A stretch of 64,000 bases of DNA. It comes from Methyloceanibacter sp. wino2 (GTDB taxonomy: Bacteria; Pseudomonadota; Alphaproteobacteria; Rhizobiales; Methyloligellaceae). Made by a program: the position numbers and the translations under genes. Of this stretch, positions 1-64,000 are shown piece by piece. The DNA lies in the NCBI RefSeq assembly GCF_003071365.1, contig NZ_CP028960.1, forward strand, positions 496,001-560,000, read 5' to 3'. The notes below the pieces were generated by a model. The model was not told the DNA's origin and ran no database searches. It worked only from the letters and a program-made list of their open reading frames with translations. How positions within the stretch are numbered: the first letter of the stretch is position 1; every line of letters starts with the position of its first letter.

Positions 1-342
1 GGGATAGCCGCCGAAGCCGACCACCACATGGGGCTGCACCATCTCAAGCAGGCGCCGGGCCCGGAAATAGCCCTTCCCCAGCGTGGACAGCGTCTTCATC
101 ACCGCGCCCGGAGACCGCCCCGAGAATGTGGCCGAGGGCACCTCGTAGGTGGCACGGGCGGGAAAGTCGGTGCCGTACTGCCCGGCCCGCTCGTCGGTCG
201 CCAGCTCCACCGCGAAGCCGCGGCGCGTCAGTTCCTGGGCCAGAGCCGTCGCCGGGAAGAGATGTCCGCCCGTGCCTCCGGCGGCGAGTAGAATGGTCTG
301 GGTCAAGCCGTCTGCCCCTGGCCTTCGCAGGATCCCCATCAT
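1..342 (-). CDS. murG: MurG, UDP-GlcNAc transferase (partial, C-terminus beyond window)
   Basis: The product adds GlcNAc to lipid I to make lipid II on the inner face of the cytoplasmic membrane. Only about the first 110 residues are present; the gene runs off the window start. The N-terminus contains the glycine-rich loop ILLAAGGTGGHLFPA that marks MurG, followed by the conserved VVVGFGGYP stretch at the window edge. The ATG at 342 overlaps the repaired ftsW stop in an ATGA arrangement, which suggests translational coupling; an in-frame TTG at 306 directly before TQTILLAAGG is the alternative and fits the usual short N-terminus. It is the last gene seen of the minus-strand division/cell-wall cluster. 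Confidence 0.93.
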   Translation of the reverse strand, partial: MMGILRRPGADGLTQTILLAAGGTGGHLFPATALAQELTRRGFAVELATDERAGQYGTDFPARATYEVPSATFSGRSPGAVMKTLSTLGKGYFRARRLLEMVQPHVVVGFGGYP

Positions 343-1479
343 GCGCGGCGCTTGCCGAATACTCCAAACGCCCCGCCCTCGGTCTTTTGCGGGTCAACCC
401 CAGCGTAAAGCCCATGGTGAGCGCCATGGCAAGCATGGATGAACCGCCGAAGGAAATGAAGGGCAGCGTCATCCCCTTGGCGGGCAACAGGCCGACATTC
501 ACGGCCATATTGATCAAAGTCTGCAATCCGAACAGCATCACGAGCCCCGCGATGGCGTGCCGGATGAAGCCATCGCTTTCTTGAGAGGCCTTCGACAGCC
601 CCCGCAGCACGATGAAAGCGAACAAGATCAACAGGATCAGACAGGCGATCAGGCCATATTCCTCGGCCGCGACGGCGAAGATGAAGTCCGTATGGGAGTC
701 GGGCAGGACATCCTTGACGGTCCCCTCGCCCGGCCCGCGCCCGAACCACCCGCCGCGCAGGAAGGACTCCAGGGAGCGGTCCGACTGGTAGGTATCGCCG
801 GAGGCCGGAAACAGGAACCGGTCGATACGCGAGGCCACATGGGGCAGCAGGAAATAGGCGGAGAGCAGCCCCAGGACGCCAAGGCCGATCAGGACCACGA
901 TCCAGATCATGTTGATCCCTGCCATGAAGAACAGTCCGCCCAGACGATGCTGACGAGGAGCGTCTGGCCGAAATCCGGCTGCAGGATGAGGAGCAGCGCG
1001 AACACGGCGTAAATCAGGATCGCAAGCTCCAGCCCGGGGACATCCTTGCGTTTCTGGCTCTCGTTGAAGAGCCAGGCGGTGAGCACTATGAAGGCGGGCT
1101 TCACGAATTCCGAGGGCTGGATGCCGATGGGACCCATGTGCAGCCAGCGCTTGGCGCCTTTCACCTCCGGCCCGACGAACAGAATGCCTATCATCAAGGC
1201 GATGCCGATCAGGAAGATGATGAGGCTCGCACGCCGGATTTGCTTCGGCGTCAAGGTGGAAGCGGCGAACATGATCGCAAATGCCGGCAGGAGCATCGCC
1301 ACATGGCGCCGCACGAAATGGAACTGATCAAGCCCGAGCTTCTCGGCAATGGGCGGGCTGGCGGCCAGCGATAGCACCACGCCCGCGCCCATCAGCAGCA
1401 TCAAGGCGACAAGCATCAGCCGATCGACGGTGAACCACCAATCGGAAAGGACGCTTTTGTCGGCGCGCGTGATCCTCAT
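339..1479 (-). CDS. ftsW: FtsW, lipid II-dependent septal glycosyltransferase (two frameshifts as sequenced)
   Basis: SEDS-family polytopic membrane protein that polymerises septal peptidoglycan together with FtsI. The first part (1479 to about 936) ends prematurely after LLVSIVWA; homology resumes one frame over with MAGINMIWIV and runs through the conserved FAVAAEEYG and PFISFGGSS motifs. A second shift near 380, after GLTRKRP, is needed to reach EGGAFGVFGKRRA and a stop that overlaps the murG start. Each break is repaired by restoring one G (GGG read as GG near 936; GG read as G near 380), giving about 380 aa, normal for FtsW. Because FtsW is essential and the rest is perfectly conserved, sequence error is more likely than real loss. 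Start ATG 1479 is preferred to an in-frame TTG at 1488. Confidence 0.88.
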
Positions 1480-1490
1480 GACACGCAACC

Positions 1491-2891
1491 CTACTCGCTA
1501 AGGCTTGTGACACCGTTACGCTGCATCACGAGTTCTTTGAAGGCGTCGCCCCGCTTGGCGAAATTCGGATACTGGTCGAACGACGCACAGGCGGGGGACA
1601 ATAGCACAACCGGCTCATCCGCTTGCGATTGGCTCGCATCGGCCGCCGCCAGCTCGACGGCACGGTCGAGCGTCTCGCAGGCAACATGGGAGATGGCGTC
1701 CCCGAGCTGTCCCGCGAAGGCATCCGAGGCTTCACCGATGAGATAGGCGCGTGCAATTCTGGGATAGAAGGGCTCGAGTCCCGCAAGGCCGCCCTCCTTG
1801 GCCACGCCGCCGACGATCCAATAGATGGTGTCGAAGCTGCCCAGGGCCTTCCCGGCGGCATCCGCGTTGGTGGCCTTGGAGTCGTTCACGAACAGCACCT
1901 TGCCGGCTTTGGCCACCTGCTCCATGCGGTGTGCGAGACCGCCGAAACTCCTGAGACCCTCTTGGAGCACATCCGGCGCGACGCCTTGGCTACGGGCCAG
2001 CGCATACGCGGTCGCGGCGTTCTGCCAGTTGTGGGCGCCGCGCAGCGACCCGATCCCTGCAAGGTCGGCGCGCGCGACTTCCTTGCCGCCTTCCATTTCC
2101 ATGAGCGTCGCATCGCTCGCCCAAACGCCGTTCTGCACGGTCTGGCCAATTGAGATGCGCTTGACTGCATAGGGCCCCTGAAGCGTTTCCGCGATGGCCC
2201 GGCAGGGCACGTCGTCGACGCCGATCACGGCGGTCGCGTCGGGCGCAAGCTGCGCGAAGATCCGCGCCTTGACGCTCGCATAACCGTCGAGCGACCCGTG
2301 GCGATCGAGATGGTCGGGGGTGATGTTCAGGAGCGCCGCCGCGTCAGGCTTCAGCGAGGGCGTCAGGTCGATCTGATAGGACGACAGTTCGAGGACATAG
2401 ACACGCCCCGGCGCGAACGGGGCGAGGTCGAGCACGGCGTTGCCGATGTTGCCGCCAAGGGCGACATCCCTCCCCGCCGACTCCAAGAGGTGCGCCGTCA
2501 GCGCCGTCGTCGTGGACTTGCCGTTGGTGCCGGTGATGGCGACGACCTTGCAGTCGATGCCGGAGGCCTCCCGGGCCCGGAAGAACAGCTCCACGTCGCC
2601 GATGACTTCGATGCCGGCGGCGCGCGCCTTCTTCACGCTCCAATGGGGTTCGGGGTGGGTCAGCGGAATGCCGGGCGCGAGAATGAGCGCGGCAAACGCG
2701 CCGAAGTCCGCCTCGGACAGATCCTCGACGGCAAACCCGGCCTCGGCAGCCTGAGCGCGGCCCGCTTCCTTGTCGTCCCATAGGACGACGTCCGCGCCGC
2801 CCTCCTGCAGGGACCGCGCTGTCGCAAGACCGCTGAGGCCAGCGCCGACGACCGCCAGCTTGCGCCCAGCGAAGATCGTAACGGGAATCAT
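1491..2891 (-). CDS. murD: MurD, UDP-MurNAc-L-Ala:D-Glu ligase
   Basis: Cytoplasmic ATP-dependent ligase that adds D-glutamate to UDP-MurNAc-L-alanine. At 466 aa it has the family length. The N-terminal Rossmann-like motif GAGLSG lies near residues 16-22, and the ATP-binding loop TGTNGKSTTT near 120-129 is typical of Mur ligases; the central NITPDHLDRHG and the C-terminal VNDSKATNADA stretches are also MurD hallmarks. It sits 12 bases after mraY and 11 bases before ftsW in the same orientation, so it is part of one transcription unit. No odd features. Confidence 0.97.
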   Translation of the reverse strand: MIPVTIFAGRKLAVVGAGLSGLATARSLQEGGADVVLWDDKEAGRAQAAEAGFAVEDLSEADFGAFAALILAPGIPLTHPEPHWSVKKARAAGIEVIGDVELFFRAREASGIDCKVVAITGTNGKSTTTALTAHLLESAGRDVALGGNIGNAVLDLAPFAPGRVYVLELSSYQIDLTPSLKPDAAALLNITPDHLDRHGSLDGYASVKARIFAQLAPDATAVIGVDDVPCRAIAETLQGPYAVKRISIGQTVQNGVWASDATLMEMEGGKEVARADLAGIGSLRGAHNWQNAATAYALARSQGVAPDVLQEGLRSFGGLAHRMEQVAKAGKVLFVNDSKATNADAAGKALGSFDTIYWIVGGVAKEGGLAGLEPFYPRIARAYLIGEASDAFAGQLGDAISHVACETLDRAVELAAADASQSQADEPVVLLSPACASFDQYPNFAKRGDAFKELVMQRNGVTSLSE

Positions 2892-2903
2892 GATGGACGA
2901 AGT

Positions 2904-3992
2904 CTACCGCAATTTCAGTGTCGCCAGACCGGCGAGCGCCAGCACCACGGAGATGATCCAGAAGCGGATGACGACGGTCGATTCCGGCCAGCCCTTCTGC
3001 TCGAAGTGATGGTGCAGCGGCGCCATCCGGAACACGCGCTTGCCGAACATCTTGAACGACGCGACCTGAACGATCACCGAGACGGCCTCGAGAACAAAGA
3101 GACCGCCAACGATGGCCAGTACCAGCTCGTGCTTCGTCGCCACCGCAATCGTGCCGAGCGCACCGCCAAGCGCGAGCGATCCGGTATCGCCCATGAAGAT
3201 GAGCGCGGGTGGCGCATTGAACCAGAGGAAGCCGAGCCCCGCTCCCACCAGCGCGCCGCAGATGATGGCCAGCTCGCCGGTGCCGTTGACGAAATGAATC
3301 TGGAGGTAGTCGGCGAAGAGGGAGTTGCCGACCACATAGGCGATGAAGCCGAATGTCGCGGCGGCGATCATGACCGGCACGATCGCGAGACCGTCCAGAC
3401 CGTCGGTGAGGTTCACCGCGTTGCCGGCGCCCACGATGATGAATGTGCCGAAGATCACGAACAGCCACATCCCTAGCGGAATTACGGTGTCCTTGAAAAA
3501 CGGAATGGTCAGTGTGGTGGAGAGCGGCGGCTCACCGACAGAGGCGATGATGTAGGTCGCGATGATCGCCGCGCCCGCCTCGATGACGATCTTGATGCGG
3601 CCCGCGAAACCCAGCACCGATTGCTTCGTGACCTTGAGATAGTCGTCGTAGAAGCCGACCGCGCCGTAGACCAGCGTCAGCAGCAGCACGACCCAGACAT
3701 AGGGGTTGGAGAGGTTGCCCCACAGCAGCACCGAAACCACGAGGCCCGAAAGGATCATCAGGCCGCCCATAGTCGGTGTGCCCTGCTTCTGGATGATGTG
3801 GCTCTGGGGACCTTCGGTGCGGATCGGCTGACCCTTGCCCTGGCGCACGCGCAAGGAGCGGATCACGCGCGGCCCGAAGAAGAACACGAACAGCAGGCCG
3901 GTGACGATGGCCCCGCCGGTGCGGAACGTAATGTAGCGGAAGATATTGAGAACGGCGACGTCAGGCGCAAGTTCCGCCAACCAGTAAAACAT
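2904..3992 (-). CDS. mraY: MraY, phospho-MurNAc-pentapeptide transferase
   Basis: Integral membrane enzyme that moves phospho-MurNAc-pentapeptide from UDP to undecaprenyl phosphate, giving lipid I. The 362-residue protein has about ten predicted hydrophobic segments. Catalytic motifs are visible: YDDYLK at residues 115-120, [10 protein letters not shown] near 193-202, and the cytoplasmic HHHFE motif in [11 protein letters not shown] near 325. It lies about 60 bases downstream of murF, the only sizeable gap inside the lower half of the cluster, and just before murD. Confidence 0.97.
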
Positions 3993-4052
3993 CGCGCTTC
4001 TACCCCCCTTGATCGACGGCCCTTTGGGGCCCCGCGGCTCCAGCGGCCGGAA

Positions 4053-5501
4053 TTAACGGTCTTCGAACTCGCGCTTGAGCCCCTCGACAAGCGGCGCCAT
4101 GCGACTGCCCAGCGAACCCTTCACCATCACGATGTCGCCGGGCTGCACACTCGACAATAGCACCGGCGCCAGCTCCTCCGACGTTTTGGCGTAAGCCCCA
4201 CGGCGCTCTTTCGGCAATGCTTCAAACAACGAGGCCATGTCCGCGCCGGACGCAAAGACAACATCTATACCAGCCGCGTCAACGGCTTCCGCCAGTTCTT
4301 TATGAAGTCTTGGGCCTTCCGTGCCGAGCTCGAGCATGTCGCCAAGCACGGCAACCCGCCGCTTGTATTCGCTGCGGGGCGTCAGCCCCAGGGTCGCGAG
4401 TGCCGCGCGCATGGATGCCGGATTGGCGTTGTAGGACTCATCAACGATGCAGACGGGTCCTCGTTCCGTCGCGATTACGAACCGCTGGCCGCGGCCCGCC
4501 GGTGGCTGAAGCGCGCCGAGCGCGTCGGCGGCAGCCTTGAGATCGGCACCGGCGAGTTTCGCCGCCGCCAGAACGGCGAGTGTATTCTGAACCACATGGC
4601 GTCCCGGCGCGCCCACGCGGTAGGTCAGCGTTTCGCCGAGAATGTCCGACTTGACCGTCGAGCCGTCCGGGCCGAGTTCGCAGTGCATGAGCCGAACCTT
4701 CGACTGCTCATGCTCGCCGAACGACACAACCTCCGCGCCCTCGCTGCGCGCGGCCGCGGCCAAGCGTTCGAAATGCGGGTTGTCGCGGTTGATGACGGCG
4801 GACCCGCCCGGTACCAGCCCCTCGAAGATCTCCGCCTTGGCATCCGCGATCTCCTCCACCGAAGCGAAGAAGCCGAGATGGACCGGCGCCACGGTCGTGA
4901 CGATCGCGATATGGGGGCGCACCAGACGCGTGAGCGCCGCGATCTCACCGGCGTGGTTCATGCCCACTTCGAACACGCCGTAGTCTATGTCGCGCGGCAT
5001 GTCGGCAAGCGTGAGCGGCACGCCCCAGTGATTGTTGAAGGACTTCGCCGAGGCGTGAACGCTGCCGCTCGGCTGCAGCGCGACGCGCAGCGCTTCCTTC
5101 GTTCCCGTCTTGCCCGCGCTGCCGGTGACCGCAATCACGACGGCATGGTCGGTGCGGTCGCGGCCCGCCCGGCCGAGATCGTTGAGCGCATCGAACGTAT
5201 CGCGCACTCGGACCAGACGCGTCTCGTCGAACTCGGTGGGCGCATCGGCGTCGCGCGGCGCGATTGAAGTGTCCGCCGGAAACGTCTCCTCGACCACGGC
5301 GCAACCGGCGTCCGCCTCCAGGGCCTTCGGAACGAAGTCGTGGCCGTCGCGGTTCGGCCCACGGATCGCGATGAAGCCTTCGCCGGGCTCGATGGCGCGG
5401 CTGTCAATGGAGAACCCGGTAATCGGCGCGGCGGGGTCTCCCTCGCAGCGACCATCCGTAGCTTCCGTAAGCTCGCCCAAGGTCCAGAGTGGATCAGCCA
5501 A
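4053..5501 (-). CDS. murF: MurF, D-Ala-D-Ala-adding ligase
   Basis: Adds D-Ala-D-Ala to UDP-MurNAc-tripeptide in the cytoplasm. The 482-residue product has the nucleotide-binding loop TGSAGKTGTKE at about 126-136, the EVGMNHAGEI motif of MurF, and DESYNANPASMRAAL in the C-terminal half. The start is a TTG at 5501 (L-A-D-P-L-W), supported by an AAGGGGG Shine-Dalgarno six bases upstream, and it overlaps the end of murE by 8 bases, which suggests coupled translation. Confidence 0.96.
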   Translation of the reverse strand: MADPLWTLGELTEATDGRCEGDPAAPITGFSIDSRAIEPGEGFIAIRGPNRDGHDFVPKALEADAGCAVVEETFPADTSIAPRDADAPTEFDETRLVRVRDTFDALNDLGRAGRDRTDHAVVIAVTGSAGKTGTKEALRVALQPSGSVHASAKSFNNHWGVPLTLADMPRDIDYGVFEVGMNHAGEIAALTRLVRPHIAIVTTVAPVHLGFFASVEEIADAKAEIFEGLVPGGSAVINRDNPHFERLAAAARSEGAEVVSFGEHEQSKVRLMHCELGPDGSTVKSDILGETLTYRVGAPGRHVVQNTLAVLAAAKLAGADLKAAADALGALQPPAGRGQRFVIATERGPVCIVDESYNANPASMRAALATLGLTPRSEYKRRVAVLGDMLELGTEGPRLHKELAEAVDAAGIDVVFASGADMASLFEALPKERRGAYAKTSEELAPVLLSSVQPGDIVMVKGSLGSRMAPLVEGLKREFEDR

Positions 5502-6945
5502 GTCGTGCCCCCTTGGTCAGCGCGGCGGCGACCGCGTCGTGATCGGAAAACGGGATGACGGTCGTTCCAACGGTCTGGCCGGTCTCGTGGCCCTTACCGG
5601 CCACAAGCAAGACGTCTCCCGCGCGGATCATGCGTATCGCCTCGGAGATCGCCGTCGCGCGATCGCCGATCTCGCGGCCTCCCGGAACGGCGACCAGAAT
5701 CTCGTCGCGTATGGCGGCGGGGTCCTCGCTGCGCGGATTGTCGTCCGTGACGATGACCACATCGGACTTGGCCGCCGCGGCCGCACCCATCTGCGGGCGC
5801 TTACCGCGATCGCGATCACCGCCGCAGCCGAAGACGACGAAGAGCCGTTTGTCCGCGTAGGGCCGCAAGCTATCGAGCGCCTTGGAGAGCGCATCGGGCG
5901 TGTGGGCGTAGTCGATGAAGATCGGCGCGCCGTAGTGAGATGTTCCTGCGAGTTCCAAACGTCCCGTCGCGCCCTGCAAATGTTCGAGGCGCGACAACAC
6001 CTCTTCCGCGCTCGCGCCCGTCGCCATGACGAGCCCGGCAGCTACCAGCGCATTGCTCGCCTGAAACTCGCCCACGAGCGGCAGCAGCACCGTGTAGATC
6101 TTTCCTGCGTGTTCGATCTCGAGCCGCTGCGCGAAGCCTTCGATCTCCGCCGAGACGAGGCGCAACGTCTCGCCTGCCCGCCCGACGCTGAGAACCGTCA
6201 GGCCCCGGGCTTTGGCGGCGTCGGCGACACGCGTGCTCTCCGCGCTGTCCATGTCGATGACTGCGGTCGCGCCGGGCTGCAGAAGCTCCGTGAACAGTCG
6301 CAGCTTCTGGGCGAAGTAGTCTTCGAAGCTTGCGTGATAATCCAAATGATCGCGCGAGATGTTGGTAAACGCTCCCGCTTTCAGCACGGCGCCATCGAGC
6401 CGCCGTTGCTGCAGCCCGTGACTGGAGGCTTCCAGCGCGAGATGCGTTACGCCATCGCCTGCGAGGCCGGCGAGAAGACCATGCAGTTCGATGGGATCGG
6501 GGGTGGTGTGCCGCAGTACCTTGGTGCCGCTCGGCGAGACGACACCGACGGTGCCGAGACTCGCCGACGCATGGCCCGCATCGCTCCAGAGTTGACGCGT
6601 GAAAGCCGCGACCGACGTCTTGCCGTTGGTGCCCGTGACGGCCACCGTCGTCTCGGGCTGCGAACCGAAGAAGCGCGCGGCGATCAATGCAAGTGTTCTG
6701 CGGGGATCGGGAACCGCGATGACCGGAGCGCCCACATCCATCGGCTCGGATGCCAAGACGGCGACGGCGCCACGCGTCACGGCGTCGGCTGCGAACCGGG
6801 CACCGTCCGTGTTGACCCCTGGCAGGGCCGCGAAGAGAAAGCCCGGCTTCACTTCCCGGCTGTCGGCAGCAACACCTGCAACCGGGAGCGCCGCAACCGC
6901 CGCGCTCAGCTTCGCCTCCGGTCCTACCAATTCACCGAGGGTCAT
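5494..6945 (-). CDS. murE: MurE, UDP-MurNAc-tripeptide synthetase (meso-DAP type)
   Basis: Adds the third stem-peptide residue. The ATP loop TGTNGKTSVA is at about 104-113, and the motif DDNPRSEDP near residue 400 contains DNPR, which in MurE goes with meso-diaminopimelate rather than lysine, as expected for a Gram-negative. Length 483 aa. ATG at 6945; the gene is separated from ftsI by 77 bases and overlaps murF by 8. Confidence 0.97.
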   Translation of the reverse strand: MTLGELVGPEAKLSAAVAALPVAGVAADSREVKPGFLFAALPGVNTDGARFAADAVTRGAVAVLASEPMDVGAPVIAVPDPRRTLALIAARFFGSQPETTVAVTGTNGKTSVAAFTRQLWSDAGHASASLGTVGVVSPSGTKVLRHTTPDPIELHGLLAGLAGDGVTHLALEASSHGLQQRRLDGAVLKAGAFTNISRDHLDYHASFEDYFAQKLRLFTELLQPGATAVIDMDSAESTRVADAAKARGLTVLSVGRAGETLRLVSAEIEGFAQRLEIEHAGKIYTVLLPLVGEFQASNALVAAGLVMATGASAEEVLSRLEHLQGATGRLELAGTSHYGAPIFIDYAHTPDALSKALDSLRPYADKRLFVVFGCGGDRDRGKRPQMGAAAAAKSDVVIVTDDNPRSEDPAAIRDEILVAVPGGREIGDRATAISEAIRMIRAGDVLLVAGKGHETGQTVGTTVIPFSDHDAVAAALTKGARLG

Positions 6946-7022
6946 GTCGGATTGCCCGCAACCGGCTCATATCAATAGAAAAACTCTGGGCCGCGACGGG
7001 TGGTTTTTGCCCCGGCCGTCTT

Positions 7023-8723
7023 CTAATAGGTGGCCGATGTCTTGGCGTCAAACCGCGAGGCGGTCTCGCCGAGCTTGGGCTGCACCCCGAGGATCGGTGC
7101 GATCCGCGCCACGACCTTCCCGACGGTCGGGGCCGCGTTCACGCCGGCAGTGGAATTCCAGTTCGTGGCCTCGACGCGCTGAGGCTCGTCCAAGGTCACG
7201 AGGACGACGTATTGCGGATCATCGGTCGGGAAGACGGACAGAAAACTGTTCAGCAGCGAGTGGCGCGCATAGCGCCCGTTGACCACCTTCTCCGCAGTCC
7301 CAGTCTTGCCGCCGACGCGATAGCCTTCCGCGTTTGCCCGCTTGCCCGATCCGCGCAGCACATTCTCCCGCATCAGCTTCACCATGGCCGCGCTGGTCTC
7401 CGGCGAGACGACACGCTTCGCCTCCGCCATCGCTTCCTTGCGGGTACGCGGCAGGAACGTAGGCGGAATCGCATAGCCTCCATTCATGAGTGGGACGGTC
7501 GCCGTCGCCAATTGAAGCGGCGTCACCGACAGTCCGTGCCCGAAGGCAATCGTCATCGTGTTCAGCTTCTTCCAATGCTTGGGCACGATCGGCGCGGCGC
7601 TTGGACCGAGTTCGGTGACGACAGGATCGAGCAGACCCAGCTTCCTGAGAAACGCTTGGTGGGCCGGCACGCCCATATGCACCGCCATTTTCGCCGAGGC
7701 GATGTTCGACGAGTAGATAAAGGCCTCGGTCACAGTGAGCGGGCGGCGCTTGCCGTGGAAGTCGCTGATCGAGAAGCGGCCGAAATAGATGGGGCTGGTC
7801 GCGTCGTAGACGGAATTGACGTTCGCCAAACCGGAATCGAGGATGCCCGCGACCGTGATGGCCTTGAAGACCGAGCCTAGTTCGTAGACGCCGAAGCCGA
7901 CGCGGTTGATCCGATTCTTGTCCAGCGCCTCCTCGCGGCGATGAGGATCGAAATCGGGCAGCGATGCGAGCGCGACGACCTCGCCAGTATGCACGTCCAT
8001 GACTATGCCCGAGGCCGCCTTGGCCTCATAGAGCTTCATCGCGTTCGCGAGCTCTTCCCGCAAGACGTGCTGCGCCCCGACGTCGAGCGACACCGCTACG
8101 GTCTCACCGCCCGACTCCGTCTGCGGGTTCATCATCGTCAGCTGCGGATTGTTGTCGATGAACTTCTCGATGCCGCCGAGACCGCGATTGTCCACGTCGA
8201 CCAGCCCCACGACATGACTGGCGGTCGGCCCGACCGGATAGAAGCGCCGGTACTCCTGAATGAAGCCTAGGCCCGGAAGCCCGAGATCGTGTACCCGCTG
8301 CTGCTCGCTGGGCGCCAACTCGCGGGCGATGCGCACGAAGCGTCCGCTTCCTGAAAGTTGCTTGCGGAGCTTGGCCCGGTTGATGTCCGGCAGCACGCTC
8401 GCGACGCCGTTCACGACTTCATCGGCATCGAGGATGCGCTTGGGATCGGCGAAGAGCGTTGCGCCGCGAATATCGGTCGCCAGCAATTGACCGTTGCGGT
8501 CGAGGATGTCCGGGCGATGGATGGTGGTCGAGATGTCGTAAGCGCCACCGCGTCCCGGCCCGCTGCCGGCGAGGCCGAGCGATACGAGCCGTCCGCCAAT
8601 CAAGACGAACGCCAAGGCGAAGCCCAGGCAGGCCAGCCGGAACCGGGTACGGCAGCGTGTGTGATAGGCGCGCGCCGCGCGCGCTTCGGCTGGGGTGGGA
8701 GTCGGGTTTTCGGGCTGTGCCAT
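7023..8723 (-). CDS. ftsI: FtsI/PBP3, septal peptidoglycan transpeptidase
   Basis: Monofunctional class B penicillin-binding protein that cross-links septal peptidoglycan. It has a short cytoplasmic head, one membrane anchor near residues 28-50, a PBP dimerisation region, and a transpeptidase domain with the three active-site motifs: S284-x-x-K in ELGSVFK, SSN at about 338-340, and KTGTAEK at 473-479. Length 566 aa is normal. It directly follows ftsL with a 12-base gap; the N-terminus is proline- and arginine-rich, as in other rhizobial homologues. Confidence 0.96.
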   Translation of the reverse strand: MAQPENPTPTPAEARAARAYHTRCRTRFRLACLGFALAFVLIGGRLVSLGLAGSGPGRGGAYDISTTIHRPDILDRNGQLLATDIRGATLFADPKRILDADEVVNGVASVLPDINRAKLRKQLSGSGRFVRIARELAPSEQQRVHDLGLPGLGFIQEYRRFYPVGPTASHVVGLVDVDNRGLGGIEKFIDNNPQLTMMNPQTESGGETVAVSLDVGAQHVLREELANAMKLYEAKAASGIVMDVHTGEVVALASLPDFDPHRREEALDKNRINRVGFGVYELGSVFKAITVAGILDSGLANVNSVYDATSPIYFGRFSISDFHGKRRPLTVTEAFIYSSNIASAKMAVHMGVPAHQAFLRKLGLLDPVVTELGPSAAPIVPKHWKKLNTMTIAFGHGLSVTPLQLATATVPLMNGGYAIPPTFLPRTRKEAMAEAKRVVSPETSAAMVKLMRENVLRGSGKRANAEGYRVGGKTGTAEKVVNGRYARHSLLNSFLSVFPTDDPQYVVLVTLDEPQRVEATNWNSTAGVNAAPTVGKVVARIAPILGVQPKLGETASRFDAKTSATY

Positions 8724-8735
8724 TCGGATCCGTGC

Positions 8736-9089
8736 CTAGTTCGCCGCCTTGTAGTTTGCGGCTTTGGCATCACCCGTCTTGGCAGACTGCGCCAACTGGC
8801 GGACCCGCGCGAAATCGTTCTCGGTGACTTCGTCCAGAATGACGATCTGCTGCGGATTGGCAGGGTTGAGTTCGAGGTACTTCTTGGCGAGACGCTCGAT
8901 GCGCTCGGGGCTGTTGAGAAGGCTCCATTCGGCCCGCGCTACAGCAAGAGAGTCGCGCTCTTCCTCGATCTGCCGCTTCAGCAGTACGATCTTCTCGTCG
9001 AGGCTCCGGGCCTCGTATTTCACTTGGTAGATCACGGTGGCCAAGGCGGCGAGGCCGAGCACCAGGCAGATATTCACAAAACGCAACAT
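8736..9089 (-). CDS. ftsL: FtsL-type cell division protein
   Basis: Small bitopic protein of the FtsQLB divisome subcomplex. From ATG 9089 it is 117 aa: a membrane helix at residues 3-22 (LRFVNICLVLGLAALATVIY), then a charged coiled-coil region (SLDEKIVLLKRQIEEER) and the conserved ERIERLAKKYLELNP stretch. Upstream in-frame starts are GTGs at 9092/9095 and a TTG at 9125, the last of which would add 12 residues; the ATG gives the usual rhizobial N-terminus. Position between rsmH and ftsI is diagnostic because FtsL sequences are poorly conserved. Confidence 0.85.
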   Translation of the reverse strand: MLRFVNICLVLGLAALATVIYQVKYEARSLDEKIVLLKRQIEEERDSLAVARAEWSLLNSPERIERLAKKYLELNPANPQQIVILDEVTENDFARVRQLAQSAKTGDAKAANYKAAN

Positions 9090-9134
9090 CACGACACCGC
9101 GTCCAAACAGCGACGCGCCCCTCAACGCAAAATT

Positions 9135-10172
9135 TCAAGCGCCCCCCGTTCGGCGCAGTTCGGGCACCCCAAGCCCGGCGAAGTCCGGTTTTTTGGCCGG
9201 AGCCTCGGTCCTGCGCCCGGCTCTGAGCCGGGCTGACCGGGCCCGCGGGTTGCTTCGGACCTCATCCTGACTCGGTTCTACGGGGCGACGGTTAAGAAGC
9301 TGGAAGCTTGGCAAAAATTCTTTGCCTTCGTGATCGGGCAGATGCCGTGACCCTTTTTGGGGCGGCGCGCTGCGGCTGGTGAAGAAACGCTTAACGATTC
9401 GGTCTTCCAGGGAGTGAAACGTGACCACCACCAGGCGCCCGCCGGGCTTCAAGAGCCGTTCGGCGGCGCTGAGACCCTCTGCGAGTTGCTCCAATTCCGC
9501 GTTCACATAGAGCCGAAGGGCCTGAAACGTGCGCGTGGCGGGGTGTTTCGTGTGGTCCCGGCCACGGCCGAGCACACCGGCCACGATGTCCGCCAGCGTG
9601 CCGGTCCGCGCGATCGGCGCCTCGGCGCGGGCCCTGACGATGGCCTTGGCGATGGCGCGCGAGCGGCGCTCTTCTCCAAAAACATAAATGATTTCAGCAA
9701 TCTGAGCTTCTTCGAAGGTGTTGACGACATCGGCCGCCGAGATACCGTCCGGTCCCATGCGCATGTCGAGCGGACCGTCCTTGGCGAAGGAGAAGCCGCG
9801 TTCCGGCTCATCAAATTGCATCGACGACACGCCGATATCGAGCACGATGCCGTCTGCGGCCTCGATGCCGTTTTCACTAGCGAGGCTTTCCATGTCGCTG
9901 TAGCAGCCGAGCACGGCCTCGAAACGCCCCGGGAAGTCCGATGCGAGCGCCGGCGCGTTGGCCAGCGCCTCCGTATCGCGATCGATCGCGAGTACACGGC
10001 AGTCGGCCGCTTCGAGAATGGCTCTCGAATAGCCCCCCGCTCCAAACGTGCCGTCGATGATGATGTCGCCGTCTTCAGGCCCGAGCGCCGTCAGAACCTC
10101 GGAAAGCAACACGGGAATGTGACGGACCAGTCCGCCAGCGACAGACAATGGCCTGCCGCGGTCCGTCATCAT
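9135..10172 (-). CDS. rsmH: RsmH (MraW), 16S rRNA m4C1402 methyltransferase
   Basis: SAM-dependent N4-methyltransferase acting on C1402 of 16S rRNA. The 345-residue protein starts with the conserved HIPVLLSEVL region, has the SAM-binding GTFGAGGYS motif near residues 43-51, VLDIGVSSMQFDEPERGFSF in the middle, and VVTFHSLEDRIVKRFF near the C-terminal half. ATG 10172 overlaps the last bases of mraZ, as in most dcw clusters. A second ATG follows immediately. Confidence 0.96.
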   Translation of the reverse strand: MMTDRGRPLSVAGGLVRHIPVLLSEVLTALGPEDGDIIIDGTFGAGGYSRAILEAADCRVLAIDRDTEALANAPALASDFPGRFEAVLGCYSDMESLASENGIEAADGIVLDIGVSSMQFDEPERGFSFAKDGPLDMRMGPDGISAADVVNTFEEAQIAEIIYVFGEERRSRAIAKAIVRARAEAPIARTGTLADIVAGVLGRGRDHTKHPATRTFQALRLYVNAELEQLAEGLSAAERLLKPGGRLVVVTFHSLEDRIVKRFFTSRSAPPQKGSRHLPDHEGKEFLPSFQLLNRRPVEPSQDEVRSNPRARSARLRAGRRTEAPAKKPDFAGLGVPELRRTGGA

Positions 10173-10651
10173 TCCCGTGTTCCCTCTGCACCGCCGCTTC
10201 CGCGGCGCCCCGCGCCGAGTAACTTGCGGAGGTCGCGGACTTTGTCCCGCGCCTCCGCCAAATGCGCTTCAAAACGTTTCGGCTCCCAGAGCTGAAATTT
10301 TTCTCCGAGCCCCACAAAGGTGATGTGGCTGGTGATGCCGGCGTGTTCGCGCAAGCGCTCGGGAAGAATCGTACGACCGTCTTGATCGATTGAGAGAATT
10401 TCGGATGTGCCGAAGAGCGCCGTGGCGAGCTGATCGCGCTCATCGGAGTACGGCGCGATGTCTTCGACGAGAGAATTGATTTTATCCACGAGGCGCTGGC
10501 CGCCGGCGTCGAGCGCGGGCGCATCAAGCGATGGATAGCAGTAGATGCCGTCGAGCCCGTCTTTGGCGAGAACCGTGCGGAAGGATGCGGGAACCGAGAC
10601 ACGGCCCTTGGCGTCGATCCTATTGGTGAATGATGAGACAAACTGATCCAT
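10169..10651 (-). CDS. mraZ: MraZ, transcriptional regulator of the dcw cluster
   Basis: DNA-binding regulator that in Escherichia coli represses its own operon. The 160-residue protein contains two SpoVT/AbrB-type repeats, the first around RIDAKGRVSVPASFR (residues 11-25) and the second around IDQDGRTILPERLREHA. It is the first gene of the minus-strand division cluster. About 175 bases upstream of the start lies an array of TGGG repeats with 10-base spacing that fits a MraZ binding region, so autoregulation is likely. Confidence 0.95.
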   Translation of the reverse strand: MDQFVSSFTNRIDAKGRVSVPASFRTVLAKDGLDGIYCYPSLDAPALDAGGQRLVDKINSLVEDIAPYSDERDQLATALFGTSEILSIDQDGRTILPERLREHAGITSHITFVGLGEKFQLWEPKRFEAHLAEARDKVRDLRKLLGAGRRGSGGAEGTRE

Positions 10652-10737
10652 CTCCCCCTCACGCGCTACGAAGCCGACTGGATGAACACGGAACTAAAAA
10701 CTGCGCTTCGGCGCTGGCCTTCCGCGAATTCGGTAAC

Positions 10738-10803
10738 GGGTGGAGGAAGCGGCGCGGATCCCCCCGTGGCCTCAAAGGAAGCGCTGCCTTGCTTCCTCCA
10801 CCC
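10738..10803. repeat. 13-bp perfect inverted repeat in the mraZ leader
   Basis: Bases 10738-10750 (GGGTGGAGGAAGC) are the exact reverse complement of 10791-10803, with 40 bases between. If mraZ is transcribed from a promoter near the TGGG array, the repeat lies in the 5' untranslated leader and would form a strong stem. No T-tract follows, so a classical terminator is not indicated; a leader control element or mRNA-stability structure is possible. Confidence 0.7.
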
Positions 10804-10824
10804 CACTCACCGAACGGGCATTTA

Positions 10825-10858
10825 TGGGATAGCATGGGATATCATGGGCGTCAATGGA
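10825..10858 (+). promoter_or_regulatory. MraZ-box-like array: TGGG direct repeats every 10 bases
   Basis: TGGG occurs at 10825, 10835 and 10845, followed in the same 10-base phase by TGGA at 10855, CGGG at 10865 and TGGG at 10885. MraZ is known to bind direct repeats of TGGGN separated by 5 bases, which is this spacing. Here the TGGG words are on the plus strand while mraZ is on the minus strand. The array lies in the only sizeable non-coding stretch upstream of the cluster. Confidence 0.7.
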
Positions 10859-11108
10859 AACGGTCGGGATATACGGTGATTTCATGGGAAATGGGTGCAC
10901 CTCAGCCTTGCGCGCAACGAACCATGTGCGCCCGCCGATTGTCGGCGAGCCGCGAAGCGCGCTAGATGTGCTTCAGGGGCGCGACCGACGTGAGTTCGAG
11001 GACGCCCGGCGAGGCTGATCCTCATGGCCACATAGCCGGCGCAATTGCGACGCCTACTGACGGCCTGAGACAAGCCATTGACGGGATGGCGATGCGCGAT
11101 TGGCGGCT

Positions 11109-12056
11109 ATGCAGGGAAGAACTCTCCACCGCATTTTAGGCCTGACGGCTTTCACGATTTTGGTGCTGGCCGCGAGCGTTCCGGCCGTGCGAGCCGCCGC
11201 CGTCTCGATGATGGCCGACGGTCCCGCCTTCATGCGGCTCGGACCGCCCGAGGCACCGGTCAGGCTCTTCTACGAGACCAAGGGCAAAGGCTCGCCCATT
11301 CTTCTGATCCACGGGTTCGGATCGAGCACGTACACTTGGCGGCGGATCGCGCCGGCGCTAGCGGAAAACCACAAGGTGATCGCCGTCGACCTGAAAGGCT
11401 TTGGACAATCCGACAAGCCGCTCGACGAGCACTACTCGATCTTCGACCAAGCCGAACTCATCAAGCAGCTCATCCTCGATAACGACCTCAAGAACCTGAC
11501 CCTCATCGGCCATTCTTATGGAGGCGGCATTTCGTTGATGCTTGCGCTCGACGACGACCCACGGCTCGCGGGACGGATCGAAAGGCTCGTACTGCTGGAC
11601 ACGATCGCGTACCCGCAAAACATCCCCGTCGCCTTCAAGATGATGGACATGCCGCTGATGTCTCATCTCGGCGTCCGCATGGTGCCGCCTGAGGTGCAGG
11701 CGCGCGTCGCGCTCAAGCTCGCCTATTTCGACGACACCAAGATCGGCGAGGATACCGTCGAGATGTATGCTGCTCCGTTGCGCACCACGGCGGGCAAGCA
11801 CGCGGTCATCCACAGTGCCCGCCAGATCGTACCGCAAGGCCTCGACGAGATTTCGAAGCGCTATCCGACGATCAAGCAGCCGACGCTCATCGCCTGGTGC
11901 GACAGCGACAAGATTGTGCCGCTCGACATTGGCCTCGAGCTTCGGCGCAACATGCCGACCTCCCGGCTCGAAATCATCGAGCAGTGCGGACACATGCCTC
12001 AGGAGGAGCAGCCCGAGGCGACGCTCCGGCTCATCCAGGACTTCCTGGGAGGCTGA
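11109..12056 (+). CDS. Exported alpha/beta-hydrolase fold protein
   Basis: Predicted periplasmic hydrolase of unknown substrate, about 315 aa. An N-terminal hydrophobic segment (RILGLTAFTILVLAASV) ending near AVRAAA looks like a signal peptide. The fold is shown by the oxyanion-hole motif LLIHGFGSS, the nucleophile elbow GHSYGG (Ser about 136), a likely acid in WCDSDKIVPL and the catalytic His in CGHMPQEEQP. The family includes esterases, epoxide hydrolases and haloalkane dehalogenases; the sequence does not decide among them. ATG 11109 was chosen over a TTG nine bases upstream. It stands alone between mraZ and katG. Confidence 0.85.
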   Translation: MQGRTLHRILGLTAFTILVLAASVPAVRAAAVSMMADGPAFMRLGPPEAPVRLFYETKGKGSPILLIHGFGSSTYTWRRIAPALAENHKVIAVDLKGFGQSDKPLDEHYSIFDQAELIKQLILDNDLKNLTLIGHSYGGGISLMLALDDDPRLAGRIERLVLLDTIAYPQNIPVAFKMMDMPLMSHLGVRMVPPEVQARVALKLAYFDDTKIGEDTVEMYAAPLRTTAGKHAVIHSARQIVPQGLDEISKRYPTIKQPTLIAWCDSDKIVPLDIGLELRRNMPTSRLEIIEQCGHMPQEEQPEATLRLIQDFLGG

Positions 12057-12099
12057 ATCAAACCTGTCTTGGGACGCCGCTAGGGTCGTTTTGCGCTGA

Positions 12100-14433
<2,334 letters not shown>

Positions 14434-14505
14434 GAGACAGGGCGACGCGCGTCGCCACTGAGCCAAAGCTGAAGCGCCCCTCCCCCCATCGCGGCGCTTC
14501 CTAAG

Positions 14506-14546
14506 AGAACGGCCGGCGTGATTTCACCGCCGGCCGTTCTTCTATT
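14506..14546 (+). terminator. Rho-independent terminator after katG
   Basis: Bases 14506-14518 (AGAACGGCCGGCG) pair perfectly with 14528-14540, a 13-bp stem with a 9-base loop, followed by a T-rich run (tctattct). It ends katG and may also serve the convergent DUF1328 gene. Confidence 0.85.
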
Positions 14547-14569
14547 CTGTCGGCTGATATGCCCGCGCG

Positions 14570-14740
14570 TCAGCGCGCTGCGCCTCGCACCACATGCATG
14601 ATCAGCGATGCGACGAGGAGGACGAGGAAAATAAAGAACAAAATCTTGGCGATACCAGCCGATGCGCCGGCGATGCCGCCAAAGCCAAGTAGTCCTGCGA
14701 TCAAAGCGATTACGAGAAATGTCAAAGCCCATCCAAGCAT
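14570..14740 (-). CDS. DUF1328 small membrane protein (YtjA family)
   Basis: A 56-residue, almost wholly hydrophobic protein: [20 protein letters not shown] at the start, then [20 protein letters not shown] and a C-terminal helix ending HVVRGAAR. This is the two-helix layout and the exact [14 protein letters not shown] signature of DUF1328. ATG 14740 has AAAGGAG eight bases upstream. Function is unknown; homologues are often stress-induced, and an EcfG-like promoter motif lies 40-64 bases upstream. Confidence 0.93.
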
Positions 14741-14779
14741 GACGATCTCCTTTCGTTGAGTTTACAGTCTACTCGAATA

Positions 14780-14804
14780 AACACGGAAACGGGAGCGTTG
14801 TTCC
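14780..14804 (-). promoter_or_regulatory. EcfG-like general-stress promoter (one mismatch)
   Basis: On the minus strand GGAAC (14804-14800) is followed after 16 bases by TGTT (14783-14780). The alphaproteobacterial EcfG consensus is GGAAC, 16-17 bases, CGTT, so the -10 element has one mismatch. It lies about 40 bases upstream of the DUF1328 start. Confidence 0.45.
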
Positions 14805-14846
14805 CAAAGACGCCGCAGCAGTACGCTCAAGGGGCTGAAAATTGGA

Positions 14847-14876
14847 GGCCGGCGTGAGGTTTCCCACACGCCGGCC
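14847..14876 (-). terminator. Hairpin downstream of rnpB
   Basis: Bases 14847-14856 (GGCCGGCGTG) pair perfectly with 14867-14876, with a 10-base loop. On the minus strand the stem is followed by TCCAATTTTC, a weak T-tract. It lies just past the 3' end of rnpB and is the likely terminator. Confidence 0.7.
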
Positions 14877-14884
14877 CTAAACAT

Positions 14885-15275
<391 letters not shown>

Positions 15276-15507
15276 GCCCGACATAAGGGGGAACCGGAGC
15301 CTATCGTCAAGTGCTCCGGCCTTGCGGCTTTCTGCCCAAAACCCGGCGACGTCGCGGTTGCCAACCTTCCGAACTCGTCACGGCTTTTTGATCCCCGGGT
15401 TACCAATGTTCCCATATGCTCGCGTCAACTTGCCGCATAATGGCAAAAACAGAGCGTTTCCGCGGCGCGCGGACACGTTGCAACCCTGGGCAACACGACT
15501 TCGAGCA

Positions 15508-16227
15508 ATGACCAATCAGGTTCTCATCGCACGCTGGCTCACCGTCTTTCCGGAGCTGGCAGAGCTTGAGGCGGAGACGAAAGACACCCTGTTCGACGTC
15601 ACGCAGTTCCAACGGCTGCGGCGCGGCGACGTGGCCTACTATCAGGGTCAGCTTTGCCGGAACTACCTCATGTGCATCGAGGGGCAGACGCGCGTCTTCA
15701 AGACCTCGGAGACCGGCCGGGAGATCATGCTCTACCAGGTCGGGGCCGGCGAAACCTGCGTCCTGACGACATCCTGTTTGATGGCCGGGAACCCCTTCCC
15801 CGCCGAAAGCACTGTCCAGGCCGACCTCTTGCTCGCAGCCATACCCGCGGACATGTTTCATCGGCTCATGTCCGCGTCGCCGAAGTTCCGGAACTACGTG
15901 CTGTCGAACTACGGCGACCTGCTGTCGAGCCTGATCATGCTGGTGGACGAGGTGGCCTTCGCAAGCCTTGATCTTCGCTTGGCCCGGCGCCTGCTCGCGG
16001 AGGCAGAGGACGCGAGCGTTATTTCGAAAACGCATCAACAACTGGCTCTGGATCTCGGGAGCGTGCGCGAAGTCATCAGCCGCTACATCTCCGAATGGGA
16101 GCGCATGGGCTGGGTGCGCTCTTCGCGCGGATCGATCGAGGTTCTGAACCGAAGCGCCCTCGCCGCTTACGGCGCGGGCGATAGCGCCTCCCACGGCGCG
16201 ACGCTGCAATCGGGCTCGCAAGCGTGA
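15508..16227 (+). CDS. Crp/Fnr-family transcriptional regulator
   Basis: About 239 aa: an N-terminal cyclic-nucleotide-binding-type beta-barrel (RRGDVAYYQGQLCRNYLMCIEG, GETCVLTTSCLMAGNPFPAES) and a C-terminal winged helix with LDLGSVREVISRYISEWERMG as recognition region. The Cys pattern in the barrel (Cys in QLCRNYLMC and ETCVLTTSC) differs from the N-terminal Cys cluster of true Fnr, so oxygen sensing by an iron-sulfur cluster is not shown. Its ligand is unknown. It is followed by the YHS-like gene cluster, which it could regulate; a dyad at 16285 is a candidate site. ATG 15508 chosen because homology begins there. Confidence 0.88.
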   Translation: MTNQVLIARWLTVFPELAELEAETKDTLFDVTQFQRLRRGDVAYYQGQLCRNYLMCIEGQTRVFKTSETGREIMLYQVGAGETCVLTTSCLMAGNPFPAESTVQADLLLAAIPADMFHRLMSASPKFRNYVLSNYGDLLSSLIMLVDEVAFASLDLRLARRLLAEAEDASVISKTHQQLALDLGSVREVISRYISEWERMGWVRSSRGSIEVLNRSALAAYGAGDSASHGATLQSGSQA

Positions 16228-16284
16228 CGCGCGCACAACGTAACTCAGGTCACAGACGAGCGCCGTGATCAGGACCTAAGGAGG

Positions 16285-16305
16285 TTGAGGACCAACGCTC
16301 CTCAA
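16285..16305. promoter_or_regulatory. Perfect dyad upstream of the first YHS-like gene
   Basis: TTGAGGA (16285-16291) and TCCTCAA (16299-16305) form a 7-bp inverted repeat with a 7-base spacer, 52 bases before the start at 16357. The size and symmetry suit a regulator site or a small leader hairpin. A link to the Crp/Fnr-type gene just upstream is only suggested by position. Confidence 0.45.
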
Positions 16306-16356
16306 AATGGAACAAACACTAACGCGTGGCCAACGAGACGAAACGCCCAAGGACCG

Positions 16357-17430
16357 ATGACAATGACGGACACGACACCGACACGGTTTATTACCCGGCT
16401 GACATTGCGAGCGCTCTTGGCGGGCATGCTTGCAACGGGCCTCCCGGCGATTGCGGTCGCCATGGATGATCACGGAGATACCGACGCAGAGTTCGACGAG
16501 AGCTGTGCCATGGGGCTCGCCGACGGGCAGATGGTGAAGACGGATTGCTCGGTCAGTTGGACAGACGAGGACGGCAAGGTCTACTGCTTCTCGTCCGAGA
16601 ATTCGAAGTCCGCGTTCCTGAAGGACCCGAAAGGCAATATCGCCAAGGCCAAGATGTTTCTCGACGAGCAGGAGGCCAAGGCGGCCTCCGGCCAGAAGGT
16701 TTTCACCGACAAGGACGTGAATGCGCGGGTGAAGGAAGTCATCGAGGAACGCTCTGATGGTGGCGCCTTCGTGTTCCATGACCCCAAGCTTAACGCCGAC
16801 CTCAATCTGAAGTTCGACGAGATCAAGATCGTGCGCGGCATGGAAGGGTACGGCTGGTTCGCCAATGTCATCTTCAGCGATATCGAAGAGCCGAAGAAGC
16901 AATATGCCCTCGACTTTTGGTTCAAGCCCGAAGGACAGCAGCTCACGCTCCAGGACATCCGCGTGCAAAAGGGCCCCAAGCGCGACGGCGACGGCTACTT
17001 CATGATCACGCGGCTCCCCGTTGCCTGGTGGTGGCTGCCCGTGCAGGAACATCCCGGCAGCATCGAAGGTACGCGGGCCTGGGAAGTGATGGCTTCGATC
17101 CACGACTACATCCTCGAGAACAAGGACGAGGACGGGAACATCACCGTCAAGGATGACAAGACCGGCGAGGATCTGACCCTGCAATTCGTCGAGATGCACC
17201 GGCCGGTGCGTCGCCTCAAAGGCGAGGACAAATACTTCGCCTGCACCGACTTCCGTAAACCCGGCAGCAAGGACGAGTATTACGATCTCGACTTCTGGGT
17301 CGACGAGAAGGACGGCTCGCTGAAGGTCGGCAATGTGAAGGTTCACAAGGTCCCGGTCCAAGAGGACGGTATCTGGACCCAGGTCGACCGCTACACCTTC
17401 GAAGGCATGGACTTCGACGAAACGCTTTAA
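16357..17430 (+). CDS. Exported protein with YHS-like Cys domain and long C-terminal domain
   Basis: Predicted periplasmic protein of 357 aa. A signal peptide (LTLRALLAGMLATGLPAIAVA) precedes a YHS-like module: CAMGL, then TDCSV, YCF and FLKDPKGNIAKA, the same pattern as in the two small proteins downstream. Residues from about 105 to the end form a second region of unknown family rich in acidic and aromatic residues (YGWFANVIFSD, YALDFWFKPEG, YYDLDFWVDEKDG), with internal similarity between the two DFWFKPEG/DFWVDEKDG blocks that suggests a repeated fold. Start ATG 16357 is supported by a nearby GGA; ATG 16363 is possible. A strong terminator follows. Confidence 0.75.
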   Translation: MTMTDTTPTRFITRLTLRALLAGMLATGLPAIAVAMDDHGDTDAEFDESCAMGLADGQMVKTDCSVSWTDEDGKVYCFSSENSKSAFLKDPKGNIAKAKMFLDEQEAKAASGQKVFTDKDVNARVKEVIEERSDGGAFVFHDPKLNADLNLKFDEIKIVRGMEGYGWFANVIFSDIEEPKKQYALDFWFKPEGQQLTLQDIRVQKGPKRDGDGYFMITRLPVAWWWLPVQEHPGSIEGTRAWEVMASIHDYILENKDEDGNITVKDDKTGEDLTLQFVEMHRPVRRLKGEDKYFACTDFRKPGSKDEYYDLDFWVDEKDGSLKVGNVKVHKVPVQEDGIWTQVDRYTFEGMDFDETL

Positions 17431-17471
17431 TGGTGTGGGCCCGTCTTCGGGCGGCCCACCAGAAACGATCC

Positions 17472-17504
17472 GCCGCCCCTCATGCCAACGGGGCGGCTTT
17501 TCTT
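17472..17504 (+). terminator. Rho-independent terminator
   Basis: GCCGCCCC (17472-17479) pairs with GGGGCGGC (17490-17497), followed by TTTTCTTT. A second hairpin (GTGGGCCCG/CGGGCGGCCCAC) lies between the stop codon and this stem. It separates the large YHS-like gene from the next one. Confidence 0.85.
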
Positions 17505-17675
17505 TGCCAAAGTTCCGGCTGGAAATCGCGAAGTTGTGATGGCCTCTGCGTGATCCCAGTCACACTCCCGGCGCGTTGTCCCTCTGTAACATGATCAAAC
17601 GCTTGCGATAGGCGGGACCAACAAGGCCTGCCCGCAAAGCGGAGACATGGAACGGAGAGAGTAATGGAGGAAACC

Positions 17676-17936
17676 ATGACGAAATTTCTGACCCCCGTCC
17701 TTATCACAGGCGTTCTTCTCTTCACCGGCTCGGCGATCGCCGCGACGGGTGAGTACGACAACATGTGCGCCATGGGCTTGGCCCTCGAGAAGAAGGTCGA
17801 GACCGATTGCTCCGTCAATGCGGAGATCGACGGCAAGACCTATTGCTTCGGCAACGAGACGGCCAAGACCCTGTTCATGAAGGACACCGAGGGGAACCTC
17901 AAAAAAGCGCAGAGCTTCTACAACGACAATCAGTAG
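17676..17936 (+). CDS. Small exported YHS-like Cys protein
   Basis: An 86-residue protein with a signal peptide (FLTPVLITGVLLFTGSAIA) and a mature part consisting only of the YHS-like module: NMCAMGL, ETDCSV, YCF and FMKDTEGNLKKAQSFYNDN. The three Cys are conserved with the flanking paralogues. ATG 17676 has GGAGG five bases upstream, preferred over ATG 17664. YHS domains are known as metal-binding or chaperone-associated modules; the periplasmic role here is unknown. No partner enzyme is next to it. Confidence 0.8.
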   Translation: MTKFLTPVLITGVLLFTGSAIAATGEYDNMCAMGLALEKKVETDCSVNAEIDGKTYCFGNETAKTLFMKDTEGNLKKAQSFYNDNQ

Positions 17937-17991
17937 GCTCTGCCCCACGTCCAAGGCGCATGCCGACAGCGTCTCTCAACGACGTGTCTTC

Positions 17992-18022
17992 GGAAGATCC
18001 GGCGCGTAGCGCCGGACCTTCC
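17992..18022 (+). terminator. Strong hairpin between two YHS-like genes
   Basis: GGAAG plus TCCGGCGC (17992-18005) pair with GCGCCGGA plus CTTCC (18009-18022) around a GTA loop, with a single A/C mismatch. There is no T-tract, so it may be a processing or stabilising stem rather than a terminator. Confidence 0.5.
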
Positions 18023-18165
18023 CACCGGCTGGCTTCACTTCCTCGGGTTGGTAGAGCAATTGTCCATTGACGGCGCGGGCATTTCTGACGATTCAATGCC
18101 GTCTCATCGGCCGAATACGCCAGATACACGAAAGTCTCGTACGTAAAGTCTTGGAGGAAGAATTT

Positions 18166-18435
18166 ATGAAGAAGGTTGTTCTTGCCGCTGCGGTTGCCGG
18201 CACCGTGATTGCTCTTTCCGGTTCCGCTGCTCTTGCCGCCGGTGCTCTCGGTGAATTCGGCAACAACTGCGCCTGGGGCCTGACCCAGGGCACGAAGAAA
18301 TACACGGACTGCTCGGTCCACGAGAAGGTCGGCGACAAGCTCTACTGCTTCAGCAAGCAGGAAGCCAAAGAGGAGTTCATGAAGGACCCCGAAGGCAACG
18401 TGGCCAAGGCCGAGAGCTTCTACAACGACAACTAG
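18166..18435 (+). CDS. Small exported YHS-like Cys protein
   Basis: An 89-residue protein: signal peptide (VVLAAAVAGTVIALSGSAALA) and the YHS-like module NNCAWGL, YTDCSV, YCF, FMKDPEGNVAKAESFYNDN. It is closely related to the 86-residue protein 230 bases upstream; both end in FYNDN. ATG 18166 has a strong GGAGGAAG site. The gene has its own spacing and a good terminator, so it is probably expressed separately. Function unknown. Confidence 0.8.
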   Translation: MKKVVLAAAVAGTVIALSGSAALAAGALGEFGNNCAWGLTQGTKKYTDCSVHEKVGDKLYCFSKQEAKEEFMKDPEGNVAKAESFYNDN

Positions 18436-18477
18436 TCACGCCGACGGCGCGTTCAGCGCCGAACGCTAGGCAGCAAA

Positions 18478-18507
18478 GGCTCGCCCAACTCTTGGGCGGG
18501 CCTTTTT
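18478..18507 (+). terminator. Rho-independent terminator
   Basis: CGCCCAA (18482-18488) pairs with TTGGGCG (18492-18498), extended outward by GGC/GCC, followed by TTTTT. It ends the third YHS-like gene. Confidence 0.88.
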
Positions 18508-18540
18508 CGTGACGGCCAAGGCTAAGTCAGCGCGGCAGTA

Positions 18541-19305
18541 TCAGACGGCAGCGCCCGCACGGAGCACAAGCAGTCTCTTCAGCGTCTCGCACGTAGAACG
18601 GTCCGCGCGGCCATCGACGCGCTCCGGCCGATAGTGCCGCTGAAACGCTTCCACGACGCTCTCGGTGCCGCGGCCGTAGGTCGAAGTGGCCTCCACCCCG
18701 TAGCCGAAATCCAAGAGATCCTGCTGCAGGTCGGCGACCGCCGCGCTCTCGTCGCCAAGACCAAGGCCGGAATCCTCGCCGGCCGGTACCGGCTCGGTCC
18801 AGAGGCCGATGCCGGCGCGGGCGAGCCGCGCCCAATCGAAGCGCTCGCCCGGGTCGCGCTTGCGCCCTGGTGCGATGTCCGAATGAGCCAGGATGCGTGC
18901 GGCCGGAATCGCATGACGGCTCAAAATGTCCTGGCACAGCGCCTCCACCGCCTGCATCTGCACGTCCGGAAACGGCGGATAGTCGAAATCATGACCGGGA
19001 TTGTGAATCTCGATGCCGATCGATGCGGAGTTTAAATCCGTCTCGCCGGCCCAGTGACTTTGTCCCGCGTGCCAGGCCCGCTCGGACTCCGGCACCATCT
19101 GGGTGATCGTCCCATCTTCGTCGACGACATAGTGCGCGGACACCTTGGAGTCCTCCGATGCCAGCCAATCGCGCGCGGCATCGTGGGCCTCCATGCCCGT
19201 ATAGTGGAGGATCAGCATATCCGGCCGCCGTCCGTCGCGACGCGGCTCGAAATTGGGCGACGGAACCCAGTGCGCGGCGAGCTTACTGTCGGGCGAAGAC
19301 GTCAT
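18541..19305 (-). CDS. N-acetylmuramoyl-L-alanine amidase (AmpD-like) with peptidoglycan-binding domain
   Basis: 254 aa. The amidase_2 domain (residues 15-165) shows LHYTGM with a zinc-ligand His, the IGIEIHNPG stretch with the catalytic Glu, and ILAHSDIAPGRKRDPGERFDW with the second His and the Asp of the active site. The C-terminal part (about 180-245) has a PG_binding_1-like pattern (VADLQQDLLDFGYG, VVEAFQRHYRPERVDG). No signal peptide is evident, in keeping with cytoplasmic AmpD-type recycling amidases that cleave anhydro-muropeptides. Convergent with the YHS-like genes; the next gene upstream is the TerB-DnaJ protein. Confidence 0.93.
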   Translation of the reverse strand: MTSSPDSKLAAHWVPSPNFEPRRDGRRPDMLILHYTGMEAHDAARDWLASEDSKVSAHYVVDEDGTITQMVPESERAWHAGQSHWAGETDLNSASIGIEIHNPGHDFDYPPFPDVQMQAVEALCQDILSRHAIPAARILAHSDIAPGRKRDPGERFDWARLARAGIGLWTEPVPAGEDSGLGLGDESAAVADLQQDLLDFGYGVEATSTYGRGTESVVEAFQRHYRPERVDGRADRSTCETLKRLLVLRAGAAV

Positions 19306-19413
19306 CCGACCGTGTCCTCATGCAAGATCATCCACGCTGCAAGTCGGTCCCTGCACCGGCGCTGAGCCGGCCCCAGGATTCCCGCACGCGTGGCAGCAGC
19401 GGAATACGCGGCC

Positions 19414-20139
19414 CTAGAGACCGCGCTCTTTCGCAATCTGCTGATAGGCCTCGTTGATAGCGGCGACCTTGTCCGTGGCGATGGCGATGAACTCTTCCGG
19501 CACGCCGCGGGCAATCAGCTTGTCCGGGTGGTTGTCCGCGATGAGCTTGCGGTACTGGGCCTTGAGCTCGTCGTTGGAGATGGTCGGCTGGACCTCGAGC
19601 ACCTCGTAAGGATTGCGCTTCGACGCCACCACGTGCCGCGCCTTGATGTAGCTGAATTCGGTGTCGGTGAACCCGAAACGCTTGGCGACCTGATGCAGGA
19701 ACTGTTCTTCGCTGGGATCGAACTCGTCGTCGGCCTTGGCGATGTGGAACAGACCATCGAGGACGTCTTCAAGCAGTTTGCGGTTGCCCTTGAACATCCC
19801 CGCGAGCTGGTCGGCATAGGCCTCGTAGCCGGAGACCTCTTGCTTGGCGAGGTTGAACACCCGTGCCACGTTCTTCATTTCGCCGTCGGGGACCTTGAAG
19901 ACCTCTTTGAAGGCATTCACCTCGTCCATGGTGACGACGCCGTCCGCCTTGGCCATTTTGGCGCCCAGCGCAATGACACCGACCGTGAAGGCCACCTGGT
20001 CCTCACCGTCGCCGCCGCCCTTCTGTTCACCGTCCCGGTCGATCACATAGTGTCCGGCGACACCGCCGACCAGCGCACCGATCGGCCCTCCGACCGCGAG
20101 ACCTGCGGCTGCACCTGCGAGCTTTCCCCAAACCGACAT
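19414..20139 (-). CDS. TerB/DnaJ (DjlA-like) protein
   Basis: 241 aa in three parts: a glycine-rich hydrophobic N-terminus (GAAAGLAVGGPIGALVGGVAG) likely to insert in or lie at the membrane, a TerB-type helical domain (residues 45-165, with GVVTMDEVNAF and DDEFDPSEEQFL acidic loops), and a C-terminal J domain with YEVLEVQPTISNDELKAQYR and the essential HPD in DNHPDK. This is the DjlA architecture, a co-chaperone that stimulates DnaK ATPase. ATG 20139 is chosen for its AGGGGG site; in-frame sequence upstream lacks family similarity. Confidence 0.93.
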   Translation of the reverse strand: MSVWGKLAGAAAGLAVGGPIGALVGGVAGHYVIDRDGEQKGGGDGEDQVAFTVGVIALGAKMAKADGVVTMDEVNAFKEVFKVPDGEMKNVARVFNLAKQEVSGYEAYADQLAGMFKGNRKLLEDVLDGLFHIAKADDEFDPSEEQFLHQVAKRFGFTDTEFSYIKARHVVASKRNPYEVLEVQPTISNDELKAQYRKLIADNHPDKLIARGVPEEFIAIATDKVAAINEAYQQIAKERGL

Positions 20140-20249
20140 AGTGGACCCCCTTGAAACTCTTGATCCTGTTAAACCATACGGGCTTTTCAGCTGCACCGCA
20201 TGGGATATTCGTCCCCGTAGCGTCTCGCTGCCGGGCGCATTGCCTGCTG

Positions 20250-20552
20250 CTATCCTCGCAGATTGGCCAGTATCGACATTTTCGGCTCATCGACCTCGAG
20301 GCCGGCCCCAAGGCGCCGCTCCACATGCCACGACCGGACGAAGGTCCAGACGGCGAACCACAGCGCCAGAAGGGCGTTGGCGCCGCTCGCGACCCAGACA
20401 AAAGTCGATCCCAGCTCGAAGAGATTGGCCGCGGCAAGGACAAAGGCCTCGATCACGATCGCGAAGCCGCCTGCCATCACGATGGCGGCGCAAAGCGAAA
20501 CGATAAAGATCGTCAGCGGATTTCCGCCCTTTTTGGTGTCTTCGGTGCTCAT
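20250..20552 (-). CDS. Small two-helix membrane protein, unknown function
   Basis: About 100 aa from ATG 20552. Two hydrophobic segments, PLTIFIVSLCAAIVMAGGFA and FVWVASGANALLALWFAVW, flank a short loop; the C-terminal tail is charged (RSWHVERRLGAGLEVDEP). An in-frame TTG at 20564 is an alternative start. I do not recognise a family. It lies upstream of the TerB-DnaJ gene in the same orientation with a 110-base gap. Confidence 0.65.
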   Translation of the reverse strand: MSTEDTKKGGNPLTIFIVSLCAAIVMAGGFAIVIEAFVLAAANLFELGSTFVWVASGANALLALWFAVWTFVRSWHVERRLGAGLEVDEPKMSILANLRG

Positions 20553-20723
20553 CAGCTCGCTCAAACCCTTGAGAATCTTCTAGGGGCGCTTTTCCTTACC
20601 GGGGCGATCCCCTTGTTACAAGAGGTTCGAGCACGCCGGGCGGCCGGATGTCCGTCCCGAACTTGCATGACAAGGATGCCTCAGAATTGTATCCACGGCA
20701 GCGAAGCGGCGAAAGGAGCAACG

Positions 20724-21254
20724 ATGGCGGTCTACGAGCTTGACGGGCAGGCACCCGAATTTCCCGAAGACGGGCTCTATTGGGTCGCCGAAACAGCCGT
20801 GCTGACGGGCAAGGTGCGGCTGAAGTCCGACGCCAGTGTCTGGTACGGTTCGGTGCTGCGCGGAGACAACGAGTGGATCGAGATCGGGACGCGCTCGCAG
20901 GTTCAGGACAACTCCACTCTTCACACCGATCCAGGCCTCCCGCTGACCATCGGCCAGGACTGCGTCATCGGGCACAACGTTATCCTTCATGGCTGCACCA
21001 TCGGCGACAATACGCTGATCGGTATGGGCGCGATCGTCCTCAACGGCGCCAAGATCGGCTCCAACTGCCTTGTTGGCGCCGGTGCTCTCGTCACCGAGGG
21101 CAAGGAGTTTCCCGACAACTCCATGATCATCGGATCGCCCGCCAAGGCCGTGCGCGAGGTGGACGACAAGATGCGCGCCATGATCGCCCGGGGTGCCGAC
21201 GTCTATGTCCGGCGCTGGAAGCAATACGCGGCAGGCTTGAAGCGGATCGCGTGA
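20724..21254 (+). CDS. Gamma-class carbonic anhydrase family protein
   Basis: 176 aa left-handed beta-helix protein of hexapeptide repeats. Zinc-type His residues appear in NSTLHTDPG and GHNVILHGC, spaced as in gamma carbonic anhydrases, and the RGD/QDN motifs ([15 protein letters not shown]) and the [13 protein letters not shown] stretch are typical of the YrdA/PaaY-type subgroup. Many members of that subgroup have weak or no anhydrase activity, so the enzymatic role is not certain. A GGAG site precedes ATG 20724. The hydantoinase gene starts 20 bases downstream, so co-transcription is likely. Confidence 0.92.
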
Positions 21255-21273
21255 CAGGCGGATACACCGCGGC

Positions 21274-24200
21274 ATGACCGGCAAGTGGCAGTTCTTCATC
21301 GACCGGGGCGGCACGTTCACCGACATTGTCGGGCGCACGCCCGACGGCGCGCTCGTCACCGCGAAGCTGCTCTCGGAGAATCCGGAGTCCTATGAGGACG
21401 CTGCCATCGCCGGGATTGCCGATCTGATCGGCGTGGCGCGCGATGCGCCCCTGCCCCCTCACCTCATCGAAACCGTGCGCATGGGCACGACCGTCGCCAC
21501 CAATGCGCTGCTCGAGCGCAAGGGCGACCGCGTTCTCCTGATTGTCAGCGAGGGCTTTCGCGACGCTTTGGAGATCGGCTACCAGGCGCGGCCGAAGATC
21601 TTCGCGCGGCATATTGAGAAGCCGTCGATGCTCTATGAGCGCGTCGCCGAGGTGCCCGAGCGCGTGCACACCGATGGCACGGTTGAGGTTCCCCTCGATC
21701 TCGATGCCACACGCGCCGTTCTCGAAGACGCCCGCAAGGAGGGCATCAAGTCCGTCGCCATCGTCTTCATGCATGCCTACGCCCATCCCGGTCATGAGCA
21801 CGCGGCATCCAAGCTCGCCCGCGAGATGGGCTTCGCGCAGGTCTCCGTGAGCCACGAAGTCAGTCCCCTCGTGAAATTCGTCGGCCGGGGCGACACCACC
21901 GTGGTGGATGCGTATCTGTCGCCGCTGCTCAGCCGCTACGTGGACCGCGTGGCGGGCGCGCTGTCGGCCGACGGTGGCACGAAGGATGGCGGCGCGAATG
22001 CCGGCGGCCACACGCCGCGACTGCTGTTCATGCAGTCCTCGGGCGGACTCACGTCCGCGCATTTGTTCCGCGGCAAAGACGCGATCCTGTCTGGCCCCGC
22101 CGGTGGCGTCGTCGGCGCCGTGGAGACAGCGGAAGCGGCCGGATTCGGAAAAGTCATCGGCTTCGACATGGGCGGCACATCGACCGATGTGTGCCACTAC
22201 GACGGCCAGCTGGAGCGCACCTTCGAAAGCGTCGTGGCGGGCGCGCGCGTCCGCGCCCCGATGACGCTGATTCACACGGTGGCTGCGGGCGGTGGATCGA
22301 TCCTTCATTGCGACGAGTCCCGGTTCCGAGTGGGCCGGATTCGGCGGGCGCCGACCCTGGACCGTGCGCCTATCACCGCGGCGGTCCGCTGACCGTCACG
22401 GACGCCAACGTGATGACGGGCAAGCTCCAGCCTGACCTGTTTCCGCGCATCTTCGGTCCCGACCAAGACCAGCCTCTCGACCGCCGCGCGGTGGTGAAGG
22501 CGTTTCATGGACTTGCCCGGCAGCTCGGCGACGGGCGCCAACCGGAAGAGATCGCCGAAGGCTTCATCAAGATCGCTGTCGCCAACATGGCCAATGCCAT
22601 CAAGACGATTTCCGTGCAGCGCGGCTACGACGTCGCCGGCTACGTGCTCAATTGTTTCGGCGGCGCGGGCGGGCAGCATGCCTGCCTCGTGGCCGATGCA
22701 CTCGGCATCGAAAACGTCCTGCTGCATCCGTTCTCGGGCGTGTTGTCCGCCTATGGCATGGGGCTCGCGAGCGTCCGCGCGACGCGCACGCAGGCGGTGC
22801 TCGCGCCGCTCGACGGCGAGGGACTTGAAGAACTCGCCGAGACCCAAGCCCCCATAGAGCGCGACGCCCGGCGCGAACTTTCCCTGCAGGGCATCGATGC
22901 CGACAAGGCCACGGTCGAGGCTCAGGCGCATCTGCGGTACGCCGGCACGGACAGTTCATTGCCCATTCCCGTCGCATCGCTGGCGGCGATGCGGTCGGCG
23001 TTCGAGGCGGCCCATCAGAAGCGCTTCGGGTTCATCAGCCCCGAGAAGGAAATCGAGATCGAAGCCGTCGAAGTGGAAGCCATTGGCGGTGGTGTCCCCA
23101 TCACGGAGGCCAACATCTCCCTTCCCAACGAGCGCGCCGAGCCTGCCCCACACACGCGGGCCGACATGTTCACCCATGGGAACTGGCATGACGTTCCCGT
23201 CTACACCCGCACCGATCTGACACCGGGCGCCGCTATCGAGGGTCCCGCCCTTCTGATCGAGGACCACCAGACCGTCGTGGTCGAACCCGCGTGGCGCGCG
23301 GCCGTGACGGCGAAGAACCACCTCCTGCTGACGCGCACGCGCGAGAAGCTGACCAAAGAGGCCGTCGGCGCCGAAGCCGATCCGGTCATGCTGGAGGTGT
23401 TCAACAGCCTCTTCGTCTCCATCGCCGAACAGATGGGCTATGCGCTTCAAAACACGGCACGCTCAGTCAACATCAAGGAAACGGCTTGACTTCTCCTGCG
23501 CCATTTTCGATGCAAGCGGTGCGCTGATCGCGAACGCGCCGCATATCCCCGTGCATCTCGGCTCGATGGACAAGAGCGTGGAAACGATCGTGCGGGAGGT
23601 GGGCCGCGACCTTCGCCCCGGCGATGTGTGGATGCTCAATGCGCCCTACAACGGCGGGACCCATCTACCCGACATCACGGTCGTGACGCCCGTGTTCGAC
23701 GAAGCGGGCGCGGAGATCCTCTTCTTCGTCGCCGCGCGCGGCCACCACGCCGATGTCGGGAGCATCGCGCCGGGGTCCATGAGCCCGCAGGCCGCGACGA
23801 TCGAAGAGGAAGGCATCTATATCGATCCGTTCCGCTTAGTCGGCGGGGGGCGCTTCCAGGAAGACGCCGTACGGCGTCTCTTCACCGACGCGCCCTACCC
23901 GGCCCGGAACGTCGAGCAGAATATCGCGGACCTGAAAGCTCAGGTCGCCGCCAACGAGAAAGGTGTCATCGAGCTGCGCAAGATGGTGCGCCAGTACGGC
24001 CTCGCCACGGTCGTAGCCTATATGGGTCACGTCCAGGACAACGCGGCCGAGGCCGTGCGCAAAGTCATCGGCACGCTGAAGGATTCGCGTTTCGCGCTCG
24101 AGACGGACCAGGGGAGCCGCATCGAGGTGGCCATCACGGTCGACCGCGAGACCAACAAGGCCCTCGTCGATTTCACCGGCACGAGCGGGCAGACGGAGAC

Positions 24201-24924
24201 GACTTTCAACGCGCCCGAGCCCATCACGCGGGCCTGTGTGCTTTACGTGTTCCGCACCCTGGTGGACGACGACATTCCGCTGAATGCAGGCTGCCTCCGG
24301 CATATCGACATCGTCGTGCCAGAAGGGTCGCTCCTGAAACCGCGCTATCCGGCGCCGGTCGCGGGCGGGAATGTGGAGACGAGCCAAACTGTCGTGAACT
24401 GCCTTTACGGTGCGCTGGGTGTCCTGGGGTCGGCGCAAGGCACGATGAACAATCTGACCTTCGGCAACGCGCGGGTGCAGTATTACGAGACGATCTGCTC
24501 AGGCGCGCCGGCGGGACCCGGCTTCGACGGCGCCTCCGCCGTCCAGACGCATATGACAAATTCCCGTCTGACAGACCCGGAGGTCCTCGAACTACGCTAC
24601 CCCGTGCTGCTGGAGCGCTTCGAGATTGAACGCGGCTCGGGCGGCGCGGGGCGTTGGCGCGCGGGCGACGGGACGGTCCGGACGCTGAGATTTTTGGAGG
24701 AGATGGACTGCGCGATCCTGTCGGGCTTTCGCAAGCGGCAGCCCTTTGGCACAAAGGGTGGCGCACCGGGCCGCACCGGAGAGAACTGGGTGCGCCGGAA
24801 CTCCGGAACTCTAGAGCGGCTGAGAGGCTCCGATCAAACCTCAATCGCTCCCGGCGAAGCCGTGATAATCAGAACACCGACCGGCGGCGGGTATGGTAAG
24901 CCGTCCGGGGATAAGTCCGCTTAG
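21274..24924 (+). pseudogene. Hydantoinase/5-oxoprolinase family protein (HyuA-HyuB fusion), frame broken twice as sequenced
   Basis: ATP-dependent ring-opening enzyme family that includes 5-oxoprolinase; once repaired it is about 1216 aa, the normal length. The HyuA half starts with [15 protein letters not shown] and has [16 protein letters not shown]; the HyuB half starts at NTARSVNIKE and continues LDFSCAIFDASGALIANAPH to a C-terminal GEAVIIRTPTGGGYG. A missing C near 22335 (GGCCGG for GGCCCGG, in [14 protein letters not shown]) and an extra A near 23480 (GGAAACGG for GGAACGG, in NIKERLDF) shift the frame. Both lie in short runs, so a sequence error is plausible; genuine inactivation of this non-essential gene is not excluded. 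Confidence 0.85.
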
Positions 24925-25007
24925 ATGATAAGCGTTGGCGCGAGGTATGGGCGCGCCGATGCCTGGGGCAATTGGCAAGAACGTTCGCGCGCGAAGGGCA
25001 AGAGTGC

Positions 25008-26207
25008 ATGGCGATCAACGGCAGGGTCTTAATTTCCGGCGCAGGGATCGCCGGGCTCACGCTCGCCATTTGCCTCAAGGAGTATGGCTGGGACCCCGTC
25101 GTGGTGGAGCAGAGTCCCGAACTGCCCGACCAAGGCTACATGATGGACTTTTTCGGCTCCGGCTGGGACGTGGCCGAGCGCTTGGGCCTCACGGACAAGC
25201 TCCGTGTACTGCGCTATCCCATCGACAAACTTCAGTTCGTGAACGCGGACGGGAAGCCGTACACGTCCGTACCGATCAAGCGTATCAAACGCGCGCTCGA
25301 CGGAAAGTATGTCTATGTGCGCCGACCTGATCTCGTACGCATCCTTTTCGACCGCGCTGAGGCCCTTGGTGTTCAAGTCCGGTTCGGCAAAGAGATCGCG
25401 GACCTGCTAGAACGTGAAGACCATGTCGACGTCAGGTTCGACGACGGCAGCTCCGACGAATTCGCGCTCGTGTTCGGGGCCGACGGCGTGCACTCGGGCG
25501 TTCGCCGCCTGATGTTCGGCGAGGAGAGCCAGTTCGCGCGTTTTCTCGGGGCCTATGTCGCGGCGTTCCATATCGAGGACCACGACCTACCGGTCCGCCG
25601 GACGGCGCAGATCCACGAGGAGCCGAACCGCGTCGCCTTCTATTATCCACTCGGCGATCGCTCGCTCGACGCCACGTTCGTGTTCCGGCTCGACGAGGTG
25701 GATGTCCCGCACAACCAGCAGCTTTCGTTCGTCCGGCGCGCCTTCAAAGGCTCCGGCTGGATCGGCGAGGCGCTACTCGACTCGTATAAAGGAACCGAGC
25801 CCCTCTATTTCGACACGCTGACGCAGATCGCGATACCGCGCTGGTCGCGCGGCCGAGTCACGCTGCTCGGCGATGCCTGCGGATGCCTGACGCTCCTGGC
25901 TGGACAGGGTTCGCATATGGCGATGGCAGGCGCGTATCTCCTTGCGCAGGAACTGCAGCGCTACGACGGCAACCATGTCGCCGCCTTCACCTCCTACGAG
26001 GCGATGATGAAGCCCGAAATCGCTAGACGGCAGGAGGACGCCGCGGCCTTCGCCAAGATCTTCATGCCCACGGCGCAGTCGAAGCCGTGGCTGCGGCGCC
26101 TCGTGATCCAGGCCGGCTTCAACCCGCTCGTCCTGCCGTTCGCCCTTCGCTACTTCGGATCGAAGAGCATCCTCGAGAACGAAACCGATGAAAATGGAGA
26201 GGCCTAG
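25008..26207 (+). CDS. FAD-dependent monooxygenase (PHBH-fold)
   Basis: 399 aa flavoprotein of the aromatic-hydroxylase type. The FAD-binding GAGIAG motif is at the N-terminus (residues 9-14), the DG motif is in FGADGVHSGVRR, and the second FAD motif GDACGCLTLLAGQG is near residue 290, with the usual Pro of GDAAH-type motifs replaced by Cys-Leu-Thr. Substrate unknown. ATG 25008 is used because the Rossmann motif follows at once; upstream in-frame starts add only a basic tail. It stands alone between the hydantoinase gene and a convergent small gene. Confidence 0.9.
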   Translation: MAINGRVLISGAGIAGLTLAICLKEYGWDPVVVEQSPELPDQGYMMDFFGSGWDVAERLGLTDKLRVLRYPIDKLQFVNADGKPYTSVPIKRIKRALDGKYVYVRRPDLVRILFDRAEALGVQVRFGKEIADLLEREDHVDVRFDDGSSDEFALVFGADGVHSGVRRLMFGEESQFARFLGAYVAAFHIEDHDLPVRRTAQIHEEPNRVAFYYPLGDRSLDATFVFRLDEVDVPHNQQLSFVRRAFKGSGWIGEALLDSYKGTEPLYFDTLTQIAIPRWSRGRVTLLGDACGCLTLLAGQGSHMAMAGAYLLAQELQRYDGNHVAAFTSYEAMMKPEIARRQEDAAAFAKIFMPTAQSKPWLRRLVIQAGFNPLVLPFALRYFGSKSILENETDENGEA

Positions 26208-26228
26208 GCTCGCCGAAAATGCGTTCGC

Positions 26229-26623
26229 CTAGAAGCTGACCTTCGCGGTCTTGGCATTGAAGATGACGACTTCCCTGTCCGGCTCGATCACACCGGACAC
26301 CGAGTAGGAGTGCGGCTCGAAGGTGACCGTCGCCTCGCATTTTCCACCAGCGCAGTCGTCGGCAAACTTTTCCTTCGCCTCGTCCGGGGTGATGTCGTCC
26401 GTGTCGAGATAGACGCCGTCCTTTGTCGTGCACTCATAGCCCAACACGTCGCCCGACCTGCCGCCCTTGGTGCAGTACGCCTTCATCTCGATTTGCTGCC
26501 CGAGATATTTCTGGGGCTCTTGATGAGATCCTCGAGCTCGCTGGCCTGGACCTGCGTGACGCATGCGAACAAGCCTACGCCGGCAACAAGAAAAGCCGCG
26601 TGGCGGCCCATGGAACAAGTCAT
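26229..26623 (-). pseudogene. Small exported protein, frame broken by one base
   Basis: Reading from ATG 26623 gives a signal peptide (GRHAAFLVAGVGLFACVTQVQA) and ASELEDLIK, then a shift near 26518 leads into EPQKYLGQQIEMKAYCTKGG and on to the stop at 26229. Restoring one G (AAGGAGCCC for AAGAGCCC) yields about 131 aa. The mature part has four Cys (KAYC, YECTTKDG, DDCAGGKCE) and looks like a small periplasmic domain of an OB-fold type, but I do not recognise a named family. The break is of the same kind as those in ftsW and the hydantoinase gene. Confidence 0.6.
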
Positions 26624-26738
26624 CGCTTCCTACCTCGAACGCTTACGAGTTTCAGTGCCGCACCCTTTGCGCGGGCGCGTTGGGCTGCATCCTACAAATC
26701 ACCTTGGCGATGAAAAGACCGGACCGCACACAAAATTA

Positions 26739-26765
26739 AAGGCGCGGGGCAAGACCCCGCGCCTT
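26739..26765 (-). terminator. Rho-independent terminator for the DUF2852 gene
   Basis: AAGGCGCGGGG (26739-26749) pairs perfectly with CCCCGCGCCTT (26755-26765), an 11-bp stem with a five-base loop. On the minus strand it is followed by TTAATTTTG, placing it 30 bases past the DUF2852 stop. Confidence 0.88.
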
Positions 26766-26795
26766 CCAGAACTCGTTCGCAGGGGACGAACGCGC

Positions 26796-27170
26796 CTAGC
26801 TTGTCTGCACCGGTTGAACCTGCTTCCGCTCGGCCATGAACTGGTCGAACTCCGCCTTGTCCTTGGCATCGCGAAGCCGTTTCAGAAAAGCCTGAAACTC
26901 ATCGGCTTCTTCTTCGAGCCGCTTCAGGGTTTCCTCGCGGTAGGCGTCGAAGGCACGGTTGCCGGTCGAGCCGAAACCACTTTGGAACCGCTGCGCCTCT
27001 TCCTTGAAGTACGAGCGCCAAGCCTTCTTATTTCCGCATCCCATTCGTCCACTCCAGATTAGATAAGCCAAAACACCAAGGCCGATTGGCCACCAGACGA
27101 TAAAGCCGAGGATCGTCGCGGCGAACCAAGCGGGCTTTCCGTACTCGTCGAGGGTCGCAACTAGCTGCAT
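26796..27170 (-). CDS. DUF2852 membrane protein
   Basis: 124 aa. The N-terminal KPAWFAATILGFIVWWPIGLGVLAYLIWSGRMG region is one long membrane segment with the W-P-I-G and LIWSGRM signatures of DUF2852, a family found in Rhizobiales. The rest is a charged, probably coiled-coil tail (AYREETLKRLEEEADEFQAFLKRLRDAKDKAEFDQFM). ATG 27170 has AAAGGA seven bases upstream. Function unknown. It is divergent from the GH25 gene, with a strong palindrome between them. Confidence 0.9.
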   Translation of the reverse strand: MQLVATLDEYGKPAWFAATILGFIVWWPIGLGVLAYLIWSGRMGCGNKKAWRSYFKEEAQRFQSGFGSTGNRAFDAYREETLKRLEEEADEFQAFLKRLRDAKDKAEFDQFMAERKQVQPVQTS

Positions 27171-27191
27171 CGGGGTCCTTTCAGGGGGTAA

Positions 27192-27212
27192 GTGAATGTT
27201 ATTCACATTCAC
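27192..27212. promoter_or_regulatory. 21-bp palindrome, likely operator
   Basis: GTGAATGT (27192-27199) and ACATTCAC (27205-27212) are perfect inverted repeats around a 5-base spacer. The site lies 22 bases upstream of the DUF2852 start and 195 bases before the divergent GH25 start. The form suits a TetR-type dimer site; the nearest TetR gene (28219-28899) has a different palindrome at its own start. Confidence 0.55.
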
Positions 27213-27406
27213 ATATATGGGCCCTGCTGACAAGCCGTTCAACGCCCCCGCGCCTGATTCTCGTCTACCTTTTGCGGTTTTCGGAGGCCACCGGTGCGAC
27301 TCAAGGTGCGCCACCGGCCAAGACAAAATTAACCGCAAGTCGCGAGAGTTCCCCGTCAATTCGCTGAAAAATGTACGGTTATCGGGCGTTTTCTGGGGGC
27401 GTCACT

Positions 27407-28216
27407 ATGAGTTCTGCGTATCGCCAATTTGTCAGTTTTGCCGTCGCGGTAGCCGTTGCTGCCGGAGCGTTCGGGAGCGGCACGGCCGTGGCCCGGTCGC
27501 TGAAGGACCACAAGCCGCATGCGGGCGTGAAACGGGCCCATTCCATGCCGGTCCAAGGAATCGACGTCTCCTACTGGCAGGGCGACATCGACTGGAACCG
27601 GGTCCGCCAGGCGGGCATCGAGTTCGCCTATATCAAAGCGACCGAGGGCGGCGACCACCTCGATCCGAAGTTTCGTCAGAACTGGAATGCGGCCAAGCGC
27701 GCCGGCGTCGCGCGCGGCGCCTATCACTTCATCTATTGGTGCCGCTATGCCTCGGAGCAGGCCGACTGGTTCGTCCGGAACGTGCCCGCCGATCCCGATG
27801 CGCTGCCGCCGGTTCTGGATCTCGAGTGGCACCCGGATTCGAAGACCTGCCCCAAGAAGGTCTCCCGGGATCTCGCGCTCAAGAAGATCAAGATCATTCT
27901 CGAGGCGATGGAGCGCCATACCGGCAAACGGCCGATCATCTACACCGACCCGAGGTTTCATAAGGACATCCTCGAGGGCCAATTCCAGGACTATCATTTC
28001 TGGCTCCGGTCGGTCGCGGCGGAACCGCACAAGAGATATCCCGGCCGCAAATGGGCCTTCTGGCAGTTCACCGCAACGGGAAGCGTGCCGGGCGTGCCGG
28101 GCAAGTGCGACCGCAATATCTACAACGGGTCGCGGGCGGACTGGAATCAGGTCCTGAGATGGCTCGAGGCGAGCGCTACGCAAGCGGGCCAGGTCTCCAG
28201 AACCGCCAGCCGCTAG
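27407..28216 (+). CDS. Exported GH25 lysozyme
   Basis: 269 aa muramidase. A signal peptide (FVSFAVAVAVAAGAFGSGTAVA) leads into the GH25 domain: GIDVSYWQGDIDW with the conserved Asp, FAYIKATEGG, GVARGAYHFIYW, and LDLEWHP with the catalytic Glu; the C-terminal WAFWQFTATGSVPGV is also typical. It would cleave MurNAc-GlcNAc bonds in the periplasm. ATG 27407 is used; an in-frame ATG at 27371 would put 12 residues before the signal peptide. The tetR-type gene converges 2 bases downstream. Confidence 0.94.
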   Translation: MSSAYRQFVSFAVAVAVAAGAFGSGTAVARSLKDHKPHAGVKRAHSMPVQGIDVSYWQGDIDWNRVRQAGIEFAYIKATEGGDHLDPKFRQNWNAAKRAGVARGAYHFIYWCRYASEQADWFVRNVPADPDALPPVLDLEWHPDSKTCPKKVSRDLALKKIKIILEAMERHTGKRPIIYTDPRFHKDILEGQFQDYHFWLRSVAAEPHKRYPGRKWAFWQFTATGSVPGVPGKCDRNIYNGSRADWNQVLRWLEASATQAGQVSRTASR

Positions 28217-28218
28217 CG

Positions 28219-28899
28219 CTACTCCGCGGACGTGCCCTCGTCCGGCGACTCGGGCAGCACACCGAGACCCTTCAAATAGATGAGCAGGCCGCTCTCCAAC
28301 ACCTCTTCCGCCGAGAGCGGTACCTTCTTGGCCGCACTGCCCTCCTGAATGAAGAGCGATGCGACGCCATGGGACATCGTCCAGATGTGCATGGCTACGA
28401 GTTTCAGCGGCGGGCGTTCGCTCTCCGGCAATTGCCGGCATAACGCGGCAGCGGCCTCAAGAAGCACGTTGAAGGCCTTTTCGGCAGCCGGCGATGACGT
28501 GGCGGCTTGGATCGCCTCACCGCCCTCGTCCACCGACGCGCCTGTCTCGAACATGACCGCATAGCTGGCCGGCTCATCGCGGGCGAAGGTGAGATACGCG
28601 CGGCCCAAGGCCTCGAATGCCGATAGCGGCGTCGGAATACCGTTATTCCAGGCCGCGTCCAAACGCGCCGCGAAACGCTCGAACCCGCTGCGGGCGACTT
28701 CCGCAAGCAAGGCGTCCCTGTCACGGAAATGCCGATAAGGCGCCGCCGGGCTGACGCCGGCCAGCCGCGCCGCTTCGGTAAGGCTGAAGCCGAAGGCGCC
28801 GTGCTCTTCGATGAGTTTGCGCGCGGCTTCCACCAGCACCTCTTTGAGGTTGCCGTGGTGATAGGAGCGCCGCTGCCAACGGCGGCTGGGATCGGTCAT
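28219..28899 (-). CDS. TetR/AcrR-family regulator
   Basis: 226 aa. The N-terminal helix-turn-helix is clear: KEVLVEAARKLIEEHGAFGFSLTEAARLAGVSPAAPYRHFRDRDALLAEV (residues about 19-68). The C-terminal ligand domain (TetR_C_33-like pattern, LTFARDEPASYAVMFETG) is typical of a common alphaproteobacterial subgroup. The ligand is unknown. Its start codon lies inside a perfect ATGTAA/TTACAT palindrome, which suggests autorepression and possible control of the divergent cation exchanger gene. Confidence 0.93.
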   Translation of the reverse strand: MTDPSRRWQRRSYHHGNLKEVLVEAARKLIEEHGAFGFSLTEAARLAGVSPAAPYRHFRDRDALLAEVARSGFERFAARLDAAWNNGIPTPLSAFEALGRAYLTFARDEPASYAVMFETGASVDEGGEAIQAATSSPAAEKAFNVLLEAAAALCRQLPESERPPLKLVAMHIWTMSHGVASLFIQEGSAAKKVPLSAEEVLESGLLIYLKGLGVLPESPDEGTSAE

Positions 28900-28916
28900 G
28901 TAAACGGCTATTACAT
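28898..28916. promoter_or_regulatory. Operator-like palindrome over the tetR start
   Basis: ATGTAA (28898-28903) and TTACAT (28911-28916) are inverted repeats separated by 7 bases, overlapping the ATG of the TetR gene on the minus strand. Position and symmetry fit autoregulation. The divergent exchanger gene starts 134 bases away. Confidence 0.6.
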
Positions 28917-29049
28917 AAAAGCCGGTCGCTCGGCTAGCTTCACCGTCAGGTCCCCCCTGTTATACCGGTACCAGAATCAGTCCAAAGTCGTTCCCGCAAG
29001 CCTTTCCAAGGGGCGGACCTTCCCGCAGGCCCCGTCTCATAGAGCAGTC

Positions 29050-30183
29050 ATGAATAAGCACATCCTGTTGCACGCAATCGCGCCGGCAGTGGTCGGCGGC
29101 CTTACGGCCGTAATCTTCGTCCTGTTTGGCGCCGACCTCCTGTCGAACCTCGAGAATCACCTGAAGTCCACCCTGCTCTTCGTTTGGCTGTTTCCGGTCA
29201 TGATGTGGTGCGCCTATGCGGTGATGCAGCAGGGCGAAGCCGTGGCAGAGGAACTCGGCGAACCCTACGGCACGCTGATCCTGACGCTTTCGGTGATCAT
29301 CATCGAGGTCGCCATGCTCGCTTCGATCATGCTGCAAGGCGAGAACAACCCGACGCTAGCCCGCGACGCCATGTTCGCCACGCTGATGATCGTGCTCAAC
29401 GGCATGGTGGGCCTTGCCCTGGTCATGGGGGCGCTACGCTACTGGGAGCAGGACTACAACCTCGCGGGCGCGCGGGCCTTCCTCGTCGTGCTCACGGCTT
29501 TGTCCGTGTTCGCCCTGGTGGTCCCCAACTATACGCAGACCGCGCCCGATCCGGTGAATGCTCCCGGGAAAGCGATCCTGTTCGGAGCGATCACCCTGCT
29601 CTTCTATGCGGCCTTCGTGATCATTCAGACCATGCGCCACCGCTCGTTCTTTGACGAGCCGGAGCAGAATGGGACAGCAGCCTCGGCGCGCGCGGACGGG
29701 GCGGATACTGGCGAGGAAGGGGAGAAAACCCATTCGCTAACCTTCCACACGATCATGCTGGTCCTTTGCCTGCTGCCGGTGGTGGTCCTCGCCGAGTATC
29801 TCGGTGAGATCGTCAACTACGGCATCGAGGACCTGGGCCTACCGGACGAACTCGGCGGCGTGCTGATCGCGGTGCTGGTCCTGACCCCGGAGGGCCTAAG
29901 CGCCTTCTCCGCCGCGCTGGCGAACCGGCTGCAGCGATCGATCAATATCTGTCTCGGCTCGGCGCTCTCGACGATTGGGCTGACGGTGCCGGCGGTTCTG
30001 GCCATCGGCATGATCACCGGGCGCGATGCGGAACTCGGGCTGACGCAGCTGGAAACGGTCCTGCTGGTCCTGACCCTGTTCGTGAGCGGCATGACCTTTG
30101 GCGGCGGCCGGACCAACGTGATCAACGGCGTGGTGCACCTGCTGCTGTTCTTGGTCTACGTGATCCTGATCTTCAGCCCATAG
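29050..30183 (+). CDS. ChaA-type calcium/sodium:proton antiporter
   Basis: 377 aa polytopic inner-membrane exchanger with about eleven hydrophobic segments. The first family motif is seen in GEAVAEELGEPYGTLILTLSV with acidic residues of the alpha-1 repeat, and the second in VLVLTPEGLSAFSAALANRLQRSINICLGSALSTIGLT, the alpha-2 repeat. An acidic hydrophilic loop (EQNGTAASARADGADTGEEGEKTHS) separates the halves. Likely exports Ca2+ or Na+/K+ for protons. ATG 29050; the divergent tetR may regulate it. Confidence 0.9.
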   Translation: MNKHILLHAIAPAVVGGLTAVIFVLFGADLLSNLENHLKSTLLFVWLFPVMMWCAYAVMQQGEAVAEELGEPYGTLILTLSVIIIEVAMLASIMLQGENNPTLARDAMFATLMIVLNGMVGLALVMGALRYWEQDYNLAGARAFLVVLTALSVFALVVPNYTQTAPDPVNAPGKAILFGAITLLFYAAFVIIQTMRHRSFFDEPEQNGTAASARADGADTGEEGEKTHSLTFHTIMLVLCLLPVVVLAEYLGEIVNYGIEDLGLPDELGGVLIAVLVLTPEGLSAFSAALANRLQRSINICLGSALSTIGLTVPAVLAIGMITGRDAELGLTQLETVLLVLTLFVSGMTFGGGRTNVINGVVHLLLFLVYVILIFSP

Positions 30184-30288
30184 CCTCAGGCGTCGCGGTT
30201 GCGCCCTCAAATTCCCTCATTTTCTGCCATTCCGCACCAAATCGAGTTAGGTTATGCTGCGCAAAATTGCCTAGGGAGCCCAGACAAA

Positions 30289-31056
30289 ATGCAAGATCGT
30301 GGCAGCGGAATTGCAATGCGTTGGCGTAAATGGTTGGTCGCTGGCATTGCAGCCACCGCCTTGGCCGGCTCGTCCGTTATCGCGCAGGCGCAAGACGCCG
30401 AGACGGCCGATCCGTCGAAGGCGCCCTGCACCGACGACGCCATGATCGTCTTCGACGCTTCGGGCTCCATGTCGGGGAATCAGGAGCTCGGCATTCCCAA
30501 TTCCAAGCCCCGTATCGATGAAGTGCGCTGGGCGCTGGCGCAGGTTCTTCCAAGCGCGACACGCTACCGCCGCGTCGGTCTCGTGACATACGGTCCCGGA
30601 CCCTACAATCAGTGCAACGTGTCGCTCGCCCTGAAGCCGACCGCCAACGCGGCCAAGAAAATCATGCGGGCCGTCAACCGGATCATCCCGGCGGGTAAAA
30701 CGCCTCTCACCTCCGGGGTCGAGCAGGCGGCCGAGGCACTTGACTATCGCAACAATCCCGGCGTGATCGTCGTCGTGACGGACGGCGAGGAGACTTGCGG
30801 CCGGGCGCCGTGCGAGCTCGCCAAGCGGCTTCACGACAACGCGGCGCGGCTCACCATCCACGTGATCGGCTTTCGCTACTCGGGCTATTCCTGGACGGGC
30901 CAGAACAGCGTCATGGATCTGATGTGTCTCGCGAATGAGAACAACGGGCTCTACATCAAGGCCAACAACGAGGAAGAGCTCGCCGACGCCCTCGAGAAGA
31001 CGCTCGATTGCCCGATGATTTCGCAGGCGCCATTGTCTATGGGCGCAGTCCGCTAG
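30289..31056 (+). CDS. Exported von Willebrand factor A domain protein
   Basis: 255 aa. A signal peptide (KWLVAGIAATALAGSSVIAQA) is followed by a single VWA domain with an intact metal-ion-dependent adhesion site: DASGSMS (D-x-S-x-S), the Thr in GKTPLTSG, and the Asp in VVVTDGEETCG. Four further Cys (KAPCTDD, QCNVS, GRAPCEL, DCPMIS) suggest disulfides in the periplasm. Partners are unknown; no MoxR ATPase is next to it. Start ATG 30289 has a GGGAG site; ATG 30316 is an alternative. It is followed by a polysaccharide deacetylase gene. Confidence 0.88.
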   Translation: MQDRGSGIAMRWRKWLVAGIAATALAGSSVIAQAQDAETADPSKAPCTDDAMIVFDASGSMSGNQELGIPNSKPRIDEVRWALAQVLPSATRYRRVGLVTYGPGPYNQCNVSLALKPTANAAKKIMRAVNRIIPAGKTPLTSGVEQAAEALDYRNNPGVIVVVTDGEETCGRAPCELAKRLHDNAARLTIHVIGFRYSGYSWTGQNSVMDLMCLANENNGLYIKANNEEELADALEKTLDCPMISQAPLSMGAVR

Positions 31057-31103
31057 GGCCCCAACGCCTCCTCGCTTTTCATCGCCGATCTTTTCATTGA
31101 CGC

Positions 31104-32183
31104 GTGCCGCCAAACCGGCTCAAGAAGCCATCGATCAGGTTTTTTTGGGGATGGGCGGCAATGGTTCTGTGCGGGCGGGCATTCGTCGCCCTTGGCATCC
31201 TGATGGCCGGACTGTCCCACGCCGTAGCGGAAGATCCCGCGCCTGCAGCGGCGGACCCGGAAGACAGCCTCCTTTCCCGCTGCTGGAGCAGTGACGCGCT
31301 CGCGGGCACAGACAAGGAACGGGCTTCCAAATTCGACCGGACGCGCGTGGATCTCGAGACCTTGCGCAAGATTGCACGGCCCGAGCGGGCGCCTATTGCC
31401 AAGCCGCTGCGTGGTTCGATCCGCAGCGTGAAGGTCTCCCCCGACGACAAGGTCATCGCCCTCACCTTCGACATCTGTGAGAGCAACGGGCATCGGACCG
31501 GCTATGACGGCCATGTCATCGACTATCTGCGCGCGGAGGACGTCAAAGCCACGCTGTTCGTGAGTGGCAAGTGGTTCGAAAGCCACCCCGAACGGGCCGC
31601 CCAGCTCATCGCCGACACCCGCTTCGAGATCGGCGGCCATGGCCTCGCCCACCGCGATTTCACGAAAGCAAGCGCGGCCACAATCGACGACGAAATTCAT
31701 CTGACGGAGGCTGCCTTCCTCCGCGCCCGCGATCAGCTCGTCGCGAAGAGCTGCGCCGCGGACCTTGCGGAGCACGCCGCCCCGCAAGACCAACTGACCC
31801 TGATGCGGTTCCCGTACGGCTGGTGCAGCGCCAAGTCTTTGTCCGCCGTCGCCGATGCGGGACAGCTCGCCATTCAATGGGACATCGTGACCGGCGATCC
31901 CGATCCCGGTCTCTCCGCCAAGCGCATCGCCAAGGCCATCATCGACCAGGCCCATCCCGGCGCCATCGTCATCGGTCACGCGAACGGACATGGCCGCAAT
32001 ACGGCGGAGGCCCTCAAGATCGCCATCCCCAAGCTGAAAGAGGACGGCTACCGCTTCGTGACTGTGAGCGAGTTGCTCGCAGCCGGTGAACCGGTGATCG
32101 CGCAGAGCTGCTACATCGAACACCCGGGCGATCAGCACCGCTACGCGCAAGTCAAGAAGCGCCGCCGGGCGCATAGAAAGTGA
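31104..32183 (+). CDS. Polysaccharide deacetylase (NodB/CE4 family), exported
   Basis: 359 aa from a GTG at 31104, or 340 aa from ATG 31161, which directly gives a signal peptide (FVALGILMAGLSHAVA). The CE4 domain shows motif 1 as ALTFDICE, with the first Asp (catalytic base) kept but the second, metal-binding Asp position occupied by Ile, a known variant subgroup; motif 2 as GGHGLAHRDF with two His; motif 3 as RFPYGWCS; and motif 5 as IVIGHANGHG. Metal binding may therefore be altered. The stop overlaps the start of the next gene (TGATG). Confidence 0.88.
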   Translation: MPPNRLKKPSIRFFWGWAAMVLCGRAFVALGILMAGLSHAVAEDPAPAAADPEDSLLSRCWSSDALAGTDKERASKFDRTRVDLETLRKIARPERAPIAKPLRGSIRSVKVSPDDKVIALTFDICESNGHRTGYDGHVIDYLRAEDVKATLFVSGKWFESHPERAAQLIADTRFEIGGHGLAHRDFTKASAATIDDEIHLTEAAFLRARDQLVAKSCAADLAEHAAPQDQLTLMRFPYGWCSAKSLSAVADAGQLAIQWDIVTGDPDPGLSAKRIAKAIIDQAHPGAIVIGHANGHGRNTAEALKIAIPKLKEDGYRFVTVSELLAAGEPVIAQSCYIEHPGDQHRYAQVKKRRRAHRK

Positions 32184-32674
32184 TGCCGTCGCCCTTCCTG
32201 CCAACGGCCGATCTCGGGGGCGCGCAATTGTGCCCCATCACGGACGATGCGCGGCAGACGTTGGCCGCGGCGCTCGCGACCATGCCCCCGTGGTCGACAC
32301 TGGCCATTCCGGAAGACGGCCTTTCTCGCTTTCTGGCTGGTGGAGACGGGGGTACCCAGCACTACGCCATAACCGTCGGCGGCACGACGGCGGGCGTTAT
32401 CTGTACACGCTTTCCCTGGCTCAAAGGCCCGTACGTCGAACTCCTTGCCATCCTTCCCGGTCATCAAGGACACGGGCTCGGGACCAAGGCTCTGACGTTC
32501 GTCGAGGCCGAAGCCAAGCGGGCCGGGACGCGCAATGTCTGGGTCTGCGCCTCTGAGTTCAACGGCCCCGCACGGCGCTTCTACGACCGCCGCGGATTCG
32601 TCGAAGTCGGGACGCTGCCCGATCTCGTCACGGACGGTTTCGCCGAAGTGCTGTACAGAAAGGCGCTCGCCTAG
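32183..32674 (+). CDS. GNAT-family N-acetyltransferase
   Basis: 163 aa. The acetyl-CoA-binding motif A is visible as LAILPGHQGHGLGTKAL (Q-x-x-G-x-G), followed by the C-terminal NGPARRFYDRRGFVEVG motif B typical of the fold. Substrate unknown. ATG 32183 overlaps the stop of the deacetylase gene as TGATG, so the two are translationally coupled; whether they act on the same cell-wall or polysaccharide substrate is only suggested. Confidence 0.9.
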   Translation: MPSPFLPTADLGGAQLCPITDDARQTLAAALATMPPWSTLAIPEDGLSRFLAGGDGGTQHYAITVGGTTAGVICTRFPWLKGPYVELLAILPGHQGHGLGTKALTFVEAEAKRAGTRNVWVCASEFNGPARRFYDRRGFVEVGTLPDLVTDGFAEVLYRKALA

Positions 32675-32971
32675 CACCGCCGTTTTTGGGCGCGAGCAAG
32701 GCCCCGAGCCCGATTCGCCAGGCCAATTGTCCACACGCTATGCACCGGCCCGCGCGCAACGATGTCGCACCGGCCAGTCCTCTGCACGGCGCTCAATCCA
32801 AGGCCGAAAATCAAAATAAAATGCGTCACGCGCGAACCGAATTCCACTTGACGCGTTGAATGGCAACGCTTGCGGCGTTCAGTTGTTTGTGCGGCGCAAC
32901 AAGGAAACAGCTTGGCACGTAATTCGGGGAGTTTGTAAAATGATGACCTTGCAGAACGGGCACCCCTCCAA
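32675..32971. other. Non-coding stretch before the 27-residue peptide gene
   Basis: About 300 bases with no supportable gene. From about 32810 the sequence becomes visibly AT-richer (AAATCAAAATAAAATG) than the flanking genes. I see no convincing terminator after the GNAT gene, and TTGACG at about 32850 is the only -35-like element, without a clear -10. Confidence 0.5.
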
Positions 32972-32991
32972 TCGGAAAGGAGAACTTCCGA
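32972..32991 (+). promoter_or_regulatory. Hairpin presenting the Shine-Dalgarno in its loop
   Basis: TCGGAA (32972-32977) pairs with TTCCGA (32986-32991), whose last A is the first base of the ATG. The 8-base loop is AGGAGAAC, which contains the ribosome-binding AGGAG. The 6-bp stem therefore brackets the Shine-Dalgarno and touches the start codon. Confidence 0.55.
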
Positions 32992-33074
32992 TGGAATTCA
33001 CAGCCAAACTGACCGTGGCTTCGGTCGTACTATCGTTCAGCTTTCTCGCCGCCGTCATTCTTGGAATGATCTAG
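32991..33074 (+). CDS. 27-residue single-span membrane peptide
   Basis: MEFTAKLTVA begins a 27-residue peptide whose remainder (SVVLSFSFLAAVILGMI) is one hydrophobic helix. An excellent AGGAG lies 8 bases before ATG 32991, inside a small hairpin loop. An in-frame ATG at 32856 would give 72 aa but has no ribosome site and no plausible N-terminus. I do not recognise a family; the strong initiation signal is the main support. Confidence 0.5.
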   Translation: MEFTAKLTVASVVLSFSFLAAVILGMI

Positions 33075-33175
33075 GGCGAGCAATTGGGCCCAAGGCCCGC
33101 CAACATCAAGCCAGCAGAGAACAAACGCCGTAGACGGACGACCCCGTCTTGGCGCCCCCTCTGTTGTGTTGGCTT

Positions 33176-35854
33176 TTACGCCGCCGCGTCGGTGACCTGC
33201 TTCGGATCGTAATTGAGGATCGGCCCGAGCCACTTCTCGGCCTCGTCCAGAGACCAGCCCTTGCGTGCCGCGTAATCGGCGACCTGGTCGCGGCCGATCT
33301 TACCGACGCCGAAATACCGGGCGTCCGGGTGTGAGAAGTACATGCCGGACACGGCTGCTCCCGGCCACATGGCGCAAGACTCCGTGAGCTTGATGCCGAT
33401 CTCCTTCTCCGCATCCAGCGTGCGGAAGAGCGTACGCTTCTCTGTGTGGTCAGGCTGGGCCGGATAGCCGGGCGCTGGGCGAATGCCCGCATAGTCCTCC
33501 GCGATCAGCGCGTCGTTTGACAGCTTCTCGTCCGGCGCATAGCCCCAGAGTTCACGACGCACCTTTTCATGCATCGCTTCTGCGAAAGCCTCGGCCAGAC
33601 GGTCTGCAAGCGCCTTCACCAGGATCTTGGAATAGTCGTCATTGGCGAGTTCGAAGCGGCGCGCGACCTCGTCCTCTCCGACGCCGGTCGTCACAGCGAA
33701 GCCGCCCAAATAGTCGGGGAGTCCCGTCTCCTTCGGCGCGACAAAATCGGCCAAGGCCAGGTTCGGCTTGCCCGTATCGCGCGCCATTTGCTGGCGTAGC
33801 GTATGGAAGGTCGCGAACGGCTTCTCCCGGCTCTCGTCCGTATAGAGTTCGATATCGTCGCCGACGCTGTTCGCAGGCCAGAAGCCCACCACGGCATTTG
33901 CCGTCAGCCATTTCTCGTCGATTAGCTGCTTCAACATCGCTTGCGCGTCTTCGAAGAGCGGCCGCGCGGCCTCGCCGTATTTGTCGTCGTCGAGAATGCG
34001 CGGGTATGTCCCTTTCAGCTCCCAGGCATGGAAGAACGGCGTCCAGTCTATGTAGCGCGCGAGCTCCGCGAGATCGTAGGCTTCGAAGGTCCGGGTTCCC
34101 AGGAACGATGGCTTCGGCGGCGTATAGCCAACCCAGTCGAGCTTGAGCGCATTGGCGCGCGCCTGTGCGATGCTTGCCCGTGACTTCTCCGCCTGACCGC
34201 GAGCGTACTTCTCGGCCATCTGAACGTATTCCGCGCGAACCTTTGCGATGTGGGCGTCCCGGTGCTCCTTCGAGATCAAGCCGGAGACAACGCCCACCGC
34301 GCGGCTGGCGTCCGTGACGTAGATCGCCTGGTTGCGTTGGTAGTTGGGGCTGATCTTGACGGCGGTATGGACCTTGCTCGTTGTCGCGCCGCCGATGAGC
34401 AGCGGAATATCGAACCCCTCCCGCTCCATCTCCGACGCGACATGGCACATCTCGTCGAGAGACGGCGTGATCAAGCCCGACAGGCCGATAATGTCGACGT
34501 TCTGTTCCTTCGCGGTATCGAGGATGACCTGCGAGTGCACCATGACGCCGAGGTCGATCACCTCGTAGTTGTTGCACTGGAGCACGACGCCAACAATGTT
34601 CTTGCCGATGTCGTGGACATCACCCTTGACGGTCGCGAGGAGGACCTTGCCGGCCGCGGGCCGGTCGACGACGCCGAGTTCCTCCTTTTCCTTCTCCATG
34701 AAGGGCATGAGATAGGCGACCGCCTGCTTCATCACGCGCGCGGACTTCACGACCTGCGGCAGAAACATTTTCCCTGCGCCGAACAGATCGCCGACCACGT
34801 TCATGCCGTCCATCAGCGGGCCTTCGATCACGTGCAGCGGACGCTCGGCGCGCTGCCGCGCTTCTTCGGTGTCTTCCTCGACATAGGTGCCGATCCCGTG
34901 CACGAGCGCGTAGGTAAGCCGCTCCTCGACCGGCTTCTCGCGCCAGGACAGATCCGCTTCCTTCTTCTGCGAGGCGCCGCCCTTGTAGCGCTCGGCAGCC
35001 TCCAGCAGACGATCCGTGGCGTCGTCGCGGCGATTAAGGATCACATCCTCGGCAAGCTCGCGCAGTTCCGGCTCGATGTCGTCGTACTGGCCGAGTTGCC
35101 CCGCATTGACGATGCCCATATCCATGCCCGCCTGAATGGCGTGATAGAGAAACACCGTGTGCATGGCCTCGCGCACGCGCTCATTGCCGCGGAACGCGAA
35201 TGACAGATTTGAAACGCCGCCGGAAATGTGCACGTACGGCAGTTCGGCCTTGATGCGCCGCGTGGCCTCGATGAAGGCGCGGCCGTAGTCGTTGTGTTCT
35301 TCGATGCCGGTCGCGACGGCGAAGATGTTGGGATCGAAGATGATGTCCTCGGGCGGGAAGCCCACCTCCTTCGTCAGCAGCTCGTAAGCCCGCTTGCAGA
35401 TCTCGAATTTACGCTCGGCCGTTTCCGCCTGGCCCGTTTCGTCGAACGCCATCACGACCACGGCCGCGCCGTAGCGCAAAACCTTGCGCGCATGCTCCAG
35501 GAACGGCTCCTCGCCTTCCTTCATGCTGATGGAGTTCACCACCGCCTTGCCTTGCACACATTTGAGCCCCGTCTCGATCACGGACCATTTGGACGAGTCC
35601 AGCATGATGGGCACCCGCGAAATATCGGGTTCCGAGGCGATAAGATTGAGGAAGGTCCGCATGGCCTCCTCGGAATTCAACATGCCCTCGTCCATGTTGA
35701 TGTCGATCATGTTCGCGCCATTCTCGACCTGCTGGCGCGCGACTTCGAGCGCGGCTGCGTAGTCGTTGGCCTCGATCAATTTGCGGAAGCGGGCGGAGCC
35801 CGTGACATTGGTCCGCTCACCAACCATCACAAAATTTTGGGCAGCGTTGGTCAT
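33176..35854 (-). CDS. metH: MetH C-terminal cistron: pterin-, cobalamin- and AdoMet-binding domains of methionine synthase
   Basis: 892 aa carrying everything of B12-dependent methionine synthase except the homocysteine domain. Domains in order: pterin-binding (residues 8-275, [40 protein letters not shown]), cap module (about 300-385), cobalamin-binding with DVHDIG at 412-417 (His414 is the expected Co ligand), and the reactivation domain (about 560-892) with [15 protein letters not shown]. It begins exactly where the linker of single-chain MetH would be. It is the last gene of the operon, 4 bases after the DUF6998-type gene. Confidence 0.96.
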
Positions 35855-35858
35855 TGTC

Positions 35859-36353
35859 CTACTTGGCCTCAGTGGTCTTGCGGCGGAGCCGGTCAGCGTC
35901 GTTCACTTTTTTGTTGAGCTCTAGCAGCTGCGCGAGGGTTATCTGCCTTTGCCCATTGCTGGGGAGCTTTCGAGAGCTAAGGCGCTCGACAATCGGTGAC
36001 ATCGGCCCATTGTAAATTTCCTCAAAGCCGGCATCCCGCCCAAGTCGGAGGACAAGACATTTTTCCGGCTGAAAGTCAGCATCGTGATCGCGAAAAGCTA
36101 CTCGATTGTTGAATGTGGCCTTGATCTCGACCCGCTGGCCATCCTTGGTCCACGCATCGCATGCCTTCGTCGAAGGGTCCGTCAACTCGAGATCATAGGC
36201 GCTCTTGGCCAAGACCTCTCCCAAACTGCCAACCAAGTGACCGTCCGGTGTGAAAGGCCGTTTGGTCATTTCCTGGAGCTTGTCGGTTATCCGGAAAAGT
36301 TGCTCCACAAGTTGCTTTGCTTCCACGGGGTCGAAGGTCACCTGGCCGCTCAC
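35859..36353 (-). CDS. DUF6998-type protein, putative PD-(D/E)xK nuclease fold, inserted between the metH cistrons
   Basis: 164 aa. The central pattern [12 protein letters not shown], then CDAW and RVEIKAT, gives E46, D66, E76-x-K78, the layout of a PD-(D/E)xK nuclease core; the [11 protein letters not shown] and EIYNGP blocks match what I recall of DUF6998. The GTG start at 36353 overlaps the metH N-terminal stop by 4 bases, and its stop is 4 bases before the next start, so it is fully embedded in the operon. Its base composition is visibly less GC-rich than both neighbours, which suggests later acquisition. A role in methionine metabolism is not known; a defence or DNA-repair role is equally possible. 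Confidence 0.72.
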
Positions 36354-37411
36354 CCGTGCACGAACGGCTCAAGGCCGGAGAGGCGGAGCGCATGCTCCAC
36401 GTTAGGAATGACGCGCGGCTTGTACGGCGCCACCGCTTCCGCGATCGCCCGGATGTGCTCGGGCGTCGTGCCGCAGCAGCCGCCGACGATATTGATCAGC
36501 CCGTTCTTGGCCCAATCCTCCAGTAGCCCCGCCATGTGTGCGGGGGTCTCGTCATACGCGCCCATCTCGTTGGGGAGGCCCGCATTGGGATAGATGCTGA
36601 CATAGGTGTCGGTCACGTTCGAGATCTCGTCCACGGACGGGCGCAACTGCTCGGCACCGAACGAGCAATTGAAGCCGATGGAGAACGGCCGCAAATGGCG
36701 CATGGAGTACCAGAACGCTTCCGGCGTCTGGCCGGACAGGTTGCGCCCGGACAGGTCCGTGATCGTCCCCGAAATCATGATGGGCAAATGCACGCCCATC
36801 TCGTCGAACACCTCCTCGACCGCGAAGCCCGCGGCCTTCGCGTTCAACGTATCGAATACGGTCTCAATCAGGATCAGATCAACGCCGCCTTCGATCAGTC
36901 CGCGCACCTGCGTCGAGTAGGCGTCAACCAGTTCGTCGAAGCTCACATTGCGGAAGCCCGGATTGTTGACGTCGGGCGAAATGGAGGCGGTGCGGTTGGT
37001 CGGGCCCATGGCGCCGGCAACGTAACGCGGCCGGTCCGGTGTCTTGGCCTCCCACTCATCGGCCGCTTGGCGGGCGAGCTTTGCGGCCGCGACGTTCATC
37101 TCGTAGCTCAGGTCTTCCAGGCCGTAATCGGCCTGGCTGATGGCCTGCGCATTGAACGTGTTCGTCCCGATGATATCCGCGCCCGCTTCCAAGTAAGCAC
37201 TATGGATGTCGCGGATGATGTCCGGCTGGGTGAGGACCAGGAGGTCGTTATTGCCTTTCAGATCGCGGTCGAAATCCTTGAAGCGCTCGCCCCGATAGCC
37301 GTCCTCGTCCAGCTTGTGGCGCTGAATCATGGTGCCCATGGCGCCATCCAAAATGAGGATACGTTCTTTGACGGCCTCGTAGAGACGCTTGATACGTTCT
37401 TCGCGGGTCAT
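36350..37411 (-). CDS. metH: MetH N-terminal cistron: homocysteine S-methyltransferase domain
   Basis: 353 aa, the homocysteine-binding barrel of B12-dependent methionine synthase as a separate protein. [11 protein letters not shown] at the N-terminus and the three zinc-binding Cys, C249 in [10 protein letters not shown] and C312-C313 in [12 protein letters not shown], are all present. It ends at [15 protein letters not shown], the linker just before the pterin domain in single-chain MetH, so the split is at a domain border. It must act with the 892-residue partner. ATG 37411 overlaps the metF stop by 4 bases. Confidence 0.94.
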
Positions 37412-38379
37412 GACGCCACCTTTGCGATCTTTGTCGGCTCCGAACTCTCGTCCGCCTTATGCGCGAACGCCTTGGCCGGCCGCAAGCCAAGCAGATGGCA
37501 GATCGCGTAGACGAGATCGGCCCGGTTCAGCGTATAGAAGTGAAACGAGGTGATGCCCTGGTCGACGAGGCCAAGTACCTGCTCAGCCGCAACCGCGGCG
37601 GCCACGAGATGGCGCGTTTCCGCATCGTCCTCCAACCCTTCGAAGCGCCGCTCCAGCCAGTCGGGGACGCTCGCGCCGGATCTCTTCGCGAAACTGGCAG
37701 CTTGCTTGAAATTGTTGATCGGGATGAGGCCCGGAATGATCGGGATGTCGATGCCCGCGGCCCGCACCCTGTCGAGATAGCGGAAATAAACTTCATTATC
37801 GAAGAAGAACTGCGTGATGGCTCCATCCGCACCGGCATCGACTTTGGCTTTCAGCATGTCGATGTCAGCTTCGACCGACGGCGACTCCGGATGCTTCTCC
37901 GGGTAGCACGCCACCGAAGTCGTGAAAGGAGCAATGTTCTTGATGCCGGCAACCAGCGCCGCAGCGTTTTCATAGCCGCCCGGAGTCGGAACATAGCGTT
38001 CGCCGACGCCTTCCGGCGGGTCGCCGCGCAAGGCCACGAGGTTGCGAACCCCAAGATCCCAATACTCACGAATGATGTCGTCGACCTCTTCCTTGGTCGC
38101 GTTCACGCACGTGAGATGCGCCGCCGGAATGAGTGTCGTTTCGCTCAAGAGGCGCGCCACGGTGGCGTGCGTGCGCTCGCGCGTCGACCCCCCGGCCCCG
38201 TAGGTCACAGAGACGTATTTGGGGCGCAACGGCTCCAGCCGCCTGATCGCACGCCAGAGCGTCTCCTCCATCGCCGGGTTCTTCGGCGGGAAGAACTCGA
38301 ACGAAACCTCAATGTCGCCGCGACCGAGAAACCGGCGCTTCGGCGGTTGCTGGCCTTGCGTGTCTTCAGTTCCGGACAT
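37408..38379 (-). CDS. metF: MetF, 5,10-methylenetetrahydrofolate reductase
   Basis: 323 aa flavoenzyme that makes the 5-methyl-THF used by MetH. Conserved stretches include [10 protein letters not shown] (residues about 24-33) with the catalytic Glu, [26 protein letters not shown], and [16 protein letters not shown]. The ATG at 38379 overlaps the stop of the upstream regulator gene as TAATG, and the stop overlaps the start of metH, so the whole unit is coupled. Confidence 0.96.
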
Positions 38380-39497
38380 TATGCGGCGACCTCCACCTTG
38401 CCATTCCGTCTTCTTGTCTTGCCCGTCGCGGCCGGCTTTTCGCCGAGCCACAGAGAGACCGTCAACTTGCCTTCCGGAGACGCCTTGTCCCGCGACGCGG
38501 AACCAAGCGGGTTCAGATCCTGGAAGCTCACAAGCTTGAGCCCCGTTGTCTCCATCATGCGGCCGAGCTGCGCGCGGCCAAATCCCAACCGTCGATGTGC
38601 CGATTGCTCCCGCAGGAACTCGAGCTCGTGCGGTGCGAAATCGACCACGAGCAACCTACCGCCGGGCGCGAGCAGACGCGCGGCTTCCGCAACGGCGGCC
38701 GCCGGATCGTCGAGAAAGTGCAACACCTGATGAACGACGACCGCGTCGGCCGCGCCATCGGGCAGCGGAATGTTGTAAAGGTCGCCGTGGCGCACCTGTG
38801 CCTGGCCAAGCCCCTCGCGCTCCAGCTTCGCCCGCGCATAGGCCAGCATGTCGTGGTTCAGGTCGAACCCGAGCGCCTTATCCGCGCGGGGACCGAACAG
38901 CTCCAGGATGCGGCCCGTGCCCGTGCCGAGGTCGACCAGTAGCTCGAAGGGCCCGGGGCCCAGCGCCTGCTCCATCGCCTTTTCGACCTGGCTCTCGGCC
39001 ACGTGCAGCGCCCGGATCGAGTCCCATTCGGCGGCATGGGCTTTGAAATAGTCCTGTGCGGCCTCGGCCCGCGCCTTCTGAACCGCCTCCGCCCGCGCCC
39101 GGTCGCGCGCCAGCGTCAGGTCCGACGGATCGAGACTGTCAACGATGGCTCGCGCCAACGCGCCTTCAGGGCCCGTATCGGCGATGCGGAAGAACACCCA
39201 CGAGCCTTCGCGGAAGCGGGTGATGATCCCGGCCTCGGCCATGAGCTTCAAATGCCGGCTGATACGGGGCTGGCTCTGCACCAGAATTTGCGTGAGGTCC
39301 TTCACGTTATGCTCGGTCGCCGCCAGCAGCGCTAGAATGCGCAGGCGCGTGGCCTCGCCAGCACCGCGCAGTGCCGCAAGCACTTGCGCGCTGGACAATC
39401 CCTGCCCCTCGTCCAGGCCTTGCGCAGCCGTGCGTTTCCCGGCCACGGCCGACGGTGCCTCGGGCGATTGAGCGGTATGCTGGAGACCATCTGACAT
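38379..39497 (-). CDS. ArsR-type regulator fused to a SAM-dependent methyltransferase domain (SahR-like)
   Basis: 372 aa from ATG 39497. An ArsR winged helix (residues about 38-115, AGEATRLRILALLAATEHNVKDLTQIL then QSQPRISRHLKLMAEAGII) is joined to a class I methyltransferase domain with motif I LLVDLGTGTGRILELFG near 185-200 and VVHQVLHFLDDP. ArsR-family regulators named SahR control methionine-cycle genes in Proteobacteria in response to S-adenosylhomocysteine; heading an operon with metF and metH, this protein fits that role. A perfect 18-bp palindrome lies 2 bases upstream of its start. No ribosome site is at the usual distance, so the mRNA may be leaderless. Confidence 0.9.
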   Translation of the reverse strand: MSDGLQHTAQSPEAPSAVAGKRTAAQGLDEGQGLSSAQVLAALRGAGEATRLRILALLAATEHNVKDLTQILVQSQPRISRHLKLMAEAGIITRFREGSWVFFRIADTGPEGALARAIVDSLDPSDLTLARDRARAEAVQKARAEAAQDYFKAHAAEWDSIRALHVAESQVEKAMEQALGPGPFELLVDLGTGTGRILELFGPRADKALGFDLNHDMLAYARAKLEREGLGQAQVRHGDLYNIPLPDGAADAVVVHQVLHFLDDPAAAVAEAARLLAPGGRLLVVDFAPHELEFLREQSAHRRLGFGRAQLGRMMETTGLKLVSFQDLNPLGSASRDKASPEGKLTVSLWLGEKPAATGKTRRRNGKVEVAA

Positions 39498-39498
39498 A

Positions 39499-39516
39499 AA
39501 GATATGTTTATATCTT
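39499..39516. promoter_or_regulatory. Perfect palindrome upstream of the metF/metH operon, likely SahR-type operator
   Basis: AAGATAT (39499-39505) and ATATCTT (39510-39516) are exact inverted repeats around GTTT. The AT-rich form is typical of ArsR-family sites. Directly before the regulator start, it would allow autorepression of the whole five-gene operon. Confidence 0.72.
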
Positions 39517-39616
39517 CTCCTATCCGCCCGCAACCCCCAGGCTCACGCGAAAGGGCTAAAATGCGGTCAGGTTTTCTCGGCGCTCTTTGGGCAGCGGCAA
39601 CGGAAAGAGGCCCACT

Positions 39617-40231
39617 ATGGGGATCAATCGCAGGTTCTTCTTCGATTTTGCGCGGCGCGTGCTGTTCAAGGGCAGGATGAGGCAAAAGCAGGTCGAGGGC
39701 CTGAACTTCATTCTCGATACGTGGGAGGCGCACCATGCCCGCAAGGACGAGCGTTGGCTCGCCTACGCGCTCGGCACCACCCACCACGAGACGGGCGCCA
39801 CGATCCAGCCCATCAACGAGTATGGCGGGCCCCGCTACTTCTTCCACATGTACGACATCGAGGGAGACCGCCCGCGCGTCGCGCGTCAGCTCGGCAACAT
39901 CTATCCGGGTGACGGCATCTTGTTTCACGGACGCGGATTCGTGCAGCTCACGGGCCGGGACAACTACACAAAAATGCAGCGCAGATTCGGTGTCGATCTC
40001 ACAATTTCGGACAAGGCCGCCGACCGTGCGCTCGAACCGGAACTTGCCGCCAAGATCATGTTCTACGGCATGGAGCATGGCGTCTTCACCGGCAAAAAGT
40101 TTGCGGATTACTTCGACAAGGATACAGACCGCTGGATCTCGGCACGCGCGATCGTCAATCCCGGCGACAAGTCGCGGCTGGTGGCGGACTACGCGCTCGA
40201 TTACTACGCCGCCATCAGCCACACGGTCTGA
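39617..40231 (+). CDS. GH19-like (chitinase/endolysin-type) protein
   Basis: 204 aa. The fold is suggested by YALGTTHHETGATIQPINEYGG (a catalytic-Glu-containing HET motif), then GDGILFHGRGFVQLTGRDNYTKMQRRFG, which is the GRGYVQLTW.NY block of family 19 enzymes. There is no clear signal peptide; the N-terminus is basic and aromatic. Such proteins are often phage-derived muralytic enzymes, but no phage genes are next to it. ATG 39617 has AGAGG at a suitable distance. It is divergent from the methionine operon. Confidence 0.85.
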   Translation: MGINRRFFFDFARRVLFKGRMRQKQVEGLNFILDTWEAHHARKDERWLAYALGTTHHETGATIQPINEYGGPRYFFHMYDIEGDRPRVARQLGNIYPGDGILFHGRGFVQLTGRDNYTKMQRRFGVDLTISDKAADRALEPELAAKIMFYGMEHGVFTGKKFADYFDKDTDRWISARAIVNPGDKSRLVADYALDYYAAISHTV

Positions 40232-40338
40232 TCCCGCGAGCCCCCAATTCAACAAATCTTGAACGGACGCAGGGGCTTGTGTGTCGCCATAAGCTGCTAC
40301 GTTGATTGCGAATCTGCCATCCAGCCAAGAGGACTTAG

Positions 40339-41175
40339 ATGATCGCACTGCGTACACGCTCCACCCTTCTGCTTCCGATGCTCGGACTCTTCGCAATCGC
40401 TTCGTTCGCGGCGCGCGCGGAAGAGACACCGGCCCAAGACAGCCGCCTGAATGAGATTGTTGCAGGCGACCACCGGTCGGCGGAGAACAAGGCGCGTGAC
40501 AAATACCGCCACCCGTACGAGACGCTGACTTTCTTTGGACTCAAGCCGGACATGACGGTGGTCGAGGTTTACCCAGGTCGGGGCTGGTACACGGAAATTC
40601 TCGCGCCCTACCTCAAGGACAGCGGCACGTTCTATGCCGCCCAACGCCCGAGCGACCCCTCCTACGCGCCGGGTCAGAGAGCGGTCGAGGCTTTCGACCA
40701 GAAAATGAAGGACGCGCCCGAGCTTTATGGAGAAGTGAAACGCACAACGCTCACCAACGAGGGGGACATGGAGCTTTCGGAGCCGGCCGATCTCGTCCTC
40801 ACCTTTCGCAACACCCATAGTCTCATGAGAAGGGGTGCTGAGGATGCGACCTTCACCGCCATGTTCAACGCATTGAAGCCCGGCGGCGTGCTCGGCGTCG
40901 TCCAGCATCGTGGCGATCCCGACGTGGAGCAGGACCCCAAAGGCGGCAAAGGGTACGTGACCGAAGACTACGTGATCGCGATTGCCGAGAAGGCGGGCTT
41001 CGAACTCGCTGAGAAATCCGAGATCAACGCCAATCCGAAGGACACGAAAGACTACGACAAGGGCGTGTGGACTCTGCCCCCCTCGCTAACTCTCGGCGAC
41101 GAGGATCGCGAGAAATATATGGCGATCGGCGAGAGTGATCGCATGACGCTGAAATTCGTCAAGCCCGCGAGCTAG
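40339..41175 (+). CDS. Exported class I SAM-dependent methyltransferase-like protein
   Basis: 278 aa. A clear signal peptide (TLLLPMLGLFAIASFAARA, cut before EETPA) precedes a Rossmann methyltransferase-like domain: TVVEVYPGRGWYTEILAPYL corresponds to motif I with Pro-Gly-Arg-Gly in place of the usual G-x-G-x-G, and LVLTFRNTHSLMRRG to a later motif. Export to the periplasm is odd for a SAM-dependent enzyme because SAM is cytoplasmic; the family is nevertheless recurrent in alpha- and gammaproteobacteria. Function unknown. An AAGAGGA site precedes ATG 40339. Confidence 0.87.
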   Translation: MIALRTRSTLLLPMLGLFAIASFAARAEETPAQDSRLNEIVAGDHRSAENKARDKYRHPYETLTFFGLKPDMTVVEVYPGRGWYTEILAPYLKDSGTFYAAQRPSDPSYAPGQRAVEAFDQKMKDAPELYGEVKRTTLTNEGDMELSEPADLVLTFRNTHSLMRRGAEDATFTAMFNALKPGGVLGVVQHRGDPDVEQDPKGGKGYVTEDYVIAIAEKAGFELAEKSEINANPKDTKDYDKGVWTLPPSLTLGDEDREKYMAIGESDRMTLKFVKPAS

Positions 41176-41198
41176 GCCGTAAAGACGCCCGGGCTCAC

Positions 41199-42857
41199 TC
41201 AGGTCCGGGCGAACTTCTTGTACTTGATGCGCTTCGGCACGATCGAGTCCTCGCCGAGTCGGCGCTTCTTGTCTTCCTCGTAATCCTCAAAGTTGCCTTC
41301 GAACCACTCCACATGGCTGTCGCCCTCGAAAGCGAGGATGTGGGTGGCGATGCGGTCGAGGAAGAAGCGATCATGGCTGATGATGACGGCGCAGCCGGCG
41401 AAGTCTTCCAATGCCGCTTCAAGGGACGATAGCGTCTCCACGTCGAGATCGTTGGTCGGTTCGTCGAGCAGGATCAGGTTGGCGCCGGACTTCAGCATCT
41501 TGGCGAGGTGGACGCGGTTGCGCTCACCGCCCGAGAGCTGGCCGACCTTCTTCTGCTGGTCGCCGCCCTTGAAGTTGAACCAGCCCACATAAGCGCGCGA
41601 GGGCACTTCGCGTTTGCCAAGCGTCACCACTTCGGCGCCTTCGGAAATTTCTTCGTAGACCGACTTCTTCTCGTCGAGCGCGTCGCGGGACTGATCCACA
41701 TAGCCGAGCTTCACGGTATCGCCCACACGGATCGCGCCGTTGTCCGGCGTCTCCTGGCCCACGATCATGCGGAACAGCGTGGTCTTGCCCGCGCCGTTCG
41801 GCCCGATCACGCCCACGATGCCGCCCGGTGGCAGCTTGAAGGACAGATCGTCCACGAGCAGCCGGTCGCCGAAAGCCTTCTCCAGGCCCTCGGCCTCGAT
41901 CACGACGTCACCCAGCCGCGGGCCCGGCGGAATGGTGATCTGCGCCTTCGTGGTTTTGTCTGCGCCGGCCTCCGCGAGCAATTCGTCATAAGCCTTGATG
42001 CGGGCCTTGGACTTGGCTTGCCGCGCCTTGGGGCTCGCCCGGATCCAGTCGAGCTCGCGGGCAAGCGTGCGCTGTTTGGCCTCTTCCTGCTTGCCCTCGA
42101 CCTCCAGCCTCTTCTGCTTCTGCTCGAGCCAGGACGAGTAGTTGCCCTTGTAGGGAACGCCCTGCCCCCGATCGAGTTCGAGTGTCCAATCGGTGATGTT
42201 ATCCAGGAAGTAGCGATCGTGGGTCACCATCACGATCGTGCCGGGATAGTCGCGCAAGTGATGTTCGAGCCACGCAACGCTCTCCGCATCGAGATGGTTC
42301 GTCGGCTCGTCGAGCAGCAGGATATCGGGCTTCGCGAGGAGCAGCCGGCACAGGGCCACGCGGCGGCGCTCGCCGCCCGACAGCTTGCTCACATCCGCAT
42401 CGCCGGGCGGGCAGCGCAACGCATCCATGGCCTGTTCGACCTGGGTATCGAGATCCCACAAATCCTGGGCGTCGATCTCGTCCTGGAGCTGCGCCATCTC
42501 GTCGGCCGTCTCGTCGGAGTAGTTCACCGCGAGCTCGTTGTAGCGGTCGAGCTTGGCCTTCTTCTCGGCCACGCCCTCCATGACGTTGCCCATCACGTCC
42601 TTGGCCGGATCGAGTTGCGGCTCCTGCGGCAGATAGCCGACGCGGACGCCTTCCGCAGCCCAAGCCTCGCCCGTGAACTCCTTCTCGTCGCCGGCCATGA
42701 TCCGCAAGAGCGTCGATTTACCAGCGCCATTCACGCCCACCACGCCGATTTTCGCGCCGGGGAGAAAAGCGAGGGTCACATCCTTCAAGACCTGCTTCCC
42801 GCCGGGATAGGTCTTGTTGAGTTTGGTCATGACGTAGACGTATTGCGGGTTGGCCAT
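41199..42857 (-). CDS. ettA: EttA, energy-dependent translational throttle ABC-F ATPase
   Basis: 552 aa, close to the usual length. Two ABC domains with Walker A motifs [13 protein letters not shown] (residues about 41-53) and [13 protein letters not shown], two signature motifs ([24 protein letters not shown]), and [13 protein letters not shown] / [13 protein letters not shown] Walker B regions, without membrane segments. The N-terminus [19 protein letters not shown] is diagnostic for EttA, which gates early translation according to ADP/ATP ratio on the ribosomal E site. Start ATG 42857. Convergent with the exported methyltransferase gene; a GCCCGG/CCGGGC hairpin overlaps its end. Confidence 0.97.
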
Positions 42858-43083
42858 TCGGGGTCCCTTGGCGTGTGTCTCGAATAGAGGAAATTTGCCC
42901 GCAGCTTTAGCGGGTCGTGCGCGCGAACTCAATGTCGTAGCGGCCTATCCGAGTCGAAACATGTTTCCCTCATCACAGGGTTGAAATGGCTCGGGGGCAG
43001 GATGATAGTTCCGCCAGCTCCCGGCAGCTGACGCGGCCAAGAGGCCGACGACAGAGCGAAGACCGGAGCCCAGGGAGGAACGC

Positions 43084-43482
43084 TTGAAAAATGCCGTATT
43101 GGGGCTGCTTGCCCTTTGCCTACTCGCGCTGCCCGCGGGGCGCGCCGAGGCCGACTACACCGTCGTGGAGGTCAACTTCATTCTGGCCGACAAGGATGGG
43201 GACTTGCTCCTCAGCAAGACCGAATATCTGCTCGCGCCCATCGAGGTTTTCCAAAAACTCGATACGAACGCCAACAACGCGCTTGAGCCTGAGGAACTGG
43301 GTGACCTGGCCAAAGATGCCGAGTTCGGCGACGGCGATAGCGACAAGAGCGGGAGCCTGTCGCTCGAGGAAGTCATCGCTGAGAAGCTCGCCGATTTCGA
43401 GGCGGCCGACACCAACAAGGACGGCGCGCTGAACGTCGACGAAGTCACCGAATACGAAACGAAGAAGAGCGAGGGGAACTAG
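43084..43482 (+). CDS. Exported EF-hand protein
   Basis: 132 aa. It starts with TTG at 43084, supported by GGGAGGAA five bases upstream; no ATG in this frame is suitable. A signal peptide (NAVLGLLALCLLALPAGRAEA) is followed by four EF-hand-like loops: DKDGDLLLSKTE, DTNANNALEPEE, DGDSDKSGSLSLEE and DTNKDGALNVDE. The mature protein would bind calcium in the periplasm. The glycine-zipper gene begins 2 bases after its stop, so the two are co-translated. Confidence 0.88.
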   Translation: MKNAVLGLLALCLLALPAGRAEADYTVVEVNFILADKDGDLLLSKTEYLLAPIEVFQKLDTNANNALEPEELGDLAKDAEFGDGDSDKSGSLSLEEVIAEKLADFEAADTNKDGALNVDEVTEYETKKSEGN

Positions 43483-43484
43483 CC

Positions 43485-43754
43485 ATGACCGTTTCCAAGT
43501 TTCACAAGCGTGGTCTCGCCCTCTTGGCTGGTGTGGCAATCGCAACCTTGGCGATGACCGCTCCTCGTCCCGCGATGGCTCAAGAGGGGGCGCTGGTCGG
43601 CGGCGCGATCGGCATTGGCGTCGGCGCCGCGCTTACACGCGGCAGCGCGGTGGGCGTGATTGGAGGGGCGTTGGTCGGCGGCGTGGTCGGCAACGAGATC
43701 CAGAAGGACAGGCGCCGTCAGCGCCGCAACTACGACAAGCGCCACAGGCGCTAG
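43485..43754 (+). CDS. Exported glycine-zipper protein
   Basis: 89 aa with a signal peptide (LALLAGVAIATLAMTAPRPAMA) and a glycine-zipper segment, GALVGGAIGIGVGAAL and VIGGALVGGVVGNEI, ending in a very basic tail (KDRRRQRRNYDKRHRR). Proteins of this shape associate with the outer membrane or cell envelope; the function is unknown. ATG 43485 lies directly after the EF-hand gene. Confidence 0.8.
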   Translation: MTVSKFHKRGLALLAGVAIATLAMTAPRPAMAQEGALVGGAIGIGVGAALTRGSAVGVIGGALVGGVVGNEIQKDRRRQRRNYDKRHRR

Positions 43755-43773
43755 CCTTCTCCGGCGGCCAGGA

Positions 43774-44817
43774 TCAGAATAACTGCGGCAACCGGACTTT
43801 CAGCTTCTGCGCCAGGGCATCGAGCGGGTTTTCCTGCAAGGGCTCGATCGTGGACAGAACCTCCGCGAAGTGGTCCGGCGTCAGCTCGGCGATGGGGATC
43901 GTGCGCGACCAGCCCTTGCCCATCAGGAAGTCCCGGTAGAGCTGCTCGTCCTCGGTGAAGCGGGCAGCACGCGGCGACACGCCAATGACGGGCAGCCGCG
44001 CCGACACCGCCTCGGAGATCATGGAGCTGGAATCTTCAGTGCAGACGATGGCGTCCGACTTCGCGAAGATCTGCGGTAGGGTGCCCGGCCCGGCGGTGCG
44101 GAAGTCGACGAACTTTTCCACCACGCTCTCGTCGCGGGCCATCTCGGCGATCTTGTCGGCCACACTATCGGGCGTGCGCCGGGAGGTGGAGATCAGCCAC
44201 CGCGTGCCCCAGGCCTTCGACACCGCCGCGACAAAGGCGAGTAATGCAGCCCAATCGCTGTCGCGATACCGGAAGCCCCCTGCCTGACCGCCGACAAGCA
44301 AGCCCAGGGTCTTTGGCAGGTTCTCCAGTCCATAGCGGGACACGGTCGCAGGCCGCCCAAGCTCGTCCGGATCGATTGAGGATGGCTTCAGCACGACCAG
44401 ATGCTTGTCGCTGCCTTCGTCGCGCTCGTAGGACGAGATGATCAAGCTGAAATTGTCCGGCTCGAGCCCCCGCAGTAGCGAGCCGCAAAAGATGTTGGGC
44501 ACTTCCAATAACCGCGTGACGCAAATATTCGGCATATGCGTCTCGCCGCCCGCCGAGACCACGAGGTCGGCTTCGGGGAGCGTGTCCGCGTCGATGCGGT
44601 AGGCCATGCGCAGCATGCGCGGCGGATAGAAGCTGTCGGCGTTGATGCGCGCCCGCAGCCACCTTGTCGGGACGATCCATTTGCGTTTCACCTCAATCCG
44701 GGTGACGTCGACCGGCCGCAGCCGCGCCAGGGCCGCAATTACGCCTTGGGCGATGTGGTAGTGCCCGGGCCGCGTATCGGCGAGGAAGATGACCCGAAGG
44801 GGCGTTGTGTCTGACAT
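43774..44817 (-). CDS. ELM1/GtrOC1-family putative glycosyltransferase-like protein
   Basis: 347 aa. The start LRVIFLADTRPGHYHIAQGVIAALARL and the block LVVSAGGETHMPNICVTRLL, with the C-terminal DAIVCTEDSSSMISEAVSARLPVIGVSP, match the mitochondrial fission ELM1 family, which in bacteria is thought to be a glycosyltransferase-fold protein of envelope biogenesis. The biochemical role is not established. It is convergent with the glycine-zipper gene and divergent from the TerB gene. Confidence 0.87.
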   Translation of the reverse strand: MSDTTPLRVIFLADTRPGHYHIAQGVIAALARLRPVDVTRIEVKRKWIVPTRWLRARINADSFYPPRMLRMAYRIDADTLPEADLVVSAGGETHMPNICVTRLLEVPNIFCGSLLRGLEPDNFSLIISSYERDEGSDKHLVVLKPSSIDPDELGRPATVSRYGLENLPKTLGLLVGGQAGGFRYRDSDWAALLAFVAAVSKAWGTRWLISTSRRTPDSVADKIAEMARDESVVEKFVDFRTAGPGTLPQIFAKSDAIVCTEDSSSMISEAVSARLPVIGVSPRAARFTEDEQLYRDFLMGKGWSRTIPIAELTPDHFAEVLSTIEPLQENPLDALAQKLKVRLPQLF

Positions 44818-44973
44818 CGATGCGGCAACCCTTCTGGACCGGCGGCAGGTTGATACCGCACCCTGGCGGCCTCTTCAAAGCCCTTCAAGCGTGCTTGGCA
44901 AACCGGCCGGGTTTCAGCACAATCCGCCCAGCCATTACGCGGCCGAGCCGTGACGCGAGAAAAGGAGCCCTCC

Positions 44974-45366
44974 GTGAGCGACAAAACTGGCAGCTGCGAC
45001 GTGATCTTGAAAGCCATGGTCGCCATGGCGAGTGCCGACGGGCACCTGGATTCGCGCGAGGTTGGCCTCATTCAGGATATCTTCAAGGACTGCACCGGTA
45101 AGGCGCTGGGGGCGGATGCGGTCGCGCGCGCGGCCCATCAGAACGAAGCTGAGGATATCCGCAACGTTCTCGCGGACCTGGCTCCCTCCCTCGACCTGAC
45201 CACGAAGGACGAGATCCTGTGCGCCGCCTATCGCGTGCTCCTGGCGGACAACAGGGTCGCCGGCGAAGAACGCAAAGAGCTGCACGAGATGGCCAGGGCC
45301 CTTCACATCTCGGAGATTCACCTCAGCGCGCTCCTCGAGGAACTCGCCGCCTCGCTCCACGAGTAG
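44974..45366 (+). CDS. TerB-family protein
   Basis: 130 aa from GTG 44974, which has AAAGGAG at six bases; a GTG at 44950 is in frame but without a site. The whole protein is one TerB-like helical domain with two acidic loops, ASADGHLDSREV and ADNRVAGEER, as seen in metal-binding TerB proteins, plus ILCAAYRVLLADN. Role unknown (possibly metal sensing at the membrane). The sulfotransferase gene follows after 74 bases. Confidence 0.85.
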   Translation: MSDKTGSCDVILKAMVAMASADGHLDSREVGLIQDIFKDCTGKALGADAVARAAHQNEAEDIRNVLADLAPSLDLTTKDEILCAAYRVLLADNRVAGEERKELHEMARALHISEIHLSALLEELAASLHE

Positions 45367-45440
45367 GCACCAATCCGGCTTGCGAAAGCGCCCCGGAACC
45401 GACTAGGGTCCGGCCCGCACGTCTCGCGGCACACGGACCC

Positions 45441-46136
45441 ATGATCCTCTCACACAAGCACAAATTCATCTTCATCAAGACGAAGAAGACGGCCGGAACG
45501 GCGATCGAAGCCGCGATCTCGCAGCTCTGCGGGCCGGACGACGTCATCACACCCTATCGCGCGGCGAGTGAGAAGGACCGCAAAGGTCTCGGTCCGCAAA
45601 ACTACCGGATCGACCATCCGCTGAAGCCGCAGCGGCCGCTCTGGCGCAAGCTCCTCGGCCGGCCAGAACGTTATTGGCATCCCACCATCGGCTATTACGA
45701 GCACATGCCCGCCTGGCGCATCCGAAACTATGTGGGCGAGGAGATCTGGAACAGCTACTTCAAGTTCGCGTTCGACCGGAATCCATGGGACCGGCAGGTG
45801 TCCTGGTACAACTACAAGACCAAGTCGAAGAAGACGCGCCCCAGCTTCGAGCGTTACATGCAGCGGCCCACGGCCTATGTGGACAATCACGAACTCTACA
45901 TGCTGGACGGAGCATTGGCCGTCGACTTCCTCGGCCGCTACGAGAATTTGGAAGAGGATCTGAACACGGCGCTCAGCCGAGCCGGTGTCGAGATGAAAGT
46001 CAGCGTGCCGAAAGTCAACGTGACGCCGAACAAGGATTCGGAACGCAGTTACCGCAGCTATTACACGCCGGCGCTCCAAGAGCAGGTGGCGAATTGGTAC
46101 CAACCGGAAATCGAGCTGCTGGGTTACGATTTCTGA
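45441..46136 (+). CDS. Sulfotransferase-family protein
   Basis: 231 aa. The PAPS 5'-phosphosulfate-binding loop appears as FIFIKTKKTAGTAIEAA near the N-terminus, and the 3'-phosphate-binding motif as FKFAFDRNPWDRQVSWY near residues 110-126, as in the sulfotransferase_2 family that modifies polysaccharides or glycans. The acceptor is unknown. ATG 45441. No sugar-synthesis genes are adjacent. Confidence 0.9.
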   Translation: MILSHKHKFIFIKTKKTAGTAIEAAISQLCGPDDVITPYRAASEKDRKGLGPQNYRIDHPLKPQRPLWRKLLGRPERYWHPTIGYYEHMPAWRIRNYVGEEIWNSYFKFAFDRNPWDRQVSWYNYKTKSKKTRPSFERYMQRPTAYVDNHELYMLDGALAVDFLGRYENLEEDLNTALSRAGVEMKVSVPKVNVTPNKDSERSYRSYYTPALQEQVANWYQPEIELLGYDF

Positions 46137-46204
46137 TCAGTTGTCTGATGGTGTCGTGGGCGCGTGCGGCAGGCCGCGTCCGGCCCGCCGCTCCGCGCGA
46201 CGAC

Positions 46205-46345
46205 CTACTCCGTGCAGGAGCTGCTGTCGGCGTTCCACGTACCGCCAGCGGCCTCACAGTCGGCCTGGTTGTCCGGGCCGGCGAAAGCCGGTGCAGCGGC
46301 GGCAAGCGTGGTAGCGAGAGCGAGCATGGTGACGAAATACTTCAT
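46205..46345 (-). CDS. 46-residue exported two-Cys mini-protein
   Basis: Signal peptide YFVTMLALATTLAAAAPAFA followed by a mature part of about 24 residues, GPDNQADCEAAGGTWN and ADSSSCTE, with the motif C-x4-GG-x-W-x6-C that recurs in small alphaproteobacterial secreted proteins. ATG 46345 has GGAGGAAAA at seven bases. A perfect EcfG promoter lies 52 bases upstream, so it is probably a general-stress gene. Function unknown. Confidence 0.75.
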   Translation of the reverse strand: MKYFVTMLALATTLAAAAPAFAGPDNQADCEAAGGTWNADSSSCTE

Positions 46346-46396
46346 GGTCTTTTCCTCCGTTTGAACGCACCTGCGATTGCTGCAGGCGGACGAAAA

Positions 46397-46421
46397 AACG
46401 CCGGTCTTGGAGGTTGGTTCC
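46397..46421 (-). promoter_or_regulatory. EcfG general-stress promoter (exact consensus)
   Basis: On the minus strand GGAAC (46421-46417), 16 bases, CGTT (46400-46397). This is the alphaproteobacterial EcfG consensus without mismatch, placed 52 bases before the start of the 46-residue secreted protein. Confidence 0.75.
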
Positions 46422-46546
46422 CTCGCGGGCGAACTAAGGCAGCGTGCCCTGAAATGACCCGAATTGCGCCTCCGATGCTAAGCGCCGAGATCACGCAAAG
46501 CTGAGCTTCTCCGCCACCCTCGCCTGTCAAAGAGGGCCCGGCTCCC

Positions 46547-47857
46547 CTATGACCGAGTCCTCGTGGGGGTGTCGATCGCGACCTTGGTTTCCTCACCCCG
46601 CAGCCGCGCAATGATGGTCGCGCAGCACGCATCGCCCCAGACATTCACACTGGTGCGGCACATATCGAGCACCCGGTCGAAGACCATGAGCACACCGATA
46701 GCTTCCACCGGCAAACCGACGGCGGCGAGAATGATCGCGATCGCAACCAGCGACGCTGACGGCACACCGGCAACGCCGATCGATGTCAGAAGCGCGATCG
46801 TGACGATCGTGAACTGCACGCCGAAACTGAGTTCCAGCCCGTAGGCCTGAGCCAGGAACATCGCCGCCGCGCATTCATAAAGCGCCGTCCCGTTCATGTT
46901 CACCGTGGCGCCCAGCGGCAACACAAAGCTCGACACCTGGTTCGAGACCCCGACCTTCTCTTCGACCGTATCCATGGTGACCGGCAAGGTTGCCGAGGAC
47001 GACGATGTCGAGAAGGCGGTGAGCAAGGCCGGCGACATCGCCCGCAACGTCGCAAACGGTTTGACCCGGCCGATGAACCGCAAGAGCAGCGGCAACGTGA
47101 TCAGCGAATGCAGAAGGAGCGCTGCGACAACCGCCAGCGCGAAATTGGCCAGCGGTCTCGCAGCCGCAAACCCTGTTTGAGAGATCACCGCAGCGATGAG
47201 GGCAAACACGCCAATCGGCGCGAACTTCATGATGAACTCGGTCATGTGCATCATGACGTGAAAGACGCCGTTCCAGAACTTGAACAAGGGCTCGGCATAG
47301 TCGTGCTGGAGCCTCGTCATGAAGAAACCGAACAGGATGGCAAAGAAGATCAGCCCGAGCATCTGCCCCTCGGCCGCCGCCATGACGATATTCGGCGGCA
47401 CCAGGCGCTTGAACAATTCCACGACGTCGCCGACGCCTCGACCTTCGATCCTGTCGCTGATATCTTCGGGTGGCCCCTCGAGCGCCAGAATGTCGCCGGC
47501 GGGTTCGCCGTCGACATAGCCCGGCGTCATGATGTTGATGGTGATGAGACCGATCAGAATAGCGGCCAGCGTCGTCACCGCATAAAACAGCAACGTACGT
47601 ATGCCGAGCGCGCCGATATTGCCGCCGGATCCGATCCCGGCAACGCCGACGATGATCGACGACGTGATCAGCGGCACGATGATCATCTTCAGGGCGTTGA
47701 GAAAGATCGCGCCGACAAACTCGAACACCGAAACGAAGCTGACTCCGAAGAACCCCGGCGCGAAAGTATCAGTCGTGACTTGCTTGACAATCGACCCGAC
47801 AACGGCCGCAAGGACGATGGCGATGAGTATCTGCCAGTGGAGTGCAAGCTTGCGCAC
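46547..47857 (-). CDS. Dicarboxylate/amino acid:cation symporter (DAACS family)
   Basis: 436 aa polytopic transporter of the GltP/DctA fold. Hairpin-1 motif SSSSATLPVTMD, the TM7 motif ATVNMNGTALYE (NMNGT for NMDGT) and the C-terminal RVLDMCRTSVNVWGDACC are all present. Substrate may be a C4-dicarboxylate or glutamate/aspartate. A GTG start at 47857 is supported by AGGAG eight bases before. It follows tonB by 83 bases in the same direction, so it may be read from the same unit. Confidence 0.93.
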   Translation of the reverse strand: MRKLALHWQILIAIVLAAVVGSIVKQVTTDTFAPGFFGVSFVSVFEFVGAIFLNALKMIIVPLITSSIIVGVAGIGSGGNIGALGIRTLLFYAVTTLAAILIGLITINIMTPGYVDGEPAGDILALEGPPEDISDRIEGRGVGDVVELFKRLVPPNIVMAAAEGQMLGLIFFAILFGFFMTRLQHDYAEPLFKFWNGVFHVMMHMTEFIMKFAPIGVFALIAAVISQTGFAAARPLANFALAVVAALLLHSLITLPLLLRFIGRVKPFATLRAMSPALLTAFSTSSSSATLPVTMDTVEEKVGVSNQVSSFVLPLGATVNMNGTALYECAAAMFLAQAYGLELSFGVQFTIVTIALLTSIGVAGVPSASLVAIAIILAAVGLPVEAIGVLMVFDRVLDMCRTSVNVWGDACCATIIARLRGEETKVAIDTPTRTRS

Positions 47858-47940
47858 CGAGATTTCTCCTCAAGCGGGCCGAAAGGAAGCGGTTCGAGTG
47901 CCGCATCTCTATCGCCTCGGTGTCAACCGTGAATGTCGGC

Positions 47941-48747
47941 TCAGCGCCGAATGAGGAACTCGATCGGCAATACGAGATGGACCTGCTCGCCGGGCTGCCG
48001 GTCCGGCGGCTCCGGAAACGGGCTCGCCCGGCGCAACACGGCCAATGCCTCTTCGTCCAACGGCTCCGACCCCGATCCGCGAATGATCCGCGCATCGACG
48101 AGCTTGCCCGCGGCGTCGATTTTGAATTCGACCTTGGTTACACCCTGAACGCCCCGGGCGCGCGCGGCCGCGGGATAGCGCTTGTACCGGTTGAGGTGGA
48201 ACAGGATTTCCTTCTGCCACGCGATCTCCGCGGGGTTGGATCTGACATTCGCGCCAAGGGATTGCGCCGTGATGGTCTCGCCGGGAACCGCGTCCAATTT
48301 CGGCGGTGCCGTGGCCACCGCCGCGGCCGCGTTCAACTCGATGCCGGGCTGAGCCTCGCGCAGCGTGTCCACCGTTTCGGCCTCTTGCACCGTCTCCACC
48401 ATTTCGGCTTTCGGCAGTGCGACCTCGGGGTCCGGCGCCAGCGGCGCCTCCGCGAGCTCGGGAAACTCGGACTCTTCAGGCACGGCTTCGTCGATGGGCT
48501 GGAGCGTCGGCACCGACTCCCGCAAAAGTGGGCCGATCGCCAGATCCTCGGGCCTGAGCGGCGCGACCGCCATCGCGGCAAGTTCCATCACCACCGCACC
48601 GGCAGGGTCCGGCTCGACCTCCTTCGGCCACGTGACCGTTGCCGCGATCCCTCCCCCCACATGAAGGACCAGGATCAGCGCCGCGATCTCGCACCACCGG
48701 TGGAAGCTCGGGGCGCCTTCCTTGAAGACATCGCTATGGAGCGTCAA
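47941..48747 (-). CDS. tonB: TonB energy transducer
   Basis: 268 aa periplasm-spanning protein linking the ExbBD motor to outer-membrane receptors. One N-terminal membrane anchor (IAALILVLHVGGGIAATV), a long acidic and proline-rich middle (EEAVPEESEFPELAEAPLAPDPE), and a C-terminal TonB domain (about 190-268: RYPAAARARGVQGVTKVEFKI, IIRGSGSEPLDEEAL). The start is a TTG at 48747, overlapping exbD by 14 bases; no in-frame ATG lies near. Confidence 0.9.
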   Translation of the reverse strand: MTLHSDVFKEGAPSFHRWCEIAALILVLHVGGGIAATVTWPKEVEPDPAGAVVMELAAMAVAPLRPEDLAIGPLLRESVPTLQPIDEAVPEESEFPELAEAPLAPDPEVALPKAEMVETVQEAETVDTLREAQPGIELNAAAAVATAPPKLDAVPGETITAQSLGANVRSNPAEIAWQKEILFHLNRYKRYPAAARARGVQGVTKVEFKIDAAGKLVDARIIRGSGSEPLDEEALAVLRRASPFPEPPDRQPGEQVHLVLPIEFLIRR

Positions 48748-49186
48748 CGTGCTGCTGCCCCTCGCTCACCGTCGTGCCCTCAAGGCCGACCAGCGCCACC
48801 TTGAGGTAGCCGGCGGCACGCAGAAGATTCATGACCTCCATCAGCTCGCTATAAGGCACGGTCTTGTCCGCCCGAAGAAACACGCGGCGCTTCCGGTCCC
48901 CATTCGTCTCCTTGTCGAGTGCCGCGGCCATGCCGCCGCGCGCCAGGGTGTCGTTGCCGACCGCGATCGTGAAGTCCGATTTGATGGTCAGGTAGAGCGG
49001 CTTGTCCGGCTTCTTTTTCGGCGCGGCCGTCGAGACCGGCAGATCTACGGGAACGTCGACCGTCGACAGCGGCGCCGCCACCATGAAGATGATAAGGAGC
49101 ACCAGCATCACGTCGATGAACGGCGTGACGTTGATCTCGCCGTTCTCCGTGAGATCCTCGCCGTCGTCGTTGAACTTCATCGACAT
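48734..49186 (-). CDS. exbD: ExbD, TonB-system proton channel subunit
   Basis: 150 aa bitopic protein. The single helix NVTPFIDVMLVLLIIFMVAAPL carries the Asp (in PFID) needed for proton transfer, followed by the periplasmic domain (PLYLTIKSDFTIAVG, VFLRADKTVPYSELMEVMNLLRAAG). Start ATG 49186 lies 4 bases after exbB; upstream in-frame sequence is a basic read-through of the exbB end. Confidence 0.94.
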   Translation of the reverse strand: MSMKFNDDGEDLTENGEINVTPFIDVMLVLLIIFMVAAPLSTVDVPVDLPVSTAAPKKKPDKPLYLTIKSDFTIAVGNDTLARGGMAAALDKETNGDRKRRVFLRADKTVPYSELMEVMNLLRAAGYLKVALVGLEGTTVSEGQQHVDAP

Positions 49187-49190
49187 CGCG

Positions 49191-50204
49191 CTACTCCGCC
49201 GCCGCCTGGATTTCGGGCTTGTCTGCGCTCGGTGCGGCATCCAGATCGCGCGAAAGCTGACGCATGACCTCTGCCGCGGCGTCGCTCACAAGCGCGCGGT
49301 AACCCGCGATTGAGCGGGCGAAGTAGTTGTAGACGATCACCGCCGGAATGGCCGCAACCAGACCCAGCGCCGTCGCCAGAAGGGCCTCGGCGATGCCCGG
49401 CGCCACCACGGCAAGATTGGTCGTCTGGGCCTTCGAAATGCCGATGAAGCTGTTCATGATGCCCCAGACCGTGCCGAACAGACCGACGAACGGCGCCGTC
49501 GAGCCGATCGTGGCGAGCACGCCCGTGCCCGCGTTCATCTGACGGACCGCGGCAACACGCAGCCCGTCGAGACGCGACTCCACACGCTCCTTGATTCCGG
49601 CCGCGTCCGCGCCACCCTGAGAGAGTTTCAGTTCCATCCTCGCGGCGTCGACGAACGCGGGAACGACCCCGCGGGCCTTTCCGAGCCGCCGCGCGGAACC
49701 GGCCAGGGAACTCTCTTTGGCGATGAGTCCAAGCGCACGCCGCGCCTTGCCTCTGGCCGCCGACAGCTCCAGCGACTTGGCCAGGAACACCGTCCAAGTG
49801 ACGATTGATGCGATGACCAGACCGATCATCACCGCCTTCACCACGATGTCCGCGGCCATGAACATGCCCCAGGGGGACAGATTATGCGGAAGGGTGTCGC
49901 CCTGGTTTGCGGCCGTCTCTTCGCCAGCAGGCTCGACTGGTTCCGGTGTGACCTCGGGCTCCGGGACAGCCTCCGCAGCAGAGGGCTCGCCGTTCGGCGG
50001 GGCCGCCTCCTCGGACTGCAAGGGGGTCTCGCCGAGCGGCGAAACCGGCACTGGCGCGTCGGATTGCAGCGCCGCCTGCGCGTAGACGGCAGGCACAACG
50101 ATGGGTGTAAGCGGGCTCGGAATTGCTCCGAAAACCCACGCGAAAAGCGTAAGAAGGCTGGCAGCACTGAGCGCGGGCCGCCTCCCGAAATTCAAGAAGC
50201 GCAC
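49191..50204 (-). CDS. exbB: ExbB, TonB-system energiser
   Basis: 337 aa from GTG 50204, chosen for a GGAG seven bases upstream; a GTG at 50243 is the alternative. A signal-like segment is followed by a periplasmic Pro/Glu-rich extension ([24 protein letters not shown]) before the three membrane spans; the conserved [18 protein letters not shown] and [23 protein letters not shown] are the core motor helices. The long N-terminal extension is typical of the alphaproteobacterial ExbB2-like type. First gene of an exbB-exbD-tonB unit, divergent from the siderophore receptor gene. Confidence 0.93.
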
Positions 50205-50417
50205 TAATATTCTCCAACGCCCAGCACCGCTCTCTTCTCCCACCGACCTGGGTCTGTCAAGACCCGGCCCTGAGCTGCACGTGTGCGAACGTGGACCCCT
50301 GCGCGAAGCACCGAAGGCCTGCGAGCATTCGTTCTCGCCCGCGTTGGCTCGATAAATGCCGTGCCAGCGGCGCCAATGGCCCTAACCGCATTACACCTTG
50401 TGGCTGTATCTGTGAGC

Positions 50418-50439
50418 AAATATACTTAGATAAATATTT
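50418..50439. promoter_or_regulatory. AT-rich inverted repeat between exbB and the receptor gene
   Basis: AAATAT (50418-50423) and ATATTT (50434-50439) flank a 10-base AT-rich spacer, in the middle of the 487-base divergent region. It is the most AT-rich spot nearby and could be a promoter core or an iron-regulator site (Fur, Irr or RirA type), but no consensus is met clearly. Confidence 0.4.
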
Positions 50440-50527
50440 TCCCCACAGCCGTGGAATCGAAGCCTCTGAGAAGGTCTGAAGCAGACCTCGATACTAATTG
50501 GTATGCTTTCGATTCATTGTCCCCCTG

Positions 50528-50609
50528 CAGTACTGTTCGAAGAACGCATCTCTGAACAAGTTGTCGCACAACAGCTCTCAACAAACTTGTTGAGGAGAAT
50601 TCAGTACTG
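50528..50609 (+). promoter_or_regulatory. Nested dyad in the leader of the TonB receptor gene
   Basis: The self-complementary word CAGTACTG occurs at 50528-50535 and 50602-50609; inside it AACAAGTT (50555-50562) pairs with AACTTGTT (50584-50591), and CAACAA/TTGTTG at about 50579-50592 forms a further palindrome. The block ends 83 bases before the receptor start. The rest of the divergent region (50205-50691) shows no gene. Confidence 0.5.
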
Positions 50610-50691
50610 ATCTGATCGCCCCTCCGTCTACGCTTAACGGAAGGTTAATGGGTCAAAGACCCGACCTTTTGGAAGTGATTGGGGGGTTAAA

Positions 50692-53613
50692 TTGGGGATT
50701 TTCGCTAAGACGGCTGCCATTACTGGCAGCCTGTTCGGTTATGTTCGCTTTCACTCGGCTGCGCTGCTTCTCGTAACAGCGTGCACGGGTCTAGGCATCG
50801 CCAAGGCGCAAGAGGCTTCGCCGACCGTCTCGGAGTCGTCCGCCGAGATTTCAGAGTCTTCAACGGAACCGTCAGACTCCTCCTCGACCGAACAGGCCGA
50901 CACCGCGTCCGAGTCCGATGCTGTCCAGGAAGCGGACACCGCTTCGGGCGTCGAACTCGACCCCATGGTGGTCGAAGGGCGCGAGCCCACTCCTGAGGCC
51001 GACCCGGCCCCGGCGGCTACACCACGCCGCACCACCAGCTACGTTCGCACCCCAGCCCCACGGCAGCCTGTCGCTCCCGTTCGGACGGCCGTTCCCGCTC
51101 CCTTGAACGTCCCGGCGCCGGAAGGCGTTGAAGACTCCCTCGCCGGAGGCGAGCCGACGGCGTACAGCCCCGTCGAGGGCTACGTGGCGACGCGCTCCGC
51201 AACAGGCACGAAAACCGACACGCCCCTCATCGAAACGCCGCAGTCCATCAGCGTCATCGGTGTCGAGCAGATGCAGGAGCAGGGCGTCCAGACCCTCGAC
51301 GAAGCCGTTCGCTATACCCCTGGCGTTTTCGCCAACGGTTTCGGCGTCGACACACGGAACGACAACATCGTTATTCGCGGCACCGAGGGCTCGCTATTCG
51401 TCGACGGTTTGGCGAAAAGCATCCACGGCGGCTATTACTACAATACGATTCCGATCGAGCCTTACGCCCTCGAGCGCATCGAGGTTCTGCGCGGCCCGTC
51501 CGCCATGCTGTACGGCGCCACCAGTGTCGGCGGCATTGTGAACGGCATTTCCAAGCGCCCGACGCTCGAGCCCTTCGCCGAAGCGGGCATCGACTACGGG
51601 TCGTTCGAGTTCAAGCAGCTTAGAGGCGACCTCAGCGGACCGATCTCCAAGGAAGCCGGTCTCTACTATCGCATCACCGGCCTTGGGCGTCTTTCGGAGA
51701 CGCAAGTCGATTACGTCGACAACGACCGCTGGATGCTTCAGCCCTCGATCGCGTACCGGCCGGATGCGGATACCGAGGTTCTGCTGCTGGGTAATTTCCA
51801 ACAGGACGACACCGGTTCTTCGGCGCAGTTCTTTCCTCTGGAGGGAACGCTCTATCCGAACGCCCAAGGCCGCAAGATTCCCCAGAGCACGTTTGCCGGC
51901 ATTCCGACGGACTATTACGACAGCGAGCAGGAGTCCGGCACGCTCCTGGTCGACAAGAAGTTCGACAGCGGCCTGAAGTTCCACACGGGCATGCGCTACA
52001 CCCACACCAAGAACCAATACGATTCCACCTACCCGGCAGGATTGACGAGTGCCCGGCTGAACATCCTCAACGGACCGTTCGAGGAATTCCTCGGTGTGCC
52101 GCTGGTCATCCCCGACTACGCCCCGTATCTCAACGCCGACGAAACGGAACTCGCCCGGTCCCGGTATGTGTCCGAGACGGACACGCGCGTGTTCACCACG
52201 GACACGTATCTAACCGGCGAATTTGACACCGGGAAGCTCGAGCACGAAGTCACCGGCGGCGCCGACTATATGAGCTTCAGAGAGAGCTCCTCCGACATCA
52301 ACCTGATCGACAATCTTCTGACCGCGTCGGGCGTCAATCCGGCGACCATCCCGGCGGCCGAGGCATTGGCTTACGATCAGGCGTACTCGTTCATCCTGCC
52401 GCAAGTAAGGGCCGGCATCACGTCAGCCGTGGACGCGGAACTGGCGCCGTTTCTTCCCTTCCTGCCGCCGGGCTATCGGGATTCCGTCCTCGCAGAGGCC
52501 CTCACACAAGCACCGGGCATTACGTCCGGACTGTCGAACGACTATGTCGCGGGGCTCGGCATCGACCGCAACTACATACTCGACTTCGCCGGCTATCCGG
52601 GCACGCAGAAGAAGTACAACGTCTTCAAGGGCAATCATAAGCGCTCCAGCTATCAAATTAACCTCGACAACCTGCAGCCCGTCAGCCCGAAGGATGTCAA
52701 ACCGACACGGAACCCCAATCAGGCTCAGTACCAGACGGGCATCTACCTTCAGGATCAGATGCGTCTTGGAAACTGGATCGGCATTGCCGGTATTCGGCAG
52801 GACTGGGTCAATATCGGGTTTGAAGGATCGCCCGACGATCACGAGCAAGCAGTCTCGGGCCGGGCTGCGCTCATGTACGAGTTCGACGCCGGCTTCGCAC
52901 CCTACGTGTCCTGGTCGCAGTCCTTTACGCCTCAGCCGGGCGTGATCGTTTCCGACACGCTCTATGTCAGAACAAACGGCCGGGGTGCGACACCACGCGA
53001 AGGCAATCAGATCGAGGTCGGCCTGAAGATCCAGCCGCGCGGATCGCAATTCGCCGTGAACCTCGCCGCTTACGAGATTGAAGAAGAGAATCTCACCGTG
53101 TCGCCGGACACGCTCTTCGAGACTTTGATCGGCGCCGCGCGGCGGATCAGGGGCTTCGAGTTCGAGGCGATCGGCAATCTCACGCCCGAGCTCAAGGTGA
53201 TCGCGTCCTACACCTACACGAACTCCGAATTCACCGACTATCCCGATCCGCTCGGCTACAAGATCGGCACCGAGGATCCGAACATGCCTGAGCACCTTGC
53301 GTCTCTTTGGGGCATCTACACGTTCGGCGGGGGCCTTCTCGAAGGCGTGTCGATCGGTGGCGGCGTGCGCTACATCGGCGAAGTCACGGATGTGGGCGAG
53401 GACCTGACGACCGGTCTGCAGTACACAGTCACCACGCCTGACGTCACGCTGTTCGATGCTTCGATCGGCTACGAGACCGATCACTGGCGACTGGCCGTCA
53501 CGGGACAGAACATCGCGGACACGGAGTATCTCGTGTCGTGCGGCGCGTTCAGCCTCACCTGCGGCATTGGCCAAGCACGCACGATTATCGGCAGCGCGAC
53601 ATACAGATACTGA
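50692..53613 (+). CDS. TonB-dependent siderophore receptor
   Basis: 973 aa outer-membrane receptor of the FhuA-like class. After a hydrophobic leader there is an unusual Ser/Glu/Thr-rich then Pro-rich stretch (residues 35-150), a plug domain (about 165-290: TPLIETPQSISVIG, TLDEAVRYTPGVFANGFG, ERIEVLRGPSAMLYGATSVGGIVNG), and the barrel ending in the expected aromatic residue (IIGSATYRY). About 100 residues in the barrel (near 540-640, SGVNPATIPAAEALAYDQAYS onward) look like a large extra loop. TTG 50692 is the best start in frame. Together with divergent exbB-exbD-tonB and the PepSY gene it forms an iron-uptake locus. Confidence 0.92.
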   Translation: MGIFAKTAAITGSLFGYVRFHSAALLLVTACTGLGIAKAQEASPTVSESSAEISESSTEPSDSSSTEQADTASESDAVQEADTASGVELDPMVVEGREPTPEADPAPAATPRRTTSYVRTPAPRQPVAPVRTAVPAPLNVPAPEGVEDSLAGGEPTAYSPVEGYVATRSATGTKTDTPLIETPQSISVIGVEQMQEQGVQTLDEAVRYTPGVFANGFGVDTRNDNIVIRGTEGSLFVDGLAKSIHGGYYYNTIPIEPYALERIEVLRGPSAMLYGATSVGGIVNGISKRPTLEPFAEAGIDYGSFEFKQLRGDLSGPISKEAGLYYRITGLGRLSETQVDYVDNDRWMLQPSIAYRPDADTEVLLLGNFQQDDTGSSAQFFPLEGTLYPNAQGRKIPQSTFAGIPTDYYDSEQESGTLLVDKKFDSGLKFHTGMRYTHTKNQYDSTYPAGLTSARLNILNGPFEEFLGVPLVIPDYAPYLNADETELARSRYVSETDTRVFTTDTYLTGEFDTGKLEHEVTGGADYMSFRESSSDINLIDNLLTASGVNPATIPAAEALAYDQAYSFILPQVRAGITSAVDAELAPFLPFLPPGYRDSVLAEALTQAPGITSGLSNDYVAGLGIDRNYILDFAGYPGTQKKYNVFKGNHKRSSYQINLDNLQPVSPKDVKPTRNPNQAQYQTGIYLQDQMRLGNWIGIAGIRQDWVNIGFEGSPDDHEQAVSGRAALMYEFDAGFAPYVSWSQSFTPQPGVIVSDTLYVRTNGRGATPREGNQIEVGLKIQPRGSQFAVNLAAYEIEEENLTVSPDTLFETLIGAARRIRGFEFEAIGNLTPELKVIASYTYTNSEFTDYPDPLGYKIGTEDPNMPEHLASLWGIYTFGGGLLEGVSIGGGVRYIGEVTDVGEDLTTGLQYTVTTPDVTLFDASIGYETDHWRLAVTGQNIADTEYLVSCGAFSLTCGIGQARTIIGSATYRY

Positions 53614-53728
53614 TCCGCGCTTGCGACTGAGGTTCCGGTGCTCACCTGCCCCCCATGCGGCGGCGGGTGGGCACCGCTGCATGAGATTGCTGGGAAAGAA
53701 GGCGACATATGTGTGATGGAGTTCGGAT

Positions 53729-54289
53729 TTGGGCCTGATCGCGGTGGCCATTGGCCTGCTCGCCACGGGCATCGCACTCCTGAGGTGGGCTTGGCTTGCA
53801 AAACGACGTAGCGGCATGACGGCCGTCGTCGCGACGGGCTGGCTTGCGATCGCTGCAAGCTTCGCCATCTTCGTGGACGCGTTGGGGGGCGAACGTGGAA
53901 CCGCCTTCGCCCTGATCGTCTTCTCGCTGGTGGCACTGCTTGGCGTCGGCGCGACGGTTCAGTTCCGTGCAAGGCGCTCCAATGGACGCGACAAGCCGGC
54001 GGAACCCGAGCAGCGCAACACCAATTGGACGCGGGCGATCGCCAAGAGCCTGTTGGCCATCGTGCTTGCCGGCGCCGCGTCGATCGGTGTCGGCGTCGCA
54101 TTCGCCGTCGCCATGCCAATGCCCGCAACGGACAAGATGGTCATCGGCGGCATCATGGTCCCGGTGCTGTGGGGCGCGGGCATGGCTTGGACGCTGGCCG
54201 ACTCGAAGCTCCTGCGGGCAACTGCCATCCTCTTCGCCATCTGTGTTGCGGGCTACGGGATCGCCTTCCTTCCGAGCCTCCTTTCATGA
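53729..54289 (+). CDS. Membrane protein of unknown function next to the PepSY gene
   Basis: About 186 aa, with five hydrophobic segments (LIAVAIGLLATGIALL, AVVATGWLAIAASFAIFV, ALIVFSLVALLGVGA, SLLAIVLAGAASIGVGVAFAV, ATAILFAICVAGYGIAFL) and one hydrophilic loop (RARRSNGRDKPAEPEQRN). The start is a TTG at 53729 with GGAG ten bases before. Its stop overlaps the PepSY start (ATGA), so the two are coupled; small DUF3325/DUF3649-type membrane proteins often accompany PepSY proteins in siderophore loci, but I cannot assign a family. Confidence 0.72.
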   Translation: MGLIAVAIGLLATGIALLRWAWLAKRRSGMTAVVATGWLAIAASFAIFVDALGGERGTAFALIVFSLVALLGVGATVQFRARRSNGRDKPAEPEQRNTNWTRAIAKSLLAIVLAGAASIGVGVAFAVAMPMPATDKMVIGGIMVPVLWGAGMAWTLADSKLLRATAILFAICVAGYGIAFLPSLLS

Positions 54290-55839
54290 CCGACACACCG
54301 AGCTCAATCCGCACACCCCGAAAGAAGAACTGGCTCTCGCCGGACTTCGTCCGCGCCATGCTGGCCGGCCACTCCGCGCTCGGCCTCGCCTTTGCGGCGC
54401 TCATCTACATCGTTTGCCTGTCGGGAACGCTTGCCGTGTTCGTGCTCGAGTTCAAGCGCTGGGAGCAGCCCAATGCCCCGCTGGTCGCCGCGGAACCCGC
54501 ACCGGCCGCACTCCAAGCCGCCATGCGCGCGGCCTTTGGCCGTGCGAAGATGGGCTCGAAGGTCCCCGACCTCTTCATCGCCTGGGACGGATCGCGAACG
54601 CCTCATCTTGGCGTCAGTTTCCATGATCATGAGAGCAGCGCCGAGGGCGAATGGCTCGCCAACGAACAAGGTCAGATCGTCGAAAAAGCTCATGCGCCTT
54701 GGTCGGAGTTTCTCGCCAAGCTGCACATCCATCTGCATCTGCCACAAACCTACGGCCTGTTCATTGTCGGACTGACCGGCGTCGCCCTGCTCTCCTCGCT
54801 GATCTCTGGCGTGCTGTCGCATCCACGGATCTTTCGCGACGCCTTCTCGTTTCGCTTGGGCGGGTCACGAAGGCTGCAGGATGCCGATTTGCATAACAGG
54901 CTCGGTGTTTGGGGACTGCCGTTTCACATCGCCGTTTCGCTGACCGGCGCCCTTCTGGGCTTGTCCGTCCTGGTCATCGGCGTGCTGGCGCTGGCGGCGT
55001 ATGAAGGCGACTCCGAGAAGGCATTCGCAGTGCTCATCGGTCCGCAAGCGGGCAAGGATCACAAGCTAGCGCCGTTGCCCAATCTCGACGCCATGATCGC
55101 GCAGGTTAGGAAGGAGCACCCCGACGCGGAGTTCAGAAGCGTGCACGTCGAACATGCCGGGACCGCCGGGCAGATGACCCACCTCTCCATGCAGACGCCC
55201 GGACATCTGTCGACGGCGAATCCCTACTATTTCGACGGGTCCGGTGAACTCGTGGGCGACGGCGGCCTCGAACGAGGCTCCGTGGGCCAGCAGATTCTCG
55301 GTGCGCTTCACCCGATCCATTTCGGGTGGTTCGGCGGCACGCTCGTCAAGATCGCCTACGGCTTGCTTGGACTGGCGCTGACGATCGTCACGCACACCGG
55401 CGTGACCATCTGGCTTCACCGGAAGCGCGAAAAAGGAAATCCCGAGCCGTTCTGGGAGCGGATCTGGGCCGCGCTCGCATGGAGCCAGCCCTTCGCGCTG
55501 GCCGCCGCGGCCCTGGTCGTACTTGCCGCCGCGTCTAATTTCGCCCTCACGAGCTATCTCGTGTGTTTCGGGCTTGCGCTCGTCATCGGCTACTTCGCCC
55601 CCGGCGAGTCGGCCTGCGCCCGGATCTTGCGGCTTTTGACGGGGCTGACCCTTTGCGCCGTCGCCGTGGCCCATGTCGCGAACTTCCGCGGCGAAGGCAT
55701 GGCCGATCCGGTGGCTTGGATTATCGACGGGCTTCTGGCGGGTTGCGGTCTCATCCTGATGGCCGGCGTTCTGATTCCTTTTGCAAAGAAGCACCTCCCC
55801 CGCCGGATGATGCGAAAGCCGACATACCCGAGTTTGTGA
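54286..55839 (+). CDS. PepSY-associated transmembrane protein (siderophore-locus type)
   Basis: 517 aa. An N-terminal helix (LGLAFAALIYIVCLSGTLAVF), two PepSY-like extracytoplasmic regions, and further membrane helices (LFIVGLTGVALLSSLISGVL, IAVSLTGALLGLSVLVIGVLAL, LVKIAYGLLGLALTIVTHTGVTIWLHRKR, then a C-terminal bundle). His residues in HIHLHLPQ and HPIHFGW within membrane-near segments match PepSY proteins thought to be ferric-siderophore reductases. Directly coupled to the upstream membrane protein gene and downstream of the receptor gene. Confidence 0.9.
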   Translation: MTDTPSSIRTPRKKNWLSPDFVRAMLAGHSALGLAFAALIYIVCLSGTLAVFVLEFKRWEQPNAPLVAAEPAPAALQAAMRAAFGRAKMGSKVPDLFIAWDGSRTPHLGVSFHDHESSAEGEWLANEQGQIVEKAHAPWSEFLAKLHIHLHLPQTYGLFIVGLTGVALLSSLISGVLSHPRIFRDAFSFRLGGSRRLQDADLHNRLGVWGLPFHIAVSLTGALLGLSVLVIGVLALAAYEGDSEKAFAVLIGPQAGKDHKLAPLPNLDAMIAQVRKEHPDAEFRSVHVEHAGTAGQMTHLSMQTPGHLSTANPYYFDGSGELVGDGGLERGSVGQQILGALHPIHFGWFGGTLVKIAYGLLGLALTIVTHTGVTIWLHRKREKGNPEPFWERIWAALAWSQPFALAAAALVVLAAASNFALTSYLVCFGLALVIGYFAPGESACARILRLLTGLTLCAVAVAHVANFRGEGMADPVAWIIDGLLAGCGLILMAGVLIPFAKKHLPRRMMRKPTYPSL

Positions 55840-55879
55840 ACGCGCGTCCACGTGCCTGTATCGTTGAACGCTCCAAGGG

Positions 55880-55956
55880 TGGTGGGCCCGGCTGGACTCG
55901 AACCAGCAACCAGACGGTTATGAGCCGCCGGCTCTAACCAATTGAGCTACGGGCCC
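55880..55956 (-). tRNA. tRNA with CAU anticodon (tRNA-Ile2 or elongator tRNA-Met)
   Basis: 77 nt including an encoded CCA. The acceptor stem GGGCCCG pairs with CGGGCCC; the D arm (AGCTCAATTGGTTAGAGC), the anticodon loop CTCATAA (CAT at 55922-55920), and the T arm (GCTGGTTCGAGTCCAGC) are intact. The anticodon-stem and T-arm sequences resemble the lysidine-modified Ile2 tRNA more than elongator Met, but the sequence alone does not decide it. It is not an initiator, since the anticodon stem lacks three G-C pairs of the initiator type. Confidence 0.95.
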
Positions 55957-56130
55957 CCGATGTGCGAATGACGGATGATGATCCGAATGTCACACGCCGC
56001 GCGTAACGAGTCGTGCGCGGCAGAGGCTGGCCTTTTAGAGCGTTCTGCCCAGCCTCACAATTCCGCCTCATAACAGATTCCTTATGTGTCCCAAACTCAA
56101 GGACCACCTCGAAAGACCTGGAGCCTCCCC

Positions 56131-56850
56131 ATGACCTTTGCCCGCCCACTTCGTATGCTTGTCCCAGCGATCGCCGTGCTCGCCGCCGCGCTTCCTCTCT
56201 CGGCTTCCGCAGCCGGAGCCAAGCGGACCATCACCCTCTCAGCCTCCGGCACCGTAAAGGCCGCACCGGACATGGCGAGCATCTCCACAGGCGTAACCTC
56301 CGAAGGGCAGACCGCGCAGGACGCGCTGTCGAAGAACACCGACGCAATGACCAAGGTGGTCAGCACGCTCAAGGAGGCTGGCCTCAAGGCGAAGGACATC
56401 CAAACGACGGACTTCAACGTCTCGCCGGTCTACGAACGCAAAAAGGACGAGCAGGCCGCGTTCATCACCGGCTACCGGGTCAGCAACAACGTCAACATCA
56501 CCGTGCGCGACATCGACAAGCTCGGCGACGTCCTGGACAAGGTGGTGCAGGCGGGCGCCAATGAGATCAACTCGATCAGTTTCGGGATTGCCGAACCGGA
56601 GAAAATGAAGGACGAGGCGCGCAGGCTTGCCATGACCAACGCGATCGACAACGCGAAGCTCTACGCGGAAGCGGCCGGCGTGGAGCTCGGCCCCGTCATC
56701 AAGATCACCGAAAGCGGCGATTATACGCCCCGCCCCTATCGCGCCATGGCGGCCGCGGCCCCGATGATGGCCGAAGCAAAGCAGGTTCCCGTGGAGGGCG
56801 GCACGATGTCGGTCGAAGCGAAAGTCCAGGTCTCATGGGAGCTTAGGTAG
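56131..56850 (+). CDS. Exported SIMPL-domain protein (DUF541)
   Basis: 239 aa. Signal peptide (RMLVPAIAVLAAALPLSASA) then a SIMPL domain: ITLSASGTVKAAPDMASISTG, LKAKDIQTTDFNVSPVYER, GYRVSNNVNITVRDIDKLGDVLDK, and a C-terminal VEAKVQVSWELR. Periplasmic or outer-membrane-linked family of unclear function, sometimes tied to oxidative-stress resistance. ATG 56131. Confidence 0.92.
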   Translation: MTFARPLRMLVPAIAVLAAALPLSASAAGAKRTITLSASGTVKAAPDMASISTGVTSEGQTAQDALSKNTDAMTKVVSTLKEAGLKAKDIQTTDFNVSPVYERKKDEQAAFITGYRVSNNVNITVRDIDKLGDVLDKVVQAGANEINSISFGIAEPEKMKDEARRLAMTNAIDNAKLYAEAAGVELGPVIKITESGDYTPRPYRAMAAAAPMMAEAKQVPVEGGTMSVEAKVQVSWELR

Positions 56851-56969
56851 AACTTACCCGGAATACGGGAAAACGGTGCGTCTCGGGCGGTTTCTGACGA
56901 CACCCCGAAACGCGCCGTCCCCTGATCAGAATCAAGGTCGGCCTTCGCGGCATCGTGTAGTCTTCGACC

Positions 56970-59069
56970 ATGATGTCATCTCCCGGAAACTCCCCGGGCG
57001 TGGACGGCATCCATGCCCAAGACCCGCATACCGAAGACCCGCACGCACACGACAGGGCCTTGATGGTCATGCGCCATCTCGAGGCCCGCGGGATCAGCGA
57101 CGCCGATGTGCTTGCCGCCATGGCGCAGGTGCCGCGCGAAGTCTTCGTGTCACAGCCCCTTTCCGAGTTCGCTTATGAGGACTCGGCCCTGCCGATCGCG
57201 GCGGGGCAGACCATTTCGCAGCCCTATATCGTCGCGCGGATGATCGAGTTGGCCGAGATCCGCCCCGGCGACACCGTCCTCGAGGTCGGCGCCGGTTCCG
57301 GCTACGCCGCCGCCGTGATAGGCCGCATCGCCTCGTCCGTTTACGCCATCGAGCGCCACGAAGAACTCGCCGATCTGGCGCGCGAGCGGGAGGCCCGGCT
57401 CGGCTACGACAATGTCGAGATCATCTGCGGCGACGGCACCAAGGGCTGGCCGCCGGAGGCACCGTTCGACGCGATTATCGTGTCGGCGGGCGGTCCCAAA
57501 GTTCCGGAGGCCTTGAAGCGGCAGCTTGCAGTTGGCGGACGTCTCGTCATCCCGGTGGGCCGGGACGTGTACCAGACCCTTATTCGCGTACGGCGTACCG
57601 GAGAGGATACGTTCGAGGAGGAAGACCATGGCGGCGTGACCTTCGTTCCCCTTATCGGCGAAGAAGGCTGGGAGGCCCCACGCCAAGCCAAGGCGGAAAC
57701 CCAAATCGATTCCGAAACATCTGGCATTGCCAATGGGCTGTTGACGCCCGCGCCGCAGGCACGGGCTCCCCACACCGACCTCAGCCACGTGATCGCCGGC
57801 GCCGCGGAACCCTTCGGCGACTTCACGGAACTGACCGCACTCGCGGAGCGCTTCGCGGACCGGCGCGTCGTGCTTCTCGGTGAGGCAACGCACGGCACTG
57901 CCGAATTCTACGAAGCGCGTGCCCGCATCACCGAGATGCTCGTCGCAAAACATGGGTTCAATGTTGTTGCCGTGGAAGCCGACTGGCCGGACGCTGCGGT
58001 CTACGACGCTTTCGTGCGTGGCCTTCCCAGGCCTGAGACTCCCGCCAGCGCATTCACCCGCTTCCCGGCCTGGATGTGGCGCAACGGTCAGGTCAATGCT
58101 TTCCTGCAACGCCTGAAGGCTATCAACGAGAGCATCGCCGATCCCGACAAGCGCGCAGGGTTCTACGGGCTAGACGTCTACAGCCTGGCGACCTCGATCG
58201 GCGCGGTTCTCAACTATCTGGACAATATCGATCCTGAAACCGCCCGCATCGCACGCGAGCGTTACGGCTGCTTGGCGCCGTTCCGCTCGGACCCGGCCCG
58301 CTACGGCCGCATGGCGCTGTCGCAGGGCTATGCCATATGCGAGAGGCCCGTCACCCAGGCCCTAGTCGATCTATTGAAGAAGCGTCTGGGCTATCTAGCC
58401 CGCGACGGCAGCGCCTTTTTCAATGCGGAGCAAAACGCCCGCATCGTCGTGGCCGCCGAGCAGTACTACCGCATCATGTATTACGGCGCGGCGCAGTCGT
58501 GGAACTTGCGGGACCAGCACATGTTCGACACGCTGGAGCGTGTTCTGGAGCACCGCGGTCCCGACGCGAAGGCGGTGGTTTGGGCCCACAACTCCCATAT
58601 CGGCGATGCGGAGTTCACCGAGATGGGCCAGGTACGCGGTGAACTGAATATCGGCCAGCTGGCGCGCGCGCGCTTTGGCGAGGACTGCGCGCTTATCGGT
58701 TTCGGCACGGATCGCGGCACGGTCGCCGCTGCCTCGAACTGGGACGAGCCTATGGAAATCAAGCGTGTGCGCCCTGCCCGCAACGACTCCTACGAGGGAC
58801 GCTCCCGCGACGCCGGCATCGAGGCTTTCTTCCTGGAGACCGGAACGGGACAAAAGGACAGCGTGCGCGAAGCGCTTGCCGAACCCATGCTGGAACGGGC
58901 CATCGGCGTCATCTACCGGCCGGAGACGGAACTGCTATCGCACTACTTCCAGGCGGAACTATCGAAACAGTTCGACGCGTGGATTTGGTTCACCGAAACG
59001 AACGCCGTCGACGCAAGGCCTCAAGCCCATCCTCATGGGCCCGACGAAACATTTCCGTTTGGATTGTAG
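56970..59069 (+). CDS. PCMT-erythromycin esterase fusion protein
   Basis: 699 aa, one chain with two enzymes. Residues 28-235: protein-L-isoaspartate O-methyltransferase, with GQTISQPYIVARM, SAM motif VLEVGAGSGYAAAV (103-116), and GDGTKGWPPEAPFDAI. Residues about 285-690: erythromycin esterase-like domain, with LLGEATHGTAEFYEARARI (E305 and H308 are expected catalytic residues) and VVWAHNSHIGDAEF. The linker (240-280) is low in conservation. The start ATG 56970 is followed by a second ATG. The combination suggests repair or detoxification of damaged proteins or lactones; the real substrate of the second domain is unknown. Confidence 0.93.
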   Translation: MMSSPGNSPGVDGIHAQDPHTEDPHAHDRALMVMRHLEARGISDADVLAAMAQVPREVFVSQPLSEFAYEDSALPIAAGQTISQPYIVARMIELAEIRPGDTVLEVGAGSGYAAAVIGRIASSVYAIERHEELADLAREREARLGYDNVEIICGDGTKGWPPEAPFDAIIVSAGGPKVPEALKRQLAVGGRLVIPVGRDVYQTLIRVRRTGEDTFEEEDHGGVTFVPLIGEEGWEAPRQAKAETQIDSETSGIANGLLTPAPQARAPHTDLSHVIAGAAEPFGDFTELTALAERFADRRVVLLGEATHGTAEFYEARARITEMLVAKHGFNVVAVEADWPDAAVYDAFVRGLPRPETPASAFTRFPAWMWRNGQVNAFLQRLKAINESIADPDKRAGFYGLDVYSLATSIGAVLNYLDNIDPETARIARERYGCLAPFRSDPARYGRMALSQGYAICERPVTQALVDLLKKRLGYLARDGSAFFNAEQNARIVVAAEQYYRIMYYGAAQSWNLRDQHMFDTLERVLEHRGPDAKAVVWAHNSHIGDAEFTEMGQVRGELNIGQLARARFGEDCALIGFGTDRGTVAAASNWDEPMEIKRVRPARNDSYEGRSRDAGIEAFFLETGTGQKDSVREALAEPMLERAIGVIYRPETELLSHYFQAELSKQFDAWIWFTETNAVDARPQAHPHGPDETFPFGL

Positions 59070-59090
59070 GCGTGTTCGCGTAGCGCGCTT

Positions 59091-59447
59091 CTAAGACGTC
59101 GAGACGATCTCGTTGCCTTCGCCCAGCAGCACCACGCTCGGATGATAGTTGCGGGCTTCCTCGGCCGGGAGCTGGCAATAGGCGACGATGATGACCTTGT
59201 CGCCCTTCTGCACGAGACGGGACGCAGCACCGTTCACGGCAATCTCTGACGAGCCGCGCGGAGCCTCGATGGCGTAGGTGGTGAAGCGTGCGCCCGTGTT
59301 GATGTTCAGCACATCCACCTGCTCATGGGGCAGGATGCCGGACGCATCAAGCAGGTCCCGATCGATCCCGATCGAGCCTTCGTAATGCAAGTCGGCGCCG
59401 GTCACCGTGGCCCGGTGCAGCTTTGTCTTCAACATGGTCAGGAACAA
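59091..59447 (-). CDS. panD: PanD, aspartate 1-decarboxylase
   Basis: 118 aa pyruvoyl enzyme that makes beta-alanine for pantothenate. The self-cleavage site YEGSIGID (Gly-Ser) near residues 23-30 and the tail [14 protein letters not shown] are conserved. The TTG at 59447 gives a start ([11 protein letters not shown]) that aligns with the known PanD N-terminus; ATG 59435 is an alternative. A hairpin TTGCTCT/AGAGCAA (59503-59529) lies upstream. It converges with the PCMT-esterase fusion gene. Confidence 0.95.
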
Positions 59448-59614
59448 TTGTTCGCCCCAAGATTCCTAATATGAATCCCAAGCAGGCCCTTCCAAGGACC
59501 TATTGCTCTCGTTTGTGGATATAGAGCAAGAGTGGGGGTGTTGCAACGCAACATCCGCGCGAATCTGCGATTTTCTACCCGTCAATTGTGACAGTTCTAG
59601 AAAAAAATCCACAG

Positions 59615-60910
59615 TTACCCGGCGTTAGCGGGCGCAATATCGGCATTGTGCCGCAGGGCCCACAGACGCTTGGCTGCCGGAATTCCGCGCAAATCGTGCA
59701 AACCCATATCGTTCAGCCTGAGGCCCGCGTCGGGCCGCGCGCGGCTCACTACCTGGTCCGTCGCCACGATCGGCTGGCCCAATAGCTTCGACATATCTTG
59801 AGTCCGGGCGACCTCGTTCACGGCGCGGCCGATGACGCCGAATTTCAGACGCTCGCGCGTGCCCGCGTTGCCGAACACCACATCGCCGAAATGGACGCCG
59901 ACGCCGAAATTGATCTCGACCGCGCATTTGCACTCGCGCGCCTTGGCCTCGACCAGCCGCTCCTGCGCCTTGAGCGCCGCCCGCAAGGCGGACGTCGCCG
60001 CCGCCTCTTCGCCCGCCGCATCGGCTGGGAAGAAGGCGAGGATCGCGTCGCCCACGATATCGAGCACCTGACCGCCCTCCTCGATCACGGCGCCGGCCGC
60101 GCAATCGAAATAGACGTTCAGCAATTCGAGGAAGCCCTCCACGGAGAGCTGGTCGGCAAGCCCCGTCGAGTTGCGCAAATCGCTGTACCACAGCGCAGCG
60201 GCGAGCCGCTCGCCGTCGCCGCGCTTGACCGTGCCGGACAGGATGCGCTCACCCACCAGCGGCCCATGAAACGCGTTGAGCGTATTCCGCGCGATCTGAT
60301 CCTTGATCATCACCCGCAAGGCCAAGGACAGCGGCGCCAGGATCTGCTGCATGATGCAGATATCCCGCTCCGAGAAGCCGGCGGGTGATTTCGTCGACCA
60401 GGACAGCGCCAGCCCGTCCGTGGTGCCGACCTGCATCGGCCCTTCCCCGAACGTGACCACGCGCGCGTAATAGCCAGTGAAGCCTTGCTCGCGCAGGCGC
60501 TGCAGCAGCGGGAACTTGTCGACCATCGCGTCCCGGTCGATCCGCAATTGCAGTTCCGGCACCTGGCCTTTGATCATCCAGTAGAACGGGCTTAGCGTGA
60601 AATCCGGATTGTCCTCCGTGAGGGCCTGATAATACTCGACCTCCACACCGTTCTCGGCCGTCCAGGCAATGGTCATGCCGTCGAACAGCGGGTGCAGGAT
60701 CCGAAAGCCAACCATCATCCGCGCCAGGGGCACGCCGGCCTGGGTCAGCCGGTCCATGACCGTCTGGATCAGGTCGCCGATGGGGCGGTCTGTGAGCCCC
60801 GAGGCGATGATCGCATCGGCGATCTGCCCGGAGACGCACGCCTCCGTGTCGCTCGGCCCCAGCGGGGGCGGCGGCGCGTCCTTGAGATGATGAATCAACG
60901 TATCGGTCAT
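59615..60910 (-). CDS. Class III adenylate/guanylate cyclase
   Basis: 431 aa from ATG 60910 (AAGG eight bases before); longer forms start at ATG 60931 or TTG 60961. The C-terminal half (about 235-415) is the cyclase domain with metal-binding Asp residues in AALWYSDLRNSTGLAD and IVGDAILAFFP, and INFGVGVHFGDVVFGNAGTRERLKFGVIG around the nucleotide site. The N-terminal half resembles the region before class III domains in the rhizobial CyaA-like group and may be a sensor. No membrane segments are seen. Product (cAMP or cGMP) is not decided by the visible residues. Confidence 0.9.
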   Translation of the reverse strand: MTDTLIHHLKDAPPPPLGPSDTEACVSGQIADAIIASGLTDRPIGDLIQTVMDRLTQAGVPLARMMVGFRILHPLFDGMTIAWTAENGVEVEYYQALTEDNPDFTLSPFYWMIKGQVPELQLRIDRDAMVDKFPLLQRLREQGFTGYYARVVTFGEGPMQVGTTDGLALSWSTKSPAGFSERDICIMQQILAPLSLALRVMIKDQIARNTLNAFHGPLVGERILSGTVKRGDGERLAAALWYSDLRNSTGLADQLSVEGFLELLNVYFDCAAGAVIEEGGQVLDIVGDAILAFFPADAAGEEAAATSALRAALKAQERLVEAKARECKCAVEINFGVGVHFGDVVFGNAGTRERLKFGVIGRAVNEVARTQDMSKLLGQPIVATDQVVSRARPDAGLRLNDMGLHDLRGIPAAKRLWALRHNADIAPANAG

Positions 60911-60973
60911 GACGCGGACCTTATCACGCATCCAGGTGTCCGCATCGGGGCCGATGCTCAAGTTTTTGTGGGC

Positions 60974-61001
60974 CCTATCGCCTAGCGGCTGCTTGAGCGC
61001 G
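60974..61001 (+). repeat. Short repeat, copy 1
   Basis: 28-base unit CCTATCGCCTAGCGGC then TGCTTGAGCGCG. It differs from copy 2 by one base and lies 38 bases before it. Unit copies lie on both sides of the GNAT gene. Confidence 0.7.
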
Positions 61002-61011
61002 GGGTCGTCGG

Positions 61012-61039
61012 CCTACCGCCTAGCGGCTGCTTGAGCGCG
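61012..61039 (+). repeat. Short repeat, copy 2
   Basis: 28-base unit CCTACCGCCTAGCGGC then TGCTTGAGCGCG, in tandem with copy 1 (38-base period). Confidence 0.7.
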
Positions 61040-61212
61040 AAACACCCTGCGCGCGTGAGACGAAACGCCGCTTGTTGCGCCGCAAAAACTTCACCATCCG
61101 GCCATGGCTTTTGCCCAAGCTATGCCTATCTCCAAGGACAACAGCCGAGTGAATCGGCGGCTCAGCCAAGGGAGCAGCGTCAAGGTCGGCCAAAGGACCT
61201 CCGAAGAGGCCT

Positions 61213-61231
61213 AGCCTCTAAGAGGCTTTTT
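61213..61231 (+). terminator. Terminator-like hairpin upstream of the GNAT gene
   Basis: AGCCTCT (61213-61219) pairs with AGAGGCT (61221-61227), followed by TTTT. The same CCTCTAAGAGGCT word recurs at 62008-62020 over the stop codon of the GNAT gene. Because it lies 28 bases before the chosen start, it could be an attenuator or the end of another short transcript. Confidence 0.5.
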
Positions 61232-61258
61232 CGAGAAACAAGACCGGACGCAGAATTC

Positions 61259-62014
61259 ATGGGCCAAGCCCACCATAACAGCCAAGCCCTTCGAGACGGC
61301 CAAGCCGGGCAGACCGGCCAGGCCATCCGGATGAGCCATGCGCTCGACACGGCCCCCGCGTGCGCCATCCCGGCGCCGGCCAACATGACACCCGCCGTCA
61401 ACGAGGCGCCCGCCACCTCAGCGCCCATCAACAAGGTGTCGACGCTGACGTCGGCGCGACCTGTCTCGGCGCGGCCCTTCTCGCCGCTGCGCGAGCGACT
61501 CCTCCGCCGCAAGGTGACCATCGCCGGCAAGGACGGCCATCCCCATCTCGCCCGCCCCATCAACGAGACGGACGCAGGAAGGCTCATCCGCTGCTACGAC
61601 GCCATGACGGACCGGGGCCGCTGGTTCCGCGTGCTGCATCACCTGCCGCACCTCTCGCAAGACATGGCGCGCGACTTCTGCACGCCCGACCCCGAGCGCG
61701 ATCTGTGCATCGTGCTGGAAGGCGACGGGCCGCTCGAAGGCGAGATCTTAGGGGGAGCGCGCATCACCGGCAGCCAGGACGGCAAAACGGCCGAATATTC
61801 CGTGACGCTCCGCCCGGAAGCCGAAGGCCTCGGCCTTGCCCACAAGGCACTCGAGCTCGTGTTCGAGGCAGCGCGCGAGATGGGCTACACGCATATCTGG
61901 GGCACGATCCATTCGGAGAACGGCCCCATGCTCCAACTCGCCCACAGCCTCAACCTGCATGTGCACCGCGATCCCAACGACGCCGCCCTGATGGTGTCCG
62001 AAGGGGACCTCTAA
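61259..62014 (+). CDS. GNAT-family acetyltransferase with Ala-rich N-terminal extension
   Basis: 251 aa from ATG 61259. The GNAT domain occupies about residues 80-251: a start IAGKDGHPHLARPINETDAGRL, motif A seen as TLRPEAEGLGLAHKALELVFEAAREMG (with E-x-x-G-L-G), and a terminal part HIWGTIHSENGPMLQLAHSLNLHVHRDPNDAALM. The pattern is like the C-terminal domain of Pat-type protein acetyltransferases. The first 75 residues are rich in Ala, Pro and Thr and poorly ordered. No good ribosome site is seen, so the start is uncertain (ATG 61331 is also possible). Flanked by the short repeats. Confidence 0.75.
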   Translation: MGQAHHNSQALRDGQAGQTGQAIRMSHALDTAPACAIPAPANMTPAVNEAPATSAPINKVSTLTSARPVSARPFSPLRERLLRRKVTIAGKDGHPHLARPINETDAGRLIRCYDAMTDRGRWFRVLHHLPHLSQDMARDFCTPDPERDLCIVLEGDGPLEGEILGGARITGSQDGKTAEYSVTLRPEAEGLGLAHKALELVFEAAREMGYTHIWGTIHSENGPMLQLAHSLNLHVHRDPNDAALMVSEGDL

Positions 62015-62031
62015 GAGGCTCTGGTTTTTGC

Positions 62032-62061
62032 CCTACCAGCCTAGCGGCCTGCTTGAGCGCG
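62032..62061 (+). repeat. Short repeat, copy 3
   Basis: 30-base variant of the unit at 60974 (CCTACCAGCCTAGCGGCC then TGCTTGAGCGCG), carrying two extra bases. It lies 18 bases past the GNAT stop. Confidence 0.65.
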
Positions 62062-62129
62062 GGCGCGCCAAAACCCCCGCTGCCGTCCGGCACCAGGTTC
62101 CTCAAACTCCCTACGTCTCAAAACTCAAA

Positions 62130-62142
62130 CCCGCGAAGCGGG
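62130..62142 (+). repeat. GCGAAGC mini-hairpin
   Basis: CCCGC-GAA-GCGGG, a perfect 5-bp stem closed by a GAA loop. The core GCGAAGC is a known extremely stable DNA mini-hairpin. A second example is at 62245. Confidence 0.55.
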
Positions 62143-62244
62143 ACGTGCGGGGCGCTGGTCGGCCGCCGTCCGTTTAGTTTTGGTGGGCAGCCTTCCGGCG
62201 CCCCGCATGGCCTTTGGACAGTGCTTCGCATACAATAACAAAAC

Positions 62245-62257
62245 CGAGCGAAGCTCG
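62245..62257 (+). repeat. GCGAAGC mini-hairpin
   Basis: CGAGC-GAA-GCTCG, the same GCGAAGC core with a different outer stem, 115 bases after the first. Confidence 0.55.
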
Positions 62258-62763
62258 CCTCAAGGCCGCAGCGATGTTTTAGAGCCCCATGCCGCGCGGC
62301 TTACCTCCAGTGGCACAGGCACGCGCGAACGCGCGCCTCACCCGACGACCCACGCGTTACAGCGCAGGTGGGCGGATTAGGGACCCCCGAGGCTGGTCCG
62401 TTAGCCGCGACGCGGTTTTCCGGCACCGGCCTCCACTGAGACTTCGACACCATCCGTACCGCGCCACCTCGGGCGCTGCATCCCCCGCCCCGAGAGCAGA
62501 CGGTCTGCAGCTCGCGTCCTCACGAACGAGGGATGGAGGCAGTGTACGGCCGGTTTCGGGGGGTGGGGATAAGGGGTGATTAACTAGGTCGGCGGCCGGT
62601 AGCGCCGAGAAAGAAGGAATACATCGTCTTGAATCTGACAATTATGTTCTCTATATGTTCTGGGGACGAATGTGTTGAATGGGCTTTCCCAAGCGTTTCT
62701 GGCGCTAAAATTAGCAGTGATTCGTATGCTCTACCTGCGCGATCTCAGTCGGAAAAGGCCACC

Positions 62764-63264
62764 ATGTTTTCAGATGAGGACTTCTTACAGCTCCAGAAGG
62801 ACCAGTACGCTCATGATGTGCGGCACCACTCAGATATCACATCACTGCACAAGACGGAGCGTCTCAAACACTACGGTCTCCATTTCGCGAAGTATGTGGG
62901 GCGATTGGCAAGGGAAGCAGAAGAGTCCAAGCCGATCGAACGAACACTTGTGGATGCATTCCTCATTAGCCTCAGCGCAGCGAACACCCTCCACCAGAGA
63001 CTCGGCGACGGAGAGAGGAGCCCACAGCGAAGCAGAAGGCAAGTTGATCCTCTTCGGACCTTAGCGGATGCTGTTGGTCGATTTGCGGATGCTTGCGAAA
63101 AGATTGATCACCTCGAAGAGTTCGTCGCCCTCGCACGAAGGGCCAACGTTGATGTGATGCATTGGATTGTAGACGCTGCCGACGAGCGCTCCCTTGATTT
63201 GGTCTCAGCTGCGACGGATAGAAGGAAAGAGCTGAAGGCTCGTTGCTTCTACCTCGACAACTAA
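62764..63264 (+). CDS. Helical protein with MazG-like pattern, partner of the Dcd-like gene
   Basis: 166 aa from ATG 62764; an upstream in-frame start at 62629 would add 45 residues that look like non-coding sequence. The core REAEESKPIERTLVDAFL followed by ISLSAANTLHQRLG resembles the E..E, E-x4-D, A-N-x-L-x-x-x-L-G pattern of all-alpha NTP pyrophosphatases (E51, E54, E59/D64), but the spacing is only approximate. The tail (DLVSAATDRRKELKARCFYLDN) is helical. The Dcd-like gene starts 19 bases downstream, so the two are one unit. The codon use is less GC-rich than in the main chromosome. Confidence 0.55.
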   Translation: MFSDEDFLQLQKDQYAHDVRHHSDITSLHKTERLKHYGLHFAKYVGRLAREAEESKPIERTLVDAFLISLSAANTLHQRLGDGERSPQRSRRQVDPLRTLADAVGRFADACEKIDHLEEFVALARRANVDVMHWIVDAADERSLDLVSAATDRRKELKARCFYLDN

Positions 63265-63283
63265 TTCAACGAAGGGAGGCCCG

Positions 63284-64000
63284 ATGCCATTTTGGAGTGG
63301 GGAGACCTTGTTACGGGAGCTCCCTTCCATAGTCACAGAGGGCTACGATCCCGACAGGGTCGATTGCGCCGCATACACCCTTCGCATGGGTTCAGAGGCC
63401 TATGTTTCTCCATCTGAGGCGGAACAGGATCCAAAAAAAATAACTATCCAGCAAATCGGACGTGCCGGCGCCTTTACGATCCCCCCTGGACAATTTGCAT
63501 TCCTACTCACCGAGGAACACATCAAGATCCCTCAAGGTGCCATAGGATTCATCTCGATAAAGACTCGCATCAAGTTTCGCGGGCTTGTGAACGTCTCTGG
63601 TTTTCACGTTGATCCTGGCTACTCTGGTCGCCTCATCTTTGCTGTGTTCAACGCCGGTCCTAGGCCTATTCACCTTAGGCGTGGAGATGAATGTTTTTTG
63701 ATGTGGCTAGCGAGCCTCGACGATCCAAATACCAAGATGATACGAGACAAAGATGGCTTTAATTCCATCAACACGGACTTGGTATCCAAGATCAGCGGCC
63801 CTGTAATGTCATTTGAGGGTCTGAACGCAAAAATTGGCGACTTGAAAAAGGACTATGACAAGCGGATCGGAACCATTGAGCTGCAGAACGCAATAATTAA
63901 ATGGGCTGCGATGGCAATATTTGCCATTTTGATTGGCGTTGTCGTTACACCGACAATCCGCGGTGCGTGGCAGGACTGGAGTTCCCCGAACGATGGCGCT
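63284..64000 (+). CDS. Membrane-tethered dCTP-deaminase/dUTPase-like protein (partial, runs off window)
   Basis: 239 residues are present with no stop before the window end. Residues 1-145 form a Dcd/Dut-like trimer domain: WSGETLLRELPSIV, QFAFLLTEEHIKIP, SIKTRIKFRGLVNVSG, then FHVDPGYSGRLIFAVFNAGP. Alignment by eye with the deaminase motif (DPGWSG....E.YNSG) places Ala120 where the catalytic Glu stands, so deaminase activity is doubtful. Residues 176-200 look like a short coiled coil, and AIIKWAAMAIFAILIGVVVTP (about 203-222) is a membrane helix. GAAGGGAGG is a very strong ribosome site before ATG 63284. AT-richer than the main chromosome. Confidence 0.72.
   Translation, partial: MPFWSGETLLRELPSIVTEGYDPDRVDCAAYTLRMGSEAYVSPSEAEQDPKKITIQQIGRAGAFTIPPGQFAFLLTEEHIKIPQGAIGFISIKTRIKFRGLVNVSGFHVDPGYSGRLIFAVFNAGPRPIHLRRGDECFLMWLASLDDPNTKMIRDKDGFNSINTDLVSKISGPVMSFEGLNAKIGDLKKDYDKRIGTIELQNAIIKWAAMAIFAILIGVVVTPTIRGAWQDWSSPNDGA

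Follow-up and report, generated by a model that had tools for sequence, protein, structure and literature searches.

The chemistry of dUTPases, dCTP deaminases (Dcd), thymidylate synthases, UDGs and 5-hmdU kinases is in every case a chemistry of uracil-type deoxynucleotides. DefensePredictor (PMC13092281) predicts, so far without validation, defence systems with dUTPase, MazG, MazG-C, UDG and aGPT-PPlase domains, and reports thymidylate-synthase and 5-hmdU-kinase domains in systems newly validated in E. coli. In the Kongming system (KomABC) a non-canonical dNTP, dITP, is the signal or messenger of infection (PMC12948488). Dimeric and trimeric phage dUTPases act as regulators in the control of SaPI by Stl and are modulated by dUTP (PMC5608427), and HmdUTP is present during infection by phage phiW-14 (PMC5977210). 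Each of these reports is cited for the parts of it that were consulted.

Here, we describe a small island of four genes, A to D, at the end of the window, by which we mean the whole stretch of 64,000 nucleotides that was analysed, positions 496001-560000 of one 3.21-Mb single-contig genome. The initial annotation of the window proposed that A and B are a coupled pair, that B senses nucleotides at the membrane, and that no system with this pair had been described. The last of these statements was too strong, since the consulted parts of the DefensePredictor report (PMC13092281) already predict defence for dUTPase, MazG, MazG-C and UDG domains.

Results

A compact AT-rich island at a variable site

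The island spans about 3.3 kb and lies partly beyond the window; its remainder was read from a 19-kb stretch around it that reaches past the window end (L009). Gene A (62764-63264, + strand, 166 aa) is followed after 19 bases by gene B (63284-64048 in extended coordinates, + strand, 254 aa), whose reading frame is still open at the window end at 64000. The thymidylate-synthase-like gene C (extended 64057-64761, L009 4058-4762, + strand, 234 aa) begins 8 bases after B, and gene D (extended 64758-65864, L009 4759-5865, + strand, 368 aa), a family-4 UDG with a Panacea-like tail, overlaps C by 4 bases. The short B-C spacing, the C-D overlap and the common strand suggest that A to D form one operon. 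For gene A the ATG at 62764 was preferred to the TTG at 62629 because it agrees more closely with the starts of homologues. The 19-base gap on which the proposed coupling was founded is confirmed by the ORF coordinates; the view of A and B as a unit holds in so far as they are a conserved pair (see below), but they make up only half of the local operon, C and D lying past the window.

The GC fraction per 500 bases is 0.61-0.69 over the 2.7 kb upstream, 0.49-0.56 over about 62500-66000 and 0.62-0.66 downstream, in agreement with the difference in composition from the preceding chromosome that had been noted. The gene-poor border of 750 bases was also recovered, between the end of the previous plausible gene, a GNAT-like ORF, at 62014 and the start of A, and it was found to contain a repeated GC-rich element (62030..62574, + strand) at the left edge of the island. 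On the other side, 3' of D, a bestrophin-like gene lies on the opposite strand. The small island with A to D was probably imported.

Two other genomes of the genus carry about 1.8 kb of unrelated genes at the island site. In G005 both flanks are collinear with the window (82-95%) up to the same two points, and the cargo (L128 4562-6127) includes a Beta_protein gene (PF14350, 1.6e-43). In G004 the right flank matches at 96% and the border element at 78%, the DNA further left in the stretch compared being unmatched, and the cargo consists of a 352-aa protein without a Pfam match and an HTH-like protein. As judged from these alignments the site appears to be one of variable cargo within the genus and the system appears to be mobile. 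A convergent gene of 195 aa in the G005 cargo looks sce7726-like by eye, without Pfam support.

The border element (about 540 bp, apparently non-coding) also stands at this place in G004 and G005, ahead of their other cargo, and of 17 genomes in the genus 11 hold all or part of it. In its own genome further copies lie on the reverse strand at 181831-182388 and 1409501-1409980, with a part of 96 bases at 2440517-2440612 (also reverse), and one own-genome copy outside the window precedes a gene whose product resembles a solved helicase (10uj, 1.7e-132). Of 30 loci, 15 were dropped as partial matches or for contig edges; in 14 of the 15 copies that reach the 3' end, the DNA after the element is poorer in GC than that before it (means 0.554 vs 0.638, Wilcoxon p 0.0004), a result to be read with three of these copies being the island site in three genomes and hence not all independent. 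What lies 3' of the element differs from copy to copy. The element would thus mark the edge of variable cargo and lie outside the operon, and it is a candidate marker of a cargo-insertion hotspot.

Two further features of the region were observed. CCTAGCGGCTGCTTGAGCGCG-like short repeats, each about 31-34 bases long, lie near gene ends (60980, 61020 and 62047 in the window; 6750-6850 in L009), and further copies were seen in several genomes of the genus. Judged by eye, the ORF at 56970-59069 of the window appears to encode a fusion of a protein-L-isoaspartate methyltransferase with an erythromycin-esterase-like part.

Gene B has a Dcd fold, a predicted membrane segment and no deaminase Glu

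The dCTP-deaminase/dUTPase fold first proposed for B was upheld, and a long helix with a hydrophobic stretch agrees with the proposed membrane helix; the coiled coil named in the initial annotation is a putative feature. B matches the Pfam DCD family (PF22769) at 2.9e-15, and TIGR02274 scores 65.8 bits on B, under the equivalog cut-off of 92.8. Among PDB sequences a profile of 10 homologues matches 9ln0 and 8y1w at 6e-21 (solved dUTPases annotated as dCTP deaminase), the Bacillus halodurans Dcd-dUTPase 4xjc at 7.5e-14 and the E. coli Dcd 1xs4 at 3.5e-11. The monomer model (pLDDT 93.2), compared with 1xs1 and 4xjc, supports the Dcd fold and shows a single long helix, residues 177-232, that includes a hydrophobic stretch. 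Of 91 B sequences, 86 show a C-terminal stretch of 19 residues whose mean hydropathy exceeds 1.6; one membrane segment is predicted for B. The five sequences lacking such a stretch are L019, L025, L047, L063 and L080; of these, L025 proved to be an ordinary Dcd and was left out of later counts, which leaves 90 loci.

In the alignment with 4xjc, the Glu of its TLELFN motif pairs with Ala120 of B. We take this Glu to be the catalytic one of Dcd deaminases, a role that is fitted by the E138 and E145 mutant entries among the solved Dcd structures. Across 74 aligned rows (the window's B and 73 of the 80 loci from genome_contigs) residue 120 is Ser in 42, Ala in 31, Thr in one and Glu in none, and the loss that had been noted at Ala120 is thus a property of the family. 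B should not be a Dcd-type deaminase. The loss of Glu speaks only against Dcd-type deamination and is compatible with other enzyme activity of B.

The positions G100, L101, N103, S105, G106, F107, H108, D110, P111, G115 and N123 do not vary among the 74 rows and include a block, GLxNxSGFHxDP, that is the family's own; such a block without the deaminase Glu is as expected of a retained ligand pocket. D110, kept in every row, is presumably the catalytic-type Asp of trimeric dUTPases, and its retention suggests that B may be an active dUTPase. The nearest solved structures, dUTPases of Thermococcus type, have Met at the Glu-aligned site. The earlier suggestion that B is not a plain enzyme is unproven in view of this Asp and of these structures. 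The Arg-Ser-Ser motif, which we assume to be the phosphate motif of trimeric dUTPases, is present as RSS in 4xjc and is not kept in B, where positions 93-95 are K or R in 72 of 74 rows, A in 53 of 74, and then variable.

Gene A is related to dUTPases by its predicted fold

The product of gene A is all-alpha and is predicted to fold like the dimeric dUTPases, members of the all-alpha NTP-PPase superfamily. This agreement was found for the predicted structure with VIA-align and, weakly, in a viral structure library, where the two matches below 0.001 are both uncharacterised proteins. Foldseek of the A model against the PDB gave nothing below 0.001. No Pfam family matched A at E up to 1, NCBIfam and PADLOC likewise gave no match, and the best PHROG match is a family of unknown function. 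A profile of A against six PF08761-type sequences gave an hhalign probability of 0.4%, a value at which homology is still possible. With hhalign at this level, the PDB search blank and the viral matches uncharacterised, it is the fold that relates A to dUTPases. The assignment of A to a named family of MazG or dUTPase proteins was dropped, Pfam, NCBIfam, PADLOC and hhalign all being without a match. The all-alpha NTP pyrophosphatase reading of A thus survives as a predicted structure but has no backing from Pfam, NCBIfam or PADLOC: the HMMs gave A no named relative, whereas the fold comparison did.

In the alignment of the A family Q11, Q14, H17, D18, H22, H36, H40, K43 and D64 are invariant, E112, D115, H116 and E118 are nearly so, and an invariant ExxE pair is absent. 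In six dimeric dUTPases, which could not be aligned with A, the invariant residues are E48, E51, E74 and D77. Given the dimeric-dUTPase fold predicted for A and the Dcd/trimeric fold of B, the operon is predicted to pair both unrelated dUTPase folds, one of them altered at its catalytic site and membrane-tied.

One homologue of A (L101 3573-4211) seems by eye to be circularly permuted, its ACExxDHxE-like part standing ahead of the HDxxxH part. A distant A-like protein (E 3e-4) is encoded in the jumbo phage pPa_SNUABM_DT01 of Pseudomonas (L106 8938-9690), directly upstream of a gene noted as PhuZ-tubulin-like.

Genes C and D

On C, TIGR03283 scores 62.2 bits (4.7e-17), under the cut-off of 174.55, and there is no match in Pfam or among PDB sequences at E up to 1. 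In its family of 54 rows a Cys and an Asn are each kept in 53, with one gap each, and an Arg in 25; we take the Cys to be the nucleophile and the Asn the base-recognising residue of thymidylate synthase. D matches the UDG superfamily (PF03167) at 1.3e-28, and its nearest solved sequence is the family-4 UDG 4zbx (6.8e-23); it falls under the cut-offs of TIGR00758 and NF040953. The tail of D matches PF13274 (SocA/Panacea) at 0.0003 with 22.1 bits, under the cut-off of 25.7. Matches to D occur in 275 of 289 genomes of the class, own included, because ordinary UDGs match too; the one that stands out (G640, 1.9e-40) belongs to an ORF of 214 aa without the Panacea-like tail. PADLOC-DB gave no family at E up to 1 for any of A, B, C and D. 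Among the families searched, neither a 5-hmdU kinase nor MazG, a peptidase or acpS was found in the 19 kb of L009.

Sporadic distribution and modular neighbourhoods

In scans of genome_contigs and viral_contigs that covered pattern-matching stretches, relatives of B were found in 190 of 260 such stretches in genome_contigs, whereas viral_contigs held one B locus and two A loci. The best 80 of the 190 were taken on; these are mostly from Pseudomonadota, with single loci in, for example, Binatota, Acidobacteria, Eremiobacterota, Chloroflexi, Acidimicrobiia and a cyanobacterium. B also matches 13 plasmid records, with at least 80% of B covered in seven, and 53 phage records, none of which covers 80% of it. 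Among the window's own genome and 60 relatives (61 genomes) there are two B matches, the own one and one weak partial match, and a survey of 397 genomes from the phylum gave four with A, the window's own among them, one of the four being marginal and with an internal stop. From the sparse genome counts, the plasmid records and the near-absence from viral contigs, the A/B system appears to be sporadic and cellular or plasmid-borne. One locus (L026), in a record titled Bacillus sp. 2B10, has the order HTH-ImmA-TS-HMUDK-MazG-acpS-B that is common in alphaproteobacterial loci, and reflects either contamination or recent transfer.

Companion genes were sought in 91 loci (80 from genome_contigs, 10 from plasmids and L009) with HMMs built up from seeds, and Pfam searches of example proteins served to check the names given to the domains. 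In the 90 B loci the companions are HMUDK (58), HTH (56), TS-like (53), ImmA/IrrE (53), MazG (45) and A (42), followed by holo-ACP synthase (32), C1 peptidase (22), small UDG (16), DUF1643 (11), canonical TS (9) and UDG-Panacea (1, the window's own), all of these counts being lower bounds because many contigs end within the locus. HMUDK, UDG or DUF1643 is nearby in 84 of the 90 loci, and the Pfam match of an example kinase to HMUDK_hel is 1e-104.

Where A is present it lies immediately upstream of B on the same strand (42 of 42 loci), with a gap of -17 to 30 bases, median 3, a figure that depends on the choice of start. The adjacency in other genomes by which the coupling of A and B was to be judged was thus found, A standing directly upstream of B in 42 of 90 loci; the other 48 B loci are without A. 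On a quick tree of B (88 rows, 31 of 85 inner branches open) the presence of A changes at least 11 times, that of MazG at least 9, that of HMUDK at least 13 and that of TS-like genes at least 11 times, and with changes this frequent the loci look modular. A mutual exclusion of A and MazG, suggesting replacement of one by the other, was considered (MazG present/absent in 6/36 loci with A and in 39/9 without; Fisher 1.8e-10) and was not upheld, there being two independent supported pairs on the B tree and no significance in the sign test.

Two archaeal plasmids carry A and are absent from the 13 plasmid records with a B match. On one of them, a haloarchaeal plasmid from Natronomonas (L154 5001-6545), A is followed after 16 bases by a gene for a DUF4231/SLATT-like membrane protein, by which A is again paired with a membrane protein, and then by a ThsB-type TIR gene; an HMUDK-type nucleotide-kinase gene is near. 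The second plasmid, whose locus is likewise haloarchaeal, has a nucleotide kinase, a dTMP kinase, a phosphopantetheinyl transferase, HTH, ImmA and a C1 peptidase, together with a protein that has a weak thymidylate-synthase match (0.0023, under cut-off).

Defence genes beside some loci

From every second locus (40 loci) 138 neighbouring ORFs were drawn out of 277, and 113 of them were compared with PADLOC, where they matched 62 families. Among the best 25 of these 62, the strong matches beside B loci (5.2e-61 or better) comprise at least three to ThsB, at least two to AbiEii and at least one each to HamB, TIR-pAgo and AbiEi. A control of 48 proteins (45 of the 46 window ORFs and three variable-site proteins that do not properly belong in it) also matched 13 families, mostly general ones (mad2, mad3, mad8, PycC, PD-Lambda-2_C, AriA), and an enrichment of defence genes beside B is therefore not claimed. 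Since these counts are of families and not of proteins, the rates are not comparable and only the identity of the strong matches was used. Shedu adjoins one B locus and one weak homologue of A. The nucleotide-handling, accessory context first suggested for the pair is borne out, with known defence genes beside some loci.

Discussion

The island may represent, in compact form, a mobile accessory system that is centred on uracil-type deoxynucleotides and most likely acts against phages, such a nucleotide being sensed at the membrane. We favour this reading tentatively, at somewhat less than an even chance. A nucleotide-responsive membrane device is preferred because B lacks the mark of a Dcd-type deaminase and has both a conserved pocket block and a membrane segment, and because A, with the other dUTPase fold, is coupled to it or, in an archaeon, to a SLATT-like membrane protein. 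A and B would bind a uracil-type nucleotide abundant in infected cells, dUTP or, as with phage phiW-14, 5-hydroxymethyl-dUTP. Binding would change B, which is presumably a membrane-held trimer, and the changed B would damage the membrane or signal there, so that the infected cell no longer supports the phage. C could supply or compete for a dUMP-type ligand, D could read uracil-type bases of the phage DNA or cut them out, and the system might be held in check by D's Panacea-like tail. The ligand, the signalling, the membrane effect and the anti-phage function of A to D are what we infer from these features, the putative effector being suggested solely by the membrane segment of B.

A bolder form of the same idea, which we hold to be possible though on the unlikely side, is that the two unrelated dUTPase folds, all-alpha and all-beta, have been recruited in evolution into one receptor at the membrane, whose ligand would be a uracil-type deoxynucleotide appearing in phage-infected cells. 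Ligand binding would open or deform the membrane and abort infection, while the synthase, 5-hmdU kinase, MazG and glycosylase would adjust the ligand and attack phage DNA of uracil type. If true, this would be an immune receptor built from the folds of housekeeping nucleotide enzymes, and it would let bacteria detect phages whose DNA is based on uracil or hydroxymethyluracil. The unannotated family A now has a predicted fold, and scattered loci with TS-like, 5-hmdU kinase, MazG_C and UDG genes are linked through one nearly constant membrane protein, B.

The main rival is that B is an active dUTPase and that the four proteins are working enzymes. A membrane-tethered dUTPase (B), a second hydrolase (A), a synthase of 5-substituted dUMP (C) and a remover of uracil (D) would jointly deplete or remodel the dUTP/dTTP pool, whether for defence or for pool sanitation, the membrane segment being a mere address. 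The invariant Asp of B, its closeness to Thermococcus-type dUTPases with Met in place of Glu, the Cys and Asn kept in the C family and the match of D to solved family-4 UDGs all fit such a role. At positions 93-95, however, the family of B has K/R, then mostly A, then a variable residue where 4xjc carries its RSS-type motif, A has no invariant ExxE pair, and a pool enzyme would need neither the long helix nor the hydrophobic segment found in 86 of 91 B sequences. We judge this explanation unlikely, while regarding it as a serious one.

Base hypermodification has a lower probability. The wider locus would make a thymine-derived nucleotide or base through the synthase, the 5-hmdU kinase and the holo-ACP synthase, marking self DNA or yielding a small-molecule product, with A and B sensing or sanitising an intermediate. 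HMUDK, TS-like and holo-ACP synthase genes in 58, 53 and 32 of 90 loci, the HMUDK_hel match at 1e-104 and the dTMP kinase added in the haloarchaeal locus of the second plasmid are in line with this, but HMUDK and acpS had no match in the 19 kb of L009, and the glycosylase of the window operon would attack modified DNA and not protect it.

It is more improbable still that the island is a maintenance module of toxin-antitoxin type, with the membrane part of B as toxin and the Panacea-like tail of D as antitoxin: the tail has its weak Panacea match (0.0003, under cut-off) and relatives of B reside on plasmids, but a D-like protein was found in only one of the 90 loci, the window's own. That these are leftover nucleotide-metabolism genes of a phage or prophage is very improbable, for in spite of the distant A relative in one jumbo phage (E 3e-4) and the ordinary Dcd proteins of archaeal viruses and phages, viral_contigs held one B locus and two A loci against 190 B relatives in genome_contigs, none of 53 phage records covered 80% of B, and an inspection by eye of the ORFs listed around the island showed no phage-like genes.

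Comparison with known systems

No description of the A-B pair was found in the literature searched, a weak absence with most subscription journals and bioRxiv outside its coverage. The domain set of the DefensePredictor systems (PMC13092281) overlaps that of the island, and the abbreviations in the legend of its Fig. 3C include TM and CC; the A family and a membrane-tethered Dcd are not named in the parts of that report consulted. Overlap between the island and its predicted dUTPase, MazG and UDG systems is possible.

Family by family, B shares its family, fold and Asp with Dcd, bifunctional Dcd-dUTPases and archaeal dUTPases (PF22769; 4xjc, 1xs1, 8y1w, 9ln0), and differs from them in the replacement of the deaminase Glu (74 of 74 rows), in its own GLxNxSGFHxDP block, and in its long helix and membrane segment. 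From the dimeric dUTPases (PF08761; 5myd, 4dk4, 1ogk) A is set apart by the lack of a Pfam or hhalign match and of an invariant ExxE. As far as the consulted parts of the Kongming report go (PMC12948488), the proteins differ from those of the island and the likeness is one of logic, which for the island is our proposal. The SaPI case, in the portion of the literature consulted (PMC5608427), likewise involves both dUTPase folds: there phage enzymes act on a repressor, whereas in the island the two predicted folds stand side by side in the host, one of them with a membrane segment.
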